Below, piece after piece: positions 1 through 64,000 of a stretch of 64,000 bases of DNA. How positions within the stretch are numbered: position 1 is the stretch's first letter; every line of letters begins with the position of its first letter. The notes under the pieces were generated by a model that saw only the letters and a program-made list of their open reading frames with translations, searched no databases and was not told the origin of the DNA. This stretch comes from Verrucomicrobiia bacterium (GTDB lineage: Bacteria; Verrucomicrobiota; Verrucomicrobiia; Verrucomicrobiales; DEV007): contig JAUICH010000008.1 of the NCBI GenBank assembly GCA_030427505.1, positions 62,001 through 126,000 on the forward strand. Direction: 5' to 3'. Both the position numbers and the translations under genes were made by a program.

Positions 1-1435
1 GGAACTTGAAGCTGAAGCGTTCGTGATCGATGCCTAGCTGGTGGAGAATGGTGGCGTTCAGGTCGCGGATGTGGACGCCGCCTTCGGCCACGTTGTAGGC
101 CCAGTCGTCGGTCTGACCCCACTCGAATCCGGGCTTGATGCCGCCGCCGGCCATCCAGAGGGAGAAGCAGCGGCCGTGGTGATCCCGGCCCGCGCTGGGC
201 GTACCCAGAGTGCCCTGGCTATAGGAGGTGCGGCCGAATTCGCCGCCCCAAACCACGAGCGTTTCGTCCAGAAGACCGCGCTGACGCAGGTCCGTCACCA
301 GGGCGGCGGACGCCTGGTCCACGTCCCGGCACTGGGCAGGGAGGGCGGCGGCGATGTTCTTGTGCTGGTCCCAGCCCCGGTGGAAAAGCTGCACGAAGCG
401 CACCCCGCGTTCGGCCATGCGGCGGGCGAGCAGACAGTTCGCCGCGAAGCTCCCCGGCTTGCGGGATTCCGGGCCGTAGAGTTCGAAGGTGCGGTCCGGC
501 TCGTCGCTCAAGTCCGTCAGGTCAGGCACGGAGGTCTGCATGCGGTAGGCCATTTCGTAAGCCTCGACACGGGCCAGGACTTCCGGATCGCCGGATTCTT
601 CGGCGTGCAGGTGGTTCAGGTTGGCCAAGCGGTCTAGGAGCTTGCGCCGGGCGCTGGTGGAGGTGCCCTCCGGGTTTCGCAGGTAAAGAACGGGGTTCGC
701 GCCGGGCCGCATCAGCACGCCCTGGTGACTGGAAGGCAGGTAGCCGCTGCCCCACAGGCGGGAGAAAAGCGGCTGGCCGGGATTCTTCCCGGTGCCTTGG
801 GAAAGCAGGACCATGTAGGCGGGCAGGTTCTGGTTTTCGCTGCCCAGGCCGTAGCTGAGCCAGGCGCCCATGCTGGCATGCCCCATTTGTTGGGAACCGG
901 TATTGATGTAGGTGACCGCCGGATCGTGGTTGATGGCTTCCGTGTGAACGGCGCGGAGAATGGTGATGTCATCCGCGATCTTTTGAGTGTGGGGGAGCAG
1001 TTCGCTGATCCAGGTGCCGTGGTGGCCGCAGCGTTGCATGTCCCAGAGCGGCGCGGTGAAAGCAAAACTCTTCTGGCCGGAGGTCATGCCCGTGACCCGC
1101 TGCGTGCCGCGCACGGAGTCCGGCAGTTCCTTCCCATGCAGGTCGCGCATCAGGGGTTTGTAGTCGAAGAGATCGACATGCGAGGGACCGCCGGATTGGA
1201 AGAGGTAAATGACCCGCTTTGCCTTGGGCGCGAAGTGCGGCAGATAGGGCAATCCTCCGTCCGTACGTGGCACGGCGGGAGAAAGGGGAACAGTGCCGGG
1301 GCTTTCGGGATTGTTGCCTTCCAGCAAGTCCGGAAACAGGAGGGAACCCAGGGCGATGCCGCCGAGGCCACGGGCCGCGTTGCCGAAGAGGGCGCGCCGG
1401 GTCTGGTTGCGGTGAAAGTCGATGAACGGATTCAT
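1..1435 (-). CDS. DUF1501 family secreted protein (C-terminus cut by window edge)
   Basis: About 478 codons are visible; the gene runs off the left edge with no stop codon. The start is ATG at 1435. The N-terminus has a twin-arginine export signal (TRRALFG followed by a Gly/Ala/Leu-rich segment), so the protein is probably exported folded by the Tat system. The body has the alkaline-phosphatase-like DUF1501 pattern, with [10 protein letters not shown] near residue 80, WGGEFGRT and GRDHHGRCF towards the end. The family belongs to PVC bacteria and nearly always follows a DUF1549/DUF1553 cytochrome gene, as here (25-bp gap). Its biochemical role is unknown; a role in complex polysaccharide breakdown is often proposed. 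It is third in a sigma factor-cytochrome-DUF1501 operon. Confidence 0.9.
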
Positions 1436-1460
1436 AACATTCGGGGTAAGTGGGAAAGGT

Positions 1461-4400
1461 TCAGCGCTTGGTGATGGTCTCGCTGAGGTTCAGGACCAAC
1501 TGGGCGATGGCGGTCCAGGCCGCGGTTTCGTGATTCGTTTCGGCGTACTGCTCTTCATAAGCCGCGGACAGTTCCCGCAGTTCGGCCTCTTCCGGGGGGC
1601 GGCCCACGGCGGCTTCGAAGGCATAGGCGGCGCGTTCCGCCGTGCTGGCGTCCGGTGTTTCTTTGAGCACCCGGTCGGCAAAGGCTTGGCTGGCTTCCAC
1701 GAACTGGGGATCGTTCAGTAGCACCAGCGCTTGGAGAGGCGTGTTCGTGACCGAACGGCGCATGACGCAGAGTTCGCGGTTCGGCGCGTCAAAGGCGGAC
1801 ATGTTTGGCGGCGGAACGGTGCGTTTCCAATACGTGTACATGCTGCGCCGGTGCCGTTCCAAACCCCGGTCCGCCACGTAAACCTGAGAGGTGGCGGGCG
1901 TGCTGCCGTAGTGGCTGACTTCCTTCCAGAGATTGTCCGGCTGGCCGGGGTTCACGCTGGAACCGCCCACCCAGGGCACCAGCAGGCCGCTCACCTCCAG
2001 CGCCGCGTCGCGGATGAACTCCGCCTGCAAGCGCTGCCGGGGGCCGCGCGCGAGGAGGCGGTTGCCGGGGTCCAGTTTCTGGAGTTCCGGGCTAACGTTG
2101 GAACTCTGCCGGTAAGTGGCGGACATGACGATCTGTTTGATCAAAGCCTTGGTGTCCCAGCCGCTTTGCACATAGGTCACCGCCAGCCAGTCGAGTAGCT
2201 CCGGGTGGCTGGGCCATTCGCCCTGGGAACCGAAGTCCGCGGAGGTGGCGACGAGGCCGGTGCCGAAAAGCATCTGCCAGTAGCGGTTCACCGTGACCCG
2301 CGCCGTCAGGGGATGCTCGGGGTCGGTCAACCAGTGGGCGAGGCCCAGGCGGTCACCAGTGTCTTGACCCGGGCGGGAGGGTAGAGCCTCCGGCGTGCCG
2401 GGCTTCACCGGCGTGGTGGGGTGGGCGTAGTCGCCCCGCTCCAGGATGAAGGTCTGCCGTGGTTTCGCCGCCGTATCCATCACCATCACCGGGTGCGGGT
2501 TCAGGATTTCATCGAGGCGGCGCTCGTGGTTGGCGATCAATTCGCGCAGAGGCTGAAGCTGGGGGGCGAGTTGTTCGAAGTAGGCCCGGACCTTGTCTCG
2601 CTGGGCCGGAGTGCGGTCCGCGTCCGCTACCTTCAGCAGTTCCTGAAGTTCCGCCGGGATGGTGGTGTCGTCATCGTTTCCAGTCAGGGCATAGAGGCGG
2701 ATACTGGCCGGGTCCACTTTCCGTCCGCCTTCCGGAGCGAAGAAGTTCACCATGACCGTCACGTTGGGATCGGTCTCGCAATGAAGCGGCTCCGCGAAGC
2801 GCACTGTGTAGTGCTGGGGAGAGGTGACATTGGGATAGGGAGTCCAGGAGAGTTCGTTACGCTCGTCCAAGGCGCCGGCGGGCGGGAAGTCCGGATGCGA
2901 CACGCTGGCGGTGGCGGACTGGATGGGCACCAGGCTGTAGAGATCGATTTCATCCGAAGGCAGCCTGCCGGACGAAACCGAGATACCGCTCAGGAAGAAC
3001 GTTCCTTTCCAGGCCGGATCATCGCAATGACCGATCATTCCGCTGGATTCTTCCGTGGCGGCAAAGACGAGGCGGAGGCCCGTCACGGTGTCCGCCGGAA
3101 CCTTGGCTGCTAGGGTGTAGGCGCTGCGGCGGCCTTCGTGGATTTTGACTAGGGAATTGTCTTCCACGGTGAGGAAGGTGGTGTCCCGGTTTGGCGACTT
3201 CGCGCCGGTCAGGGTCATGGGGTGAAGCTTCAAGTTCTCGCCCAGGTGGGCGAGTTCGTAGCGGAGTTCGGCTTCCCATTCCTGTTGAGCCTCGGGGCGG
3301 GGCTGGTCCAATTCCGCGCGCAGTTCTTTCAGGCGTTCCCGGACCGGGGCGGGATCAAGAGGCAGGGGAGACTTCGCTTCGATGGAAGGGCGGGAATTGA
3401 TGCCCGCGTTTCCGTCCAGCCCCTTGTCGTCCAGGGTATTGAAATAGGCGAAGAAGCGATAGTAATCCTTCTGGGAAATCGGGTCGTACTTGTGGTCGTG
3501 GCACTGGGCGCAGCCCATGGTCAGGCCCAGGAAGATCTCGCTGGTGGTTTTGACGCGGTCGGCGGTGTAGTTGACCAGGTTTTCTTCCGGGATGGTACCG
3601 CCCTCGTGAGTAATCATGTGGTTGCGGTTAAAGCCCGTGGCGATGAGTTGCTCCGGCGTGGGCTGGGGAAGGAGATCGCCGGCGAGTTGTTCGAGCGTGA
3701 ACTGGTCGAACGGCAGATTCTGATTATAGGCGTTAATCACCCAGTCCCGCCACAGCCACATGTCGCGGCCGCCGTCGATGGAGTAGCCGTTGGTGTCCGC
3801 GTAGCGGGTCTGGTCCAGCCACTGGAGCGCCATCCGTTCGCCGAAATGGTCCGACTCCAGCAGCCGATCCACGAGATTCTCATAGGCGTCCGGAGAGGTG
3901 TCCGCCACAAAGGCGCGAACCTCTTCCAGAGACGGCGGCAGTCCGGTGAGGTCGAAAGACAGGCGGCGGATGAGGGTGCGGCGGTCCGCTTCGGGCGAAG
4001 GCTTCAGTCCGTCTTCCTCCAGGCGTTGCAGGACGAAACGGTCGATGCTGTTCGCGGGCCACCTGGTATCGGACACTTCCGGCACCGGGGAGAGTGTGGG
4101 TGGGATGAAAGCCCAGTGTCCTTCATACTCAGCGCCTTCAGCGATCCAGCGGCGCAGGGTGTCCTTTTGCTCGGTGGTCAGCACCAGGTGCGACTCCGGC
4201 GGCGGCATCAGTTCGTCAGGATCGTTGCTGAGGATGCGGTGCCAGGCTTCGCTCTTGTCGAGGTCGCCCGGCACGATGGCGCGGATGCCATCCCGGTTGG
4301 CGTAGGCAGGCTCCGGCAGGTCCAGGCGCAGTTCCGCGCGGCGGCCGTGTTCGTCCGGGCCGTGGCAGTGGAAACAGGTCTCCGAAAGGATCGGGCGAAC

Positions 4401-5093
4401 ATCCCGGTTAAAGCGAACGGGGCGCGCGGCGTCCGACATCACCGCCGGGGTTTCCAGCAGGGCGGGGTGCTTCAGGCTGCCAGTGGAATTCAGTGTCTTC
4501 CAGTCGTCAAGCGAGGGGGTTTCCCCCGTGCCGTCTTGCGTGACAGCGGCGAGAGTGACCGGTTCCGGCATGGCGGGCATTTCCGGTTCTGGCGCGGTTG
4601 TCGCTTCTTCTTCAGCGTCCGGTGCGGGATGCGGCGGTTTCGGGAGCGAATCTTTTACCGGAGCAGCGACTGCTATTGTAGACTCAGGAGCAGTGTTTGG
4701 TTTGCTGTCTGGTTGCTTCCCAAACTGGAACGCCACCAGGCAGCCCAGCGCCACGCAGGCTGCCAACGCGGTGATACCGGCTTTCCAGGTGGTGGGGATG
4801 GAGGCGAGGAGAGAAATCGTCTGCGGTTCCGGACCAACGGCCCCCTCTTTGCCGGAAGACTCCGAGGGTGAACCAGAAAGAGTCACCACCGAAGTCTGCT
4901 CCGCCTTCTGGGCGGGGGCGCGGAGCCAGGCGTCCATGGCGCAGTGGTCCAGCCAGGCGTCCAGGGCTTCGGGGCCGGACTTGAGGAGTTTCTGGAGCCG
5001 GGCGGCGTCCGCCGGGTCCAGCGGCCCCAGAGAAAGCCGGGTCAGCAGGGTTTCCAGTTCGGATGAAGGAGTGGCGTTGGGTCGCTCGCTCAT
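1461..5093 (-). CDS. PSCyt1/DUF1549/DUF1553 planctomycete-type cytochrome c protein with N-terminal membrane anchor
   Basis: The protein has 1210 residues. Residues 1-100 are a cytoplasmic helical region like those paired with ECF sigma factors. A membrane segment follows at about 105-123, then a Pro/Ala/Glu-rich linker to about 220. The outer part has a heme-binding CFHCH motif (C240-H244) followed by GPDEHGRR (PSCyt1), a DUF1549 domain at about 345-550 with a second [11 protein letters not shown] motif (C528-H532), a central beta-rich stretch, and a C-terminal DUF1553 (PSD1) domain ending with the [19 protein letters not shown] signature. Its start overlaps the sigma factor stop by 4 bp (ATGA), so the two are probably translationally coupled. 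The N-terminal part may act as the anti-sigma factor; that is inference. Confidence 0.9.
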
Positions 5094-5650
5094 GATTCGA
5101 GATGGGGATGGCGAAAGCGGTGAGAATGGGTCTGCACGCAGGCAATGAGTGAGGCGCGGGCGCGGAATAGCAACTGCGCCACGGCGTTGGGTTTCATTTT
5201 TTCGGCTTCGGCCAGTTCCTGCACGGAGAGATCGTTCAGGTAGTGGCGCTCCACGAAAGTCCGCTGCCGGGCGGGCAATTTTTCCAGGCAGAACTGGAGA
5301 AGTTGGCGGTGCCGGGTGAATTCCCGTTCCCGCTCCTCCGCGCGGTCCGCGATGGCGGCCACCAGTTCTTCATCGAACATCAGGGTTTCGCCTTGTTTCT
5401 GGCGCTTGCGGCGGTGGTTCTGGGCTTCGTAAAAAGCGATGCGGCGGAACCAGGCCAGAAAGTTCGTGCCAGGGGTGAAATCGGCGCGCTTCTTCCAGGC
5501 CGTCAGGCTGCTGTTCTGCAACACGTCCGCCGCTTCCTCCGGGCGTCCGAGGATGGACAGGAGGTAGCCGTAGACGGTGCTTCGCTGGGCAGCCAGCTCG
5601 GCCTCGAACTCGGGATCTGGGGATTCGGTCTCTTCGGGCAAACCGGTCAT
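5090..5650 (-). CDS. ECF RNA polymerase sigma factor, Rhodopirellula/Verrucomicrobium type
   Basis: The protein has 186 residues. Sigma region 2 lies at about 20-85 (EEAADVLQNSSLTAWKK, then FLAWFRRIAFYEAQNHRRK) and region 4 at about 115-170 (LPARQRTFVERHYLNDLSVQELAEAEKM), which is the helix-turn-helix for -35 recognition. There is no region 1 or 3, so it is a group 4 (ECF) factor. It is the first gene of the operon and overlaps the following cytochrome gene by 4 bp. The fused N-terminal and membrane segment of that partner suggests transmembrane control of this factor. Its targets are unknown; autoregulation of the operon is typical of the class but no promoter was assigned. Confidence 0.92.
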   Translation of the reverse strand: MTGLPEETESPDPEFEAELAAQRSTVYGYLLSILGRPEEAADVLQNSSLTAWKKRADFTPGTNFLAWFRRIAFYEAQNHRRKRQKQGETLMFDEELVAAIADRAEEREREFTRHRQLLQFCLEKLPARQRTFVERHYLNDLSVQELAEAEKMKPNAVAQLLFRARASLIACVQTHSHRFRHPHLES

Positions 5651-5727
5651 GGGTTTACCCTAATATGACGGAATCGCGGGGGGATTACGAAAAAAGGTCC
5701 CGGGGAGGAGCGATTGGGATGGCCGCG

Positions 5728-5752
5728 AAAAGGCGCAAAAGGCGCAAAAAAA
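5728..5752. repeat. Short A/G-rich tandem repeat (9-mer AAAAGGCGC)
   Basis: Two exact copies of AAAAGGCGC followed by a run of seven A. It sits between the sulfatase stop and the sigma factor start, and is flanked by two copies of GGATGGCC (5719 and 5754). No function is assigned. Confidence 0.5.
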
Positions 5753-5787
5753 GGATGGCCCGTTGAGGCGGGAGGGGAGCGGAAGGG

Positions 5788-7548
5788 CTACTCGGTTCCT
5801 TGTTGTTTCGCCTTAGAGTCTTCTTTTGCGGGCTGCTTCTTTTGGTTTTTGCCTTTCCCTTTCCCGTTGTCGGGCCAGGGGAGGACGAAGGCGCGTTTGG
5901 CGTAGGCTTCCCACAGGGCGGCCATTTCGGCGACTTTGCCGGGCATCTGGGCGGAGAGGTCGTTCAGTTCCGTGCGGTCTTTCTCCATGTCGTAGAGTTC
6001 CCACGGACCAGTGCGGCCTTTGGCCACCAGTTTCCATTGGCCCACGCGGACGGCGCGGTTGCCTTCGTGTTCCCAGTAGATGGCTTCCCGGTCGATGGCG
6101 CCGCCGCCTTTTCCGAAGAGGGGTTTCAGGCTGCGGCCTTCCATGGGGTGAATGTCCTGGCCGCCATGAAAGGTTTTTGGGTAGTCCGCGCCGGATACGT
6201 CCACGCAGGTGGCCATGAGGTCGATGAGGTGGCCGGGGGTGGGCTCCAGTTCGTCCTTCCGCCCCAGACCGTCCGGCCAGTGGATGATGAGGGGCGTGGA
6301 GATGCCGCCTTCGTGCACCCAGTGTTTGTACTCGCGGAAAGGCGTGTTGCTGGTGTTCGCCCATTCCAGGCCGTAGGCGATGAAGGTGTCCGCGGGTCCG
6401 GGCATGACGCCGCGGCCGCGCCGCACCTTCCAGCCGTCGCGCGTCTTGACAGGCACCATGTTGGTTTGCAACTCATCCGGCGACATGGGCTCGAGTTTTT
6501 CCTTGGGCTCGGCCTGGCTGTTTTTCGCCGTGCCGTTTTCCTCGGCGCAGCCGCCGTTGTCCGCCAGGAAGAAGATGAGGGTGTTCTCCCATTGGCCGGT
6601 GCTCTTCAAGGTTTCGACGATGTGGCCGATCCCCTGGTCCATGTTGTCCACCATGGCGGCATAGACTTCCCGCCGTTTTTCGAACCAGGCCTTTTCTTCA
6701 CCGCTCAGGTCTTCCCAAATGGCGGCGTTGGAATCACGCGGGGTCAACGGCCAGTCCGCGCTGACGAGGTCCATGTCGATCATGCGCTGGTGGCGTTCCT
6801 TCCGGAGCGCGTCCCAACCTTCGGAGTAGCGGCCCTCATACTTGGCGATGTCCCGTTCGCGGGCGTGCATGGGCCAATGGGGAGAGGTGAAGGCCACATA
6901 CATGAAGAAGGGATCGTCTGGCCGGCCGGCGACGTGCTCCTGGATGAACTTCGAGGCGAAGGCGCTGATCTGTTCCGTGTAATAGAAGTCGTCCGAGACC
7001 GCGCTGGGGGGAATCTGCTCGTTGTCCAGCGTCAGGCTGTTCGGATCGTAGAAACTGCCCGCTCCGTGGATGGTGCCGAAGAAACGGTCGAAGCCACGTT
7101 GGCGGGGCCAGTTGTCCTTGGGGCCGTCCGGTTCCACTGCCTTGGTAACGTGCCACTTACCGCTCATGTAGGTGCCATAGCCCGCTTTGCCGAGCACTTC
7201 CGCGATGGTCACGGAGTGACGGTTTAGTTCGCCGCGGTAACCGTCCTGGCCCTTGTCCTGCATCATGTGGCCGACGCCCGCCTGGTGTGGGTAGAGACCG
7301 GTCAGCAGGCTGGCGCGGGTGGGGCAGCAACGGGCCGTATTGTAAAACTGGGTCAGGCGCAGACCATCCGCCGCCAGAGCGTTCAGGTTGGGCGTCTGGA
7401 TCTCGCCGCCGTAGCAACCGATGTCCGAGTAGCCCATGTCGTCCGCCATCATGATGATGATGTTGGGCTTGTCCACGGCATGAGAGGGCAGTGCCGTGAG
7501 GAGCAGAACGCCCAAGAACAGGGTCGAAAGGGAGAAGAATGGCTTCAT
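5788..7548 (-). CDS. Secreted FGly-dependent arylsulfatase
   Basis: The protein has 586 residues. It has a Sec signal peptide (about 1-24, ending SHA), then PNIIIMMADDMGYSD with the metal-binding D36-D37. The CCPTRASLLTG motif carries the Cys (C74) that becomes formylglycine in the CxPxR signature. Further conserved blocks are GKWH, FFLADNGG and HEGGIST. The C-terminus is a Lys/Gln-rich low-complexity tail (about 560-586). The family hydrolyses sulfate esters on glycans or small molecules; the substrate cannot be read from sequence. It is on the same strand as the ECF operon but in front of a different promoter region. Confidence 0.93.
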   Translation of the reverse strand: MKPFFSLSTLFLGVLLLTALPSHAVDKPNIIIMMADDMGYSDIGCYGGEIQTPNLNALAADGLRLTQFYNTARCCPTRASLLTGLYPHQAGVGHMMQDKGQDGYRGELNRHSVTIAEVLGKAGYGTYMSGKWHVTKAVEPDGPKDNWPRQRGFDRFFGTIHGAGSFYDPNSLTLDNEQIPPSAVSDDFYYTEQISAFASKFIQEHVAGRPDDPFFMYVAFTSPHWPMHARERDIAKYEGRYSEGWDALRKERHQRMIDMDLVSADWPLTPRDSNAAIWEDLSGEEKAWFEKRREVYAAMVDNMDQGIGHIVETLKSTGQWENTLIFFLADNGGCAEENGTAKNSQAEPKEKLEPMSPDELQTNMVPVKTRDGWKVRRGRGVMPGPADTFIAYGLEWANTSNTPFREYKHWVHEGGISTPLIIHWPDGLGRKDELEPTPGHLIDLMATCVDVSGADYPKTFHGGQDIHPMEGRSLKPLFGKGGGAIDREAIYWEHEGNRAVRVGQWKLVAKGRTGPWELYDMEKDRTELNDLSAQMPGKVAEMAALWEAYAKRAFVLPWPDNGKGKGKNQKKQPAKEDSKAKQQGTE

Positions 7549-7682
7549 AAACAGGGAGTATTCAGGGGGAAAGAAAACGGACGCTCAGTGTGCCGGGCCC
7601 CATCGGGCGGGTCAAGCTACGCAATTGTGCCGAGTAGCCGTCAAGGGACAACTCTATCGCAAAATTGTTCAAAGATGATAAG

Positions 7683-7699
7683 TGGCTCAGTCTGAGCCA
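7683..7699. promoter_or_regulatory. 17-bp perfect palindrome upstream of opgG
   Basis: TGGCTCAG and CTGAGCCA flank a single central T. It ends 12 bp before the GTG used as the opgG start here, or 78 bp before the alternative GTG at 7778. It could be an operator or a short hairpin in the leader; neither is shown. Confidence 0.35.
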
Positions 7700-7711
7700 G
7701 TCAGATGAAAT

Positions 7712-9328
7712 GTGCCGTCTCTGCCTTTTGAAGACAGAAAGGGCTTCGCATACTTTTTGCTGACTCGTTCATACCCAGTGTCATTGAAAATAGGGGCTCT
7801 CCTTCTCACCTCGCTGTTGTGGATCTCAGGCGTAGCCGCCTTCGGTGGCGACGAAGCGACGATTTCGCGTGTGCGGATCGACTTTTCCTACGTGGAGGAG
7901 GAGGCGCGAAAGCTGGCGGCCAAGCCGTACGACGCTGAGCAGTACCACAAGATTCCCGAATCGCTTTCGTCTCTGAATTTCGACCAGTACCGGGCCATCA
8001 AGTTCCGGCCGGAGAAGACCCTCTGGCTGCCAGACAATGGAAACTTCCGGCTTCAGTTTTTTCATCCCGGCTACATTTTCGACATTCCGGTGCAGGTGCA
8101 CGAATTTTCCGAAACGCACCGCCAGCACATCCGGTTCGTGGAGAGTTTCTTCGACTACACGGATCTGGCAATCGAAGGAAACATCCCGGTTTCCGTGGGC
8201 TACGCGGGGCTGAAAGTGCTCTATCCCCTGGACCCCAATCTGAAGCGCTGGGATGAAACATTGACCTTCCTGGGTTCCAACTACTTCCGGGCTTTGGGGC
8301 GGAATCAGCGCTACGGCATTTCCGCCCGGGGTCTGGCCTTGGACGCCGGTATGGAAGGAGTGGCCGAGGAATTTCCCGATTTCGTGGAGTTCTGGTTAGG
8401 AAAACCCAAGCCGGAGAGCACCGGGCTGACGATTTATGCGCTGATGGACAGCCCCAGCGTGGCGGGTGCTTATGAGTTCGTTCTGAAGCCCGGGGAAACC
8501 ACGCGGATCGACGTAACGGTCACTCTTTTCTATCGCGACGTGAGCCGGGACATCGGCCTGGCGCCGCTGACCTCTATGTACTGGTATGGAGAAAACCACG
8601 AGCATCGCTTTGGCGATTACCGCCCGGAAGTGCATGATTCCGACGGCTTGCTGCTGGAACTCTCCGATGGGCGCTATGTGTGGCGGCCTTTGCTAAACAC
8701 GCAACAGCTCCGCTCCGTGGCTTTTGGCGCGGAGAACCCGAAAGGCTTCGGCCTGTTGCAGCGGGACCGGGAGTTCGAACACTACGAGGATCTGCACAAT
8801 CCCTACCACCGCACGCCGAGTCTCTTTATCCGGCCCAAGGGGGAGTGGGGCGCGGGAGCGGTGCGTCTGATAGAGCTGCCGACGAACAACGAGGGCATGG
8901 ACAACGTGGTGGCCTACTGGAAGCCCAATGAGAAACCCGTGCCTGGCGAGCCTTATCGTTATGCCTACGAGATGCTCTGGACCATGGAAACGGACATGGA
9001 GCTGTCGCGGAACAAGGTAGTGGGGACACGGGTGGGGCACATCCCGCAGTTTCCGGACACGCGGCGTTTCGTGGTGGACTTTGCCGGACCACTGCTGGAA
9101 GCCATGGGCGATTCAGCCGATCCCCCCATCACGGCCGTAATCAATTCTGGCCCGAATGGGTTCGTGACGGAAAACGAATGCGTGAGGAACCCGCACACCA
9201 AGGGCTGGCGGGTGCTCTTTAAGCTGGACACCGATGACGACAACGTTTTGCCCGTGGAACTCACCTGTCACCTGCAACAGGGAGACCAGATCCTGACCGA
9301 GACCTGGAGTTACCTATGGAGTCCGTGA
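7712..9328 (+). CDS. opgG: Periplasmic glucans biosynthesis protein MdoG/OpgG
   Basis: The protein has 538 residues, the usual size for the OpgG/OpgD family. Family blocks are recognisable along the whole length: EARKLAAKPY near the N-terminus, the RAIKFRPEKTLW block, RALGRNQRYGISARGLALD in the middle and TSMYWYGENH. The family has two beta-sandwich domains and acts in the periplasm on the branching or length of osmoregulated periplasmic glucans. GTG at 7712 is the longest start. An in-frame GTG at 7778 would place the hydrophobic signal segment (LKIGALLLTSLLWISGVAAFG) right at the N-terminus and is a good alternative. It overlaps the next gene by 13 bp. Confidence 0.93.
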   Translation: MPSLPFEDRKGFAYFLLTRSYPVSLKIGALLLTSLLWISGVAAFGGDEATISRVRIDFSYVEEEARKLAAKPYDAEQYHKIPESLSSLNFDQYRAIKFRPEKTLWLPDNGNFRLQFFHPGYIFDIPVQVHEFSETHRQHIRFVESFFDYTDLAIEGNIPVSVGYAGLKVLYPLDPNLKRWDETLTFLGSNYFRALGRNQRYGISARGLALDAGMEGVAEEFPDFVEFWLGKPKPESTGLTIYALMDSPSVAGAYEFVLKPGETTRIDVTVTLFYRDVSRDIGLAPLTSMYWYGENHEHRFGDYRPEVHDSDGLLLELSDGRYVWRPLLNTQQLRSVAFGAENPKGFGLLQRDREFEHYEDLHNPYHRTPSLFIRPKGEWGAGAVRLIELPTNNEGMDNVVAYWKPNEKPVPGEPYRYAYEMLWTMETDMELSRNKVVGTRVGHIPQFPDTRRFVVDFAGPLLEAMGDSADPPITAVINSGPNGFVTENECVRNPHTKGWRVLFKLDTDDDNVLPVELTCHLQQGDQILTETWSYLWSP

Positions 9329-9897
9329 AAATGCCGCTTCCGGAGGACTTCGCCCTTCTGGAAGACTGGAACGATGCCTACCGGCAAGTGGAGAGCTACT
9401 TTGGCGCTCTGAGAATCCGGAACAAGCTGGTGTTGAGCCGGCTGGTTTACCAGGTGTTGACGCGCGTTGCAAAGAGGCTGGAAGACGAGCCCAAGCCCGG
9501 CGACCTGACGCCCCTGGTGGCGGAGGAAACCGACCGTCTGGTGGAGGAGTGGTTTATCCAGATCCTGGGCCGGGACGTGTCCGAAGGCACGGGCCGCGTT
9601 TCCGAACAGGGACGCCTGGCGTTGTTGCTGTCCGGCGTGACGGAGCGCTGGCAGGCCCGGCTGCTGAGCGAACCTCCCTGGCCGGAGGAAATGGTGGCCA
9701 GCATGCGCGCCGCCTATTTGCGGGCGGGTCCGGACTTCCAGATTTCGCAGATGACCCCACGGCCCATCGACCTGGGGCCGGTGTCCGCCGCGGCCCGCAC
9801 GCTTCAGACCCTGGAGGGGCGGCCTTTTCTGAAAATGTTCGTGGTCTGGAGCCTGGCGCTGCTGGGGGTGGCCTTTCTCTTTTTTCTAACCCGTTGA
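9316..9897 (+). CDS. Uncharacterised protein with C-terminal membrane anchor, within opg locus
   Basis: The protein has 193 residues. It is mostly helical and charged, with one predicted membrane segment at the extreme C-terminus (about 173-191: FVVWSLALLGVAFLFFL), giving a tail-anchored topology with most of the protein in the cytoplasm. I recognise no domain. It overlaps the end of opgG by 13 bp and precedes opgH, so it is probably co-translated with opgG and works in glucan synthesis, perhaps as an accessory or localisation factor for OpgH. That role is inferred from position only. Confidence 0.75.
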   Translation: MESVKMPLPEDFALLEDWNDAYRQVESYFGALRIRNKLVLSRLVYQVLTRVAKRLEDEPKPGDLTPLVAEETDRLVEEWFIQILGRDVSEGTGRVSEQGRLALLLSGVTERWQARLLSEPPWPEEMVASMRAAYLRAGPDFQISQMTPRPIDLGPVSAAARTLQTLEGRPFLKMFVVWSLALLGVAFLFFLTR

Positions 9898-9899
9898 AC

Positions 9900-10194
9900 T
9901 AGGCAGTACGGACAAATTGGAGAACGGACCGGAAATGAATAAAAGAAAAGAGAACTCAGCGCCGCGAAGCGGCGAATACCTGAAGACGCGGCCCATTTTT
10001 ATCCCGCCTTTGCGGGCTCTGCCGGCACCTTCCGCTTCGCTTCAGGGGTTTGCGAGCCGCTTCGCGGCCGAAGCAGTCTGCCTGGCTTCGTTCCCACTCT
10101 CTCTATTGGGGGGCGGCCCAATGCCGTTCGCGGCGCCTGGCCAGACAGTAAATGCTCTCGCGCCGGTCCGCCCCCAATTTGTCCACACTGCCTA
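9900..10194. mobile_element. MITE-like element with ~30-bp terminal inverted repeats and TA duplication
   Basis: The ends match as inverted repeats: GGCAGTACGGACAAATTGG at 9902-9920 against the complement of 10174-10192, with two mismatches. A further 8/8 match follows inside (CGGACCGG at 9925-9932 against 10163-10170). Both ends are flanked by TA (9900-9901 and 10193-10194), as expected for IS630/Tc1-mariner-type transposition. Inside is a second inverted repeat: GCCGCGAAGCGGC at 9961-9973 against 10056-10068, and CCTGAAG at 9979-9985 against 10040-10046. The 291-bp body has no credible gene. It separates the 193-residue gene from opgH; removing it with one TA would leave the opgH ATG only a few bases after the upstream stop. 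Confidence 0.7.
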
Positions 10195-12429
10195 ATGTCC
10201 ACGGTTTACACCACCATCCCTTATCCGCCACAGGCGCGGGAAGTGAAGATGACTCAGGGCCGGGCAAGAACCGCCGAGCCTGAAAGGCCCCCGGCGCCGA
10301 GCCGCATGGATCGCCGCTACTGGCGAGTGTTCGTCTTTTTCAGTGCTGTCATCCTGCTGAGTTTGTTGGGCATCTTCCTGATGGCGGACTTTCTTTGGCG
10401 CACGGGCTGGACGACGCCCAAGCTGACGCTGCTGGCGGTGTTTTCCGTTTTGTTCGGCTACATCGCTTTTGGTTGCTGCCACGCGCTGTTTGGGTTCCTC
10501 CAGATGCGGCGGAAAGGGGGCGATCCTTGCAAGATCACAAAGACACCGGGTTGGAGGGCGAAGTCCATCAAGGAGGCTCCCACCGCTATTGTTGTCCCTA
10601 TTTACAACGAGTCCGTGGAGCGTGTCTTCGCGGGACTGTCTTCGGTGTATGAATCGTTGCTGAACACGGGCGAGATCGACTCGTTCGACTTTTTCGTGCT
10701 GAGCGATTCGACCGACACCTCCACATGGATCGCGGAAGAGCGGGCCTGGTTGAAACTGGTGCAGCGGCACAAGGCGATCGGGAGGATCTTCTATCGCCGC
10801 CGCCTGAAGAACATCGGAAAGAAGAGCGGCAACATCTCCGACTTCTGCCGCGCCTGGGGACAGCGCTACCGCTACATGATCGTGCTGGACGCGGACAGCG
10901 TGATGACGGGCGAGACCCTGACCAACATGGTTAAGATGATGGAAGCCTCGCCCCGCGCCGGACTGATCCAGACCGTGCCCGCCAGCATCAACGCGGAGAC
11001 GGTGTTCGGACGGTTGCAGCAGTTCGCCGGACGCCTGTACGGGCCGATTTTCATGGGCGGCCTGAACTACTGGCAGCGGGAGAACGGGAACTACTGGGGC
11101 CACAACGCCATCATTCGCATGGCGCCTTTCATGGAACACTGCGATTTGCCGAGCCTGCCGGGCCAGAAGCCGTTTGGGGGCCAGATCTTGAGCCATGACT
11201 TTGTGGAGGCGGCGCTGCTGCGCAAAGCAGGCTGGGAGGTCTACCTCGCCCATGACCTGGAGGGCAGCTACGAAGAAGGGCCGCCGAACCTGATTGAAAG
11301 CGCCAAGCGGGACCGCCGTTGGTGCCAGGGAAACTTGCAGCACAGCATGCTGCTCTACGCCCGCGGCTTTCGGGGCCTGAGCCGGATTCACTTGGCCAAT
11401 GGCATTCTGGGTTATCTTTCCTCGCCGCTGTGGCTGGCCTTTCTGATCTTGTCCACTTACATTGTCTATGCCCACCAGGAGAGCGGGTTGAGCCGAATTG
11501 CCGTGGCCTCATATAGCGACTTGTGGGACGTGGATATTGTCACTCATGGGTTGATCATCTTTCTGTTCACCATGGCGCTGCTCTTCACGCCGAAGATATG
11601 TGCCTTGATCGACCTGGCATTGAAGCCGGAACGCCAGCCGTTATTTGGTGGCTGGTGGAAAGGGGCCGCGAGTGCCTTGTTTGAAACCGTGATCTCCACG
11701 CTGATCGCGCCGGTGATGATGCTCTTTCACACCCAGTTTGTCTTCAGCGTGCTGGCGGGCCGTTCCACGCAGTGGGCGCCACAAAAGAGGGATGCGGACT
11801 TGGGCACAAGCTGGGCGGAGGCTATCCAGACGCATTGGGTACACACCCTACTGGGCGTGGCTTGGGGCGTGTTGGCCTGGAACCTGGATCCGCTGTTTTT
11901 CTGGTGGCTGTCGCCCGTGATCCTGGGCATGGCGCTATCCGTGCCGGTATCCGTTGTGACCAGCCGGCCCCTTCTGGGCCGCCGCCTCCGGAAGTGGGGC
12001 TTGCTGTTGTCTCCCGAAGAAACCAGCCCGCCGCCGGTGATCAGTTCGCTGCTGACCAAGACCTCGCGCAGCACGGGTAAAGCCAGCACGGAAAGCATTC
12101 CCGAGCCCCTGCGCGGTCTGCGGGACGTGGTGCTGGACCCCTACGCGAATGCCGTGCATGTGAGTCTATTGAGGGAACTCAAGTACCTTCCCCATGGCGA
12201 ACTGGGTACTGAGGAAGAAGTGAAAGGCGTGTCCTTCGAGGATCTGAAGATCGACGCCGAAGCGCTCTTGATTCATGGCCCCAGCCGGATGCACGAGGAA
12301 AGGCTCGAGCGTCTCCTGTGCAGCGCGGATGTCTTGCTCTGGCTGCACAAGGAAGTATGGCGCCGACCCGCCGGGAAACTTTCCGTCTGGTGGCAAACCC
12401 GCATCCGCCGGTATCGCGACCGGTCCTGA
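10195..12429 (+). CDS. opgH: Glucans biosynthesis glucosyltransferase MdoH/OpgH
   Basis: The protein has 744 residues. It is an inner-membrane GT2-family enzyme that makes and exports beta-glucan backbones from UDP-glucose. It has two N-terminal membrane segments (about 43-65 and 76-104), a catalytic domain with IVVPIYNES, VLSDSTD, VLDADSVMTG (DxD at 232-234), LSHDFVEAALLRKAGWEV and RDRRWCQGN (the QxxRW equivalent), then a cluster of C-terminal membrane helices. It lacks most of the long N-terminal cytoplasmic region of the E. coli protein. ATG 10195 starts one base after the MITE. An in-frame ATG at 10249 preceded by GGGAAG is an alternative start with a better ribosome site. It pairs with opgG upstream. 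Confidence 0.94.
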   Translation: MSTVYTTIPYPPQAREVKMTQGRARTAEPERPPAPSRMDRRYWRVFVFFSAVILLSLLGIFLMADFLWRTGWTTPKLTLLAVFSVLFGYIAFGCCHALFGFLQMRRKGGDPCKITKTPGWRAKSIKEAPTAIVVPIYNESVERVFAGLSSVYESLLNTGEIDSFDFFVLSDSTDTSTWIAEERAWLKLVQRHKAIGRIFYRRRLKNIGKKSGNISDFCRAWGQRYRYMIVLDADSVMTGETLTNMVKMMEASPRAGLIQTVPASINAETVFGRLQQFAGRLYGPIFMGGLNYWQRENGNYWGHNAIIRMAPFMEHCDLPSLPGQKPFGGQILSHDFVEAALLRKAGWEVYLAHDLEGSYEEGPPNLIESAKRDRRWCQGNLQHSMLLYARGFRGLSRIHLANGILGYLSSPLWLAFLILSTYIVYAHQESGLSRIAVASYSDLWDVDIVTHGLIIFLFTMALLFTPKICALIDLALKPERQPLFGGWWKGAASALFETVISTLIAPVMMLFHTQFVFSVLAGRSTQWAPQKRDADLGTSWAEAIQTHWVHTLLGVAWGVLAWNLDPLFFWWLSPVILGMALSVPVSVVTSRPLLGRRLRKWGLLLSPEETSPPPVISSLLTKTSRSTGKASTESIPEPLRGLRDVVLDPYANAVHVSLLRELKYLPHGELGTEEEVKGVSFEDLKIDAEALLIHGPSRMHEERLERLLCSADVLLWLHKEVWRRPAGKLSVWWQTRIRRYRDRS

Positions 12430-12460
12430 CAAGTCGTGACGGGCCGCCGTTCAGGACCGG
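12420..12460. terminator. Inverted repeat over the opgH stop, possible terminator of convergent genes
   Basis: A perfect 10-bp stem, CCGGTCCTGA (12420-12429) against TCAGGACCGG (12451-12460), encloses a GC-rich loop. The left arm contains the opgH stop codon. There is no T-tract, so it may not terminate alone. It lies between the convergent opgH and M56 peptidase genes. Confidence 0.4.
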
Positions 12461-12480
12461 GACACGGTTCGCGGCCCCAG

Positions 12481-14298
12481 CTATTCCGTGGTTTCTTCCG
12501 AAACGATCATCTGAACGGCCGTCAGGAAGCGCTGCACCAACTGCGTTCGATGGGTGAAGAGTTCTCCGATGGCGGGAAGATCGCCTAACAGGGGAACTTT
12601 CTCTTCTACATCCTGTTTATCCTCGCGAATGCCAATAAAGAGATACCCGCCGTTGGGAAACTTGCCTGAAAACGTTTGGCTCGTTTCCCGGAACACCGGT
12701 TCGTCCAGGCCGGGATGGTTCTCGGACTTTCGGAAGTTCAGAAACTCGCGGATCAAAGGCTTCAGGTTCGCGTTCAGAACCGAGGGATCGCCCGTGGGCT
12801 TCACCGCCAGTTCGATGATGACGCCGACATCGGTGGTGGTGAACTCACCGGGTATAGCCTCTCCAGTTTCGAGATCCTGGGTCATGGAGACGGGGTAGAT
12901 AAACTCCCGGGTCACCGCCACGCGGGCTTTTTCCCCCTGCGGCAGGACCACCGTGGGAGCGGACATTAGATCGAGTCCAGACTGATTAGTATGAAACAAC
13001 CGCCAGCCTTCCTCCGGTGGCAGGACCTTGGGATCGCCTGCCACAAAGCCGGTCAGGACGGGATCGTCCAGCAAGTCCGGGAGCGGGAACTCCAGGATGT
13101 TAAGCCGGACATGGAGTTCTTTCGCGTTTCGGGGCACGGAGGGGATCTTGGGCGCCGGGCCCGCCGGAGCGAGCGCGGGCGCCGGGGTGGCGTCTCCTCC
13201 GGTGGGAAGGGTGCGGCAACTGACTAACAAGGTGCCCGGTAGGATGAGGGCGAAGGCGAAGACCGAGAAAAGAATCACGCGAATCGTGCCCGCGGGTTTC
13301 CGGGCTGCTCCGATATCCAGCAAGCGCCGGAAGCGCTTCACCCGTCCGGTGTGGCTGGCGGCGGGAAGGGCCCAGCCGCACGCGTGGGCCGGAGTGGTGG
13401 TAGGTTTTCTCGGGAGCAAGGACAGCAAATGGTCCGCGTAGGGGACGGCGGCGAGACCGGAAGTCAGCACGGCGTCGTCACAAGCCTGCTCCCGCCATTC
13501 GGCGATACGCCGGCGCAATACCCAGGAAAGCGGATTCCACCAGGTCAGGAGAAAACAAAGGGAGCTTAGCAGCGTGGACCAGAGATCCCGCCGCCGGATG
13601 TGAGCCAGCTCATGCCTGACAATCGCCCAGGTCTTTTGACGCGGCCAGGCCCTGGCCTCCCGCGGAAGCACCAATGCCGGGCGAAAGAGGCCGAAGGTCA
13701 TGGGCATGGCGTCTGGCGTGAGCCAGAGTAGGGGAGCGCGTTTCAAGTGCTGTCGCCGCGACTCGGCGGTCACCAGTTTGGACAACGGGTCCTCCGGGCC
13801 CGCCAACCGGGCCTGGGGCAGTGCTTTGGTGGGACATTTCAGACAACGCCTGAAGAGGAGCAGGATTCCGGTGGCCAGCCCAAGACACCACATCGCGGTG
13901 AGGCCGCGTGAAATCGAATCCCAGAAAGAAAGGGATGCTGAGTCTCGGGGATCTTGGGACGCCGGCCCCTTCGGTGAAGTGGTTGTAAAGTTTACCTCCT
14001 GGGTCAGAGTGCCGCCGGGAGATAGCAGAGAGGTTCTGGTGACGGCCCGAAGATCCCTCTCAAAAGGACGCCATCCGTATTCATCCGGCATCCAGGAAAG
14101 ATTGAGGAGAAAGATGACCGGGAGGCCGATAGCGGCGATGACCGCGAGGGCGTGCCGGGTGCTGGCGGAAGCGCGGCGGGAAAGCCGCAGCACCACGGCG
14201 GCGAGAGCCAGCCAGGCAGCCGTTTTGATGGAAGCGCCCAGAAGCCAGGGCCAGGCGGCATCCAGGTAATCGAAGCATGTGGAGACGAACGCGTTCAT
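12481..14298 (-). CDS. BlaR1/MecR1-like M56 zinc metalloprotease fused to a secretin-like domain
   Basis: The protein has 605 residues. N-terminal membrane helices lie at about 18-38, 50-67 and 130-150. The M56 protease domain has the zinc site H229-E-L-A-H233 and the downstream EWREQACDDAVL segment, followed by another membrane helix at about 340-358 and a Pro/Ala linker. Instead of a beta-lactam sensor domain, residues about 392-603 resemble the secretin core (type II/III secretion outer-membrane protein family): SAPTVVLPQGEKARVAV, FTTTDVGVIIELAVKP, NGGYLFIGI and KVPLLGDLPAIGELF. BlaR1 proteins cleave or trigger loss of the BlaI repressor after sensing a periplasmic signal. It overlaps blaI by 4 bp. 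The fusion is the odd feature; the signal is unknown. Confidence 0.85.
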   Translation of the reverse strand: MNAFVSTCFDYLDAAWPWLLGASIKTAAWLALAAVVLRLSRRASASTRHALAVIAAIGLPVIFLLNLSWMPDEYGWRPFERDLRAVTRTSLLSPGGTLTQEVNFTTTSPKGPASQDPRDSASLSFWDSISRGLTAMWCLGLATGILLLFRRCLKCPTKALPQARLAGPEDPLSKLVTAESRRQHLKRAPLLWLTPDAMPMTFGLFRPALVLPREARAWPRQKTWAIVRHELAHIRRRDLWSTLLSSLCFLLTWWNPLSWVLRRRIAEWREQACDDAVLTSGLAAVPYADHLLSLLPRKPTTTPAHACGWALPAASHTGRVKRFRRLLDIGAARKPAGTIRVILFSVFAFALILPGTLLVSCRTLPTGGDATPAPALAPAGPAPKIPSVPRNAKELHVRLNILEFPLPDLLDDPVLTGFVAGDPKVLPPEEGWRLFHTNQSGLDLMSAPTVVLPQGEKARVAVTREFIYPVSMTQDLETGEAIPGEFTTTDVGVIIELAVKPTGDPSVLNANLKPLIREFLNFRKSENHPGLDEPVFRETSQTFSGKFPNGGYLFIGIREDKQDVEEKVPLLGDLPAIGELFTHRTQLVQRFLTAVQMIVSEETTE

Positions 14299-14765
14299 GA
14301 ACGGGGTTTGCGCTTGGGATGGGTTTTGGTGGCGCCCTTGGCCTTTGGCTTCCGGGAGGGTTTGGGTTTGGAAGAGTCTTCCTGCGATCTTTGGCGAGCT
14401 TTGGCGAGCAGGCCCTCGATGGTCTCGATCTCTTCGGCGCTGATGTTGACCGAGGGATCGTTCAGATAGGCGGCGAGGCCGTCACGCATGGAGCCGCCGA
14501 AGAAGGTGGAGAGCACCTTCCGCCAGGCCGCCTGGCCTTCGCGCTCTGGCGCCCGGGCGGGTTTGAAGACGTGTTCCCGGCCACGGGTGCCGCACTGAAC
14601 CAGATGGCCCTTTTGTTCCAGCATCTTGATGATGGACCGCAGCGCGGGGCGCGTGGGGGGCGCGTCCATGTGTTGAGCGAGATCGCCCATCGTGGCCTGA
14701 CCTAGAGAAAACAGGATCTCCATGACTTCCCGCTCCCGGCGGCTGAGCTGTTCGAAAATAGACAT
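14295..14765 (-). CDS. blaI: BlaI/MecI/CopY-family transcriptional repressor
   Basis: The protein has 156 residues. A winged helix fills about residues 1-75 (LSRREREVMEILFSLGQATM, then RSIIKMLEQKGHLVQ), with a helical dimerisation part (about 80-125) that is the usual site of M56 cleavage. The family norm is about 125 residues; here a Lys/Pro/Arg-rich tail of about 30 residues (KPKPSRKPKAKGATK and on) is added. It is followed by the M56-secretin gene with a 4-bp overlap. Two operator-like repeats lie upstream at 14813-14873, and a run of 11 C on the coding strand sits 12 bases before the ATG. It probably represses its own operon and perhaps the divergent dehydrogenase gene. Confidence 0.9.
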   Translation of the reverse strand: MSIFEQLSRREREVMEILFSLGQATMGDLAQHMDAPPTRPALRSIIKMLEQKGHLVQCGTRGREHVFKPARAPEREGQAAWRKVLSTFFGGSMRDGLAAYLNDPSVNISAEEIETIEGLLAKARQRSQEDSSKPKPSRKPKAKGATKTHPKRKPRS

Positions 14766-14776
14766 GAGGCGAAAAA

Positions 14777-14787
14777 GGGGGGGGGGG
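14777..14787. repeat. Homopolymer tract G11 in the blaI leader
   Basis: Eleven G on the plus strand (C11 on the blaI strand), ending 12 bases before the blaI start codon. Tracts this long are prone to slippage and could alter the spacing between promoter and start. Confidence 0.7.
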
Positions 14788-14812
14788 CGAATGGTGACGG
14801 AAGGATTTGAGG

Positions 14813-14873
14813 ACTGATTTTTCAGTATTTTGTGCAGAGAGCAAGCTTAAATACTGGTTTTTCAGTATTTTGT
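14813..14873. promoter_or_regulatory. Two operator-like 21-bp direct repeats, probable BlaI binding sites
   Basis: The sequence ACTGrTTTTTCAGTATTTTG plus one further T occurs at 14813-14833 and 14853-14873, with one mismatch and start-to-start spacing of exactly 40 bp. Each copy contains an inverted repeat: ACTGA/TCAGT at the first, and AATACTG (14850-14856) against CAGTATT (14863-14869) at the second. They lie between the divergent blaI (start 14765) and dehydrogenase (start 15020) genes. BlaI-family repressors bind dyad sites with such arms near their own promoter. Assignment to this BlaI rests on position and symmetry. Confidence 0.6.
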
Positions 14874-15019
14874 TTCTGCATAGGCCGGGCAAGCCCTGGA
14901 AAACCGCCGCTATTGAAGAGAGGAACTATTTTGCCTGCGCCAACGTTGGCGCGGGTCCGGAAAGGAAGAATCTGGATGCGATGGGGCTGGTCCGGTTATA
15001 TTGCGTTCCTTCCTTTATC

Positions 15020-18000
15020 ATGAAGACGCCCCCCTTTTGCCTGGTCGCCAGCCTCGCGCTGGCCTTTCTAACGAGTTCCCTTCAGGCCGCGGATTGGCCC
15101 GTGTTGCTGGAAGAGAACTTCACCAGAGGCTCCAGCCAGTGGGAAGCCACGGATGAGAATGCCTGGCAGGTAAAGGAAGTGGAAGGCGGCAACCGCGTCT
15201 ATGAATTGTTCGGCAAGAGCGACTACGAGCCACCGCACCGCAGCCCCTTTAACTACTCCCTCCTCAAGTATGTGACGGTGGGGGACTTCGAACTGACGGC
15301 AAAGGTGCAGACCACCAAGGAAAGTTACGGCCACCGCGACCTGTGCCTGTTTTTCGGGTACCAAGACCCGGCGCATTTCTATTACGTGCACCTGGGCCAG
15401 AAGATGGACGATCACGCCAACCAGATCTTCATTGTCAACGACGCGCCGCGCACGAAGATCTCCGAAAAGACCACGGAAGGCACGGCATGGCAGGACGCCA
15501 CTTGGCACAACGTCAAGATCCGGCGGGAGGTGGAGAGCGGATTGATCGAGATCTATTTCGACGACATGGAGACGCCGGTCATGGTGGCGCATGATAAGAC
15601 CTTTGTGTGGGGCCGGATCGGACTGGGGTCCTTCGATGACATCGGCATGTTCGATGACGTGGTGCTGAAAGGCGTGGAAGTGAAAGGGGAGAAGGCGGGA
15701 ATGCCAGACCCGAAGAGCTTGAAGTTCGTGAAGTGGACCGAAGGCTTTGAAGTGCCGGATCCAGTGTCCGTGAGCCTGGATGAAAAGGGCAATGCCTATG
15801 TCACCCAGACCCAGCGGCGTAAGCTACAGGATCTGGACATTCGCGAACACAGAGACTGGATTCCGAACGACGTCAGCTTTCAGTGGGTGCGGGACAAGCA
15901 GGATTTCTATCAAAAGACCCTGGCGCCGGAGAACAGCGCGGCGAACCAGGCGCATGTGGAAGACCTGAATGGGGACGGTTCGCACGACTGGCGGGACCTG
16001 ACGGTGTTGAGCGAAAAGATCCACCTCGTCAAAGACACGGATGGGGATGGCAAGGCGGACCAGATCAACGTATTCGCGGAGGATTTCAAAACTGAAGTCA
16101 CCGGTATCGCCGCCGGCGTGCTCTACCATGATGGCGCGGTTTATTCGACGATTGCCCCGGACGTGTGGAAACTGCGCGACACGGATGGTGACGGTAAAGC
16201 CGACGAACGCGAAGTGGTGGCGCACGGCTTTGGGCTGCACATCGCTTATGCCGGTCACGACATGCACGGACTGACGGTGGGGCCGGATGGCCGGATCTAC
16301 TGGTCCATCGGGGACAAAGGCATCGCGGTGAAGTCGAAGGAAGGGAAAGTCTTTCACTATCCGAATCAGGGCGGCGTGCTGCGTTGCGAGCCGGATGGCA
16401 GCCATTTCGAGGTCTTTGCCCATGGCTTGCGCAATGTGCAGGAGGTGGCCTTTGACGCGCACGGGAATCTCTTTGGCGTGGACAACGACTCCGACCAGGC
16501 GGGAGAGATGGAGCGCTTCGTCTACATCGTGCAGCACTCAGACGCGGGCTGGCGTTGCAACTGGCAGTACCGGGGCAGCGACTTCAATCCCTGGATGGAT
16601 GAGGGCCTGTGGAAACCTTACTTCGAAGGTCAGCCGGCCTACATCGTGCCGCCGATCCAGAACTACGTGAACGGTCCCGCTGGCTTTGCCTTCAACCCTG
16701 GCACGGCGCTGAGCCCGGACTATAAGGACTACTTCTTTGTCGATCAGTTTTCCAGCGGCTACCAGAACGCCTTCCAGGCGAAGGAAAAGGGCGCGTCCTT
16801 TGAAATGGTAAACGACCATGTGATCGGCAACGGCATTCCGCTGATCGGGACCAACTTCGGGCCGGACGGGGCGCTCTATGCCGTGGACTGGGGCGGGGGC
16901 TATCCGCTGAATGAAAAGGGAGCCGTGTGGAAGATCGACGTGCCGGAGTACGCGGACTCCGCCATCCGGAAAGAGACCAAACGCCTGATCGAGGAAGGCG
17001 GGAGCGGCAAGGAAGAGGCCGAGCTGGTAACTATGTTGGGTCACGAAGACCAGCGCGTCCGGATGATCGCGCAGTTCGAACTGGTGAAGCGCGAGCGCAA
17101 AGACGCCCTAACAAAGGTGGCGCGAGACGAAAGCGCGGATCCACTGGCCCGGCTGCACGCCATCTGGGGGATCGGGCAACTGCTGCGTTATGACGCGGAC
17201 GCCACCTATGCCGAACTGACCCCACTGGCGAAGGCGGGCGACGCGGAGGTCCGCGCCCAGGCCGCGAAGACCATTGGCGAAGGCAGTACCAATCAACCGG
17301 TCGCGAAGTACTTGGTGCCGCTGCTGAAAGACCCGAACGCCAGGGTGCGGTTTCAGGCGGCACTGGCCTTGGGAAATCTGGAGGCTCCGGAAGCGACCGA
17401 ACCCCTTATCGAATTCATCAGCGGACTCGAACCGGATCAGGTGTATCTCCGGCACGCCGGGGTGCATGGTCTGACGGGCTGCGCTTATCCGGATACCCTG
17501 GCGGGTCTGGCGGATCATGCCTCTGAAGCCGTGCGGCTGGCGGCCTGCCTGGCGCTGCGCAACCGGGCAGACGCGGCGATTACCGCTTACTTAAACGACG
17601 CGTCCGAAATCGTGGCCACGGAAGCCGCGCGGGGCATTCACGATGACTGGACCATTCCGGACGCGATGCCCGCTCTGGCGGCGCTGGTGGAAAATCCACC
17701 CTATCAGAACGAGTCCCTGCTGCGCCGGGCCATCGGAGCAAACTTCCGGTTGGGCGGAGAGGCCGAGGTGAAACGCGTGGCCGAGTTCGCGGCGAACGGG
17801 GAGATGCCGAAAGCCATGCGGATGGAGGCGATCGACGCCCTCCTGGAGTGGCCCACGCCTCCGGTGCTGGACCGGGTGGACGGCCGCTACCGGCCGCTGG
17901 AAGCGCGGGACGTCGCGACGATCGGGAAGGCGGCAGCCAGTTCGGTGGACGCGCTTCTTCAGGACGCGGACGTGGAACTGCGGGAAGCCGGCATGGCCCT

Positions 18001-18949
18001 GGCGACGGAACTGAACATTCAGATCGAGCCGGGCACGCTGCTCACGGTGGTGGAAGATCAGGAAGCCCCCAGCGGTCTTCGTTTGCAGGCTTTGAAAACG
18101 CTTTCCAAACAAGCCGCTAAAGGAGAAGCCACTCACAAGGCAATCGATGCCGGGCTGGCCGCTAAGGACGCGAGCTTGCGCGCGGAAGCGCGTTCGCTGC
18201 TGGCCAAGACTTCCCCGGAGAAGGCGATTCCCCTGTTGAAAGAGGCGGTGAATTCGGACAAAGCCAAACTGCCGGAGCGCCAACAGGCCTTGCTGGATCT
18301 GGCTGCTACCGCTAAGCCGGAAGCGGATGAGTTGATCTTGGATTGGATGCGGAAGCTGACAGACGGCAAAGCGCCCCGGACCATGGCGCTGGACATCCTG
18401 ACGGCCGCCGAGGGCCGGGCAAAAGAGGCGCCGGATCTCCAGAAAGCCCTGGATGCGTTCGAAACCGCTCGCGCCAAAAACGGCACTGGCAGCTTGGTCG
18501 ATTCGGCGTCCGAATGCCTGGAAGGCGGCGACGCCACCAGGGGGAAGAAGGTCTTTACCACGCATCTTTCCGCGCAGTGCACGGCCTGCCACAAAGTGAA
18601 GGATGGCAAGGGCAGCAACGTGGGGCCCAATCTGAAAAGCGTCGGCGCGAAGAATCCGCGCGAATTTCTCCTGGAGTCCCTCCTCAATCCGCAGGCCAAG
18701 ATCGCCAAGGGCTATGGCACCATCATGCTCACCCTGAAGAGCGGCGACCTGGTGAGCGGACAGTTCCGGGAAGAGACGGATCAGTTCGTGGAACTGCGGG
18801 ACGCGGAAGGGGAATCCATCAAAGTTCCGCTGGAGGATATCGAAAACCGGACGCCTGTGATCTCGTCAATGCCTCCCATGCTTGGTATACTGAACAAACA
18901 CGAACTTCGCGACGTGGTGGAATACCTCTCGACGCTGAAGGCCAAGTAA
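15020..18949 (+). CDS. PVC-type membrane-bound dehydrogenase: beta-propeller, HEAT repeats and C-terminal heme domain
   Basis: From ATG 15020 the protein has 1309 residues with a Sec signal peptide (1-23, cleavage near LQA-AD). The reading frame is open further upstream, but that would cross the operator repeats and bury the signal peptide. Residues 25-225 are a DUF1080/LamG-like beta-sandwich. About 230-640 form a glucose/sorbosone dehydrogenase-like propeller with two DTDGDGKAD calcium-type loops (339 and 387). About 660-1130 are HEAT repeats, and the C-terminus holds a cytochrome c motif CTACH (1187-1191) in the PVC heme-binding domain. It is probably periplasmic and oxidises a sugar-like substrate. 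A sulfatase gene follows after 16 bp. Confidence 0.9.
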   Translation: MKTPPFCLVASLALAFLTSSLQAADWPVLLEENFTRGSSQWEATDENAWQVKEVEGGNRVYELFGKSDYEPPHRSPFNYSLLKYVTVGDFELTAKVQTTKESYGHRDLCLFFGYQDPAHFYYVHLGQKMDDHANQIFIVNDAPRTKISEKTTEGTAWQDATWHNVKIRREVESGLIEIYFDDMETPVMVAHDKTFVWGRIGLGSFDDIGMFDDVVLKGVEVKGEKAGMPDPKSLKFVKWTEGFEVPDPVSVSLDEKGNAYVTQTQRRKLQDLDIREHRDWIPNDVSFQWVRDKQDFYQKTLAPENSAANQAHVEDLNGDGSHDWRDLTVLSEKIHLVKDTDGDGKADQINVFAEDFKTEVTGIAAGVLYHDGAVYSTIAPDVWKLRDTDGDGKADEREVVAHGFGLHIAYAGHDMHGLTVGPDGRIYWSIGDKGIAVKSKEGKVFHYPNQGGVLRCEPDGSHFEVFAHGLRNVQEVAFDAHGNLFGVDNDSDQAGEMERFVYIVQHSDAGWRCNWQYRGSDFNPWMDEGLWKPYFEGQPAYIVPPIQNYVNGPAGFAFNPGTALSPDYKDYFFVDQFSSGYQNAFQAKEKGASFEMVNDHVIGNGIPLIGTNFGPDGALYAVDWGGGYPLNEKGAVWKIDVPEYADSAIRKETKRLIEEGGSGKEEAELVTMLGHEDQRVRMIAQFELVKRERKDALTKVARDESADPLARLHAIWGIGQLLRYDADATYAELTPLAKAGDAEVRAQAAKTIGEGSTNQPVAKYLVPLLKDPNARVRFQAALALGNLEAPEATEPLIEFISGLEPDQVYLRHAGVHGLTGCAYPDTLAGLADHASEAVRLAACLALRNRADAAITAYLNDASEIVATEAARGIHDDWTIPDAMPALAALVENPPYQNESLLRRAIGANFRLGGEAEVKRVAEFAANGEMPKAMRMEAIDALLEWPTPPVLDRVDGRYRPLEARDVATIGKAAASSVDALLQDADVELREAGMALATELNIQIEPGTLLTVVEDQEAPSGLRLQALKTLSKQAAKGEATHKAIDAGLAAKDASLRAEARSLLAKTSPEKAIPLLKEAVNSDKAKLPERQQALLDLAATAKPEADELILDWMRKLTDGKAPRTMALDILTAAEGRAKEAPDLQKALDAFETARAKNGTGSLVDSASECLEGGDATRGKKVFTTHLSAQCTACHKVKDGKGSNVGPNLKSVGAKNPREFLLESLLNPQAKIAKGYGTIMLTLKSGDLVSGQFREETDQFVELRDAEGESIKVPLEDIENRTPVISSMPPMLGILNKHELRDVVEYLSTLKAK

Positions 18950-18965
18950 TGTTCGTATCCATTGT

Positions 18966-20438
18966 ATGAAACTCCCTAAACTCCCCGTTCTGGCCCTGCT
19001 GATACTGGGGCTGAGCTCCGCGGCCGTACGAGCCGAAAAGCTGAATTTCGTTTTCATCCTGGCCGACGATCTCGGCTACATGGATGTGGGGTTCAACAAT
19101 CCCAAGACGTTTTACAATACCCCGAACCTGGATAGGCTGGCGGCCTCCGGCACGGTCTTCACCGAGTTCTACGCCGCCTGCCAAGTGTGCAGTCCCACCC
19201 GGGCCAGTATCATGACGGGGAAGTATCCGGCGCGCATCGACGCGACGAACTTCTTTTCCGGTAAGCGGGCGGGAAAGTTCCAGCCGGCGGAGTTCAACGA
19301 CCAGATGGAGCTCGATGAGGTGACCCTGGCGGAGGCCTTCAAGGAAGCCGGCTACCGCACCTTTTTCGCGGGGAAGTGGCACTTGGGTGACAAGGGACAC
19401 TGGCCGGAAGATCAGGGTTTCGACATTAACAAAGGCGGAGGAGGAAACGGCGCGCCCAGAAGTTACTTTTCGCCGTTTAAGAACGTGGAAAATCTGGATC
19501 AGGGGCCGGAAGGCGAGTTTCTGACCGACCGGCTCACCACGGAGTCCATCCGGTTTCTGCGGTCAGTCAAAGAGGACGAATCCTTCCTGCTCTATCTGTC
19601 CTTCTACCAGGTACACACGCCTCTGATGGCGCCGGAGGAACTGGTGGAAAAGTACGAGGCTAAGGCCGAACGCCGCGGGCTGACGGACGACGAAGGCCGC
19701 TGGGGAGAGGAAATGCAGGTCTGGCCGGACACGGACGAAGCACGCCGCGTTCGCATCCGCCAGGACCACGCGGTTTATGCCGGCATGGTGGAGAGTCTGG
19801 ACCGCGCGGTGGGCCGTTTGATGCGGCGGCTGGACGAGCTTGGGCTCACTGACAACACCGCCATCATCTTCATGTCCGATAATGGGGGGCTTTGTTCTTC
19901 GGAAGGTTGGCCGACTTCGAACCTGCCGCTGCGCGGTGGCAAGGGATGGATGTATGAAGGCGGCATTCGCGAACCGGTGTTCTTTGTGTGGCCGGGGGTG
20001 ACGAAGCCGGGAACGCGCTGCGATGTTCCCGCAATAAGCACGGATTTCTATCCCACTATGCTGGAGATGGCGGGGCTACCCTCCCGTCCCGAGCAGCACA
20101 TGGATGGCGCGAGCCTGGTGAAGCTCTTGAAGAACCCGTTCGCCAAGTTCACCCGGGGCCCCATGTTCTGGCACTACCCGCATTATTCCAATCAGGGCGG
20201 GTTTCCCGCCAGCGCGATCCGGGACGGTCAGTACAAGCTGATTGAAAACCTGGAAGACGGCTCGGTGGAACTCTACGACCTGAGCGAAGATGCTTCCGAG
20301 CACAACAACCTGGAACAGCTGTTTCCTAAAAAAGCCGCGGAAATGCAAAAGCGGCTGAAGGCCTGGCGGCGGGAGGTAAAAGCCAAGCCCTTGCGGCCGA
20401 ATCCCGAAACGGGAGCAGAGCCCCCCGTCCTTTGGTAA
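18966..20438 (+). CDS. Secreted FGly-dependent sulfatase
   Basis: The protein has 490 residues. It has a signal peptide (1-23, ending VRA), FVFILADDLGYMD with metal-binding D34-D35, and the formylglycine signature CSPTRASIMTG (C75), followed by FFAGKWHLG, IIFMSDNGG and YEGGIREP. It belongs to the same broad family as the sulfatase at 5788-7548 but is clearly a different subgroup, being shorter and lacking the Lys-rich tail. It starts 16 bp after the dehydrogenase stop, so the two are probably co-transcribed. The pair suggests desulfation plus oxidation of a sulfated glycan or its sugars, which is inference from context. Confidence 0.93.
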   Translation: MKLPKLPVLALLILGLSSAAVRAEKLNFVFILADDLGYMDVGFNNPKTFYNTPNLDRLAASGTVFTEFYAACQVCSPTRASIMTGKYPARIDATNFFSGKRAGKFQPAEFNDQMELDEVTLAEAFKEAGYRTFFAGKWHLGDKGHWPEDQGFDINKGGGGNGAPRSYFSPFKNVENLDQGPEGEFLTDRLTTESIRFLRSVKEDESFLLYLSFYQVHTPLMAPEELVEKYEAKAERRGLTDDEGRWGEEMQVWPDTDEARRVRIRQDHAVYAGMVESLDRAVGRLMRRLDELGLTDNTAIIFMSDNGGLCSSEGWPTSNLPLRGGKGWMYEGGIREPVFFVWPGVTKPGTRCDVPAISTDFYPTMLEMAGLPSRPEQHMDGASLVKLLKNPFAKFTRGPMFWHYPHYSNQGGFPASAIRDGQYKLIENLEDGSVELYDLSEDASEHNNLEQLFPKKAAEMQKRLKAWRREVKAKPLRPNPETGAEPPVLW

Positions 20439-20481
20439 GGAAAGGGGGCTCGTGTCCAGAACAGAAACCGTTCAACCGGGC

Positions 20482-21525
20482 TCAGGCTTGAATGCGTTTC
20501 AACTTAACCGGGTAAGTGTTCCCGGAGTTCCACTGGGCGACATAGATGTTGTGCTCCGCGTCCACCCACAGGCCGTGGGGATGGACGAAGGGGCTGTTCT
20601 TTTCATCCATGGCGGGAGCCGTCAGGTGACCTTCCGCGTCCAAGGCGGGCGCGGTGCCTCCGGGATTCGAAACGACGCGGTTGTCCGCGTCGATGACCGA
20701 TAGCAAACCTTCTAAGTGAGGCGCGACCATGTAATCGTCGCGAAGCGCCAACTGACAGACCCGCATGCCGGGAATGGGAATGGTCTGGAGGTGGATGCCG
20801 CTCAGGGTGAAACGTTTCAGGGCGTTGTCGGTGCGCGAACAGATCATGAGGGTGACGTTGTCAGGGTTGCGTGTATCCACAATGCCGCCGTGGGGTGTGT
20901 TCAGGGATTCCGGCTGATCGCCTTTGCCACCGAAATAATTCAGGAGTTTACCCTTGGCGTCATAGTGCATGACGTAGCTGCTGCCGTATCCGTCGCCGAC
21001 GTAGAAGGTTCCGTCCGGCGCGGGCATCACATTCGTGGGAGCATACTTGGCTTTGCCGTCCGCGTAGGGCGCCACGGGGGGACGTTCCAGTGTCATGACC
21101 ACCTTTCCTTTGAGGTCGGTCTTAAAGACCTTTCCAAGCTTGGTATCGGTTAGGAAAAGGAACTCCTCGCCATTTTCATTCACGATGTCGAGTCCGTGCG
21201 CTCCGGGGTATTCGGTGCCCCAAGACTCAAGCAGCTTTCCGCCCTTGTCGTAGATGAGGATGTTGTTCTTGACGTTGGTCTGGAACAGAACAAGCCGGCC
21301 GCGGGAGTCCTCGACCATTTCGTGACAATTGGCGACGGGATAGTTGGCAGGGTCCAGTTCACCCCAACCTTTTTCCACTTCATAGCGAAACGCGCCGTGT
21401 CCCAGGATGACCGGCTCCGAAGCGCGGGAGGTTAGGATATTAAAGCTTCCCGCCAAAGCGGCTGTGGAAGTGGCGAGGAATTTCCGGCGACAAACCGGGG
21501 ATCTTGATGAAACGGGGGTTTTCAT
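20482..21525 (-). CDS. Tat-exported six-bladed beta-propeller (NHL-like) protein
   Basis: The protein has 347 residues. The N-terminus has a twin-arginine signal (CRRKFLATSTAALAGSF). The rest is a repeated blade pattern: NCHEMVEDSRGRLVLFQT, then GAHGLDIVNENGEEFLFLTD, VMPAPDGTFYVGDGYGSSYV, NTPHGGIVD and FVHPHGLWVDAEHNIYVAQW. These repeats occur in NHL and peptidylglycine-lyase-like propellers of PVC bacteria. No catalytic residues can be assigned. It is convergent with the sulfatase gene and has its own promoter region facing the DUF5069 gene. Function unknown. Confidence 0.85.
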   Translation of the reverse strand: MKTPVSSRSPVCRRKFLATSTAALAGSFNILTSRASEPVILGHGAFRYEVEKGWGELDPANYPVANCHEMVEDSRGRLVLFQTNVKNNILIYDKGGKLLESWGTEYPGAHGLDIVNENGEEFLFLTDTKLGKVFKTDLKGKVVMTLERPPVAPYADGKAKYAPTNVMPAPDGTFYVGDGYGSSYVMHYDAKGKLLNYFGGKGDQPESLNTPHGGIVDTRNPDNVTLMICSRTDNALKRFTLSGIHLQTIPIPGMRVCQLALRDDYMVAPHLEGLLSVIDADNRVVSNPGGTAPALDAEGHLTAPAMDEKNSPFVHPHGLWVDAEHNIYVAQWNSGNTYPVKLKRIQA

Positions 21526-21683
21526 ACCCCGAACTTAGTGAACGGATTACGAAATGTGAAGGGGCATTATCGCGGACCGTTCCCCTTTAGGGGATAGCGT
21601 GAAGTTTCCGAAAAAACCTTTGCTCCCGCTTGCCTGCCTTGAGTAACCTCAGCGTCCATCCCTAAACCTCTAAACAAAAAAAC

Positions 21684-22127
21684 ATGAGTAAAATCGTACC
21701 TACAATCAGTTCTGGAGTGGCCGGTCCCCTGGGTGTGCTCCATCTTCCCCGCCTGTGGATGAAAGCGTCTCTCGCCGCGGTGGGTAAATTGCATGACGAC
21801 TACCCGGCCGCCGGCGCGGGCTATGACCAAATGGTGCTGGATGCCCTGGGCATCGATCGCGAGGTCTTTCTGAATCACATCAATTCGGCGAAGCCGAGCT
21901 ATCCGCAACTGGAAGCCTGGATCCTGGAACAGAAGGGCGGCTCCCTGGATCAGGACGCCGTGGATAAGCTGAACGACGCCATCAAAGGTTACATTCATGA
22001 TGACGGCACCCGTGCTGAGATTCTGGGCGCGGCTGGTATTCCGGACGACGGCACGATCAAAGATGCCGTGAATCTGAACAACCTGGATGACTGGACGATC
22101 TTCTACAGCCAAGAGATCGCCGGCTGA
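21684..22127 (+). CDS. DUF5069 domain protein
   Basis: The protein has 147 residues and is soluble, with no signal peptide. Its pattern matches the DUF5069 family: LPRLWMKASLAAVGKLHDDY, a central VFLNHINSAKPSYPQLEAWI helix and LNNLDDWTIFYSQEI at the end. The family is found in Verrucomicrobiota and some cyanobacteria and has no known function. It is monocistronic, with a strong bidirectional terminator 46 bp after the stop. The leader just before the ATG is A-rich and shows no clear Shine-Dalgarno sequence. Confidence 0.85.
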   Translation: MSKIVPTISSGVAGPLGVLHLPRLWMKASLAAVGKLHDDYPAAGAGYDQMVLDALGIDREVFLNHINSAKPSYPQLEAWILEQKGGSLDQDAVDKLNDAIKGYIHDDGTRAEILGAAGIPDDGTIKDAVNLNNLDDWTIFYSQEIAG

Positions 22128-22172
22128 GGATCCGGAAGAAGAAAGTTACTGCCGCTGTTAGAAGCGGCGCAT

Positions 22173-22209
22173 AAAAAAACCTGCCACCTTTCGGGTGGCA
22201 GGTTTTTTT
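22173..22209. terminator. Strong bidirectional rho-independent terminator
   Basis: A stem of CCTGCCACC against GGTGGCAGG with loop TTTCG is flanked by A7 on the left and T7 on the right. It can serve the DUF5069 gene (+) and the H1-like gene (-), which converge on it. Confidence 0.93.
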
Positions 22210-22265
22210 CGTAAACTGACCGGGAGAGAACTGCCGGCAGGTACTGAGTTAAGGGTTCGACTTGC

Positions 22266-22550
22266 TTACTTTCTCTTCTTCTTGGCAGCTGCCTTCTTCT
22301 TAGCCGGAGCTTTCTTTTTGGCGGCGGCTTTCTTGGCCGGAGCCTTTTTCTTCACCGCGGCCTTCTTCTTAGCGGGCGCCTTCTTCTTAGCCGGAGCTTT
22401 CTTTTTGACCGCGGCCTTCTTGGCCGGAGCCTTTTTCTTCACCGCGGCTTTCTTTTTAGCGGGCGCCTTCTTCTTGACCGCGGCTTTCTTAGCCGGGGCC
22501 TTTTTCTTGGCTACCGCTTTCTTTTTCGCTGTAACTTTCTTTTTAGCCAT
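22266..22550 (-). CDS. Histone H1-like Lys/Ala/Pro-rich DNA-binding protein
   Basis: The protein has 94 residues composed almost only of Lys, Ala, Pro and Val. Its repeats are of the type KKKAPAKKAAV, with KKKAPAKK units recurring about eight times from the N-terminus to KKKRK at the end. It resembles eukaryotic histone H1 tails and the bacterial Hc1/H1-like proteins, which bind DNA non-specifically and compact the nucleoid. The DNA is correspondingly a degenerate tandem repeat (about 22290-22540). It lies 68 bp downstream of an oxidoreductase gene whose product ends in a similar basic tail. It is convergent with DUF5069 through a shared terminator. Confidence 0.85.
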   Translation of the reverse strand: MAKKKVTAKKKAVAKKKAPAKKAAVKKKAPAKKKAAVKKKAPAKKAAVKKKAPAKKKAPAKKKAAVKKKAPAKKAAAKKKAPAKKKAAAKKKRK

Positions 22551-22618
22551 AGGTTTCTAGTTCACGAATGATGCGATGCTTCCTAAGAGACCCGCATTGT
22601 TAAGAAAAGTAACACAAA

Positions 22619-23557
22619 TTATTTTTTTGTTGCACGATTTTTTCTTGCGGTTCGCGCTTTTTTTGGATGGGCATGGCGGCCTGGAAATGTGAGTTCCGCG
22701 ATACCTGATTTGTCCAATTCTCCTAAGCCTTCTTTTGCCATTTTTGCATACTGCGCCTGGGTGGCGTCATTGAGCGGAAGCTTTAACTTCACTTTGCGGG
22801 CAAGCTTCTGTGCGATACCGGAATCTTTCGCCGCATGCTCGGCGGAGAACCAGCAGTCGTGATCGCGATTGACCATGTCTTCCGCGTCCGTTTCCAGCAC
22901 GCGAGAGTTGGCGCCGGTCTGGGAAAAGATCTCCCGAATCATATCGAGATCCAGACCCAGCGCGGATGCGAGACCCAAACCTTCGGCAAGGCCAGCGGTA
23001 TTGATGTTCATGACCATGTTCACCAAGGCTTTGACTTCAGCCGCTTTACCGACGGGGCCTACATAGCGCAGGTTGATGCTTAGATTGTCCAGCAGGGACT
23101 TGTTGGCTTTGAAGGTATCTTCGTTGCCTCCGATCATCAGGTAGAGTTTACCTTCGCGGGCATGGCTGATGCTGGATGCCATGCAGCCTTCCAGGGCATC
23201 CGCCTTGCGGCGCCGGGCGGCGGTGGCGACTTCTTTCTGAATGTCGGGTGAAAGGGTGGCGCAATTGATGAAGAGTTTACCCGCCGCTTCCTGCAACAGG
23301 TTGTCTTTTTTGCCGAAGAAGATCTTCTTCATGGCGGCGTCGTTGGTGACGACGGTGAAGATGATATCCGCGCTGGCGGTGACTTCCGCGAGGGTCTTGC
23401 AGGCCGTGCTTCCTAACTCTTCAGCCAGGGCTTGGGCCGCGTCGCGGTTGACGTCATAGACGGCGGTGATCTTGTATTTCAGGTCATGAAGCCGGCGGGC
23501 CATATTGGCGCCCATGCGGCCTACTCCAACGAAGGCGATGCTCTTTTTCTTACTCAT
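22619..23557 (-). CDS. NAD(P)-binding beta-hydroxyacid dehydrogenase (3-HIBADH-like) with basic C-terminal tail
   Basis: The protein has 312 residues. A Rossmann domain begins with IAFVGVGRMGANMARRL (GxGxxG at 11-16). The helical C-terminal domain has the catalytic-lysine segment GPVGKAAEVKALVNM (K176, N180). The family reduces or oxidises beta-hydroxyacids such as 3-hydroxyisobutyrate, tartronate semialdehyde or glyoxylate; the substrate is unclear. Unusually, the last about 18 residues are strongly basic (HPKKARTARKNRATKK), resembling the neighbouring H1-like protein. In eukaryotes the GLYR1/NP60 protein combines this same fold with DNA or nucleosome binding, so a DNA-associated role is conceivable but unproven. 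Confidence 0.88.
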   Translation of the reverse strand: MSKKKSIAFVGVGRMGANMARRLHDLKYKITAVYDVNRDAAQALAEELGSTACKTLAEVTASADIIFTVVTNDAAMKKIFFGKKDNLLQEAAGKLFINCATLSPDIQKEVATAARRRKADALEGCMASSISHAREGKLYLMIGGNEDTFKANKSLLDNLSINLRYVGPVGKAAEVKALVNMVMNINTAGLAEGLGLASALGLDLDMIREIFSQTGANSRVLETDAEDMVNRDHDCWFSAEHAAKDSGIAQKLARKVKLKLPLNDATQAQYAKMAKEGLGELDKSGIAELTFPGRHAHPKKARTARKNRATKK

Positions 23558-23787
23558 AGGGCTTTTGAAGGCTCGACGTTTACCTCAAATCGTTTCCGTG
23601 GCCAATCTCTTTCTGTGGCTTGGTGAGTCTATTTCTTTGGGCTTAGCATAACGGTCAGGTGTAAGCGGGGCCTGAAAGAGCCTCCTGAGACATTATTCAC
23701 ACCTCCCCGCAAGTTTCGTTCCTGCTCAGCGGTTGGCGGAAAGGTTTCACGGCGGCACGCTTTTTACATCGCGGAAGAACCGGTCCC

Positions 23788-24504
23788 GTGGTTTACATTC
23801 CAATCGTGCAACCACTCGCTAAAGTCTTGTTTGGACGCATGGCCGCCGCCAGAAACCCGGGTAAGGCCGCGCCCATGCAGGCCTACATGAAAACCGATCA
23901 GCCGTTCTATGGCATACAGGCGGTGGAGCGGCGGCAAATTTTCAAAGAGTGCGCGGCGGAGTATCCGGTAGGTTCTCGCGAGGCGTATGAAGACGTCATC
24001 CGAACGCTCTGGAACGGGAGCCATCGCGAAGATCTCTATCAGGCTCTGGAAACGGCGGAGCATTTCAAGACCTTCCGCACGCCGGAATCCTGGCCGCTGT
24101 ATGAGTTTCTGGTTCGCACTTCTTCCAACTGGGACACCTTGGACTGGATTGCCACCAAGCTGATTGGCGGTCTGATTCCGCAGGATCGAAACCTGGAGCG
24201 TCACCTCAAAGTCTGGCGCTTCGATTCCAATGTCTGGGTGCGCCGGGCCTCTTTGCTGGCGCACTTGAAGCATGGGGCGGAAACGAACTTCGAGCTACTG
24301 GGCGAAACCATTCGCCTGCTGGCGCGGGACCGGGAGTTCTTCGTGCGCAAAGCCATCGGTTGGGTCCTGCGGGAAAAGGCCAAGACCCAACCGCGCTGGG
24401 TAATCGATTTTGTTCGCGAACTGGACGGACAATTGTCGAACTTGAGCCGGAGGGAGGCGCTGAAAAACGTAAGTCCGAAGGAAGATCCGGACCGGGATTT
24501 GTGA
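23788..24504 (+). CDS. AlkD-like DNA alkylation repair HEAT-repeat glycosylase
   Basis: The protein has 238 residues from GTG 23788; an ATG at 23839 (MAAARNPGKAAPM) is an equally likely start. HEAT-like helices run throughout: YMKTDQPFYGIQAVERRQIF near the N-terminus, then SSNWDTLDWIATKLIGGL and NVWVRRASLLAHL. The AlkD family removes bulky or positively charged alkylated bases (N3-methyladenine, N7-methylguanine) without base flipping. The conserved aromatic and Asp residues (W and D in NWDTLDWIA) and the Arg in VRRAS are present. It stands alone between divergent and convergent neighbours. Confidence 0.87.
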   Translation: MVYIPIVQPLAKVLFGRMAAARNPGKAAPMQAYMKTDQPFYGIQAVERRQIFKECAAEYPVGSREAYEDVIRTLWNGSHREDLYQALETAEHFKTFRTPESWPLYEFLVRTSSNWDTLDWIATKLIGGLIPQDRNLERHLKVWRFDSNVWVRRASLLAHLKHGAETNFELLGETIRLLARDREFFVRKAIGWVLREKAKTQPRWVIDFVRELDGQLSNLSRREALKNVSPKEDPDRDL

Positions 24505-24512
24505 TCCCGTGA

Positions 24513-25505
24513 CTACTCGCCGGATTTGAGCGCTTTAGTGAAGAGATCCGTGTCCACGTTGCCTCCGCTGAGTACAAGGCCGGTTTTCTTACCCGCCATC
24601 ATTTCGCGTTCTTGGAGTAAGGCGGCCAGGGGCGCGGCGCCCGCGCCTTCCGCGGCCTGGTGAGTGGTGGTGAAGTATAGCCGCATGGCCCGAAGGATTT
24701 CCTCTTCGCTGACGGTGACGACGCGGGACACTTCTCTAAGAATCACCTCAAGGGAGTGAGGATTCGGTACCCGGGTGGCGATACCGTCGGCGATGGTATC
24801 GCTGGTCTCCGTGGTAACGGCATGGCCGGCGGCAAATGAAAGCGCGTATGCGTTCGCCCGGGCGGCGGATACGCCAATCACCTCCACCCCATGGCCCAGA
24901 GCCCGCTTGGCGGCGGCCATGCCACAGATGCCTGAACCCAGACCGATGGGCAGGTACACCGCTTCCAACTCCGGCGCGGCCCGGAGAAATTCGTAGGCGC
25001 CCGTGGCCACCCCCCGCACCAATCGCCAGTGGAAGGAAGGAACGAAATGGAGGTTCCTGGCGTTCGCGAGAGTTTCGGCGATTTCCATGGCTGCCTGGAA
25101 GTCGCGACCCTGCTCGATTAGCTCAGCTCCGTAGCCAATCATGGCCCGGTTCTTGGCGGGACTATTTCCGTGGGGCACCACGACGGTGGCGGGAATGCCG
25201 AGGGCCCGTGCCGCGAACGCAATACTCTGTCCGTGGTTCCCCCGAGTGGCGGTGATGACCCCAGGCACGTCCGGTTGAGCGGACTTCAGATGGTCCATGT
25301 ACACCAAACCGCCGCGGACTTTGAAAGCGCCGGTGGGCAGGTGGTTTTCGTGTTTGACCCAGACCTCGCAGCCGCAGGCTTCACTCAGGAGCGGCCAGGA
25401 GATTTGGGCGGTGGCCGTCAGGGTTTCATAGACTGTCGCCCCGGCGGCTTCGATCGCGGTCCGGTCGATCCCGTCAAAGTTCAGGGAGTTATCGTCTTGA
25501 GCCAT
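24513..25505 (-). CDS. PLP-dependent threonine/serine dehydratase
   Basis: The protein has 330 residues of the fold-type II tryptophan synthase beta family. The PLP lysine lies in HLPTGAFKVRGG (K62), with the phosphate-binding TRGNHGQSIAFAA and GLGSGICG segments and the C-terminal SGGNVD motif. This length without an ACT regulatory domain fits catabolic threonine dehydratase or serine/threonine racemase-like enzymes rather than biosynthetic IlvA. The reaction is L-threonine to 2-oxobutanoate plus ammonia, or serine to pyruvate. It converges on the AlkD-like gene with an 8-bp gap. Confidence 0.88.
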   Translation of the reverse strand: MAQDDNSLNFDGIDRTAIEAAGATVYETLTATAQISWPLLSEACGCEVWVKHENHLPTGAFKVRGGLVYMDHLKSAQPDVPGVITATRGNHGQSIAFAARALGIPATVVVPHGNSPAKNRAMIGYGAELIEQGRDFQAAMEIAETLANARNLHFVPSFHWRLVRGVATGAYEFLRAAPELEAVYLPIGLGSGICGMAAAKRALGHGVEVIGVSAARANAYALSFAAGHAVTTETSDTIADGIATRVPNPHSLEVILREVSRVVTVSEEEILRAMRLYFTTTHQAAEGAGAAPLAALLQEREMMAGKKTGLVLSGGNVDTDLFTKALKSGE

Positions 25506-25574
25506 GGTGAACGTTGTAGTGGAATAACACTCGACGCGCCGAACCGCAAAACCTCATCTGCTCTCTCCACTGTC

Positions 25575-25991
25575 ATGAAATGTCCCCGCTGTGAAGCCCA
25601 TCGCTTCAGTTTGGTTTCCTTGGACGAAGGTCTGTCCGCCCGCGAATGTGGTAACTGTGGCGGACATTGGCTGCCTTCCTTTCAGTATTGGCGCTGGCTG
25701 GAGAAGCACGGTCCGAACTTGCCGGAAAAACCAAAGGAAGAGGGGTTTGACGCGCCCACGGAAGGGCTGGACCGGGCCATGATCTGTCCGGAATGCGAAC
25801 ACATTCTGGTCAAGGCCGCGGCGGGACATGACCTTACGTTCCGGGTGGACCGCTGTTACCATTGCGGTGGGATTTGGCTGGACGCCAACGAGTGGGAAGC
25901 CCTGAAAAGCCGCAATCTTCACGACGACATTCATTTGATGTACACCCAGACTTGGCGTAAACGGGAAGGGAAGTCCCCGAAGGGTGGTTAG
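25575..25991 (+). CDS. Zinc-ribbon (zf-TFIIB type) protein
   Basis: The protein has 138 residues from ATG 25575; the frame is open further upstream, but that part lies antisense to the dehydratase gene. It carries four CxxC knuckles: CPRC, CGNCGGHWLP, CPEC and CYHCGGIWLD, giving two zinc ribbons of the zf-TFIIB family. The CGNCGGxW and CGGIWLDxxE blocks are diagnostic. These small proteins are common in bacteria and uncharacterised. The start is 69 bp from the divergent dehydratase start. Confidence 0.82.
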   Translation: MKCPRCEAHRFSLVSLDEGLSARECGNCGGHWLPSFQYWRWLEKHGPNLPEKPKEEGFDAPTEGLDRAMICPECEHILVKAAAGHDLTFRVDRCYHCGGIWLDANEWEALKSRNLHDDIHLMYTQTWRKREGKSPKGG

Positions 25992-26069
25992 GCTTCGGCC
26001 GGATGAGGACCTGGCCGCTGTTTCCCGCCACTTTCCGCCGGCAATAACAACTCCCAACCCCATCTAGTC

Positions 26070-27461
26070 ATGCGATCCACCAAGCTTCCGTGGGTGTGTG
26101 TCTGTCTCTTTCACTTTGCTTTCTCCGTGGCCGCCGAACCGACGCTGCAAGTGCACCCGGACAACCCGCGGTATTTTCAATACCTGGGACAACCGGCATT
26201 GGTCATCACGTCAGGGGAGCACTATGGCGCGGTCCTGAACCGCCCGTTTGACTACCGGGTCTATCTGAACACGCTGGCCGAGTCTGGACTGAACGGAACG
26301 CGGATCTTCAGCGGCGCCTACTGCGAACCGCCGGGCGCTTTCAAGATCGGCAACAACACGCTCGCGCCGCGGCCGGGAGACTTGATCTGTCCCTGGGCCC
26401 GAAGTGGCGAGTCCGGGTATGCCGGTGGGGGCAATAAGTTCGACCTCACCCAGTGGGATCCCGCCTACTTCGAACGGTTGGAGGCCTTCATGACCCTGGC
26501 GGCGGAGAAAGGGGTGATCGTGGAGTATGTCTTCTTCTGTCCTTTTTATAAGGAAAGCATGTGGGCGCTGAGCCCGATGAACGCAGACAATAACGTGAAC
26601 GGCATTGGGGCAGTGGAAAGTGCCCGCGCCTACTCCATGGCAAGCGAAGCCGCGTTGCTTGAGGTGCAGGAAGCGTTGGTACGGAAAGTCGTGACGGAAC
26701 TAAACCGCTTCGACAACCTCTACTTCGAAGTCTGTAACGAACCCTACATTAAGAACCTGCCGATGGATTGGCATGATCGCATGGCGGAGGTGATCCATCT
26801 GACGGAGCGGGACCTGAGCAAACAGCACTTGGTTTCCTGGAACGTCGCTAACAAGAAGGCGGAGATCAAAGATCCGTCTCCGGCCTACGCGATCTTCAAT
26901 TTCCACTATGCGACGCCGCCGGAAACCGTGTTCCTGAATGCTCATCTGAACCTTCCGCTGGGCGACAATGAGACCGGCTTTAAAGGTCAGGAGAACCGGC
27001 CCTACCGGACGGAAGCCTGGGAGTTCATTCTGGCTGGGGGCGCTCTTTTCAATCACCTGGACTATTCCTTCGCGGTGGGCTTCGAGAACGGCGCTCACGT
27101 TTACACTCCGGATACCCCCGGGGGAGGCAACGCCACGCTTCGCCAGCAGCTTGCGTGGTTGGCGAAATTGATGAAGCGTTTCGACTTTGTCAGGATGGAG
27201 CCGCTGAGCGCCCCCACGGGAAAGCCCCGGGTGTATGGCTTGGTGGACGGTGGCGGGCAGAGCTTGCGCTATTTCGCCGAAGGGTTGGGCGGCGCCTATG
27301 CCGTCTCGTTGCCAGAGGGGGACTACATCGTGGAGTGGCACGACCCGAAAGCCTGCCGCCTGATTCGGCGGGAAGAAATGACCGCGCCGGCGGAGGGAAA
27401 CCTGCCCCTGAGCCCGCCAAAGGTGGAGGAAGATCTAGCCCTGGCCATTTTCCGGAAGTGA
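26070..27461 (+). CDS. Secreted glycoside hydrolase, clan GH-A (cellulase-like)
   Basis: The protein has 463 residues with a Sec signal peptide (1-22). A TIM-barrel glycosidase pattern is visible: NGTRIFSGAYCEP in an early strand, the acid/base Glu in YFEVCNEPY (E224) and the likely nucleophile in LGDNETGF (E301). A small C-terminal beta domain (about 375-463) resembles the collagen-binding-like domain found after DUF4038/GH5-like barrels. The substrate cannot be told from sequence. It fits the polysaccharide-degrading theme set by the sulfatases. No operon partner is evident. Confidence 0.82.
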   Translation: MRSTKLPWVCVCLFHFAFSVAAEPTLQVHPDNPRYFQYLGQPALVITSGEHYGAVLNRPFDYRVYLNTLAESGLNGTRIFSGAYCEPPGAFKIGNNTLAPRPGDLICPWARSGESGYAGGGNKFDLTQWDPAYFERLEAFMTLAAEKGVIVEYVFFCPFYKESMWALSPMNADNNVNGIGAVESARAYSMASEAALLEVQEALVRKVVTELNRFDNLYFEVCNEPYIKNLPMDWHDRMAEVIHLTERDLSKQHLVSWNVANKKAEIKDPSPAYAIFNFHYATPPETVFLNAHLNLPLGDNETGFKGQENRPYRTEAWEFILAGGALFNHLDYSFAVGFENGAHVYTPDTPGGGNATLRQQLAWLAKLMKRFDFVRMEPLSAPTGKPRVYGLVDGGGQSLRYFAEGLGGAYAVSLPEGDYIVEWHDPKACRLIRREEMTAPAEGNLPLSPPKVEEDLALAIFRK

Positions 27462-27509
27462 TCCGCGGTTTACGGGGTCTCTTTTCGCGCTAGGTTTTGG
27501 TTGCCTCTC

Positions 27510-28349
27510 GTGCCGGGAGGCGCCGAACTTTCCGCCGCTTTGCTGAACGATCCTAACAAGCAATCGAGAAACACGCCATTGGAGGTGCGGTGCTACTTTG
27601 TCCGGCACCGGAATGCGCTGGTGGTTCGCGCGGAGTTTTCCCCCCTGTATACGGATTACTACCTGCACCATATGCAGCATGGCATCCGCCTTTTGCCGGA
27701 GCATGACTTGCTGCTCAAGGACGGGCTGGCGGCCCTGACCCTGCACCTGGCCTCCCGCCCGTGGAATGAGGCGTCCGCCTTTACCATCAATCTGCAGGAC
27801 CCGCTGCTGAACCTGTTTGTCACGGGTAGCAATCGGGACGGTACTGTGGTGGGCCGGGTCTTTACGAAAGAAGTGAAACAGGGCGGCCGGAACCTCTTTT
27901 TCTGCCGGACCGACCGGGACGGGGAGCCGGACAGGCAAAGCACGGTGGAGTTTCAGGGCACCGACATGTTTGAAGCCGTGGAGCACTACTACCGGTACAG
28001 CGAACAGCGCCCGGCTCGGTACTTTCACTACTCTGAAGAAGACCTGGTCATGGTGTCCGCGCAGCCGGACTGCGACATGCCATGGTTCCTCACGCTGGAC
28101 GATGGGAAGATTCAGAGTCTGGACGAGGAAGAGGAACTCAGCCTGCTGGAGACCCGGATGTACCGGTTCGAGTGCGGGTGCGATGCGGACCGGATCTACC
28201 CGATAATCGCTTCGTTACCGGAGGAGGAAATCGATGCGTTTTTTGACCAGAGCGATCTGGCCGTCGCGATCTGTCCCCGCTGCGGGGCGCGGTTGAGTTT
28301 GAGCCGGGAGGGGCTGGAAACCTTTCTCGAGAGCCGGCGGACGGGATAG
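27510..28349 (+). CDS. hslO: Hsp33-family redox-regulated chaperone
   Basis: About 279 residues from GTG 27510; TTG at 27501 is the longest alternative. The N-terminal substrate-binding domain is divergent, but the C-terminus has the redox switch: CGCDADRIYPIIASLPEEEI followed by CPRCGARL, i.e. CxC, a spacer of about 30, then CxxC. In the family these four Cys bind zinc when reduced and form disulfides under oxidative stress, unlocking holdase activity in the cytoplasm. It lies 48 bp after the glycosidase stop and may use its own promoter. The symbol is by family only. Confidence 0.82.
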   Translation: MPGGAELSAALLNDPNKQSRNTPLEVRCYFVRHRNALVVRAEFSPLYTDYYLHHMQHGIRLLPEHDLLLKDGLAALTLHLASRPWNEASAFTINLQDPLLNLFVTGSNRDGTVVGRVFTKEVKQGGRNLFFCRTDRDGEPDRQSTVEFQGTDMFEAVEHYYRYSEQRPARYFHYSEEDLVMVSAQPDCDMPWFLTLDDGKIQSLDEEEELSLLETRMYRFECGCDADRIYPIIASLPEEEIDAFFDQSDLAVAICPRCGARLSLSREGLETFLESRRTG

Positions 28350-28372
28350 TTCCATGGGTGGGGCGGGGGAGG

Positions 28373-28687
28373 CTATGGCTTCCGCTTTCCGGCCTTGGAA
28401 GTGCTGGAGCCGGACCGCCGGTTCTTTTCCTGCTGTTCGAAAAGAGGAAGAAAGCGTTCCCGGATGAGTTGGAAGGCGGCTTCCAGGCCCTCGCGTTCGT
28501 AGGTCAGGCCGATCTCGGCCTCGATGGCGGTTGGATTGCCAAAGCAGGAGAGAAACTGGTTGGACGTCATGCGCGTCTGCATGTCGCCGTCCATGTGGCC
28601 GTGCTGTTCCAGGATCCAGAGCCGGGCGAAGAGTGCCAGCACGGCGTCGCCAGTCCAGGCTTTCTCACGCTGTTCCTTCAGGTCCAT
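28373..28687 (-). CDS. Small RNase III-domain-like protein (Mini-III-like)
   Basis: About 104 residues from ATG 28687 (MDLKEQREKAWTGDAVLALF); the frame can be extended 15 residues to 28732. The segment WTGDAVLALFARLWIL followed by MTSNQFLSCFGNPTAIEAEIG and an EGLEAAFQLIRERFLPLF helix resembles the RNase III catalytic fold, where GDAVL carries the conserved Asp. There is no dsRNA-binding domain, as in Mini-III (MrnC), which processes 23S rRNA ends. Some catalytic acids are uncertain, so it may be degenerate. It overlaps the end of the MFS gene by about 23 bp and is translated after it. Confidence 0.6.
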   Translation of the reverse strand: MDLKEQREKAWTGDAVLALFARLWILEQHGHMDGDMQTRMTSNQFLSCFGNPTAIEAEIGLTYEREGLEAAFQLIRERFLPLFEQQEKNRRSGSSTSKAGKRKP

Positions 28688-29921
28688 GAATGACGGCGGC
28701 GGGTGGTTCGAACTGTGAGGCGGGGCCGCCATCTTCCCGGGGCCGGATGGGTTTGAACATCAGGGCGACGACCGTCATGGCTCCAAAAGTAAGGCAGCCG
28801 CCGAAGATCAAAAGCCAATTCAGCCCCCAGTACTCCGCGATGAACCCGGCGGCGGCGCAGCCGGCGACCCGCGACCCGCCGCCAATGGCCATGGTCCAGA
28901 CGCCCTGGATGGAATTCCGGAAACGGTCGCCCGCCAGCCGGTCGAGGAACATGATGGGCGCGATGTAGAGGGCCATGACCTCCATGCCGTGAACGGCCTG
29001 AATGGTCACCACAAGCCAGGGGACCGGGAAGAAGGCGATGAGGAACATGCGCAGACTCATCAGGGCGAGTCCCAGCACGAGAATGCCCTTCAGGCGCAGC
29101 CACCGGTGAATGCGCGGCATGTTCAGCGTGAAGATGACCTCGATGACCACCCCGGTGCAGATGATGAGTCCGATGGTGGAGCGGGGAATGCCGACTTCCT
29201 GACGCAGGTAGAGAGAGATGAACGCGTAATAGCCACCGGCCGCCGTGTAGGCGAGCGCGAGCCCGATGGCGAGGTAGCGGCCTTCCGGCGAGAAAAGCAC
29301 CGCCAGCGCTTCGGTGGTGGGGAGCTTTCGTTTTTTTCCAGCCGGAGTCGCTTCCATCACTTGGTGACCCTGGAGCTTCGGCAGAAAGAAGCTGTTGCAG
29401 ATGCTCAAGACGCAGAACGAAACCGCCAGGGGCACGATGGCGGACGAGCCGGCCTTTCTTTCGATGAGGAAGAAGAGGATCAAGCTGGGGAGAATGAAGC
29501 CCAGAGTGCCAAAGACCCGCACGAGTGGATAGGGTGGGACGTCGTGCCCGGCGTTCCGCTGCATGCCCGCGTAGGAAAAGTAAAAGCCGTCCTGGAGCGG
29601 GATCATGGCCACGAAGGCCAAACCGTGAAAAATGAACAAGCCCATGGTGAGCACCGCGCTTTGGGAAAAGTACATGCCGGTCAGAACCAGGCCGCTGATC
29701 ACGAAGGCCAGGGCCAGGATGCGCCGGGAATCCACCTGCCGGTCGGCCAGCAGGGTAATCAGGGCCGGCGAAAAAAGCATGGGCAAGCTGGTCAGAGCCA
29801 TGGCCAGGCCGATCTGTAAGCGGCTGAAGTGCGCTTCTTCCCACAGGAATACCGACAGCAGTGGCACAAGGCTGCCCATGACGGCAAAGGAAAGGAAGAA
29901 CTGGGTGCGGATGGCGCGCAT
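28665..29921 (-). CDS. MFS transporter (12 TM)
   Basis: The protein has 418 residues with about 12 hydrophobic helices, a central cytoplasmic loop near 195-215 (EATPAGKKRKLPTTEA) and an MFS loop 2-3 region (LLADRQVDSRRIL). The pattern is closest to the MFS_1-like/HcaT-NupG branch of sugar, nucleoside or phenylpropionate proton symporters. The substrate cannot be assigned. The small RNase III-like gene overlaps its 3' end. Confidence 0.88.
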   Translation of the reverse strand: MRAIRTQFFLSFAVMGSLVPLLSVFLWEEAHFSRLQIGLAMALTSLPMLFSPALITLLADRQVDSRRILALAFVISGLVLTGMYFSQSAVLTMGLFIFHGLAFVAMIPLQDGFYFSYAGMQRNAGHDVPPYPLVRVFGTLGFILPSLILFFLIERKAGSSAIVPLAVSFCVLSICNSFFLPKLQGHQVMEATPAGKKRKLPTTEALAVLFSPEGRYLAIGLALAYTAAGGYYAFISLYLRQEVGIPRSTIGLIICTGVVIEVIFTLNMPRIHRWLRLKGILVLGLALMSLRMFLIAFFPVPWLVVTIQAVHGMEVMALYIAPIMFLDRLAGDRFRNSIQGVWTMAIGGGSRVAGCAAAGFIAEYWGLNWLLIFGGCLTFGAMTVVALMFKPIRPREDGGPASQFEPPAAVIHGPEGTA

Positions 29922-30045
29922 GGAGGGTGGGGAACTGTCTTCCGCCCCGGGGGCGGAAGGGCCAAACGATAGCGGTGTTCCGGCCTCGCAAAAGCGAAAC
30001 CCCGCCGAAAAAAATCCGGTGGCTGGAGACGCTTCGGAAAGACTT

Positions 30046-30465
30046 CTATGCGTCCCGGGGCAGCGGCGTGTTGTCGTATTTTTCCTGGAGGGCCGCGATG
30101 CTCTCTCGCCAAGACGTTCCGTCTTTGGCCAGTTCGCCCAGCTCGGTCAGGTAGCTGACTTGATTGCCGCCGGGGATGAACGAAAAGAGCAAGCGGGCGG
30201 GACCGTCCACGGACTTCCATTCGTGAGGCGTCATCTTTGGCACGCGGACAATGGTTCCGGGCGTGGCGATGACTTCCGTGTCCGCGTAGCGGATCGCGAC
30301 CTTGCCAGACTGGACGTAGAAAATCTCGTCCATGCTGGTGTGAAAATGCCAGTCCGGACCGAGGCCGGCGCCGGAGATGGTGGCATCGAAGCTTTCGATC
30401 AGTTCATCAGAGACAACCACCCGGATGGTGATCCCTCCGGCGGTGATATCTGGATGGGAAGACAT
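30046..30465 (-). CDS. Cupin-domain protein
   Basis: The protein has 139 residues from ATG 30465. A single conserved beta-barrel is visible: GPDWHFHTSMDEIFYVQSG gives the first cupin motif (HxH, then E) and GTIVRVPKMTPHEWKS the second (H). It is soluble and cytoplasmic, and the metal and substrate are unknown. The frame is open upstream into the esterase gene, but that part is antisense-quality sequence in another frame. It starts 25 bp after the esterase stop, so the two are probably one operon. Confidence 0.85.
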   Translation of the reverse strand: MSSHPDITAGGITIRVVVSDELIESFDATISGAGLGPDWHFHTSMDEIFYVQSGKVAIRYADTEVIATPGTIVRVPKMTPHEWKSVDGPARLLFSFIPGGNQVSYLTELGELAKDGTSWRESIAALQEKYDNTPLPRDA

Positions 30466-30490
30466 GGCAGTGAATGAGCTTTCCCGGCAC

Positions 30491-31483
30491 CTATTGCCCG
30501 GTCTTGGGCAGGCTGTCCAGCCACTGGATGAGGAGTTGCGGCCACTTGGCGGGCGGGAATTCGTGCAGGACGCGCTGGGGGATGAGATTGCCCACGCCAT
30601 GAGCGCCTTGGTCGAACTCTTCCATCCTGACGGGCACGCCCAGGGTTTCCAGGTCCGCCTTGATTTCGCGCGGCATTTCGATGGGAGCGCCGCCGGGATT
30701 GCCGTCGTCCGTGGCATGGACGAGAAAGACCGGTGGGGTGTCTTTGGAAAACACAAAGGGCGACTCCTTCTCCCGCCAGTGCCAAGTGGCGAGGCCCACC
30801 GCGAAGTCTGGCCGGCTGCTGAGCCGGTCGATGGGGTCCTCCGCATTGGGGGCGCCCAAGTCGAAGTTCGCGGCGAGGTTCATGGACAGGTTTCCGCCCG
30901 CCGAATATCCAGCGATACCGACTTGGTGAGGGTCAATACCCCAATCCTCCGCGTGATAGCGGACGAGGCGAACAGCGCGTTTCGCGTCCATGAGGGTCAG
31001 GGCTTGAATGCCCGCATTGTCCACCCGGTGCGGCGGACGAAGCCGGTATCTCAAACCGATGATAGCGACCCCCATTTCATTGAAGACCTTCGCCGCATAC
31101 ACGACATGCGTCTTCCAGTCCAGCGCGCCATAACCGCCACCGGGACAGACAATCAGCGTCCGGCCAGTTCGTTTGGCTTCCGGAGGAAGGTAGACGGTGA
31201 TGGAGGGAATGGTCACATTGGTGATCCGGGCATGTTCGTCCACCGTTTCCGGCGGCGCGTCTTCCAGGAACTGCGGAGGCCGGTCCGGCCAGAGGGGAAT
31301 GGCGTCTGGTGTGTCCGGGCCGAGAAGTTCGCGGAGTTTATCCTGGGCCGCTACCGTTCCGGAACCCGGACCGCTGGCCGGCGGAGAGTCTGCCGCGATG
31401 GAATGATCGTGAGGAAGGGCACAGCTGACCAGCAAGGCGAGAAAGAACCGGCTCGTCACTCGCAGAGGGATTGTCGGAAGCAT
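30491..31483 (-). CDS. Alpha/beta hydrolase, BD-FAE-like esterase, likely lipoprotein
   Basis: The protein has 330 residues. The N-terminus has a signal with a lipobox-like LVSC (C21), suggesting a lipid anchor. The hydrolase fold has the oxyanion loop CPGGGYG (113-119), the nucleophile elbow GYSAGG (S194), an acid near HATDDGNP (D259/D260) and the base in GAHGVG (H295). The family (carbohydrate acetyl or feruloyl esterase-like) trims acyl groups from polysaccharides, which fits the glycan-degrading neighbourhood. It precedes the cupin gene on the same strand. Confidence 0.88.
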   Translation of the reverse strand: MLPTIPLRVTSRFFLALLVSCALPHDHSIAADSPPASGPGSGTVAAQDKLRELLGPDTPDAIPLWPDRPPQFLEDAPPETVDEHARITNVTIPSITVYLPPEAKRTGRTLIVCPGGGYGALDWKTHVVYAAKVFNEMGVAIIGLRYRLRPPHRVDNAGIQALTLMDAKRAVRLVRYHAEDWGIDPHQVGIAGYSAGGNLSMNLAANFDLGAPNAEDPIDRLSSRPDFAVGLATWHWREKESPFVFSKDTPPVFLVHATDDGNPGGAPIEMPREIKADLETLGVPVRMEEFDQGAHGVGNLIPQRVLHEFPPAKWPQLLIQWLDSLPKTGQ

Positions 31484-31854
31484 GGAAAGACCCTAACTCG
31501 CGTACGGACTTCGGATCAAGGCCGTGAATCAAGACGGAAAGGAGGAGGGGGCCTTCTTGGGACTCGGAACAACAGAGCCATGGTTCTTCTTCCAAGAGGA
31601 TTCCGGAGCCTGGATCGGGCCACCCCCAATCTCGCCTCAAGCTGGGAATCGAGCCGCCCAAGCGTCCTTGCTATCTACCGGGAAACTGCGGATAATACAA
31701 CTTTGAGACCGCGAGTCATGAATGCAGAGGTCAAAATTGCCTCAGCCTTCCAGTTTGCAATCGTGACGACGAAGGACAAAATAGAAGCCTCTCATGGCCA
31801 GGGGATCGTGATATGACTTTCCCGGGTGTGTTCACAACCACCCGCCAAAAAGAT
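31484..31854. other. Intergenic region, no supported gene
   Basis: A 371-bp stretch between the esterase start and tRNA-Arg. Both strands were read; no ORF has protein-like content. It must hold the esterase promoter (minus strand) and the tRNA promoter (plus strand), but I could not assign -35/-10 boxes with confidence. Confidence 0.5.
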
Positions 31855-31928
<74 letters not shown>

Positions 31929-32111
31929 CTTGATGGTTCTCTTGGAGAGAGACGTCTGTGGAAGAGAATCGCCCGCGACGCGTTCAAGCTGCGATTGCGT
32001 GCTGGTCTCTTTCTCGTGAAGCCGGGCCCATGGGTTTGGATCTGATCGGTAGCGGGGAGGTGTCCCATTTCTAATGAACTGGTCTACCTGCAGTGCGCAT
32101 TCGGGGGGTGC

Positions 32112-33464
32112 TCAGTCTTCGACCGTGTCGGGCTTGGAGAATCGGTCCGGTGCCTGGCGCCGCAAGTGGCGAAGGCGTTTGAAGAAATTCCGGCGGCGTT
32201 CCTGGATGAAATCGCGGTCGTAGATGCGGAGGGCCAGGTCGCGGAAGCCTTGGTCGAGTTCTTCCACGCTCATTTGCTGAGGCTGGAAGTTGATGTCAAA
32301 GAGGGTGCAGAGTTCCCAACTTCCTGGGTGGAGGATGCGGCCTTGATCCAGGAGGCGTTGGTAGAGGGGAGTGCCGGGGAAGGGGGTCATGAGGGTAATC
32401 TGCACCTCGTAGAGACCCGATTCTTTCACGAAGTCGAACACGGCGTCGAAGGAACTCTGATCGGTGCCGTCCAGGCCCAACACGAAGCAACCATTTACCG
32501 TAATGCCGGCGTCCTGGATGGCGGCGATGGAGGCCCGGTAGTGTTCGAGCTGTTTGCGTTTCCAGTCGATCTTGCCTTCCACGCCTTGGAGCCCCATGGT
32601 CTGCGGGCTTTCGAGACCGACGAGGATCTGGGCGCAGCCCGCCTCTTTCATCAGCCGCAAGAGGGTGGGGTCACGCGCCACGGAGATGTCGGTTTCCGTG
32701 AACCATTTCAATCCCTCCGGCGCCAGCGCTTCCACCAGGGCGCGGCCGTGCCGGCGGTCGGCAAAGGTGTTGTCGTCGGCGAATTCAATGAAGGGCTGGT
32801 CCCAGACCTTGCGAATCTCGCGAGTCTCCGCCACCACACGATCCACGGGTTTGGTGCGGAATTTTGGGTTCAGCCGGATGGATGCCGCGCAAAAGTCACA
32901 GTTCCACGGGCAGCCACGCTGCGTCTGAACGGTGATGCGGTTGTAGCGATCGGGGTCCAGGAGGCCGAATCGTGGCATGGGGGAATCCCCCAGGTCGAAG
33001 GTGCGGGTCCGGGCATCGTAGCGGGGACGGAGCCGCCCGGTGAGGAGGTCGGCGACCAGTTCCGCCCAGACGGGTTCCGCTTCGCCGACCACGATGGAAT
33101 CGGCGTGGGCGGCGGCCTCGTCCGGCGCTAGTGTCACATGCAGGCCGCCCAGCAGGACGGTCGCGCCCGCCGCGCGGTAGCGGTCCGCCAGGACATACGC
33201 GTCCTTGATCATGGCGCTGAAGCTGGAGATCGCCACGACGTCGAACTCGCCGGGCAGGCCATCGATGGCGCCGAGGTCCGGCACTTCCACATATTCAACC
33301 TCAAGACTGTCCGGCGTCATTCCGGCCAGGGTCAGCAAGCCCAGGCTTGGGAGCGAGGCGATGACCTTGCTGCGTTCCACGAAACCGGGAAGGTTCAAAC
33401 CCATCTCCATGAGTTCCTGGTTGTGGCAGCGCACGCCACTCATTGCGATCAACCCTAGCTTCAT
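32112..33464 (-). CDS. B12-binding domain radical SAM protein
   Basis: The protein has 450 residues. A cobalamin-binding-like Rossmann domain fills about 1-145 (VVAISSFSAM, GATVLLGGLHVTLAP, IVVGEAEPVW). The radical SAM core begins at QTQRGCPWNCDFCAAS with the 4Fe-4S ligands C185, C189 and C192, followed by GLES and VNGCFVLGLDG. A C-terminal helical DUF4070-like tail ends in a basic Arg-rich stretch. The architecture matches the BchE/HpnR-like class that carries out methylations or cyclisations; the product is unknown. No neighbouring gene points to a pathway. Confidence 0.9.
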   Translation of the reverse strand: MKLGLIAMSGVRCHNQELMEMGLNLPGFVERSKVIASLPSLGLLTLAGMTPDSLEVEYVEVPDLGAIDGLPGEFDVVAISSFSAMIKDAYVLADRYRAAGATVLLGGLHVTLAPDEAAAHADSIVVGEAEPVWAELVADLLTGRLRPRYDARTRTFDLGDSPMPRFGLLDPDRYNRITVQTQRGCPWNCDFCAASIRLNPKFRTKPVDRVVAETREIRKVWDQPFIEFADDNTFADRRHGRALVEALAPEGLKWFTETDISVARDPTLLRLMKEAGCAQILVGLESPQTMGLQGVEGKIDWKRKQLEHYRASIAAIQDAGITVNGCFVLGLDGTDQSSFDAVFDFVKESGLYEVQITLMTPFPGTPLYQRLLDQGRILHPGSWELCTLFDINFQPQQMSVEELDQGFRDLALRIYDRDFIQERRRNFFKRLRHLRRQAPDRFSKPDTVED

Positions 33465-33561
33465 GGTTCCCCCTACAATGGCCGGAACGCGACTATTTGG
33501 GAAATTGATCCCTTTTTTCGAAACATCGAGACAGACGATGCATCCCAGGGGGAAGGGAAGG

Positions 33562-33936
33562 TTACATTCCGGCCAGGGTAGCCACCACGCCGGTTAAGAC
33601 CCCGCTCACGGGGATGAAGAAAAGCGCGCGGAACGGCTTCTTCCACGCGCTGAGAAAACAGATCGCCGGCATCATGGCGGCGCCAGTGATGAATCCCGCC
33701 GCGGCGATGGCTTCCCACGGGGCCCTCACTTCCGTGACGTAGAGGGTGAGGACGAAAGCAAAGTTCACGAAACCCAACCCGAAAAAGGAAATATGACCGA
33801 GGCGGGTCAGCCGCCGGCGAAAGCTGTTGTAGCCGCCCATCCAGTCTTCGCGGTGGAAGAATAAGCCAATAACCGCTCCCGAAATCACCCCAAGGAGCAT
33901 TCCCGCCCAGGCAACACGTAACATCAGGATTTCCAT
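33562..33936 (-). CDS. Small integral membrane protein, four helices
   Basis: The protein has 124 residues with four hydrophobic stretches: about 5-28, 44-68, 74-95 and 103-123. Conserved-looking polar loops are FHREDWMGGYNSFRRRLTRLGH and SAWKKPFR. I recognise no family. It is followed 97 bp later by the radical SAM gene, with nothing else close on that strand. Confidence 0.7.
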   Translation of the reverse strand: MEILMLRVAWAGMLLGVISGAVIGLFFHREDWMGGYNSFRRRLTRLGHISFFGLGFVNFAFVLTLYVTEVRAPWEAIAAAGFITGAAMMPAICFLSAWKKPFRALFFIPVSGVLTGVVATLAGM

Positions 33937-34130
33937 GACTTTGATGGAAGTTTAGCCTGCTGAGCTTAAGGGCCAATGTTTGAGATTGAGATACAGGGCA
34001 GTGTTCTGACAGACAAGGATGGAAATTTGCAGGCGCCGCATCCCATACCATGGGTGGCGTGTTTTGCGAAAAGAAGTCCGAATCAAGGGATTCGTTCTGC
34101 TCCGGCTCAAGGACGGCTCGTAAACTGACT

Positions 34131-34607
34131 ATGAAATCTTATCTGGGATGGGCTTTGCTCCTGGCGCAGTGTTTCGTCACCGCGGCCATGACCGGAATGG
34201 TCTGGCTGGTCCAGGTGCTGGTTTACCCACAATTTTTGCAGGTCAGTCCCCCGGAATTTTTGGCTTATCATGCGGAGCATTCGGGCAGGATTGGAGTGGT
34301 GGTTGCGCCACTCATGATTCTGGAACTTGGGTTGGCGCTGGGAAGCGCCTGGTATTTTTGGAGGTCCCCGATCCGGGTCCCGATGGTGGCGGGAGCTTTG
34401 CTGGTGGCCGCGATCTGGCTCGTGACCTTCCTGGTGCAGGTTCCCGTACACCGGGCTCTATCCAGGGAATGGTCGGACACTGTGATCGAAGAACTCATTG
34501 CCGGGAACTGGGCGCGTACGGGGCTGTGGAGCGCTCGCTCGCTCGTTCTGCTCTGGTCGCTGATGGTTCTTCCGGCCGTTTCCAGGGCGCCCGGGAAGGT
34601 CACCTGA
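34131..34607 (+). CDS. Integral membrane protein, DUF1772-like
   Basis: The protein has 158 residues from ATG 34131; the frame is open to 34050, but the extension is Ser/Arg-rich and precedes the first helix. There are four membrane helices (about 4-29, 54-74, 80-102 and 131-151). A hydrophilic segment, VPVHRALSREWSD, lies before the last helix. This overall pattern resembles the anthrone oxygenase/DUF1772 membrane family, without proof. Function unknown. Confidence 0.65.
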   Translation: MKSYLGWALLLAQCFVTAAMTGMVWLVQVLVYPQFLQVSPPEFLAYHAEHSGRIGVVVAPLMILELGLALGSAWYFWRSPIRVPMVAGALLVAAIWLVTFLVQVPVHRALSREWSDTVIEELIAGNWARTGLWSARSLVLLWSLMVLPAVSRAPGKVT

Positions 34608-34721
34608 CTTGGGGCGTGGGGGGCGGGACGAAAATTGCGCCGTGAAAAGTCTGCCCGCCGTTTGGCCGGGCCGGGGGATGAAGAAGTGACAAGACCGAAA
34701 GTCCGGCGCACAGTTTCCGCG

Positions 34722-35126
34722 ATGAGAACCCTGTTGCGAAATCTGGCCGTCGCGGCGGCGCTGGGTGTGGTGGCGCTGGCGGCGATGATCGTCTTCATGC
34801 CGGGCCGGTTCCGCCTGGAGTCGGTCTCCCCCGACAAACACTACCGGGTGATAGGACTTCCGTTTAAGGGATCGGAACCACACCCTCTGGACGGAGCGCT
34901 CCGGCTGTCTATCTATCGCGACGGATCGGAACTCAAAAAGCAACAGACCTCTCTCCCTTTTGGGCGGGATCTGAAAATCGTTTGGAAACAGCCCCCCGCG
35001 CCAGGAATCGACGTTTTCAAGATCGAAAAAGACGAAGTGACCTTGATGACGTTCCAAGTCCTGGATCAGGGACTGCGATGTCTTGGCGGCTCTGACTACC
35101 TGGAGCCGGACCCGGACAAGAAGTAA
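34722..35126 (+). CDS. Hypothetical single-pass or secreted protein
   Basis: The protein has 134 residues from ATG 34722. It has an N-terminal hydrophobic segment (about 8-28) that is either a signal peptide or an anchor, then a beta-rich domain: SPDKHYRVIGLPFKGSE near the start, DGALRLSIYRDGSELKK, and EVTLMTFQVLDQGLRCLGG. I recognise no family. It lies 114 bp after the membrane protein gene and may be independent. Confidence 0.6.
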   Translation: MRTLLRNLAVAAALGVVALAAMIVFMPGRFRLESVSPDKHYRVIGLPFKGSEPHPLDGALRLSIYRDGSELKKQQTSLPFGRDLKIVWKQPPAPGIDVFKIEKDEVTLMTFQVLDQGLRCLGGSDYLEPDPDKK

Positions 35127-35247
35127 GGCCCCCTGTCCCGGTATGGGTGGGCCTGGGAGGGCGGTCGTTTTCTTCTGGAAAGACGAGAAAGAAGGGCCGC
35201 GGACTGGTGGCAGACGGGGAGCCCGGAGGGGCGCTTCTTTTTTAGTT

Positions 35248-36723
35248 CTACTCTTCCTTACTTTCCTTCGTCACTCCCAGCACCTTTTCCGCGGCGGTGG
35301 CGCCCATGCGCATGGCTTTGTGCATGTTGGGGTAGCAGAAGCCGCCCTGGCGGCCGGTGGTCTGGGCGTTTTCCAGGCCATCGATGAACTTCTGGACGCT
35401 TTCCAGGTGAGGCTCGAAGCCCAGGGAAAAGACGGGATAGCCGTGCGGGGTGCGCAGGAGGTGGGTTTCCACAATGTCGTCTCGCGTGCAGATCTTCTCG
35501 GCTTCGAGGTCGGCGACGATCTGGTCGATGACACTCTGTTCGCCATTCCACTTGGCGTCACCGACTTCGCAGGTGGTCTCCACGATGAGCACGGTGTGGT
35601 CGGGCGGATTCACGGTGAGGCCCGCGTTCTTCGGCTCGCCCACGCGGTGGAAGACGTGGTTGCGGTAATAAATGTAGAGCGCGTCGATGGCCTTTTCCTT
35701 ATTCACGAGGAGGCCGTAGACCGCGACGCCTTTGTTGCGGAGTTGTTTGGCGGACTGGCGCACTTCGTCCGGCAGGGCGTCGCCAAAGGCTTCGGCAAAG
35801 CTGCGGATGGGGATGGTGGAGATGACGTTTTCGCAGGCGACGCTGGATTCGTCTCCCGTCTTAGTATTCCGGTAAGTAATGCCGGTCACGCGCTTCCCGT
35901 CCGGGTCCAGCGAGATGCCGCTGACCTCCGCGCTGGTGATGACGTGGCAGCCGAGCCGCTCGATTTCCCCGGCCACGAGCCGGGGCATGGCTTCGGCGCC
36001 GTTGCGGGAGTAGTGCAGGGTCTCTTTGCTCAGCGCGCTTTCGACGGCCTCCACCTTGTTGCCCTTGATGCCGATCTTTGCCAGGGCATTGCGGATGACG
36101 TCCACGGCGGACAGGCGCGGCATCTTCGTCATGATGAAGGTGGCGGACATCTCCGTGGGGGGGAAGCCCCAGTAGCGGTGGGTGAACTCCCTAAAGAAGA
36201 ACTCGTAGAGCGGCCGGCCGTAGAGTTGGATGAGGGCTTCCTCCGCGTCCTTGGGCACGCGGGGCTTGAGTTTAAAGTAGAACTGGTAGGCCAGGAGACC
36301 GGCGCAGCATTTAAAGAGGATGAAGGGATTCATGCCCTTTACCATGTCGGTGAACTGAAGCGGGTAGCGGTAGAAGGACCCCGCCCACTTGATCTTAGCA
36401 TTCAGGTCTACCTCGATGCGCTCGTCGCCCATGATGTCGCGCATGGTCTCGAAGACCTCCTGGTCGAAGGCGTGCAGCATGTGTACGCCCAGGTCGTAGA
36501 AGTTTTCGCCGCGCTTGTGCCCGCGGGCCAGGCCGCCGAGGACCTCTTCCTTCTCGATGAGGACCACCTTCTTTCCCGCCTTGGCCAGGGTCAGGGCGGC
36601 ATAGAGGCCACAAGGTCCCCCGCCGAGGATGGCGGTGTGGGCTTTGGGGCTCTCGCCGGACACGGTACCCGGCCCTGGGTGGGTGGAGGCGGAGCCCGCG
36701 GTGGAAAAGTCTGCTTGGGTCAC
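35248..36723 (-). CDS. FAD-dependent amine oxidoreductase (UDP-galactopyranose mutase/protoporphyrinogen oxidase-like)
   Basis: The protein has 491 residues. An N-terminal low-complexity leader of about 28 residues is followed by the FAD-binding HTAILGGGPCGLYAALTLAKA (GGGPCG at 34-39) and the VVLIEKEEVLGGLARG motif with its acidic ribose-binding residue. Further blocks are FYDLGVHMLHAFDQEVF, RYWGFPPTEMSATFI and the C-terminal NAQTTGRQGGFCYPNMHKA, which closes the FAD site. Related proteins are found in polysaccharide and carotenoid or heme contexts; the substrate is unassigned. It reads away from the rRNA operon promoter region. Confidence 0.87.
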   Translation of the reverse strand: MTQADFSTAGSASTHPGPGTVSGESPKAHTAILGGGPCGLYAALTLAKAGKKVVLIEKEEVLGGLARGHKRGENFYDLGVHMLHAFDQEVFETMRDIMGDERIEVDLNAKIKWAGSFYRYPLQFTDMVKGMNPFILFKCCAGLLAYQFYFKLKPRVPKDAEEALIQLYGRPLYEFFFREFTHRYWGFPPTEMSATFIMTKMPRLSAVDVIRNALAKIGIKGNKVEAVESALSKETLHYSRNGAEAMPRLVAGEIERLGCHVITSAEVSGISLDPDGKRVTGITYRNTKTGDESSVACENVISTIPIRSFAEAFGDALPDEVRQSAKQLRNKGVAVYGLLVNKEKAIDALYIYYRNHVFHRVGEPKNAGLTVNPPDHTVLIVETTCEVGDAKWNGEQSVIDQIVADLEAEKICTRDDIVETHLLRTPHGYPVFSLGFEPHLESVQKFIDGLENAQTTGRQGGFCYPNMHKAMRMGATAAEKVLGVTKESKEE

Positions 36724-37182
36724 GATGACGAAACGGGTTGAGGTGACGGGGTGGAGGAAGGTTCCGGCCCGGTGGCGGCGCGTTGCCGCGCGCCTCTAAC
36801 GAGCATGTTCTCCAGTAGCGGGCCTCCCTCGGGTGACATTGATTTCCGGGGCCACTGAGAGGGGGCGGGCCTTATGCGGCCGGCGGGTCCTCGTGGCGTG
36901 TGGGTATTAATGATGCGCCGGAGTGGAGGCGCAAGGATTATGTCATGGGGCGAATTCCGCCTTGGCGTCACGCCCTCGATCCGCCCACGCGGCCTGGGTG
37001 GGCGAAAAAGTTTAAGGGTGGGATTGAAGCGAAACCGGCGGCGCCGGGGTGACATCCGCCCAGACTCAATGCTCCGTTGGAATAGCGAGTAAGAGGACCT
37101 TTTTACTCCAGCGGGACAATTATTCAAACATACCGGAGGGAGGGGCGTGAAGGAAAAAACGAAAAAAAACGACGAAAAGCTG
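36724..37182. other. Intergenic region upstream of the rRNA promoter
   Basis: Nearly 460 bp between the FAD oxidoreductase start and the rRNA promoter. It is G/C-rich to about 37080, then A-rich (runs of A before the -35 box), which could act as an UP-like element. Both strands were read and no gene is supported; an ORF at 36720-37127 on the minus strand is Arg/Pro-rich shadow sequence. Confidence 0.5.
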
Positions 37183-37210
37183 TTGACCCTCTCAGGGGAA
37201 TGCGTAGAGT
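37183..37210 (+). promoter_or_regulatory. Probable rRNA operon promoter
   Basis: TTGACC (-35, 37183-37188), a 16-bp spacer and TAGAGT (-10, 37205-37210). It is preceded by A-rich runs (about 37150-37177) of UP-element type. The start site would be near 37217, about 415 bp before mature 16S. Confidence 0.7.
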
Positions 37211-37251
37211 AGCAAAACCGACCGGAACACGTCGGGCTTGGGCAGGCAACT

Positions 37252-37285
37252 GTCGATCGCGGTGAAGATTGCGATCGGCTTTTTT
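37252..37285 (+). terminator. Terminator-like hairpin in the rRNA leader
   Basis: CGATCGC (37254-37260) pairs perfectly with GCGATCG (37271-37277) around a 10-nt loop, extended by a G-U and a G-C pair and followed by six T (37280-37285). It lies about 40 bp after the -10 box, so a transcript ending here would be about 70 nt. It could be an attenuator bypassed by antitermination or define a small RNA. Confidence 0.6.
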
Positions 37286-37631
37286 ATCCCCAAGGATAAG
37301 CGATCTTTTAGAGTTTGGCTGATAATCTTGTTCCGGGCGCCACCAGAAAATGGGGTGCCGCGTCTCTAAGTGTAAGCTTGGATGATGCCAAAAGGAGTGA
37401 GAGATATCAGTGGAGAAGAAAAGGCTAATCGGTGCGTTGCGCGGTAAAAAACGCGTGACGCGCGGGTTGACTTAGCAGCAGGGATTGCGGGCTTTTTCAA
37501 GGATCTGACTTCGGTTGGATTTAAGGAAGGGCCGGGAATGCGCTGTTAAGTAAACCGTCAAAGATTTTCCAGTAGCTTCAGGTCAGAATTCTCACTCCAA
37601 CCTGAAGTGAAATATGGAAGTCAGTTTACGT
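37286..37631 (+). other. rRNA leader between hairpin and mature 16S
   Basis: About 350 bp with no gene. It holds a hairpin, CTTCAGGT (37576-37583) against ACCTGAAG (37600-37607), and a TTGACT at 37469 that lacks a convincing -10 partner. Confidence 0.5.
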
Positions 37632-39197
<1,566 letters not shown>

Positions 39198-39416
39198 GGG
39201 AGTCATTCACCGGACACCAAAACGTCCGTGTGAAGAGGTCGACACCTAAGTTTCTGCATAAAGTGGAAATACGGTGTCCGTGGAGTTCGAAAGGATTCTG
39301 CGACTTAAGTTATTCAAGCGCGTGTCTCGTGATTCGAGCCGTGCAACGTCCCGATTAGTCTTTACTTCTCCGGTTTATGGTTGATGCGATGGCGCGGAAA
39401 AAAGCCAGGATAAGCT

Positions 39417-39492
39417 GGGGGTATAGCTCAGCTGGTAGAGCGCCAGCTTTGCAAGCTGGATGTCAGGAGTTCGAATCTCCTTGCCTCCACCA
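39417..39492 (+). tRNA. tRNA-Ala (anticodon UGC) in the 16S-23S spacer
   Basis: Acceptor GGGGGTA against TGCCTCC, anticodon loop TTTGCAA (anticodon TGC) closed by CCAGC/GCTGG, and T-arm AGGAGTTCGAATCTCCT. CCA is encoded (39490-39492). It is the first of the two spacer tRNAs. Confidence 0.96.
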
Positions 39493-39566
39493 TCTCTTTA
39501 TTCCTTTACGAAAGCAGCCGCTGAAGCCGGGAGTCAAATCCAGGCGATGGGGTGTCTGATGGAAAC

Positions 39567-39643
39567 GGGTCTGTAGCTCAGTTGGTTAGAGCACCGCCTT
39601 GATAAGGCGGGGGTCACAGGTTCGAGCCCTGTCAGACCCACCA
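39567..39643 (+). tRNA. tRNA-Ile (anticodon GAU) in the 16S-23S spacer
   Basis: Acceptor GGGTCTG against CAGACCC, anticodon loop TTGATAA (anticodon GAT) closed by CCGCC/GGCGG, and T-arm ACAGGTTCGAGCCCTGT. CCA is encoded (39641-39643). It follows tRNA-Ala, the reverse of the common Ile-Ala order. Confidence 0.96.
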
Positions 39644-39740
39644 CTCAGTGAAGGAAGCTGCGTAAGGGTATTAGAGTTTGTCTCGGTGGAAACCGCTTCT
39701 CCAAAGTATCAATCCAAATCGATAAGCCGACAGATGGCTC

Positions 39741-39762
39741 GTTCTTTGACAACTGCATAGTG
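39741..39762 (+). promoter_or_regulatory. boxA-like sequence and 5' strand of the 23S processing stem
   Basis: GTTCTTTGACAACTGCATAG plus TG. The TTCTTTGACAACT core is the usual boxA-type antitermination motif before 23S. The segment is complementary to 42930-42951 downstream of 23S with only two G-U pairs, forming the long stem cut by RNase III. Confidence 0.75.
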
Positions 39763-39968
39763 GGTAAAATACAAGACTACAATTTGCACAGCATAATTGA
39801 ATACCGGCAATTTTCCGTCGCTGGTATTCGGCTTGCGCATCTTGGATTTACTTAACATGAACGGCGAAAATTTTGGTCGAACCGTCCGGTGGTTTGGAAA
39901 CCTTCTCGTAAAAGGGAGGGAATCAACTCTGGAGCGGGCGGAGAGATCAATCCTATTCAAGAATAGGG

Positions 39969-42803
<2,835 letters not shown>

Positions 42804-43123
42804 CCCTCTTTCTTGAGAGGATTTACACTGAATAGCTAACGCTAACCGTTCTCTGTTAGAGATCCGGAAAGCAGCAAGCCAATGCACGAAAGTGCGCTGG
42901 CCGCGAAAAGTAGTTAACGTATCTTACTTCATTATGCAGTTGTCAGAGAACAGGCCAGGCGCCTAGCGCCTGCAATCTGAAGGCATCGATTGTTTCTCGA
43001 CCGGAGAAGCAAAGTTGCTCTTTCTCAACATACTGGAACGATAGACAGACCATCGACTCATGATGGCCGCTGGAAGTCCGCTCTTCCTTCGCTACGGAAA
43101 CATGGCGAAGCTTAAGATCGGGA
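42804..43123 (+). other. 23S-5S spacer
   Basis: 320 bp, unusually long for this spacer. It contains the 3' strand of the 23S processing stem (42930-42951). No tRNA or protein gene was found. Confidence 0.6.
42930..42951 (+). promoter_or_regulatory. 3' strand of the 23S processing stem
   Basis: CATTATGCAGTTGTCAGAGA plus AC, complementary to 39741-39762. It would pair in the primary transcript and bring both ends of 23S together for RNase III. Confidence 0.75.
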
Positions 43124-43240
43124 TTCTGGTGACCATAGCGTAGTGGAACCACCCGGCTCCATCCCGAACCCGGAAGTGAAACGCTGCAGCGCCGATGGTA
43201 GTGCGGCGATAGGCCGTGTGAGAGTAGGTCGTTGCCAGTT
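43124..43240 (+). rRNA. rrf: 5S ribosomal RNA
   Basis: It shows the typical 5S layout: terminal helix strand TTCTGGTGACC, loop B region GGAACCACCCGGCTCCATCC, CCGAACCCGGAAGTGAAAC, then GCCGATGGTAGT and the 3' strand GTTGCCAG. Length is about 115 nt; the ends are approximate. Confidence 0.95.
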
Positions 43241-43245
43241 TAATT

Positions 43246-43275
43246 ACCACCCCGTCTCCGGACGGGGTGGTTTTT
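43246..43275 (+). terminator. Rho-independent terminator of the rRNA operon
   Basis: An 11-bp stem ACCACCCCGTC (43246-43256) against GACGGGGTGGT (43261-43271), tetraloop TCCG, and a T5 tract ending at 43275. It starts about 6 bp after 5S. Confidence 0.95.
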
Positions 43276-43354
43276 CTTGTACGGGTTCCGCCGTTCTACT
43301 CAAAGTAGAGAGGAGGAAGGTCTATGTATTCGCGAAAGGGCTCTGGCCCAATGG

Positions 43355-44599
43355 CTACTCTAAGTAGATTTCCGTATTAAGTGAATGGGCTTCGCTCGCG
43401 AAAGGCCATTCAAAGCGCTCAACCTGATTGAGAAGAACGGACTCAGGCACCGGGTCCGGGCGTTCCTGATTTCGCTTTGCCAGGACGTTCCACGGCACTG
43501 AGAAAGCAACTACTTTCACGTAGGCTCCGTAGTCGAGACCTGCCCGAATCAACGGAGCCCGGCGGTCCCGTGTTAGAGATGTCGCATCCCAAATGACAGG
43601 CCGGCCTTTGGCCAAGTGATTTCGCAATTCCGCTTGGGCCGATTGTAACACGCGGCCTTCCATCCGGCGGGTCATTCGTTTGACGTCCAAGTCCTTCCGC
43701 AGACGATCCAAGCTGACTACGGCGTGACCGTTTCCGTAATCTTCGACCCAGGTGGTTTTTCCCGAGGCGGCGGGGCCGCATAGAAGGGTCAGGGCGCAAG
43801 AAGGACGGTCCCTCCAGCTGTAAGACCGGGCAATTGCTTCCTGGGGCGTGGCGATCTTGCCCGCCTCCGCGTCCCGAATGCCTTGAGCCAGAACGTGTTG
43901 CCGGAACGAGTCGGGTTGATCTGAAAGCTCTGTGTTGATGACTTCCTCCCAGTCCTTCCAGGGGGCCGGGTTGTTCCAGAGTCCTAATTCCACGGCCATC
44001 AGGCGAAAAAGCTCCAGCTTTTCCAGAGCGCTCTCGTTACCTCCTTGGTTCCTCCGGCCCCGGAGATCGGCGAGGGCCAGGAGATAGACCAACTCCAGGT
44101 CGCAGAGCCGGGCCAGTTTGCGGAACCCGAACTCTCCAGCTTCATCTGAGATCAATTTTCGAGGATCGTGGTGGTGTCCGATGCCTTCCAGGATTCGGGC
44201 GATATTTTCCCAGGGAAGACCCAGGGCATGATGCCGCATGGCAAACCAGGAGCGTCCCACGGCAGGGTGGCGGGGAGAGACGATCCGTTCTCGCCCATCC
44301 ATCTCCGCTTTACGGGTGGTGAAGATTTTCCCCACGTCATGCAGCAGGGCGGAGAGCGCGAGAATTCGTTTCTTTTCCGGGGAAAGATGTGTGCCTTCGC
44401 CGCCAGGCTTAAGAATTTCGCCCATTTCCGTGAGAACCATATCGGTGTGAACGCCTGCGTGACCTTCCGCGTGCCACTCCGGATCTTGAGGGGTATCTTC
44501 CAGTTCCCTCAGCGTCACGAAATCTCCGCCCAGGCCCTCAATCCATTCGGAAAGGGAAGGGACTTGGCGGCTGGCAATTCGCTGGAGAAAGGGATGCAC
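43355..44599 (-). CDS. HD-Pnk: HD-domain phosphoesterase fused to 5'-OH polynucleotide kinase
   Basis: The protein has 414 residues from GTG 44599; an in-frame TAG lies 12 nt upstream, so no longer start exists. The N-terminal HD domain has ALSALLHDVGKIF (H87-D88), flanking His at 43-51, H124 and GHHHDPRK (142-145). The C-terminal kinase has the P-loop CGPAASGKTTW (275-284), SLDRLRKDL with the DxxR motif (D298, R301), and VIWDATSLTRDRR with lid arginines. This order matches HD-Pnk of Runella slithyformis, which heals broken ends: HD removes 2',3'-cyclic or 3' phosphate and Pnk phosphorylates 5'-OH. It diverges from a methyltransferase-RNA ligase pair, which would seal the healed ends. It converges on the rRNA operon terminator. 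Confidence 0.88.
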   Translation of the reverse strand: MHPFLQRIASRQVPSLSEWIEGLGGDFVTLRELEDTPQDPEWHAEGHAGVHTDMVLTEMGEILKPGGEGTHLSPEKKRILALSALLHDVGKIFTTRKAEMDGRERIVSPRHPAVGRSWFAMRHHALGLPWENIARILEGIGHHHDPRKLISDEAGEFGFRKLARLCDLELVYLLALADLRGRRNQGGNESALEKLELFRLMAVELGLWNNPAPWKDWEEVINTELSDQPDSFRQHVLAQGIRDAEAGKIATPQEAIARSYSWRDRPSCALTLLCGPAASGKTTWVEDYGNGHAVVSLDRLRKDLDVKRMTRRMEGRVLQSAQAELRNHLAKGRPVIWDATSLTRDRRAPLIRAGLDYGAYVKVVAFSVPWNVLAKRNQERPDPVPESVLLNQVERFEWPFASEAHSLNTEIYLE

Positions 44600-44619
44600 G
44601 GAAAGTAACTAGACTGCGC

Positions 44620-45348
44620 GTGATTCTCTCCGAAATCCAGGAATTCTACTTTGTCAGACTCGCCGCGGCCATGGTCCGGGGTAAGGTGTTGTGGGGCCAG
44701 TTGCCTTCGAACGTTTTCCCGGAAGCGTGGGTTCGCGAAGACTGGGCAACCTTATCAGACCTTGAGTGTGTGGAGATTACCCAGGCGGGTTTGGCGAGTG
44801 GTCTCAGGCTGCACCGGTTCAAGCGGACGATGAACCTTTCCAGGGTTACGAAAGTCCTGGGAATGCTCCGGGCGTTTGATCCCGGTTCGCTGCTGGACAT
44901 CGGCAGCGGGAGGGGAGCGTTCTTGTGGCCCTTGCTGGATGCGTTTCCCAACCTGCCGGTCATGGCGGTGGAAACTTCCGCGGTAAGAGCCCGTCAGATC
45001 GAAACGGTCGCAGCCGGCGGGGTGAAGAATATTTCCGTCATTCAAGGAGATGTCACAAAGAAAGAGACGGTGGACTCCCTTGAGAATCATGATGTGGTGA
45101 CTGCGTTGGAAGTGCTCGAGCATGTTCCAGAGGTGGAAGCGGCCTGCCGGGCCTGTGTCAGGCTTGCCAACCGGGCCGTCCTCGTGTCCGTGCCATCGAA
45201 GGAAGACGACAATCCCGAGCACATTCACTTACTGACCCGTTCACGCCTGGAGGGCCTTTTCGATCTTCCAGAGGTGAAGCGAATTCAGTTCGATGCCGTT
45301 CCGGGCCACCTTCTAGCCGTTGTTACCCTGAAAACCGAAAATGCCTGA
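44620..45348 (+). CDS. Class I SAM-dependent methyltransferase of the RNA repair cluster
   Basis: The protein has 242 residues from GTG 44620; ATG 44671 is an alternative that would widen the divergent promoter gap from 20 to 71 bp. The Rossmann methyltransferase core has SLLDIGSGRGAF (motif I, 90-101), VMAVETS, a VIQGDV acidic loop and ALEVLEHV (E164, E167, H168), then NPEHIHLLT (H201, H203). The E-x-x-E-H plus H-x-H pattern recalls the metal site of Hen1, the 3'-terminal 2'-O-methyltransferase in some bacterial RNA repair cassettes, but UbiE-type enzymes can look similar. It overlaps the ligase gene by 8 bp. RNA substrate is inferred from context. Confidence 0.82.
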   Translation: MILSEIQEFYFVRLAAAMVRGKVLWGQLPSNVFPEAWVREDWATLSDLECVEITQAGLASGLRLHRFKRTMNLSRVTKVLGMLRAFDPGSLLDIGSGRGAFLWPLLDAFPNLPVMAVETSAVRARQIETVAAGGVKNISVIQGDVTKKETVDSLENHDVVTALEVLEHVPEVEAACRACVRLANRAVLVSVPSKEDDNPEHIHLLTRSRLEGLFDLPEVKRIQFDAVPGHLLAVVTLKTENA

Positions 45349-46135
45349 ACCGCCATCCCTGGTTAAGTATCCCCGGACGCCTCATCTCGCCGGTTCGCGA
45401 CTCCAGCCGGGGGACGAGGACCTGGAAAGCGTTCCGTTTCAGAAACTTGCCGGGAGACACCTGGTGATCGAAGAGAAGGTGGATGGGGCGAATGCCGCCA
45501 TCAGTTTTGATGAAAAAGGAAACCTCTGGCTGCAGAGCCGGGGACACTACCTGACCGGCGGACCGAGAGAGAGACACTTTTCCCTTTTCAAGCAGTGGGC
45601 GAACCGGCACGCCGCCGCGTTTTGGGAGGTGCTGGGGGATCGCTACACGCTCTATGGAGAGTGGGTCTATGCCCGCCATACCCTTTTCTACACGCATCTG
45701 CCGCACTATTTTCTGGAGTTTGACGTGTTGGACCGGGAGGCCGGTGGTTTCCTGTCCACGTCCCGCCGCAGGGATTTGCTGGGCAGCGCTCCCATGGAAA
45801 GCGTTCCCGTGCTTCACGAAGGAACGCTTCAGGTTCCGTCTTCCATGACCGGAATGATTGGCCACTCTGCGTATATCGAAAAAGGGCATCTCCAGACACT
45901 CCGGGAGGTGTGCGAAAGCCGCGGACTCGATCCGGAGCAGGCCCTGCGAGAGACCGATCCCGAAGTGCTGATGGAAGGTCTTTACGTAAAGATAGAGGAA
46001 AACGGCCAAGTTGTAGAAAGGCTCAAGTTCATCCGGCCCTCATTCCTGACGGCGGTGCAAGAGTCGGGTTCACACTGGCTGGACCGGCCGATAATTCCCA
46101 ATCAACTGGCACCGGGTGCTCCATTTTTCGAGTAG
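45341..46135 (+). CDS. ATP-dependent RNA ligase family protein
   Basis: The protein has 264 residues. All nucleotidyltransferase motifs are visible: I, EEKVDGANA with the AMP-accepting K46; Ia, LQSRGHYLTGG (R67); III, YTLYGEWVYA; IIIa, YFLEFDVLDRE; IV, MEGLYVKIEE; and V, RLKFIR. Length and motif spacing fit the small RNA ligases of the Rnl2/DRB0094-like group rather than DNA ligases. It seals 3'-OH and 5'-phosphate ends, the products expected from the adjacent HD-Pnk. The start lies within the methyltransferase stop region (AATGCCTGA), so translation is coupled. Confidence 0.88.
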   Translation: MPEPPSLVKYPRTPHLAGSRLQPGDEDLESVPFQKLAGRHLVIEEKVDGANAAISFDEKGNLWLQSRGHYLTGGPRERHFSLFKQWANRHAAAFWEVLGDRYTLYGEWVYARHTLFYTHLPHYFLEFDVLDREAGGFLSTSRRRDLLGSAPMESVPVLHEGTLQVPSSMTGMIGHSAYIEKGHLQTLREVCESRGLDPEQALRETDPEVLMEGLYVKIEENGQVVERLKFIRPSFLTAVQESGSHWLDRPIIPNQLAPGAPFFE

Positions 46136-46218
46136 GATGAAAAGTGCACTGGGATTGATCTCTGATGGCGAATGTGATTCGTTGTTTTGGTAAGTCATTG
46201 AAAAGACCCAATACGGCT

Positions 46219-47226
46219 ATGTTTCGAACACCCCGATTCCATTCCGCTACATTTTTTGCAACGGCCGTGCTTTGTCTGTGGAACACTTTCAGCAGCTGGG
46301 CGCAGGACGGTTCCGTTACCCTCGAAGCGACCTATGCTCCTGGTAAGGAATACCACATGACCCTGGAGAACAACATCGTCATGCAGATTCCCTTTGGCGA
46401 GCAGTCCATGGAGCAGAAGGTAAACATGACCCAAAGCTTCATCATTCAGAGTTGGGCACCGGACGAAGAAGCGGACGCCCAGGCGGCCACGGTCTTAAAG
46501 GCGACATTGGATCACGTGGTGATGAAGACCACCGCCATGGGCATGGACATGACCTATGATTCCAAACAAACAGATGGTGGAGCGAATCTTTTCGCCCCCA
46601 TGTTCGCGGACATTCTGGGGCGTCTGGTGCGGCTGGAACTGGACTCGGAGGGGAACGTTCTTTCCGTGGAGGCGGAAGGCAACGCCGCTGGGGGAGAGAG
46701 CCCGGCCCCGGCTGGCGCGGGCGGATTGGGGGCCATGTCCGCCAAACTGGGTCCGGAAGTCTTGGAGCAGTTCGTGGTGGCCCTGACGGCGTCCCTTCCG
46801 GGAAACACCGTGAAGCCGGGCGATACCTGGTCGACGGACCGGGAACTGGCGGCTGGAAGTTACGGCGCGATGATGGCGGACCTGACCTTTACCTATACGG
46901 GCGACGAGGAAATGGATGGGCACCCCGTGGCGGTTATCGAGACCGTTGGGAAATTTGCCGGCGAAGTCGACCTTGAGGCGGCTGGAGTAGGCTCCGGGGA
47001 TACGGCAGGAGGCTTGGGCCCGGTTTCCGCTATCCAGATCGACGAGTCCACCATTTCCGGAAAGCTGTGCTTCGACAAGGCGCTCGGCATTCAGCGGTAT
47101 TCCGAGCAGTCCATGGACTTGACCATCACCATGCCAAATCCCCTTGGCGGAGAGGCGCCCATGACCGTGCCGATGAAGCAAAAGACCGTGATCCATCTGG
47201 ATTCCGTAGCCGATATCAAGGAATAG
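46219..47226 (+). CDS. Secreted protein, DUF6263-like
   Basis: The protein has 335 residues from ATG 46219, chosen because it places a signal peptide (MFRTPRFHSATFFATAVLCL, cleaved near SWA-QDG) at the N-terminus; ATG 46165 adds 18 residues. The mature part is beta-rich: YHMTLENNIVMQIPFGEQSM, a Gly/Ala/Pro-rich loop near 160-180, LPGNTVKPGDTWS and KTVIHLDSV. The pattern matches the DUF6263 lipoprotein/periplasmic family, without known function. It lies 83 bp after the RNA ligase and is probably not part of that system. Confidence 0.72.
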   Translation: MFRTPRFHSATFFATAVLCLWNTFSSWAQDGSVTLEATYAPGKEYHMTLENNIVMQIPFGEQSMEQKVNMTQSFIIQSWAPDEEADAQAATVLKATLDHVVMKTTAMGMDMTYDSKQTDGGANLFAPMFADILGRLVRLELDSEGNVLSVEAEGNAAGGESPAPAGAGGLGAMSAKLGPEVLEQFVVALTASLPGNTVKPGDTWSTDRELAAGSYGAMMADLTFTYTGDEEMDGHPVAVIETVGKFAGEVDLEAAGVGSGDTAGGLGPVSAIQIDESTISGKLCFDKALGIQRYSEQSMDLTITMPNPLGGEAPMTVPMKQKTVIHLDSVADIKE

Positions 47227-47284
47227 CCGCCGCTGGGCAATTCCTGCGTTGCGCATCCGGCGGAGCGGCCAGATGTAGAGACAG

Positions 47285-48076
47285 ATGATCGCAGAAGCCA
47301 ACCCCTTCCTTGCCGGTGTGGTTCATCTCCCGGCGCTGCCCGGCGCGCCCCGCTACGCGGGCAGCATGGACACCGTGATCGAGCGCGCCCTGCACGATGC
47401 GCGGACTTACGAGCACGGCGGGATGGACGCGTTGATCATCGAGAATTTTGGCGACGCGCCATTCACCGCTGGAACGGTGGAGCCTGAGACGCTGGCCGCC
47501 ATGGCTTGCGCGGCACAGGCCATTAAAGAAGAAATTTCGATTCCTTACGGGTTCAATGTGCTGCGGAATGACGCGCACTCCGCCCTGGCACTCTGTGCCG
47601 CCGCGGGTGGCACCTTTATCCGGGTGAACGTGCATTCAGGGGCGATGGTGACGGACCAGGGAATCATCCAGGGCCAGGCCTATTCCACGATGCGGAAGCG
47701 CGCGGCGATTTGCCCGGCGGTCCGGGTGTTTGCGGACATTTTGGTCAAACATGCCGCTCCGCTCGGCGAAGCGCCGATCGAAAAGGCCGCTCTGGACACG
47801 CTCCAGCGGGGGCAGGCGGATGGGCTCATTGTGTCCGGCTGGGGCACCGGCGCCGCCGTGGTGGAGGAAGATTTGAAGGCCGTTCGCGGAGTCTGTCCGA
47901 ATGCCTTCCTGCTGGTCGGCAGTGGGGCCAATGTCGAAAACGTGAAGGATCTGCTCGCCTATGCGGACGGCGTCATTGTGGGAAGTTCTCTCAAATACGA
48001 CGGCCATTTGACGAACCCGGTGGACTTCGACCGGGTCCAGGCTTTCGTCGCTGCCGCCCGCGGGCTGGATGATTGA
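47285..48076 (+). CDS. BtpA/SgcQ family TIM-barrel protein
   Basis: The protein has 263 residues. It has the BtpA-family pattern: GVVHLPALPGAPRYAG at the N-terminus, DALIIENFGDAPF, GFNVLRNDAHSALALCAA, FIRVNVHSGA, SGWGTG and VGSGANVENVKDLL, ending in GVIVGSSLK. The fold is a phosphate-binding (beta/alpha)8 barrel. Members are linked to photosystem I biogenesis in cyanobacteria (BtpA) and to sugar metabolism in enterobacteria (SgcQ); here the reaction is unknown. It begins 58 bp after the DUF6263-like gene. Confidence 0.9.
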   Translation: MIAEANPFLAGVVHLPALPGAPRYAGSMDTVIERALHDARTYEHGGMDALIIENFGDAPFTAGTVEPETLAAMACAAQAIKEEISIPYGFNVLRNDAHSALALCAAAGGTFIRVNVHSGAMVTDQGIIQGQAYSTMRKRAAICPAVRVFADILVKHAAPLGEAPIEKAALDTLQRGQADGLIVSGWGTGAAVVEEDLKAVRGVCPNAFLLVGSGANVENVKDLLAYADGVIVGSSLKYDGHLTNPVDFDRVQAFVAAARGLDD

Positions 48077-48299
48077 GGCCCATTGGATTTGGGGCCTATC
48101 GCGGCTAAGCCGTCAGTCTGCTCGCCTTTTCGTGCTCAGATTCTCGGAAGGAATGCGCGGTTCCGGATGAGCTTGCGCTATTTCAAGTCATCGCCGATGA
48201 AAAATCGACATCTGCGGTAGCTTGGGACAGGAGCATCCCGCTGGTCGATACCTAGGAAAACATTCAAAGCGCCCACCACTCTGGCAATACAAGTACCAC

Positions 48300-49020
48300 G
48301 AGTGGCGTCAGGATTAGGACGGGTCTCCTGGCGCCGATTTCAGGGGAAGGCTATTGCCTGAGGGGCAATCACAACTTGAAAGGAAGCGCTCCTTTCGTCC
48401 TCGTGGATCCGAATACCCAAAAGTCCCACTTTCTGGTTGGGCAAGAGAGGGGGACGCCAGTCGTTTCCACGATTGTCTCGGCCGGACCCGGGCCCGGGAG
48501 TGGTGGAAAGTGAAAGCACGGAAAGAGCGATCGAGATCCTCCCGGGCCCTCTGACTTCGAATGAGTTTCAGCTGACTCAAGGCGAGCTGAAAGAGCTGGA
48601 GCTTGCGTCGCTCATTCCCCTGCAAGTGATTCAGGGGGGGAAGGGGGGACGGCTTGGCCCTGGTCAAAGTGCCTTTCCCGACGCCCGCCTGTTTTCCCCT
48701 CGCTTCCGGAGAGGTGCCGATGGGAGCGCCTATCATGCTTTTCGGAGATCCGCTGGTGCATGACAAGCGGCTCAATCAGGTCGCCAAGCGAGCCGATCTT
48801 GATGTGAATGTAGGCAAGTTCTCGGACTTTTGCCGAATCCTCACCAAGAATCGTAGCTTCTTGAGATATGGCGACAGCGGCGGGCCGGCCATCAACCGGG
48901 CGGGAAACGAAGAAATTGGCGTGGTAGCCGGCATTCGTGCTGACCTGATCAGGGACGCGATACGGGAATTCGAGTGCCGGGGGACAGAGCAAAACCCAAT
49001 ATCTGAGTCGACCTCAGGAC
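48300..49020 (+). pseudogene. Decayed trypsin-like serine protease (two frameshifts)
   Basis: Protein-like sequence moves through three frames in order. From about 48350: GNHNLKGSAPFVLVDPNTQK followed by SHFLVGQERGTPVVS. From about 48500: GVVESESTERAIEILPGP followed by ELASLIPLQVIQGG. From about 48654: SDFCRILTKNR then YGDSGGPAINRAGNEEIGVV. The last has the GDSGGP nucleophile motif of chymotrypsin-fold proteases with the preceding Cys. The second shift falls in G-runs at 48630-48648. No intact start was found, and an His/Asp pair is not clear. It could also be a diverged but functional set of small ORFs, which I think less likely. Confidence 0.45.
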
Positions 49021-49121
49021 TGGAAAAGAGACCTTTCGTCCCGATACTGCTGGGCCGGAATTTTTTCGCCCCGATGGAAAAAGGCGGCGCTTGCGCCCCC
49101 CGGACCAAAGTCTAAGATGGC

Positions 49122-49350
49122 TTAAGAGACTGTTGGAAAACGCCTGAACGCCGAACTTTGGATGGAAGGAGACAAGAATACTTGCCGCTTCGCGGAAATG
49201 GATTCAACCAACCCTTCGGGCCGCGGCCCTTTTCGCGTCTGGCTTTGTTGCCACTCGCTCATGGGTCTTGACCCATTCGCTCGCGGCGTCGCGCCAGACA
49301 CTAAAGTGGCTCGCGGTTCGGCATCCAGCCGCTTTCCAACAGTCTCTTAA
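49122..49350. mobile_element. MITE-like element with TTAA ends, upstream of dnaE
   Basis: A perfect 18-bp inverted repeat, TTAAGAGACTGTTGGAAA at 49122-49139 against 49333-49350, continues inward to about 35 bp (to 49156 and 49316) with four mismatches. The outermost TTAA at each end could be a target duplication, leaving GAGACTGTTGGAAA as the true terminus. The 229-bp body is too short for a transposase and its ORFs are not protein-like. It ends 44 bp before the dnaE ATG, so it occupies the likely dnaE promoter region. Confidence 0.72.
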
Positions 49351-49394
49351 CGGTCTTCCCGTTTTCCCAGTTTCTGTCTCTGTTTTTTCCTGCC

Positions 49395-52300
49395 ATGGCC
49401 GCCGATCCCTTTGTTCACCTGCACCTTCATACGGAGTACTCGCTCCTGGACGGCGCGGTTCGGATCAAGGACCTGATGGCCAAAGCGGTGCGCTACAAGA
49501 TGCCGGCGGTGGCGATGACGGACCACGGTAATGTGTTCGGCGCCATTGAGTTCTACACGCAGGCGAAGAAAGCCGGAATCAAACCCATCATTGGGTGCGA
49601 GGTGTATCTGACGCCTCCCGGCATCGGCATGGACGAGCGGAAGACCGATCCGGGAAAGAAACGGAACTCTCACCTCACCCTTCTGTCCGCCACGAACAAG
49701 GGCTGGGAAAACCTGATCAAGCTGGTCAGTAAGGCCCACCTGGAGGGCATGTACTATAAGCCGCGGATCGACAAAGAAGCCCTCGCCGAGCACTCGGAAG
49801 GTCTCATCTGCCTGAGCGGGTGCATCAACGGGGAGATCAACCAATTCATCCAGGAAGAACAGCTCGACGCCGCCCGCCGCAGCGTCGGCGAGTTCATCGA
49901 CATTTTCGGCCGGGACAATTTCTACCTGGAAATGCACGACCACGGCATGGAGCAGCAGCGCAAGTGCAATGCCCAGCTCGTGGAGTTCAGCAAAGAGTTC
50001 GACCTTTCTCTGGTCGCCGCGAACGACGTTCACTTCCTGAACCGGAACGATCACGAGGCGCACGACGTCATGATCTGCATCGGCACGAACTCCCTGCTGA
50101 TGGATGAGAACCGGATGCGCTACTCCCCGGAGGTCTATTTCAAGAAGGCCAACGAGATGCGGGCGCTGTTCAAGGACGTGCCCGAGGCCTTGGCGAACAC
50201 GCTGGAGATTGCTGAAAAGTGCAACGTGGAACTGGAACTGGACTCCACCAGTTCCGCCAAGTATCCCCAGTTCCCCGCGCCGGGCGGTCAGAGCCGGGAA
50301 GAGTATTTCCGGGACAAGTGCTACGAGGGTTTGGCTTGGCGCTACGGGGAAGAGAAGGCCGAAACCGATGAGGAACTGAAGACCCGTCTCGACTACGAGA
50401 TCAAGGTCATGCAGGACATGGGTTTCCTGAGTTACTTCCTCATCACTTGGGACTTCATCAAGTGGGCTAAGGACAACGGCGTGCCCGTGGGTCCGGGGCG
50501 CGGTTCGGCGGCGGGTTCTCTGGTCGCTTATGTCTTGGGTATTACGGACTTATGTCCCATCCGCTTCGGTCTGATTTTCGAACGTTTCCTCAACCCGGAA
50601 CGTATTTCGCCGCCGGATATTGACGTGGACTTCTGCCAGGCAAGGCGGGGAAAGGTCATCGAGTACGTGCGCCAGAAGTATGGGGAGCGGGCCGTGTCCC
50701 ACATCGTCACTTTTGGCACCCTGGGGGCCAAAAGCGTGGTGCGGGACGTGGGCCGCGTCATGGGTCTCAGCTACACTGAAGGGGACCGCATCGCCAAGAT
50801 GATCCCCACGGAGCTGAACATTACCCTCTCCGACGCGCGAAAGAAGAATCCCGAGCTGCGGGACGCCATTGAGAATGAGGATTCCACCAACCAGCTCTGG
50901 CAATACGCCACCTATCTGGAAGGACTGACGCGCGGCACCGGCATTCACGCCGCCGGGGTGGTGATCGGGGACCGCGATCTCACGGACTACGTGCCGCTGA
51001 CGCGCGGGAAGGAAGGGGAAGTCGTGACCCAGTTCGCGATGAACCCCCTGACCGAGTTGGGGATGTTGAAGATGGACTTCCTGGGTCTGAAGACCCTGAC
51101 CGTCATCAAGGACGCGGAGGACCTCATTCAGCAGCACACGCCGGACTTTCGAATCGATGACACCGGCTTGGATGACCAAGCCACCTTCGACCTCCTGAAC
51201 CGCGGCGAGACGATCGGCGTGTTCCAGTTGGAATCTGGCGGCATGATGAACCTCTGCCGTCAGTTCGGCGTGGACCGGATTGAAGACATCATCGCCTTGA
51301 TCGCGCTTTACCGTCCGGGTCCCATGGACCTCATTCCGGACTACATCGACCGGAAGAAAGGGAAGAAAAAGGTCGAGTACTTGCACCCGCTTCTCGAGGA
51401 AGTTTCCTCCGAGACATACGGCATTCTCATCTACCAGGAGCAGGTGCAGCGGGCCGCAAACGTCCTGGCCGGGTACAGCCTCGGTGACGCCGACCTTCTC
51501 CGCCGCGCCATGGGTAAGAAGAAGCTGGAGGAGATGGTGAAGCAGCGCCAGATCTTCGTGGAAGGCTGCAAACGGGTGAACAACATCCACGAAAAGCTGG
51601 CCAACGAAGTCTTCGACTTGCTGGAAAAATTCGCGGGCTACGGCTTCAATAAGTCCCACTCCGCCGCCTACGGCTTGATCAGCTACCGCACCGCCTACCT
51701 AAAGGCGAACTACCCCGTGGAGTTCATGGCGGCCTTGCTTAGTAACGAGATTAACAATACGGACAAAATCTCCGTATTCGTCGCGGAATGTAAGCGCATG
51801 GGTATCGAGATCCTGGCGCCAGATGTGAACCGCAGTGCCTTGAAGTTCGCGCCTGAAGCCGCCACGGGAGACCACTCCGGTGGAGAGAAGAAAGCCATCC
51901 GCTTCGGACTGGCGGCCATCAAGAACGTGGGGGAAGCCGCCATGGAAACGGCGCTCGCGGAGCGGGCGAAGAACGGGCCCTTTGCCTCGCTGGACGATTT
52001 CGGTTCCCGGCTGGACACCAAACAGGTGAACCGGAAGATCCTGGAAAGCCTGATCAAGGCCGGCGCCTTTGACTTCACGGGCGAGTGGCGGGACGCCATG
52101 TTCTCCCGGCTCGGCCAGGTGGTTGCCTCCGCCAGCGCCGCGCAGCGCGACCGGGCCAGCGGCCAGGTGTCGCTCTTTGACATGGGGGACCTCGTCTCCG
52201 CCGCCCCCGCGCCCAGTGTGGATTCGGAAGACGTGGTGACCTGGAACAAGGAAGAGATGCTCACCCACGAAAAAGACCTGCTCGGGTTCTTTGTGACCGG

Positions 52301-52988
52301 CCACCCCCTGGATGCCTACCGCCACGCCATCGAAGACGAGCGGTTTAAAAAAATCGGCGAACTCGAACAGCTCAAGCAGGGTTCCAAGGGGTACCTCTTT
52401 GCCGGCATCGTGGGCGAAGTGCAGGTGAAGTACACCCGCCGGGATGGAAAGCCCTTTGCCGTCATGGTCATGGAGGACTTCACCGGTCCCACGGAGGTCA
52501 TGGTGTGGAGCGATGAATACGCCAAGCGGAGCAGCCTGCTAATCAAGGGTAAGGTCATTGTGCTCAAGGCAAAGGTGGAGATGGATGCCCGCTCCGAGTC
52601 CCGGCGCCTCACGGCGGTAGACATCTTCCCGATTCAGGCCGAACCCATGCCGGACCCCGAGCAAACCCGGCGCAATGGCCCGTCCCGTCCCGCCGTCCCC
52701 AACGGAAACGGTGCGAAGAACGGCGCCAATGGTCACGGCGATGGCAATGGCAATGGTAATGGAGGCGGAGCGAAGAACCGCCCCGTCATCCTTCATCTTT
52801 CCTGCGGCCGGGATTCCGTGGAAGACCTGCTCTTTATCAAGGAACTTGCCAAGGCGAATGCCGGCGATCATCCGCTGGTCCTCCAGTTCCGCACCCAGGG
52901 TGGGCGGGAAGTGACCCTCCACGCGGGGCGCGGCTATTCGGTCTCAGATTCATTGGCGGAGTCGAAAGAGCTGGCGCGCTGGCTTTAA
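49395..52988 (+). CDS. dnaE: DNA polymerase III subunit alpha
   Basis: The protein has 1197 residues, normal for DnaE1. The PHP domain opens with FVHLHLHTEYSLLDGA. The palm has GPGRGSAAGSLVAYV and the catalytic acids in SPPDIDVDF (about residues 404-409). A tandem HhH region follows (GFNKSHSAAYGLISY), and an OB fold lies near 1010-1080 (YLFAGIVGEVQVKYTRRDG). A low-complexity Asn/Gly linker (about 1097-1129) is unusual and joins a C-terminal domain beginning VILHLSCGRD, of the type that binds the tau subunit. It is the replicative polymerase catalytic chain. The start lies just after the MITE. Confidence 0.97.
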   Translation: MAADPFVHLHLHTEYSLLDGAVRIKDLMAKAVRYKMPAVAMTDHGNVFGAIEFYTQAKKAGIKPIIGCEVYLTPPGIGMDERKTDPGKKRNSHLTLLSATNKGWENLIKLVSKAHLEGMYYKPRIDKEALAEHSEGLICLSGCINGEINQFIQEEQLDAARRSVGEFIDIFGRDNFYLEMHDHGMEQQRKCNAQLVEFSKEFDLSLVAANDVHFLNRNDHEAHDVMICIGTNSLLMDENRMRYSPEVYFKKANEMRALFKDVPEALANTLEIAEKCNVELELDSTSSAKYPQFPAPGGQSREEYFRDKCYEGLAWRYGEEKAETDEELKTRLDYEIKVMQDMGFLSYFLITWDFIKWAKDNGVPVGPGRGSAAGSLVAYVLGITDLCPIRFGLIFERFLNPERISPPDIDVDFCQARRGKVIEYVRQKYGERAVSHIVTFGTLGAKSVVRDVGRVMGLSYTEGDRIAKMIPTELNITLSDARKKNPELRDAIENEDSTNQLWQYATYLEGLTRGTGIHAAGVVIGDRDLTDYVPLTRGKEGEVVTQFAMNPLTELGMLKMDFLGLKTLTVIKDAEDLIQQHTPDFRIDDTGLDDQATFDLLNRGETIGVFQLESGGMMNLCRQFGVDRIEDIIALIALYRPGPMDLIPDYIDRKKGKKKVEYLHPLLEEVSSETYGILIYQEQVQRAANVLAGYSLGDADLLRRAMGKKKLEEMVKQRQIFVEGCKRVNNIHEKLANEVFDLLEKFAGYGFNKSHSAAYGLISYRTAYLKANYPVEFMAALLSNEINNTDKISVFVAECKRMGIEILAPDVNRSALKFAPEAATGDHSGGEKKAIRFGLAAIKNVGEAAMETALAERAKNGPFASLDDFGSRLDTKQVNRKILESLIKAGAFDFTGEWRDAMFSRLGQVVASASAAQRDRASGQVSLFDMGDLVSAAPAPSVDSEDVVTWNKEEMLTHEKDLLGFFVTGHPLDAYRHAIEDERFKKIGELEQLKQGSKGYLFAGIVGEVQVKYTRRDGKPFAVMVMEDFTGPTEVMVWSDEYAKRSSLLIKGKVIVLKAKVEMDARSESRRLTAVDIFPIQAEPMPDPEQTRRNGPSRPAVPNGNGAKNGANGHGDGNGNGNGGGAKNRPVILHLSCGRDSVEDLLFIKELAKANAGDHPLVLQFRTQGGREVTLHAGRGYSVSDSLAESKELARWL

Positions 52989-53054
52989 GTCACGGGCAGG
53001 CGCATTCCTGGCGAAGCGCTTGCTTGTTTGGGCGGCAGGCCCTAACCCATTACC

Positions 53055-54065
53055 ATGCTGCGGCATGAAATCCTGGGCGATCCGGGGCGGGACAATGCGC
53101 TCTACGTGGTGGTGGATACCGGCCACCTGCAGACCCGCTTGCTCTTCGATTGTGGTGAAGGCTGCTTGACCCGTCTCAAGCACGGCGACGTGATGGCGAT
53201 CGACCACGTGTTCTTTTCCCACTTTCACATGGATCACGTGGCGGGCTTCGACGGGTTTTTTCGCGCCAACTACGGACGAGAGATGGGGCCCGTGGAGGTG
53301 TGGGGACCGCCTGGCGCCATCGAGATCATGCACCACCGGTTCCAGGGTTTTCTGTGGAATCTCCATGGAGACCGGCCCGGACTCTGGCGGGTCCACGAGA
53401 TTCAGGACACCGGGGTGGCCTCCGCGGAATTTTTTCTAGCGGAAGCTTTCACAGAACGGCATCCCCTGGAGCGGGCGAGTAGAGACGAAAACGGAACCGT
53501 CCTCCGTTTGCCGGACTTCAGCGTTTCAGCCATTGAGCTGGATCACGGAACTCCCTCCATGGGGTATCTGGTTCGCGAAGCTTCCAAGATCAACATCGAT
53601 CCGCAACGGCTCCGCGAACTGGGGTTACCGGGTGGAAGGTGGCTGGAGCAGGTCAAGTCGGAGGCTTCGGGGGATCTAGAAGTAGAGATCGGTGGGAAGT
53701 TCTATGGAATCGGAGAACTGAAGGAAAAGCTCCTTTTGGAAACGCCCGGAGCGTCGCTGGCTTACCTTACCGATTTCGAACTCGGCAATGACGCAGAGCT
53801 GGAGCGGGTCGCGAATTTCATCCAGGGCTGCGACTTTTTGATCTGTGAGTGCCAATACCGGCACGAAGACCTGGACTTGGCTCAAAAGAACCGGCATTTG
53901 ACCGCGAAACAGGCGGGCCGGTTGGCGTCGTCAGCGGGAGTGGGAGCATTGTGTTTGTTCCATCTTTCGGAGCGCTACGCGGAGGAAGAGTGGCCGTTGA
54001 TCCTGGCTGAGGCGCGGGCTGAGTTCGGAAATACCCACTTTTCTCCCAGTTGGGAGATAGACTGA
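53055..54065 (+). CDS. Metallo-beta-lactamase fold hydrolase, RNase Z-like
   Basis: The protein has 336 residues. The zinc motif is FSHFHMDHVAG (H56, H58, D60, H61), with LLFDCGEGCLTRL before it as in tRNase Z. Later blocks are ELDHGTPSMGYLVRE and SLAYLTDFELGND, and a late CLFHLSERY supplies the last His. tRNase Z trims tRNA 3' trailers; this protein lacks a clear flexible-arm exosite, so it may be a paralogue with another substrate. It lies 66 bp after dnaE. Confidence 0.8.
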   Translation: MLRHEILGDPGRDNALYVVVDTGHLQTRLLFDCGEGCLTRLKHGDVMAIDHVFFSHFHMDHVAGFDGFFRANYGREMGPVEVWGPPGAIEIMHHRFQGFLWNLHGDRPGLWRVHEIQDTGVASAEFFLAEAFTERHPLERASRDENGTVLRLPDFSVSAIELDHGTPSMGYLVREASKINIDPQRLRELGLPGGRWLEQVKSEASGDLEVEIGGKFYGIGELKEKLLLETPGASLAYLTDFELGNDAELERVANFIQGCDFLICECQYRHEDLDLAQKNRHLTAKQAGRLASSAGVGALCLFHLSERYAEEEWPLILAEARAEFGNTHFSPSWEID

Positions 54066-54540
54066 GATGAGAAGCCATTTGTCCTGGCTTGCTCCTTAAT
54101 GTTTCAGAGTCGCGATATTTAGTTAAAGATATTGAAATATCTATAATTCCTGACTAAAACTCTTTGCAGGCAAGCTTCCGCAATTGGGTGCTTGGGTTCT
54201 TCGAAACCCTTCCTGCAGAGACTCATGACCTTCCGTTCAGAGACGTTTGAAACCGCCTGGGAGCGGTCTCGTCTCGATTATGACTCGTTCAGGATCAAGG
54301 AATTCCGGAGCCAACTCACTTCGCGAGAAGCGGCCTTGCCTGAGCTTTGCCAAGCCCACGAACTGGGCTGGCGTGGCCGTTTGCAGAACGAATGAAGCAA
54401 GAACGAACCGGCGGTCCGTTCCGATTCAATGACTCGAAAGAAGGTCTCGCCCGATTCTGGCGCGAACGACCAGGGGCGGCAGCGTGTCCGAATGCTCGCG
54501 CGGCATTGACACCCCGCGACCAGATGCGACAGATAGCGCC
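54066..54540. other. Intergenic region with an AT-rich dyad
   Basis: About 475 bp with no supported gene on either strand. At 54105-54170 it drops to low GC with a perfect dyad AGATATT (54127-54133) and AATATCT (54136-54142). A second hairpin-like stretch is GAGAC at about 54239 with ACCGC/GCGGT and GTCTC inside to 54276. It probably carries the promoter of the heptose genes. Confidence 0.5.
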
Positions 54541-55575
54541 ATGACGGCGGACGAGGCCCGGCAAATCATCCATGCATTTCAAGAACGGCACATCCTCGTC
54601 ATCGGCGATGTCATGCTGGACCGCTTTATTTGGGGAAACGTTTCCCGGATTTCACCTGAAGCGCCGGTGCCCGTGGTAGAGGTGAAGAAAGAGTCTTTCT
54701 ATCCCGGCGGAGCCGCGAACGTGGCGCGGAACCTTACGCCTTTCGGATCCAAAGTCAGCTTGGTGGGGCTCACGGGAGAGGATGAAAACGGACGTATTCT
54801 CAACCGGACTCTGAGCGGCTGCGGCATCGACGTAGGTCATCTCGTGGTGCTGGACGATTTTATTACGATTACCAAGACCCGCGTGGTGGCCCGGCACCAG
54901 CAGGTGGTCCGGATCGATCGCGAGAAGAAACGCGCGTTGACCGGCGAACAAAAGGAGAACCTTCTTTCCCAATTGAGAGCGCTCGCGCCGGAACTCAGTG
55001 GGATCATTATTGAAGACTACGGAAAAGGGCTCATCACGGCGGAGCTGGTCGAAGGCATCGTGGAGATCGCCCGCGAACACGGGCTGGTCACCACGGTCGA
55101 TCCGAACCCTAACAATCCCATTCCCTGGAAGGGCGTGACCGCCGTAAAGCCGAACCGGAAAGAGGCCTTCCATGAGGCTGGGGTCATCGACGAGTTTGAC
55201 GAAGAAACCGAGCCGGAAGAAGACGAGGCCCTGCTGGCCGTGGGTGATGCCCTGCTGGAAAAGTGGAACAGCGACCATGTCCTCATCACGCTGGGAGAAC
55301 AAGGGATGATGCTCTTCAGCCGGGACGAACCGCCTTTTCACCTGCCGACTCGGGCGCAGGAGGTGTTCGACGTATCTGGCGCGGGCGACACGGCGATTGC
55401 TGTTTTTACTTTAGCCCTTTGTTCCGGAGGAACGCCCCGGGTGGCGGCGGAACTATCCAACCAGGCCAGCGGCATCGTGGTTGGAAAATTCGGCACCGCC
55501 CAGGTGACCAAGGAAGAACTCATCAGCGCCACCGCGGCGGCCCTGGCCGGGCACGAAGTGGAGGAAGAAGAATAG
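54541..55575 (+). CDS. hldA: D-glycero-beta-D-manno-heptose-7-phosphate kinase (PfkB family)
   Basis: The protein has 344 residues from ATG 54541; the frame opens at 54484, but the extra 19 residues precede the conserved N-terminal helix. It is the kinase half of HldE: ILVIGDVMLDRFIWGNVSRI, then SPEAPVPVV, PGGAANVARNL, and the PfkB active site DVSGAGDTAIAVFTLAL with the catalytic Asp. It has no adenylyltransferase domain, so it is a standalone kinase. It phosphorylates heptose-7-phosphate at C1 in ADP-heptose synthesis for LPS inner core. It is followed 10 bp later by gmhA, the preceding step. Confidence 0.9.
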   Translation: MTADEARQIIHAFQERHILVIGDVMLDRFIWGNVSRISPEAPVPVVEVKKESFYPGGAANVARNLTPFGSKVSLVGLTGEDENGRILNRTLSGCGIDVGHLVVLDDFITITKTRVVARHQQVVRIDREKKRALTGEQKENLLSQLRALAPELSGIIIEDYGKGLITAELVEGIVEIAREHGLVTTVDPNPNNPIPWKGVTAVKPNRKEAFHEAGVIDEFDEETEPEEDEALLAVGDALLEKWNSDHVLITLGEQGMMLFSRDEPPFHLPTRAQEVFDVSGAGDTAIAVFTLALCSGGTPRVAAELSNQASGIVVGKFGTAQVTKEELISATAAALAGHEVEEEE

Positions 55576-55585
55576 ATCCGGGAGT

Positions 55586-56173
55586 ATGAGCGAAGGGAGC
55601 CACGCAACAACGCTGATTCACGAGACCATCGACGCCCACCTGGAGGTGATGGCGGCGTTGAAGGCGCAAGCCGGCGAGATCGAAGCCATGGCGAATCTCG
55701 TGATCGCGGCCCTTCAGAAAGGCAATAAGATCTGTTTCTTCGGCAATGGAGGCAGCGCGGCGGACGCGCAGCACATGTCCGCCGAGATCGTGGTGCGCTA
55801 CGTGCGAAATCGCCGGGCTTTGCCCGCCATCGCCTTCACCACGGACACTTCCATCCTCACGGCGGCGGCCAATGACTTTGGCTATGAATCCGTGTTTGCC
55901 CGCCAGGTGGAGGGCCTTTGTGTGCCGGGCGACATCGTGGCGGGACTTTCTACTTCCGGCAGCAGCGCGAATGTGGCGCGTGGACTGGAGCAGGCACGGG
56001 ACATGGGCCTGACCACCTTTGCGTTTACCGGTAGCAAGGACGGTCCCTGCGCCGAGAGCGCCGACCACACTTTTCGCGTTCCGTCGGAGGTGACGGCGCG
56101 CATTCAGGAAGGCCACTATCTGGTCTGGCACATGATTTGTGACCTGGCCGAGCAGGCTTTCCTGGATACCTAA
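55586..56173 (+). CDS. gmhA: Phosphoheptose isomerase (SIS domain)
   Basis: The protein has 195 residues, the normal GmhA size. The SIS fold is clear: KICFFGNGGSAADAQHMSAE (phosphate-binding Ser), VRYVRNRRALPAIAFTTDTS, VAGLSTSGSSANVARGL and the C-terminal HYLVWHMICDLAE with the active-site His. It converts sedoheptulose-7-phosphate to D-glycero-D-manno-heptose-7-phosphate in the cytoplasm, the substrate of the kinase encoded just upstream. The two are clearly one operon. Confidence 0.92.
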   Translation: MSEGSHATTLIHETIDAHLEVMAALKAQAGEIEAMANLVIAALQKGNKICFFGNGGSAADAQHMSAEIVVRYVRNRRALPAIAFTTDTSILTAAANDFGYESVFARQVEGLCVPGDIVAGLSTSGSSANVARGLEQARDMGLTTFAFTGSKDGPCAESADHTFRVPSEVTARIQEGHYLVWHMICDLAEQAFLDT

Positions 56174-56280
56174 GCCTACTCCCCGCGAACGCTTTTTGGC
56201 AACGGCGCGAAGGAGTTTTTCGGTAATTGGACCCGCATTCTGGTGAGGAAAACTTCCGCCAGCCCTGACGAGTTCCGCAC

Positions 56281-57654
56281 ATGATAGATTTCGCCGATCG
56301 CGCGCTGTCGTCTCAGAAGTGGTGGCGCGATTTCATGGGACGTTTGGAGACGTTCCCCATGTTCCGCCGTATTGTGTCGAACATCGGTTGGGGCGTGGTG
56401 GAGCGCGTCATTGGGGCGCTGGTGTCCGTGGTGGTCGGCATTCAGGTGGCGCGGTACCTGGGTCCGGGCCGCCTGGGCTGGTTCCTGACCGCCTGCGCCT
56501 TTGTGCAATTGCTAACCGGTTTGTCGGACTTTGGGATGCGCCCCCTGGTGGTGAAGCGTTTGTTGGAGAAGCCGGAGGAAAAGGACGCCACCCTGGGTTC
56601 CGCCGCCCTTCTCATCCTGCTCACCTCTCTGGCCGCCTACCCGCTGGTGGCTCTTGCCGGGTATTGTGTTTTTGGCGGAGGCACTATTTTTCAGCTTTCC
56701 CTGGTGGTGGCGCTTTGCTGGTTTACGACCCCTTTGCAGAATCCTCAGATGTTCTGGTTTCAGGCCCGGCTCAGCGAGCGATACAATTCCTGGGCCCTGA
56801 ACGGCGGCCAGATCATCGCCGGAGTGTTCCGTCTCCTGCTGATCTATTGGGTGGCGGGCGTGGAGTGGTTCGCGGTGGCCCTGCTCTTTGAAAGCGTCTG
56901 CCGCACGTTGATCCGGCATCTCTGTTACCGGCGTTCTGGTGAGTCTGTCAGGAAGTGGCGGGTCAGTGTGCCAGTCCTGAAGGAACTGTTTCGCGCCGGA
57001 TGGCCGCTGGCCTTCGCCCTCATCGCGGAGGTGCTCTACTTCCGGCTGGACGTGTTGATGCTGAACGCCATGGCAGGAGCGGAAAGTGCCGGCACCTATG
57101 GGGCGGCTTCCCGGCTGTCGGAATTCTTCTATTGCATACCCATTATCCTGGGAAGTTCCCTCTTCCCCAGCATCATGAACGCCAAGCAGGCGGGGGAGAC
57201 CCTTTACCGGAACCGCATGAAAGGGTATCTGAGGTTCAGCGCGTTGGCGGCTTACCTCCTGGCCGGCGGGCTGACCCTGGCGGCCGGGCCGGTCGTGCAT
57301 CTGCTGTATGGCGAACCCTTTGCGGGTTCCGCCTCAGTGCTCATGATTCATGCCTGGGCCATGGTGCCGTACTTCGTGGGCTGGTGCCGCCAGGAATTCG
57401 CCACGGCGGAGGGTTTCCTGAAGCTCATGTTGCCGCTCACGCTCGTTGGCGCGGCGTTGAACGCCGCTCTGAATATCTGGCTTATTCCGCATTGGGCGGA
57501 AAAGGGCGCGGCGGTCGCCACCCTTATTTCCATGCTGGTGGTGTCGGTGGGGGCGTCCTTCCTTTTCCGGTCCCTGCGCGGTTTTGGCATCTGTCAGGTG
57601 AAAGCGCTCCTGTGGCCCTTTCCGTCCTTGAAAAATTTAGCCCACCACAGCTAA
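56281..57654 (+). CDS. Polysaccharide flippase (Wzx/MATE-like)
   Basis: The protein has 457 residues and about 12-14 hydrophobic helices. The first is NIGWGVVERVIGALVSVVVG followed by IQVARYLGPGRLGWF, a hallmark of the oligosaccharide flippase family, and EVLYFRLDVLMLNAMAGAES recurs in the second half. It moves lipid-linked oligosaccharide across the inner membrane. It begins about 107 bp after gmhA and opens the polysaccharide assembly block. Confidence 0.9.
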   Translation: MIDFADRALSSQKWWRDFMGRLETFPMFRRIVSNIGWGVVERVIGALVSVVVGIQVARYLGPGRLGWFLTACAFVQLLTGLSDFGMRPLVVKRLLEKPEEKDATLGSAALLILLTSLAAYPLVALAGYCVFGGGTIFQLSLVVALCWFTTPLQNPQMFWFQARLSERYNSWALNGGQIIAGVFRLLLIYWVAGVEWFAVALLFESVCRTLIRHLCYRRSGESVRKWRVSVPVLKELFRAGWPLAFALIAEVLYFRLDVLMLNAMAGAESAGTYGAASRLSEFFYCIPIILGSSLFPSIMNAKQAGETLYRNRMKGYLRFSALAAYLLAGGLTLAAGPVVHLLYGEPFAGSASVLMIHAWAMVPYFVGWCRQEFATAEGFLKLMLPLTLVGAALNAALNIWLIPHWAEKGAAVATLISMLVVSVGASFLFRSLRGFGICQVKALLWPFPSLKNLAHHS

Positions 57655-57704
57655 GCTGAGGTGAGAAAGCCTTGAGCCCTCCAGCGACTACCTTCCGTCT
57701 GGAA

Positions 57705-58676
57705 ATGAGCGAACCCGTTCCGTTCGTCTACCTCGTCATCCCGGTGCACAACCGGAAGAAGATCACGCTGCACTGTCTGGAGACCTTGGGCTCCCAGGGC
57801 GTTTTCCAGTGGGCCAGTGTCATCGTGGTGGACGACGGCTCCACGGATGGCACCGCGGCCACCATCTCGCGGCTCTTCCCGCAGGTGGAAATTCTGCATG
57901 GCGATGGTTCGCTGTGGTGGACCGGAGCCATCGCGTTGGGCATGGCGCGGGCGATGCAGCGCGGCGCGGACTTTGTCATTTGGCTGAATGACGACTCGCC
58001 TCCGGAGAAGGGAGCCCTTCAGAAACTGGTGAAAGCGGCCTACCGTACCGGCGGCCTGGTCAGCGGGGTGACCCGGACCGAAACGGATTTTTCCTACGGT
58101 GGCTACCGTAAGACTTGGAAGGGCCTGGAACCCGTGGCGCCGGAGAGCACGGCGCCAAATGGGTTGATCCCCTGCGATTCCACCAACGGAAATTGTGTCT
58201 GTCTGCCGCGGGACTTGATCGAAAAGGTGGGCCCGCCACGGTTCCGCCGGGTGCCACACTATCATGGCGACACGGACTATTCACTGTCCGTGCGGAGGGC
58301 TGGTTTGGACTGCTATCTTCATCCGGAGGCCGTCTGCGAATCCCGCCATCATATGAAGGAAATTTTCCGGTCCTGGCTCTTGAGCGACCGGCCGATCTTC
58401 AAGGTATGGAAGGATGTGTTTTCCGTCCGGAGTTCTCTTTATTGGAAGGCCTGTTGGGCGGTGTATCTGCGGCATTGGAACCCGGCCGTGGGTTTCTTCC
58501 TGTTTTCCCGTCCCTATGCAAAGCTGATCGTCACCACTCTGTTCCGGCTGATGTTTCCGCTACGGCTGCTTCGGGCTTGGTTCGGAAGCTACTCCGAGTC
58601 CTGGCGGTGGGAAACTCAGGCGGATGCCGCGCCGGATGCTCCTCAGCAGGCCCTGCTGAGTTTCATGAATGAATAA
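57705..58676 (+). CDS. Glycosyltransferase family 2
   Basis: The protein has 323 residues from ATG 57705; TTG 57672 is an alternative adding 11. The GT-A fold is clear: FVYLVIPVHNRKKITLHCLE, VIVVDDGSTDGTAATI, DFVIWLNDDSPPEKG (DxD-like metal site) and YHGDTDYSLSVRRAGLDCYL. A C-terminal amphipathic region (about 265-300) may associate with the membrane. It probably adds a sugar, perhaps rhamnose-like, to a lipid-linked or core oligosaccharide. The end overlaps the next gene by 8 bp. Confidence 0.9.
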   Translation: MSEPVPFVYLVIPVHNRKKITLHCLETLGSQGVFQWASVIVVDDGSTDGTAATISRLFPQVEILHGDGSLWWTGAIALGMARAMQRGADFVIWLNDDSPPEKGALQKLVKAAYRTGGLVSGVTRTETDFSYGGYRKTWKGLEPVAPESTAPNGLIPCDSTNGNCVCLPRDLIEKVGPPRFRRVPHYHGDTDYSLSVRRAGLDCYLHPEAVCESRHHMKEIFRSWLLSDRPIFKVWKDVFSVRSSLYWKACWAVYLRHWNPAVGFFLFSRPYAKLIVTTLFRLMFPLRLLRAWFGSYSESWRWETQADAAPDAPQQALLSFMNE

Positions 58677-60330
58677 TCGCGCACTCATCGCCCTTACTCT
58701 GGTCTTCGGGCTGGGCCTGTCAGCCTTGTTGGCTCTGCTGATCTTTGGCAACCGGGGAAACAGCCTCACGGATCTCTATCTGTATTTGACGATCAGTGGC
58801 GGCATCCTGGGAATGCTGAAGCCCCGGCTGGGGGTCTATGTGCTGGTGTTTTCGACAGCCTATCTGGACCTGTTAAAACGTCTCCTTGTATTTGGCGGCC
58901 GGTTTTCGGTGGTCGATCTCTACCTGGTGCTCGGGTTTGCGCCGATCATCATGCTGGGTATTTCGGTGGGGACGGTGCTGGGTTTGATCGTGGGACGCCG
59001 TGGCCTGGACCGGTCGGAAGTTACCTTGATCGGGCTTTCCGTCCTGCTGGTCGGCATTGTTGCGGCCGTGGCGTATCTTCGCACGGAAAGCCCCATGAAA
59101 GTGGTTGAGGCGGTCGCCACGGGCGGATCGTTCACCACACTACTGTTTGTGGTTCCGGCTCTGTTTCCGCGATCGGAAGATTTCAAGAAGCTGCTCCTCT
59201 ATATCTGCGTGGTGTTCGTCCCCGTGGCCCTCTATGCCCTCTACCAGTCCGTCTTTGGTATTACGCGTTTTGAGTATCAATACCTCCTCAGTGGGCTGAC
59301 CACGGAGGTCAGGCAGTTGGACGAGTTGGTCTTCCGGCCATTTTCCACGCTGAACTCGGCACACTCCTTGTCTCTGATGATGGCCTGTCTGATGGTGCTC
59401 GCGGCCATTGGCGCCACTCGCCGGCGCGCCTTCGACTGGCTCTTTAAGAATGGCTTCCTGGTGGCTCTGTTCGCGGCGGCCGCGTTCGTATCTCTGACCC
59501 GGTCCGGTTGGGTCAGCGGATTGGTGGCCTTCACTTGCGCCTGGGCCTTTGCGCGGCCCTTGCGGGTGGCCGCCTTTTACGTTTCGGGAGCCGCCGTGGT
59601 GGTGGCGTTGTTTGTGTTTGCCGGTCCGCTGACGACTTTCATCAATCAGCACCAGGGCATGGTGGCGCGGGCCGTTCAGGGTGACTTCGGGCTCATGGCC
59701 CTCCACGTCGGCACCTTCATGGGGCGGCTGGAAGGCATGGAGAACCTGATGAACGATCCCAGCCTGTGGAAGCCTTTTGGGCTGGCGGCGGAAATCGGGA
59801 GAAACGGTGGCATGACCGGCCACTACTTCAGCCACGACGGCATCAGCGCCGCCATTCTTCAGTTCGGCTACATTCCGACTTTCATTGGTGTCTTGATCGC
59901 GGTGGCCGGGATCTACCGCCTTCACTCAGCTTATCTGAAGTGGCCGGACTGCGAGCAGAAGCGGATGGTCGTGTTGGGGTTGGCCTTGGCCGTCGGTATC
60001 CTGGCGAACCTGCTGTTCTCTCCGGAAGCCCTGAACATGTTCCCCACCAATGTTTACTTCTGGCTGTTCCTGGGAATGACGGTCTCCATCGTGAAAGAAG
60101 GCCGTGCCCTGGGTCTGCACCGGAAACCAGTGGCCGAACCCGCCGCGCCGGTGGCGGTGTTTGAACTGGTGGAGGACGAAGATGAATTCGAATCCTTATC
60201 TCCAGCAAGGCTCCGCCCGCCCGATCCGGTGCCAATGATTCTGGAGCCTGAGCCCCCAACTCGCCGGCCGTCTGGCCTGGCCCAGGACCCGCGAGCCCTG
60301 GCCGGGTACGTCCTACGCCGCCCGCGGTAA
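58669..60330 (+). CDS. O-antigen ligase/Wzy-like polysaccharide polymerase
   Basis: The protein has 553 residues. It has about 11-12 membrane helices in the first 460 residues, with the SLTRSGWVSGLVAFTCAW region typical of the Wzy_C/WaaL family, and a large loop with FGLAAEIGRNGGMTGHYFSH. The C-terminus (about 480-553) is a Pro/Glu/Arg-rich cytoplasmic tail without known domain. It either polymerises repeat units or ligates them to a lipid core. It overlaps the GT2 gene by 8 bp, so it is co-translated. Confidence 0.85.
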   Translation: MNNRALIALTLVFGLGLSALLALLIFGNRGNSLTDLYLYLTISGGILGMLKPRLGVYVLVFSTAYLDLLKRLLVFGGRFSVVDLYLVLGFAPIIMLGISVGTVLGLIVGRRGLDRSEVTLIGLSVLLVGIVAAVAYLRTESPMKVVEAVATGGSFTTLLFVVPALFPRSEDFKKLLLYICVVFVPVALYALYQSVFGITRFEYQYLLSGLTTEVRQLDELVFRPFSTLNSAHSLSLMMACLMVLAAIGATRRRAFDWLFKNGFLVALFAAAAFVSLTRSGWVSGLVAFTCAWAFARPLRVAAFYVSGAAVVVALFVFAGPLTTFINQHQGMVARAVQGDFGLMALHVGTFMGRLEGMENLMNDPSLWKPFGLAAEIGRNGGMTGHYFSHDGISAAILQFGYIPTFIGVLIAVAGIYRLHSAYLKWPDCEQKRMVVLGLALAVGILANLLFSPEALNMFPTNVYFWLFLGMTVSIVKEGRALGLHRKPVAEPAAPVAVFELVEDEDEFESLSPARLRPPDPVPMILEPEPPTRRPSGLAQDPRALAGYVLRRPR

Positions 60331-60344
60331 ACCGGTTCACAGTC

Positions 60345-61451
60345 ATGGAACTGTCCGTCTTTAAGGTCAATCAACTGGGGGATAACGTCCTCTTCCTGCC
60401 CGTGGTGGAAACACTGCAACGGGTGTTGCCGGACGCCGTGATCCATCTTCATACGGGCAGGATTGCCAGCCCACTCTACGAAGGCTTACTTCAGAATGGC
60501 ACCCTGACGGACTATGACACGGCCCGTTTCCTGAATTCCTGGAAACGTCCCTGGGAACTCGGTCACTATGTGTTGCGGGGGCGCCGCCGCGTGGGAAAGA
60601 CCTCGCTGCTGGCGTTCGACCAGGGAACCACCGCGTTTGTGATGGCAGCCATGAATGGAGCGCGTTCCCGTTTCACCTGGGATCGGACCAGGTGCAAAGG
60701 CCGCTGGCTCGCCGACCGGACGGTGAGCGTCCGGAATCCGAAAGCGCCCGTGGAAATTGATTGGGAAATCGCCCGGGGGATGCTGACGGCGCTGGATGCG
60801 GGGGACCTCTGGCCGGAGAAACCGCCAGTGCCACGGCTGGAACATTTGCGGTGTTTGAACGGGGTGGAAAGGGAGGCCAGCCGGGTAGTCATCCATGCCG
60901 GCGCCAGTCTGCCCTACAAGTCCTGGCCCATCGACCGGTACGTGGACCTCGCCAATCGCTACGCCGAATCGGCGGAAGTCTATTGGGTCGACCAACGCAA
61001 AGGCGAAGAAACTTTTCTCAGCGACCACGTTACCGTGGTACACAAGCCCTGCCTCCGTGAATTCATCGCCCTGGTGAAGTCGGCGGGCTTATTCGTGGGA
61101 AACAACAGCGGACCCATGCACATCGCTTCCGCCGTGGGCACGCCCGGCGTTGTCCTGACTGGCCCCTCCCAGCCGTGGTGGGATCCTTACTATCACGCGG
61201 AGCGCTTCCGCGTGCTGCGGCGACGGGACCTGCCCTGTCAGCCGTGTGACGGACGGTGGGACCAGGCGGGTGTCTGCGCCAGCGTCCGAAAATTTGAATG
61301 TCTGAAGGCCTGGAGTGTGGACCAGGTCCTGTCTGAATGTCTCCAATGGTCAAGCCAATGGAATCCAAAAAAACTAAGCCGCGAACCGTCCTCGACAACC
61401 AGTCCGGGCAAGACGCGGGCGGCATCGGCTACGGCAGAATTGCCGCGATAG
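60345..61451 (+). CDS. Glycosyltransferase family 9 (heptosyltransferase-like)
   Basis: The protein has 368 residues. GT-B fold: LSVFKVNQLGDNVLFLPVVE at the N-terminus, VVIHAGASLPYKSWPIDRYV, and the sugar-nucleotide site GLFVGNNSGPMHIASAVGTP followed by VVLTGPSQPWWDPYY. A Cys cluster (CQPCDGRWDQAGVC, then ECL) marks many GT9 members. It probably transfers heptose from ADP-heptose, fitting the hldA-gmhA genes upstream. The last about 30 residues (SREPSSTTSPGKTRAAS) lie inside the exosortase gene in another frame and are probably a non-conserved extension. Confidence 0.88.
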   Translation: MELSVFKVNQLGDNVLFLPVVETLQRVLPDAVIHLHTGRIASPLYEGLLQNGTLTDYDTARFLNSWKRPWELGHYVLRGRRRVGKTSLLAFDQGTTAFVMAAMNGARSRFTWDRTRCKGRWLADRTVSVRNPKAPVEIDWEIARGMLTALDAGDLWPEKPPVPRLEHLRCLNGVEREASRVVIHAGASLPYKSWPIDRYVDLANRYAESAEVYWVDQRKGEETFLSDHVTVVHKPCLREFIALVKSAGLFVGNNSGPMHIASAVGTPGVVLTGPSQPWWDPYYHAERFRVLRRRDLPCQPCDGRWDQAGVCASVRKFECLKAWSVDQVLSECLQWSSQWNPKKLSREPSSTTSPGKTRAASATAELPR

Positions 61452-62425
61452 CGCTGCCGCTGCTCCTTGCCGGCGCAGCCCTGTTCGCCTGGTTCCCCTA
61501 TGCCACCGGCTACGGGCCGGAACGCGAGCCCATTGCCTACTGGCTCTACAACTTCTGGAAGGACCCCGACTGGCAGCATGGGGCCTTGGTTTTACCCATC
61601 ATCGGCGCCATTCTCTGGTTCCGGCGAGGAACCCTGCTCGCGGGACTGAAAGGGCCGGGGCACTGGACAGGCCTTTTAGTGGTTTTGTTAGGGTTGCTTT
61701 GCTATGTCGCGGGTTACCGGGGGAATATCTATTACCTCGGCTTCGCGTCGTTCCAGATTCTGGCGGGCGGTCTCCTCATTTGGATGCTGGGTTACGGCGC
61801 TTTCCGGCGCCTCTTCTTTCTCTGGGCCTTCCTGGTCTTTGCGTGGCCCTTGTTCTTTTTGGAGAACCGGCTTGGCTTTCCGCTCCGGCTGCTGATGGCG
61901 GACGTTTGTTCCAGTATTCTGAACGTCGCTGGGGTGGAGAATGTGAGGAGCGGCACCGCCATTTATTCGGTGGCCAACCCGGAACTGGGCTTGGTTCAAG
62001 GGGAACGCTTTGCCATGGGCGTGGCCGACCCGTGCAGCGGGCTGCGATCCCTTTTTGCGTTGCTGATGACCGGGGCGCTGTATGGGTACTGGAAGTTTGG
62101 GCAGACTTGGCGCGCGGCGACTCTGTTTCTCTGCGCGATTCCCCTCGCGTTGGCCGGGAATGTGATCCGCATCCTTCTCCTGCTGGGAGGTATCCGTTGG
62201 CTGGGTGGTGAAGTCGCCATCGGAACGGAGGAAGATCCTACCCTCTTCCATACTGGCGCGGGACTCGTGGTGTTCGCCTTTGCCTTGGTGGGTTTGAATC
62301 TGATCAGCCGATTGCTGGAAAGGCTTAACAGGGGAGGTGGGACTCCAACGGCTCGCCCGGTTTCAAACAAGGGCGCGGCTTCCGGAGAGAACTCCGGAGC
62401 CCACCCCTCTCTCGCGTCTTGTTAG
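61337..62425 (+). CDS. Exosortase (cysteine transpeptidase of the EpsH family)
   Basis: The protein has 362 residues and about 8 membrane helices. The catalytic triad is Cys233 in ADPCSGLRSL, Arg278 in GNVIRILLL and His305 in LFHTGAGL, all in the expected helices. Exosortases process or sort PEP-CTERM-type proteins to the surface in exopolysaccharide-making bacteria. Starts at 61337 or 61358 (MESKKTKPRT) overlap the GT9 gene by 115 or 94 bp in another frame, a long overlap. The first membrane helix begins near residue 34, so a start after the GT9 stop is not possible with ATG. The C-terminal tail is low complexity. Confidence 0.92.
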   Translation: MSPMVKPMESKKTKPRTVLDNQSGQDAGGIGYGRIAAIALPLLLAGAALFAWFPYATGYGPEREPIAYWLYNFWKDPDWQHGALVLPIIGAILWFRRGTLLAGLKGPGHWTGLLVVLLGLLCYVAGYRGNIYYLGFASFQILAGGLLIWMLGYGAFRRLFFLWAFLVFAWPLFFLENRLGFPLRLLMADVCSSILNVAGVENVRSGTAIYSVANPELGLVQGERFAMGVADPCSGLRSLFALLMTGALYGYWKFGQTWRAATLFLCAIPLALAGNVIRILLLLGGIRWLGGEVAIGTEEDPTLFHTGAGLVVFAFALVGLNLISRLLERLNRGGGTPTARPVSNKGAASGENSGAHPSLASC

Positions 62426-62447
62426 GGTGAACACTTCAGGCCAGACA

Positions 62448-63164
62448 ATGAAAGTGCCAGTCACGATCAAAGCCATTTCGTTTGCCCTTCTGGCGGCGGG
62501 CACGGCGGCTTTTTGCGCGGGGAACAGCCAGCCCTCCACCGGAGCCGAGCCAGGGCTGTCCATGTATCTGCCGCCAGAGGTCAGTGAATGGCGGGGCGAG
62601 ATCGTGGAAGCCAGCGAAGCGGAGAAACGCATTCTGCCGGCGGACACGGAAATCTCGAAAAGGCTGTATGAAAGGCGGAATGAAACGGGGCTGGATCAGG
62701 TCTTCTGCACCATTGTTCTCAGCGGAAAAGACCGCACCAGCATCCACCGGCCGGAGATCTGTCTGACGGGACAGGGTTGGCGAATCGTGGATGCGGATAC
62801 CGTGGCTTTCGATTTGTCCAACGGGGAGAACCTCAAGGCCCGGAGGCTGACTTTGCAACGGGATTTACCCGCCGCCGAGGAAGTGAAGGAAGAACGGATC
62901 GCCACTGCCTACTATGTCTATTGGTTCGTGGGCAGCCGGGCCACCACGCCGGACCACTTCGACCGGATTCTCTCCACGGTCGGCAGCAACCTGCTCAGCA
63001 ACGACAATCCGCGTTGGGCCTACGTGGGTGTCCTGACGCTAGTCACCGATTCCCTGGTCGAAGGCGGGAACGGGCCGGAGGAGACGATGGAGATTTTGTC
63101 AGGATTTCTCGGAGACGCCGTTCCCCGATTTCAGACGGTCTTCGAACCGGTGGGTTGGTTTTGA
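62448..63164 (+). CDS. EpsI-like exosortase-associated protein (DUF3485)
   Basis: The protein has 238 residues from ATG 62448; the frame opens at 62337 but that part lies inside the exosortase gene. It has a signal or anchor segment (about 7-24), then the EpsI core with the signature SIHRPEICLTGQGW (H100, E103, C105), VYWFVGSRATTPDHFDRI and LSNDNPRWAYVGVLT. EpsI domains accompany exosortases, fused or next door, and are thought to assist polysaccharide export or sortase function in the periplasm. It lies 22 bp after the exosortase stop. Confidence 0.88.
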   Translation: MKVPVTIKAISFALLAAGTAAFCAGNSQPSTGAEPGLSMYLPPEVSEWRGEIVEASEAEKRILPADTEISKRLYERRNETGLDQVFCTIVLSGKDRTSIHRPEICLTGQGWRIVDADTVAFDLSNGENLKARRLTLQRDLPAAEEVKEERIATAYYVYWFVGSRATTPDHFDRILSTVGSNLLSNDNPRWAYVGVLTLVTDSLVEGGNGPEETMEILSGFLGDAVPRFQTVFEPVGWF

Positions 63165-63200
63165 AAGAACCGGATACGTAAGAGGCTTGGCGGAACTCAA

Positions 63201-63989
63201 TCAGTCATCGCCGAAACGTTTCAGCCCCGTCCATTGCAGAAAGGTTCCCCACAAAAATCCGGGGACGGCTTTCCGGTAGCGCGGCCAAAGCCGGGCGGGT
63301 TCGTGAACCAGCCGGTAGAACCACTCCAGGCCCGCGCGCTGAAGAGCGGGGGGCGCGGTAGGCATGAGGCCGGCGTGAAAGTCGAAGGCGGCGCCTACCC
63401 CGAGAAACACCAGGCCGCTGGTTTTTTTGACCATCTCCGCCATGAAGAGATCCTGTTTCGGCGTGCTCAGACCCACCCACACCAGGTCCGGCTTTGTGTC
63501 TTCCCATTGGCGGAGCAGGTCCGCTTCTTCTTCCGCGTTGAGGGGGCGAAAGGGGGGCGTGTAGGTGCCCACGATGTTCGCCTGAGGAAACCGTTTCAGG
63601 AGCCGGTCCCGTAACTGTTCCGCGACGCCTTCTTTTCCGCCGTAGAGAAAGTGACGCACTCCGGATTTCTGCCCGTGTTCGAAAACCGCCGCCATCAAAT
63701 CAGGACCGTAAACGCGGCCCATGTGGCGCTTTCCGTGCAGCCAGCGTCCCGTCCACACCACGGGCATGCCATCCGGCGTGTTGAAGAGGGACTCGCAAAA
63801 CGCGCGGCGCAGGGTGGGATCGCTTTGTGCTTCCACGATGCCGTGCGCTCCGGCAATGCAGACATAACCGCCTTCTTCACCAGCGGCCAGATTCAGCACG
63901 CGCTGGCAGGCGTCACCCAGGTTCAGGACGCCAATCGGCACGCCCAGCACGTCGATCTTTTCCGGTCCTGACCGTTCGCCCATACCCAT
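63201..63989 (-). CDS. WecB/TagA/CpsF family glycosyltransferase (GT26)
   Basis: The protein has 262 residues from ATG 63989; ATG 63983 is an alternative, and a start beyond the window edge cannot be excluded. Motifs are FNTPDGMPVVW (catalytic Asp), HFLYGGKEGVAEQLRDRL, the PDLVWVGLSTPKQDLFM block and GVGAAFDFHAG, followed by LQRAGLEWFYRLVHEPARLW. The family transfers N-acetylmannosaminuronate, ManNAc or related sugars to lipid-linked acceptors in polysaccharide or teichoic synthesis. It converges on the EpsI-like gene, so it belongs to the locus but to another transcript. Confidence 0.93.
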   Translation of the reverse strand: MGMGERSGPEKIDVLGVPIGVLNLGDACQRVLNLAAGEEGGYVCIAGAHGIVEAQSDPTLRRAFCESLFNTPDGMPVVWTGRWLHGKRHMGRVYGPDLMAAVFEHGQKSGVRHFLYGGKEGVAEQLRDRLLKRFPQANIVGTYTPPFRPLNAEEEADLLRQWEDTKPDLVWVGLSTPKQDLFMAEMVKKTSGLVFLGVGAAFDFHAGLMPTAPPALQRAGLEWFYRLVHEPARLWPRYRKAVPGFLWGTFLQWTGLKRFGDD

Positions 63990-64000
63990 GCAGAGAAGAC

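Follow-up and report, generated by a model that had tools for sequence, protein, structure and literature searches.

Receptors of the BlaR1 type are, to our knowledge, known almost only as beta-lactam sensors. In the BlaR1/MecR1 systems, an M56 protease with an HEXXH...E zinc site is encoded in an operon with a BlaI/MecI-type repressor, inverted repeats lie upstream, and the last membrane helix of the protease leads into an extracytoplasmic C-terminal domain that serves as a penicillin-binding sensor. BlaR1 of S. aureus cleaves BlaI directly, and the signal peptidase SpsB cuts between the last helix and the sensor and sheds the latter; the authors of that work proposed that beta-lactam binding protects the SpsB site (PMC9834060). 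The window, by which we mean the whole stretch of 64,000 nucleotides analysed here, encodes a protein that resembles these receptors in its protease, its repressor partner, the upstream repeats and the order of helix and C-terminal domain, with a possible signal-peptidase site between the two. Unlike BlaR1 and MecR1, it has a secretin core in place of the penicillin-binding sensor and a lipobox instead of a type I site, and its operon contains no beta-lactamase gene. The nearest described secretins are those of the family of Amuc_1098, the PilQ secretin that is abundant in the outer membrane of Akkermansia (PMC4960237).

The gene lies at 12481–14298 on the minus strand and is one uninterrupted frame of 605 amino acids with no internal stops. 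Its Peptidase_M56 domain covers residues 20–315 (13354–14241, minus strand; PF05569, 91.3 bits, E 8e-26, cut-off 31). The HELAH zinc motif at residues 229–233 (13600–13614, minus strand) and the third zinc ligand E270 (13489–13491, minus strand) together supply H229, E230, H233 and E270, an intact HEXXH...E site of the BlaR1 pattern. The 41 residues from H to E match the spacing of H201 and E242 in S. aureus BlaR1. The NCBIfam model blaR1_generic scored the protein at 55.8 bits against a cut-off of 400. The last membrane helix, residues 337–361 (13216–13290, minus strand), was assigned by hydropathy and ends in the lipobox motif LVSC (residues 358–361, 13216–13227); a Pro/Ala-rich linker follows at residues 362–391 (13126–13215, minus strand). 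By analogy with BlaR1, both termini would lie outside the cytoplasm and the zinc site within it, and the membrane protease probably cuts its partner, the BlaI-type repressor, directly.

A Pfam search of the 605-residue protein returned the M56 domain and a secretin core at residues 441–588 (12535–12978, minus strand; PF00263, 51.7 bits, E 9.7e-14, cut-off 27.5), both above the curated cut-offs. There were no further matches, whether to a transpeptidase, to a beta-lactamase or to any other domain. The original prediction, that an M56 (BlaR1-like) protease carries a secretin-like C-terminal domain in the position of the penicillin-binding sensor, is thus borne out, with both matches in one frame. 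We rejected the tail as a beta-lactam sensor because it contains no such domain. The mini-secretin core extends over residues 392–600 (12499–13125, minus strand) and includes the secretin signature KVPLLGDLPAIGELF at residues 567–581 (12556–12600, minus strand). When the tail was searched against the PDB as a profile that also included true secretins among its relatives, GspD, PilQ, RcpA, pIV, InvG and BfpB were matched with a best E of 5e-21. Structure prediction of the tail agreed with this assignment. An AlphaFold model built from a 33-row alignment had a mean pLDDT of 69, rising to about 90 across tail residues 71–160; its top 36 Foldseek matches were all secretins (best E 1.7e-5), and secretins took ranks 1–28 in VIA-align (Z 7.9 to 5.8), with unrelated folds from 5.0 down. 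A control model of a true secretin core was poor (pLDDT 60) and was excluded from the comparison.

Less of a secretin is present than the words "secretin core signature" in the original prediction might imply: the signature, the PF00263 match and the fold stand, but the tail has no N domains and, as far as the alignment shows, no long first hairpin. TPR, STN and N1 regions are all absent from it when it is aligned with Amuc_1098-type secretins from the order. Pfam gave no STN or Secretin_N match in the protein, and the core follows the linker directly, leaving no N0/N1/N3 rings. We therefore rejected the tail as a full secretin. The Amuc_1098 type IV pilus secretin family (NF042912) is the nearest NCBIfam secretin to the core, at 58.7 bits over the core part only against a cut-off of 750; the window protein differs from it in these absent regions, in its short first hairpin and in its fusion to a protease. 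Known secretins contribute four outer-barrel strands and two gate hairpins per subunit (PMC7545093). The window tail retains the gate part and the VPLLGD signature, yet its first hairpin is shortened: the residues GFDWLLG...GLRSG, which in the Amuc_1098-type secretins come after the first strand and ahead of the helix preceding LMSAPT, are not there. From the lack of N domains and of a full first hairpin we infer that the tail probably makes no ordinary pore, although the stretch missing from the alignment is also one of low model confidence, so this conclusion is not proven. In this respect the tail also departs from lipoprotein secretins such as BfpB, which are full-length, have N domains and form outer-membrane rings, while it shares with them the secretin fold and perhaps a lipid anchor.

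Immediately upstream, and sharing an ATGA overlap with the M56 gene, lies a gene for a BlaI-type repressor of 156 amino acids (14295–14765, minus strand; PF03965, 54.4 bits, E 2e-14). Upstream of this blaI gene, a sequence search revealed two operator-like inverted repeats spaced exactly 40 bp apart: copy 1, AGGACTGATTTTTCAGTATT, at 14810–14829, and copy 2, AATACTGGTTTTTCAGTATT, at 14850–14869, the latter a perfect palindrome of the form ATACTG-N6-CAGTAT. This palindrome occurs once in the 6.4-Mb genome, and the 21-bp repeat consensus, allowing up to three mismatches, retrieved just the two known copies genome-wide (reversed control, 0). A regulon search with the palindrome returned, beyond the perfect site, only single-mismatch matches whose count did not exceed the control; without additional copies, no further target genes can be named. 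Confinement of the repeats to the region upstream of blaI fits a repressor that controls its own operon through a predicted operator. A promoter scan found nothing. The same intergenic region is shared with a divergent gene for a DUF7133/HEAT/cytochrome c protein (15020–18949, plus strand; Pfam), which is a possible second target of the repressor.

The blaI and M56 genes form an isolated pair, bounded by this divergent gene upstream and by a convergent glycosyltransferase gene (10195–12429) downstream. The latter belongs to an apparent periplasmic glucan synthesis pair at 7712–12429 on the plus strand, made up of an OpgG-like protein of 538 amino acids, recognized by eye, and the glycosyltransferase of 744 amino acids, recognized by Pfam. 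No pilus or secretion genes adjoin the blaI–M56 pair. This bears on the idea that the tail forms a ring or joins the rings of a true secretin, so that the protein, anchored in the inner membrane, would serve a pilus or secretion machine as a component or chaperone and would not be a receptor. The retained gate region and VPLLGD signature would suit such a role, as would the derivation of the modules from a pilus secretin family. Against it stand the missing N domains and long first hairpin, the lack of machine genes nearby, and two features that argue for regulation: the M56 site is intact, and a repressor gene overlaps. We regard it as improbable.

We also considered whether the fusion could be a chance event or an assembly artefact that left the tail without a role. 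The tail is divergent, with about 30% identity to secretins and a long branch on the tree, and searches of 337 genomes of the order and 388 of the phylum turned up no close orthologue of this precise fusion. A scan of genome contigs with P0001 confirmed nothing, and one with the tail alignment recovered just bona fide secretins and double-core Verrucomicrobiales proteins, with no M56 fusion. However, the frame is intact, the fold and signature are conserved, the junction, at about 13216, preserves the frame and falls within a membrane helix, the contig is 274 kb long, and independent fusions exist in other genera and families. An assembly error is for these reasons unlikely, and a chance fusion or artefact with a functionless tail appears very improbable. 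We found no paper in the open literature that joins BlaR1, secretin and Verrucomicrobi*.

The survey of other genomes did uncover M56–secretin fusions in further genera and families. We searched 106 distinct M56 proteins, sampled from relatives in the order, with a profile of 40 Amuc_1098-type secretins and found modules of this type in 36 of them at E up to 1e-3 (30 at 1e-10), always C-terminal of the M56 domain; none of 636 shuffled or reversed sequences matched. The 36 proteins come from 25 genomes, 11 genera and three families, and their tails contain STN repeats, N1-like modules or cores. Because the sample was not random, having been picked by M56 score, match to the window protein and frame length, the resulting one third is a rough figure. 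The window genome itself has nine M56 proteins; one on contig C55 (L004/L025) has secretin-like stretches (PF00263, 27.7 bits) and another on C43 (L030) has STN-type repeats (NF042912, 181 bits across three stretches). This genome also encodes an Amuc_1098-type secretin of its own (C50, 169354–169968). Among the M56 fusions, only the window protein matched the C-terminal VPLLGD region of the secretin profile. A blaI gene also adjoins the core-tailed M56 genes L066, L068 and L065. Mapped onto an M56-domain tree, the core tails require six changes, at least three of them forced by starred branches, and the window protein is placed among M56 proteins bearing other tails. As judged from these sequences, secretin cores joined M56 proteins several times independently, and the window protein, given its place among proteins with other tails, is an independent fusion.

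To find stand-alone relatives, the last helix and tail of the window protein were used together as the query. The nearest relatives of the tail, on sequence grounds, include stand-alone Verrucomicrobiales lipoproteins with a mini-secretin core. L160 (261 amino acids) has a signal peptide ending in ...LFLVSC, a linker and a core with VPFLGSIPLLERAF (PF00263, 79.6 bits), and L166 (257 amino acids) has ...LAAIGC (PF00263, 55.6 bits). Both resemble the window tail in their lipobox, Pro-rich linker and trimmed core with no N domains, but have no protease and begin with their own signal peptide; as proteins they match no named family in the libraries used. The decayed copy L140, in genome G027, aligns with residues 341–599 of the window protein (32% identity, 115 bits) through its ...LLIVSC; no M56 domain precedes it within about 300 bp up to the next gene, and its state of decay makes the original form uncertain. 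The last helix of the window protein terminates in LLVSC, much like the L160 signal peptide, and its lipobox aligns with that of the lipoprotein-like L140. In tail trees, the window tail groups with another M56 tail in one sequence set and with this decayed lipoprotein-like gene in the other. Most simply, this can be read as the fusion of a lipoprotein gene to an M56 gene, with the signal peptide of the former becoming or replacing the last helix. Secretin-like cores free of protease also occur in other arrangements: L167 (1426–3213), L183, L170 and L213 are secreted proteins with two tandem secretin cores and no N domains that form their own clade on the tree, and L021 of the same genome (C50, about 179626–180063) is a stand-alone 338-residue frame that combines a signal peptide with a weak secretin-like core.

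A lipobox at the end of the last helix is found in five of 105 M56 proteins, namely 3 of 15 with core tails versus 2 of 90 others (P 0.02, a weak statistic as the sequences are related). Besides the window protein, lipobox-like ends are seen in the core-tailed L139 (LTAC) and L043 (FTAC) and in L002 and L049, and are absent from several core-tailed proteins, among them L066 and L080. A type I signal-peptidase-like site stands at this point in 68 of 105 M56 proteins versus 128 of 304 other helices, a comparison whose P value is optimistic because of sequence relatedness. By analogy with BlaR1, the window tail may be released or lipidated. The rarity of the lipobox, its absence from L066 and L080, and its internal position behind several other membrane helices could instead indicate that LVSC is incidental and that the tail is a classical fixed sensor, never cut, which stays tethered to M56 and signals by conformation. 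Homologous lipoproteins have their lipobox at the matching position, though, and BlaR1 itself is cut at the corresponding point (PMC9834060), so that we consider the fixed sensor possible but somewhat doubtful.

In our view the best explanation, and a somewhat probable one, is a two-gene switch of the BlaI/BlaR1 type with an exchanged sensor, including probable processing of the tail. The BlaI-like repressor would bind both repeats in the intergenic region that blaI shares with the divergent gene (15020), thereby shutting its own operon and perhaps the divergent gene too. The M56 protein would be anchored in the inner membrane, its zinc site facing the cytoplasm and its mini-secretin domain projecting into the periplasm. 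There the mini-secretin would encounter some envelope change, whether in a true secretin, a pilus part or another outer-membrane component, and the tail would be altered by it; the altered tail would activate the M56 site, BlaI would be cleaved and the operon derepressed. As happens to S. aureus BlaR1, the protein could probably be cut by a signal peptidase where the last helix gives way to the tail. With a lipobox at the cut site, lipoprotein signal peptidase would be the likelier enzyme, and the freed tail would become a lipid-anchored mini-secretin. The signal is above all the conjectural part of this switch: outer-membrane or pilus status is a plausible guess, and the first candidate to consider is a partner with a matching fold, namely the pilus secretin, since the modules come from the Amuc_1098 pilus secretin family, although no neighbouring gene speaks for it directly. 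Sensing of outer-membrane or secretion status had been suggested in the original prediction, which is therefore supported in part: it was right about the architecture and its secretin origin. The paired BlaI gene, the operator repeats, the lipobox, the lipoprotein relatives and the wider occurrence of secretin modules in M56 proteins go beyond it.

A bolder version, which we put forward tentatively and think rather unlikely, holds that in this polytopic receptor the last helix also serves as a lipoprotein signal peptide within the chain. A lipid-anchored mini-secretin, which may reach the outer membrane, would be freed by lipoprotein signal peptidase, and M56 activity would be set either by this step or by what becomes of the tail afterwards; more widely, a class of Verrucomicrobiales receptors built from pilus-secretin parts would watch over secretin or envelope assembly. 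The interest of the case lies in the secretin modules throughout the M56 receptors of an order, together with the lipobox. That pieces of a single secretin family, variously combined and of several origins, occur in about one third of the sampled receptors points to a hitherto undescribed mode of cell-envelope sensing and suggests a sensing principle for the outer membrane or the pilus machine. The module-bearing set also offers concrete proteins for asking whether signal peptidases gate such receptors.

The M56 tails of the sample vary further. At least two STN-type (secretin N0) repeats occur in L119, L132, L030, L121, L050 and L063, with a strong Amuc_1098-family match for L119, L132, L030 and L063. 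L139 (1–2124) follows M56 and a secretin core with an SLBB domain, as in polysaccharide export proteins. Many M56 proteins, L008, L075, L079 and L102 among them, end in charged repeats of low complexity (for example REGARDGDRPREG), and EF-hand-like motifs are present in some of these. Lastly, the tails of L134 (937–3516), L124 (937–3111), L123 (1117–3531) and L137 (1025–3526) terminate in Amidase_3, a peptidoglycan amidase, preceded in L134 and L124 by secretin-like modules, so that in these four a repressor protease is fused to a cell-wall enzyme.

Follow-up and report, generated by a model that had tools for sequence, protein, structure and literature searches.

We describe a cluster of three genes, encoding an HD-Pnk, a class I methyltransferase and an ATP-dependent RNA ligase, in 64,000 nucleotides of contig JAUICH010000008.1 from a Verrucomicrobiia bacterium (hereafter the window), and find that a methyltransferase-ligase-HD-Pnk operon is spread over several phyla, in distantly related bacteria. 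The best reading of this operon is that of another independently assembled heal-mark-seal system of the Pnkp-Hen1 kind, in which the methyl step is putative. We build the case on the genes, their motifs, their predicted folds and the conserved adjacency of the trio. The features of the region are as follows.

43125-43240: 5S rRNA
43246..43271, plus strand: terminator-like hairpin after the 5S rRNA, lying between the rRNA operon and the convergent HD-Pnk
43355..44599, minus strand: HD-Pnk, 414 aa, GTG start, HD domain at about residues 43-182 and kinase domain at about 270-404
44600..44619, unstranded: intergenic gap, 20 bp between the divergent HD-Pnk and methyltransferase start codons
44620..45348, plus strand: methyltransferase, 242 aa, GTG start, class I SAM methyltransferase, candidate marking enzyme
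45341..46135, plus strand: ligase, 264 aa, ATG start, PF09414, predicted ATP-dependent RNA ligase

A recurrent neighbourhood of three genes

The three ORFs are intact and span 43355-46135, and both these coordinates and the 8-bp coupling of the methyltransferase to the ligase given in an initial annotation of the DNA proved exact. Given the 20 bp between the divergent starts, promoters would overlap coding sequence; a scan of the region for sigma-70-like promoters returned one site where 0.9 were expected, and thus none above chance.

Our ligase-centred survey gathered 80 related ligase loci from one-per-species genomes. At 54 of them the methyltransferase lies directly upstream and the HD-Pnk directly downstream of the ligase on the same strand, with gaps that are mostly small or replaced by overlaps, and the trio is therefore not a chance cluster; conservation of the three as neighbours, one of two points on which the initial annotation had staked its proposal, was thus borne out. 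The methyltransferase is present at 58 of the 80 loci, all of which also hold an HD-Pnk, always on the ligase strand (this count includes L076, whose methyltransferase ORF shares 214 nt with the ligase in a different frame and may be disrupted); one same-strand trio, L033, belongs to a cultured host, Lachnoclostridium sp. An131. At 19 loci HD-Pnk and ligase occur with no detected methyltransferase, which can thus be missing; among the 22 loci without it are four (L043, L054, L059 and L087) where the contig stops 66-656 nt upstream from the ligase. A methyltransferase-centred search, which scored some of the candidates in each genome (e.g. 9 of 42 in the window's genome), recovered seven distinct genomes at E<=1e-25 (2 of 288, 1 of 196 and 5 of 397 searched, one being common), namely the window's own, four already in the ligase set and two independent ones. 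HD-Pnk was found in all seven and the ligase within the flanks of six, the seventh having an apparent deletion, so that the family was seen here exclusively at loci holding HD-Pnk (58/58 and 7/7).

The protein distances of the trio correlate with one another (Mantel r 0.82-0.89, with none of 999 permutations as high), as is also expected from co-inheritance alone; this test covered 50 of the 58 trios, eight cut-off, odd or distant ones being left out. Trees were built from 53 hand-chosen rows, some incomplete loci and many Bacillota being left out, and the labels of some metagenome-assembled genomes, such as 'Chloroflexi' (L080) and 'Bacteroides' (L095), look doubtful because they fall among Bacillota.

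The proteins and the kinship of the methyltransferase

The HD-Pnk matches the HD domain model PF01966 at residues 58-178 (26.7 bits, cut-off 22) and AAA_33 at residues 270-398 (87.6 bits, cut-off 27), and aligns with DRB0098 of Deinococcus radiodurans at 37.4% identity over 93% of its length (E 8e-51; the query, P0001, comprised 408 of the 414 aa, six C-terminal residues short). Its kinase part gave phmmer matches to the solved bacterial Pnkp kinase domain and to T4 Pnk; with the bacterial Pnkp model itself it reached 40.8 of 750 bits, and we rejected that assignment. Residues H43, H51, H87, D88, H111, D178, K281, D298, R301, R347 and R380 are kept in 55 of 55 aligned rows. Of these, H87, D88, H111 and D178 of the HD domain and K281, D298, R301 and R380 of the kinase domain are the catalytic ones; the HD pair and a lid arginine are named as such in PMC1997131, where the 5' kinase activity of DRB0098 was also assayed. 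By homology, then, the protein is a full-length DRB0098-type enzyme with an HD phosphohydrolase domain and a 5'-OH polynucleotide kinase domain, as had been annotated, and characterised relatives suggest that it would heal ends as a 5'-OH kinase and 3' phosphoesterase.

The ligase scores 112 bits with PF09414 (cut-off 27) and carries the K46xDG nucleophile together with R67, E107, E212 and K229; K46, D48, G49, E107, E212 and K229 are invariant in 17 rows, and the catalytic residues are kept across 56. In a Foldseek search with its predicted structure (pLDDT 94.2), ranks 1-26 were all RNA ligases, including T4 Rnl2 (E 2.8e-6) and archaeal, Naegleria and trypanosome enzymes, while the first row titled DNA ligase came at rank 27 and replicative-type DNA ligases from rank 36. 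Profile and fold thus agree with the earlier identification: the protein has a predicted RNA-ligase fold with all nucleotidyltransferase motifs, and its relatives suggest that it would seal. The claim that all catalytic motifs are present also stands, conserved residues having been found in 55 HD-Pnk, 56 ligase and 43 methyltransferase rows.

The methyltransferase is matched by class I models (Methyltransf_12, 39.6 bits, cut-off 30) and its AlphaFold model has a pLDDT of 95.0. It bears ExxEH at residues 164-168, followed by H201 and H203; E164, E167, H168 and H201 are invariant in 43 rows and H203 is present in 53 of 59. In Hen1, the ExxEH...H residues bind metal. From the ExxEH plus HxH pattern the initial annotation had suggested a Hen1-like marking step. 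The site residues do align with the true Hen1 site, and comparison with a Hen1 profile gave a probability of 96.3% (E 1.5e-9, 144 columns). However, the protein reaches 27.8 bits with the bacterial Hen1 model TIGR04074, against a cut-off of 340, the match spanning profile positions 263-397 of 462, and the best E-value with this model among 43 family members was 4.6e-9. The Hen1 N-terminal domain is absent from its 242 aa, and so are the TTPNxEYN and DHRFEWTR (FEWTR) motifs when it is aligned with five true Hen1 proteins (a sixth, L106, was left out as no full ORF was recovered). Moreover, Escherichia coli UbiG also has ExxEH and a later His, so the pattern is not diagnostic of Hen1 and the site does not decide the acceptor. 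Thus, of the three profile assignments anticipated, HD-Pnk and RNA ligase were recovered and Hen1 was not; the methyltransferase family is no closer to Hen1 than to MftM, BioC and UbiG.

This kinship was seen at several levels. The window methyltransferase scores somewhat better with MftM and UbiG than with Hen1, and at E<=0.001 the 43 family members match MftM (43), BioC (43), UbiG (42) and Hen1 (30). In structure comparison, the Z scores of Hen1 domains (15.9-16.5) were level with those of methyltransferases unrelated to them (up to 16.8), and the fold is therefore no guide to the acceptor of the methyl group; structural matches hardly reach residues 1-64, and the stretch 1-66 is helical. 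PADLOC returned just Cas3/Cas10 HD and mad2 methyltransferase matches. The operon family has an invariant set of its own (K68, R75, GxGRG and PxxxDxNPxH), and the enzyme belongs to a small, distinct family found with HD-Pnk and ligase. A 2'-O-methyl step is suggested by just two things, the genomic context and the metal-site pattern in common with Hen1.

No Hen1 over cut-off was detected in the window's genome. Our search for true Hen1 among the 80 host genomes covered 65 of them (15, and a further 50 at E<=1e-50), the 15 others all bearing the methyltransferase. True Hen1 occurs in 8 of the 22 that lack the methyltransferase vs 1 of the 43 that have it (p 0.0004). Mutual exclusion of the two therefore looked strong at first. 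At a contig end of the L064 genome, however, a Hen1 fragment adjoins a Pnkp (674.9 bits), so this trio host probably has Pnkp-Hen1 too; counting it, the figures become 8/22 vs 2/43 (p 0.002), and without cyanobacteria p is 0.09, leaving a weak exclusion and making us slightly less confident of the reading proposed below.

Proposed repair pathway and alternatives

We propose, at a probability that we would set midway between belief and doubt, that the trio is a heal-mark-seal RNA repair cassette with a 2'-O-methyl-type marking of the healed 3' end. The HD domain would strip a 2',3'-cyclic or 3' phosphate from the upstream RNA fragment to leave a 2',3'-diol, and the kinase domain would phosphorylate the downstream fragment at its 5'-OH. 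Next, using a metal bound at its ExxEH...H site, the methyltransferase would methylate the healed 3' end on its terminal ribose, most likely at the 2'-O, and the ATP-dependent ligase would seal, giving a junction proof against a second cut by the same ribonuclease. A precedent is given by the Pnkp1-Rnl-Hen1 system as described in an excerpt of PMC4411300, where all three proteins are required, SAM speeds ligation and the mended tRNA resists colicin D. The initial annotation had proposed such a repair-and-protect cassette; the identities of the HD-Pnk and the ligase and the adjacency of all three genes uphold it in part, the Hen1-like mark being putative.

A doubtful alternative, though one to be taken seriously, is that the RNA repair operon is real and the methyltransferase acts elsewhere, on a nearby base, a 5' phosphate, an ADP-ribose-linked product, or a nucleotide of intact tRNA or rRNA shielded beforehand. 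Its kinship with MftM, BioC and UbiG and the absent Hen1 substrate motifs would fit this, as would the ADP-ribose hydrolases (ARH/DraG, NADAR, macro or PARG) that neighbour 24 of the 58 methyltransferase loci, whereas the Hen1-type site residues, and the start of the ligase inside the methyltransferase gene, agree with a step at the break itself. ADP-ribosylated RNA is a substrate of NADAR and PARG-type families, as is ADP-ribosylated DNA (PMC11833690), and these frequent neighbours link the operon to RNA ADP-ribosylation, whose reversal was described recently. A more speculative extension, which we regard as possible and rather improbable, is a modular RNA-damage reversal operon joining ADP-ribose removal to HD-Pnk healing, a non-Hen1 ribose 2'-O-methyl mark and sealing; if this were true, one methyl mark would shield repaired RNA both from endonucleases and from toxins that ADP-ribosylate the 2'-OH.

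That the cassette mends breaks in DNA and not in RNA seems to us improbable. PMC1997131 reports strong induction of the D. radiodurans HD-Pnk operon by irradiation and activity of the kinase on a DNA oligonucleotide, and the title of another paper has the HD-Pnk of this species abetting resistance to radiation and mitomycin C; yet PMC1997131 also reports no ligation of DNA by DRB0100, whether by itself or together with its two operon partners. The fold ranking of the window ligase and the RNA-directed action of the neighbouring NADAR and PARG-type families, though these act on DNA too, also speak for RNA.

The window itself is a hybrid in which a DRB0098-type HD-Pnk stands divergent from the methyltransferase-ligase pair of the widespread operon. 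In the HD-Pnk tree its enzyme groups with the DRB0098-type enzymes of five relatives (100/100), while in the ligase tree its ligase stands apart from those of the same five (100/100), which pair their HD-Pnk with a different ligase and have no methyltransferase; in 14 other ligase-bearing related genomes, the methyltransferase was found in none of the flanks of about 1.5 kb. Identity of the window ligase is 27.8% with DRB0100 and about 60% with ligases of trio loci, and DRB0100 shares 52-57% with the ligases of five other loci (L011-L015). Because this HD-Pnk group pairs in those five relatives with another ligase, without the methyltransferase, the coupling in the window is a putative one. 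It could be argued that the methyltransferase-ligase pair lies beside a resident HD-Pnk by accident, the neighbours not cooperating, since the two trees disagree and the HD-Pnk is divergent here vs on the ligase strand at the 77 other loci holding it. We give this little credence: the active-site residues are all kept, the genes fit tightly into 2.8 kb, the gap being 20 bp and the overlap 8 bp, the 6.4-Mb assembly has one match for each of the three genes, and a chance landing beside its only detected HD-Pnk seems unlikely.

Base composition (GC 57-58% for the trio vs 59.4% for the window; GC3 0.63-0.67 vs 0.75 in BtpA and 0.81 in DnaE) is at most suggestive of transfer. A tblastn search of 72,556 plasmid records with the window methyltransferase found no match at E<=1e-8. 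Ligase relatives occur in 21 plasmid records (26-58% identity among the 20 listed), with an HD-Pnk match beside the ligase relative or one gene away on each of the three plasmid stretches examined; distant ligases occur in 15 phage records (25-33%), and a viral contig scan gave two weak methyltransferase matches.

Finally, a role at the ribosome, with rRNA as the target of the cassette, is scarcely credible: the HD-Pnk stop codon (43355-43357) does lie about 75-85 bp past the terminator of the 5S gene, of which the assembly has one detected copy, but the HD-Pnk gene runs tail-to-tail with the rRNA operon, so the two are not co-transcribed, and none of the 80 related loci matches any of four rRNA patterns (a weak test, with flanks of <=8 kb and metagenome assemblies that often have no rRNA). 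The initial annotation had put this distance, rightly, at about 80 bp and had taken it as a hint of rRNA or tRNA targets, a hint that our survey does not support; with no rRNA at the related loci, closeness to the rRNA operon says little about function.

Comparison with known repair systems

HD-Pnk is reportedly often encoded with a ligase. In our literature search, no title or abstract opening pairs this methyltransferase with HD-Pnk; the 2016 RNA repair survey by Burroughs and Aravind and the Shuman group's papers on HD-Pnk lay outside its scope, and an earlier description is possible. Like the DRB0100-DRB0099-DRB0098 module of D. radiodurans, the window sets an ATP-dependent ligase beside an HD-Pnk homologous over nearly its full length, and DRB0099 is a PARG_cat_microb protein, ADP-ribose hydrolases being recurrent beside HD-Pnk and ligase genes; none was seen among the window neighbours examined. 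The window differs in its methyltransferase and divergent HD-Pnk, and its ligase is not of the DRB0100 kind, so that with such low identity and the disagreement of the trees we do not assign it to this module.

UbiG, MftM and other class I O-methyltransferases share the Rossmann fold and similar HMM scores with the window methyltransferase, and UbiG the ExxEH and later His as well; the operon family differs by its invariant set and its HD-Pnk-only context.

The closest functional parallels, Pnkp-Hen1 and the Pnkp1-Rnl-Hen1 system of Capnocytophaga, combine the four activities predicted here (3' phosphatase, 5' kinase, methyltransferase and ligase), and there too a single protein holds both kinase and phosphatase. 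The window, however, would heal the 3' end by an HD domain, which we take to differ from the phosphatase families of both systems, and its methyltransferase is not Hen1 by model and has no Hen1 N-terminal domain; with no Pnkp by model and no Hen1 over cut-off in the genome, we rejected identity with either complex. According to the excerpt of PMC4411300, hen1 lies far from the Pnkp1-Rnl operon, whereas the three genes of the window lie together. Marking of the repaired site is already documented for both systems. If the heal-mark-seal reading is true, HD-Pnk/ligase pairs gain a clear RNA role, and the trio, a ready, three-gene and testable system, would be an independent solution assembled from other protein families.

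Gene layout and protein identities

The trio lies on the window behind an rRNA operon on the + strand (16S, tRNA-Ala, tRNA-Ile, 23S, 5S), and the three ORFs of the initial annotation are borne out, the same trio forming a conserved operon elsewhere:

43246-43271, terminator-like hairpin of the rRNA operon, towards which the HD-Pnk gene is convergent
43355-44599, - strand, HD-Pnk (ORF of 414 aa)
44620-45348, + strand, methyltransferase (ORF of 242 aa)
45341-46135, + strand, ligase (ORF of 264 aa)

The divergent start codons of the HD-Pnk and methyltransferase genes are 20 bp apart, the methyltransferase and ligase genes share 8 bp, and each trio protein has a single match in the window assembly. 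Downstream of the ligase, a DUF6263 protein and then a BtpA-family protein (46165-48076) give no indication of membership in the repair cluster. One 5S gene was detected in the assembly, and the 23S-5S spacer is rather long (42807-43124, about 318 bp between matches). Position beside the rRNA operon is all that backs the earlier suggestion of rRNA as the target.

HD-Pnk contains both its HD and kinase domains and shares 37.4% identity over 93% of its length with Deinococcus radiodurans DRB0098, and 41-44% with three further Deinococcus proteins. Its HD residues H43, H51, H87, D88, H111 and D178 and kinase residues K281, D298, R301, R347 and R380 are conserved in all 55 aligned rows. The study of DRB0098 (PMC1997131) describes an assayed 5′ kinase activity and leaves 3′ phosphatase activity open. 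The ligase matches PF09414 with 112 bits and retains K46xDG, R67, E107, E212 and K229 in the alignment; when its predicted structure (pLDDT 94.2) was used as a query, RNA ligases filled the first 26 rows, among them T4 Rnl2 and archaeal, Naegleria and trypanosome editing ligases.

Conservation and probable origin of the cassette

When one-per-species genomes were scanned with the ligase, 194 loci were confirmed; for the best 80, matches to each window protein of the trio were sought among the ORFs and the gaps measured. In 54 of these best 80 of 194, the methyltransferase is no more than 300 nt upstream of the ligase and HD-Pnk no more than 400 nt downstream. HD-Pnk is adjacent with no methyltransferase match in 19 loci and with a more distant methyltransferase in three; both are elsewhere in the locus in one, and neither was matched in three. 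All matches are on the ligase strand, and HD-Pnk is present in each of the 58 methyltransferase-bearing loci. By record titles and tree labels, trio hosts include Bacillota, Planctomycetota, Acidobacteriota, Chloroflexota and Kiritimatiellota. The three-gene cluster of the window thus has a conserved operon behind it; its reading as an RNA repair cassette is well supported. The distance matrices of the three proteins correlate (r 0.82-0.89, 50 trios), which shows joint inheritance, not function.

Counted from its own side, the methyltransferase family is uncommon, with matches at E<=1e-25 in 2/288 genomes of the window's phylum, and in 1/196 of the class and 5/397 of the family of G059, the Lachnoclostridium host of locus L033, giving seven distinct genomes. 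HD-Pnk stands beside all seven and the ligase beside six. The seven include the window itself and four that the ligase scan had already yielded (two recognised by identical DNA, two by genome), which leaves two independent cases. The exception, G855 (L123 3996-7524, from the Lachnoclostridium-family search), lacks the ligase, the methyltransferase C-terminus and part of the HD domain, which looks like a single deletion; this adjoins one long ORF that, read by eye, has leucine-rich repeats, a cytidylyltransferase-like region and a NADAR region. The other strong match in the window's phylum (L122, genome G338) shares 73.5% DNA identity over 1.8 kb with the Kiritimatiellae locus L094, in keeping with placing the window among Verrucomicrobiota-type sequences.

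Including the window's genome, 15 of 57 related genomes searched have a ligase match. In the other 14, HD-Pnk is beside the ligase in 12, and the fetched flanks yielded no methyltransferase. Five relatives (L011-L015) have HD-Pnks close to the window's and DRB0100-type ligases (52-57% to DRB0100, the D. radiodurans module ligase); the window ligase shares 27.8% with DRB0100 and about 60% with ligases of the 80 loci. The window's HD-Pnk groups with those of L011-L015 (support 100/100), while its ligase is split from theirs (100/100) and falls among ligases of the 80 loci, some that have a methyltransferase neighbour and some that lack one, the tree not resolving its finer placement. The trees thus agree with the identities: the cassette appears to be a hybrid, in which a resident Deinococcus-type HD-Pnk would have teamed with an incoming methyltransferase-ligase pair; the direction and order of these events are what we infer. 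Such an incoming pair would explain the divergent gene arrangement.

Two distinct ligase and HD-Pnk pairs, one DRB0100-like and one of a separate type, occur in relatives from the same family and order as the window (L002-L007 and L010-L015), and no methyltransferase was seen in their fetched flanks. On a large Pseudomonas aeruginosa plasmid (NZ_OX638702.1, L126), a ligase/HD-Pnk pair lies between two IS21-type transposase pairs.

The proposed methyl step

The second protein is a class I methyltransferase of which every named relative is distant in profile searches. The Hen1-like label given to it earlier is not well supported: METHYLTRANSFERASE scores 27.8 bits where the Hen1 model requires 340, without the Hen1 N-domain and without the TTPNxEYN or FEWTR motif. 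MftM and UbiG models score it better, and across the family MftM and BioC match 43/43 members, UbiG 42/43 and Hen1 30/43. The trio methyltransferase is itself the best Hen1-model match in the window's genome (26.4 bits). In favour of a Hen1-like chemistry, the ExxEH and later histidine pattern does align with five true Hen1 in a profile-profile comparison (probability 96.3%), but E. coli UbiG has it too, and fold scores were tied between Hen1 and other methyltransferases.

Both Hen1 and UbiG use one of two neighbouring hydroxyls as acceptor. The HD reaction would leave a diol of this kind on the 3′-terminal ribose, for which reason we favour a methyltransferase that would 2′-O-methylate that ribose.

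Hen1 above cut-off occurs in 8/22 hosts without the methyltransferase at the locus versus 1/43 hosts with it. Five of the eight are cyanobacteria, without which the contrast is 3/14 versus 2/43 (p 0.09), counting an additional trio host, the Ktedonobacterales genome G064 (trio locus L064), where a Hen1 cut by the contig end lies beside a Pnkp (L107). This distribution is no more than weakly suggestive, and G064 shows that both repair types can coexist.

ADP-ribose neighbours and known systems

The same apparent operons held 133 further ORFs, 116 of suitable length, of which 73 were scanned with Pfam. These gave 67 families, many seen once: ADP-ribosylglycohydrolase (7), NADAR (7), cytidylyltransferase-like (5), calcineurin-like phosphoesterase (4), Sel1 (3) and macro (2) among them. 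When all ORFs of the loci were searched with example proteins, an ADP-ribose hydrolase gene was found in 24/58 loci with the methyltransferase versus 1/22 without (p 0.001), a contrast confounded by taxonomy and flank length. Two loci encode fusions that lie within the repair operon or adjoin it:

L044 6175-7329, NADAR fused to a cytidylyltransferase-like (NadD-like) domain
L033 5977-7170, NADAR fused to a cytidylyltransferase-like (NadD-like) domain

These fusions hint at a coupling of NAD/ADP-ribose metabolism to RNA repair. A microbial PARG, an enzyme that reverses RNA 2′-OH ADP-ribosylation and shields cells against such a toxin, lies within the D. radiodurans HD-Pnk operon. The two genes after the window ligase include no ADP-ribose enzyme; two NADAR genes are found elsewhere in that genome, unlinked (C29:70934-71410 and C50:31725-32081; L135, L136).

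The HD-Pnk/ligase half of the cassette is already known; the methyltransferase half was not found described in the literature searched, a key RNA-repair survey lying outside that search. The closest working parallel is Pnkp1-Rnl-Hen1, for which a published report (PMC4411300) states that repair of cleaved tRNA needs all three proteins, that ligation is faster with SAM and that the methylated product resists re-cleavage. The set of activities is equal, in the window cassette as predicted ones, whereas the proteins that would supply them come from other families.
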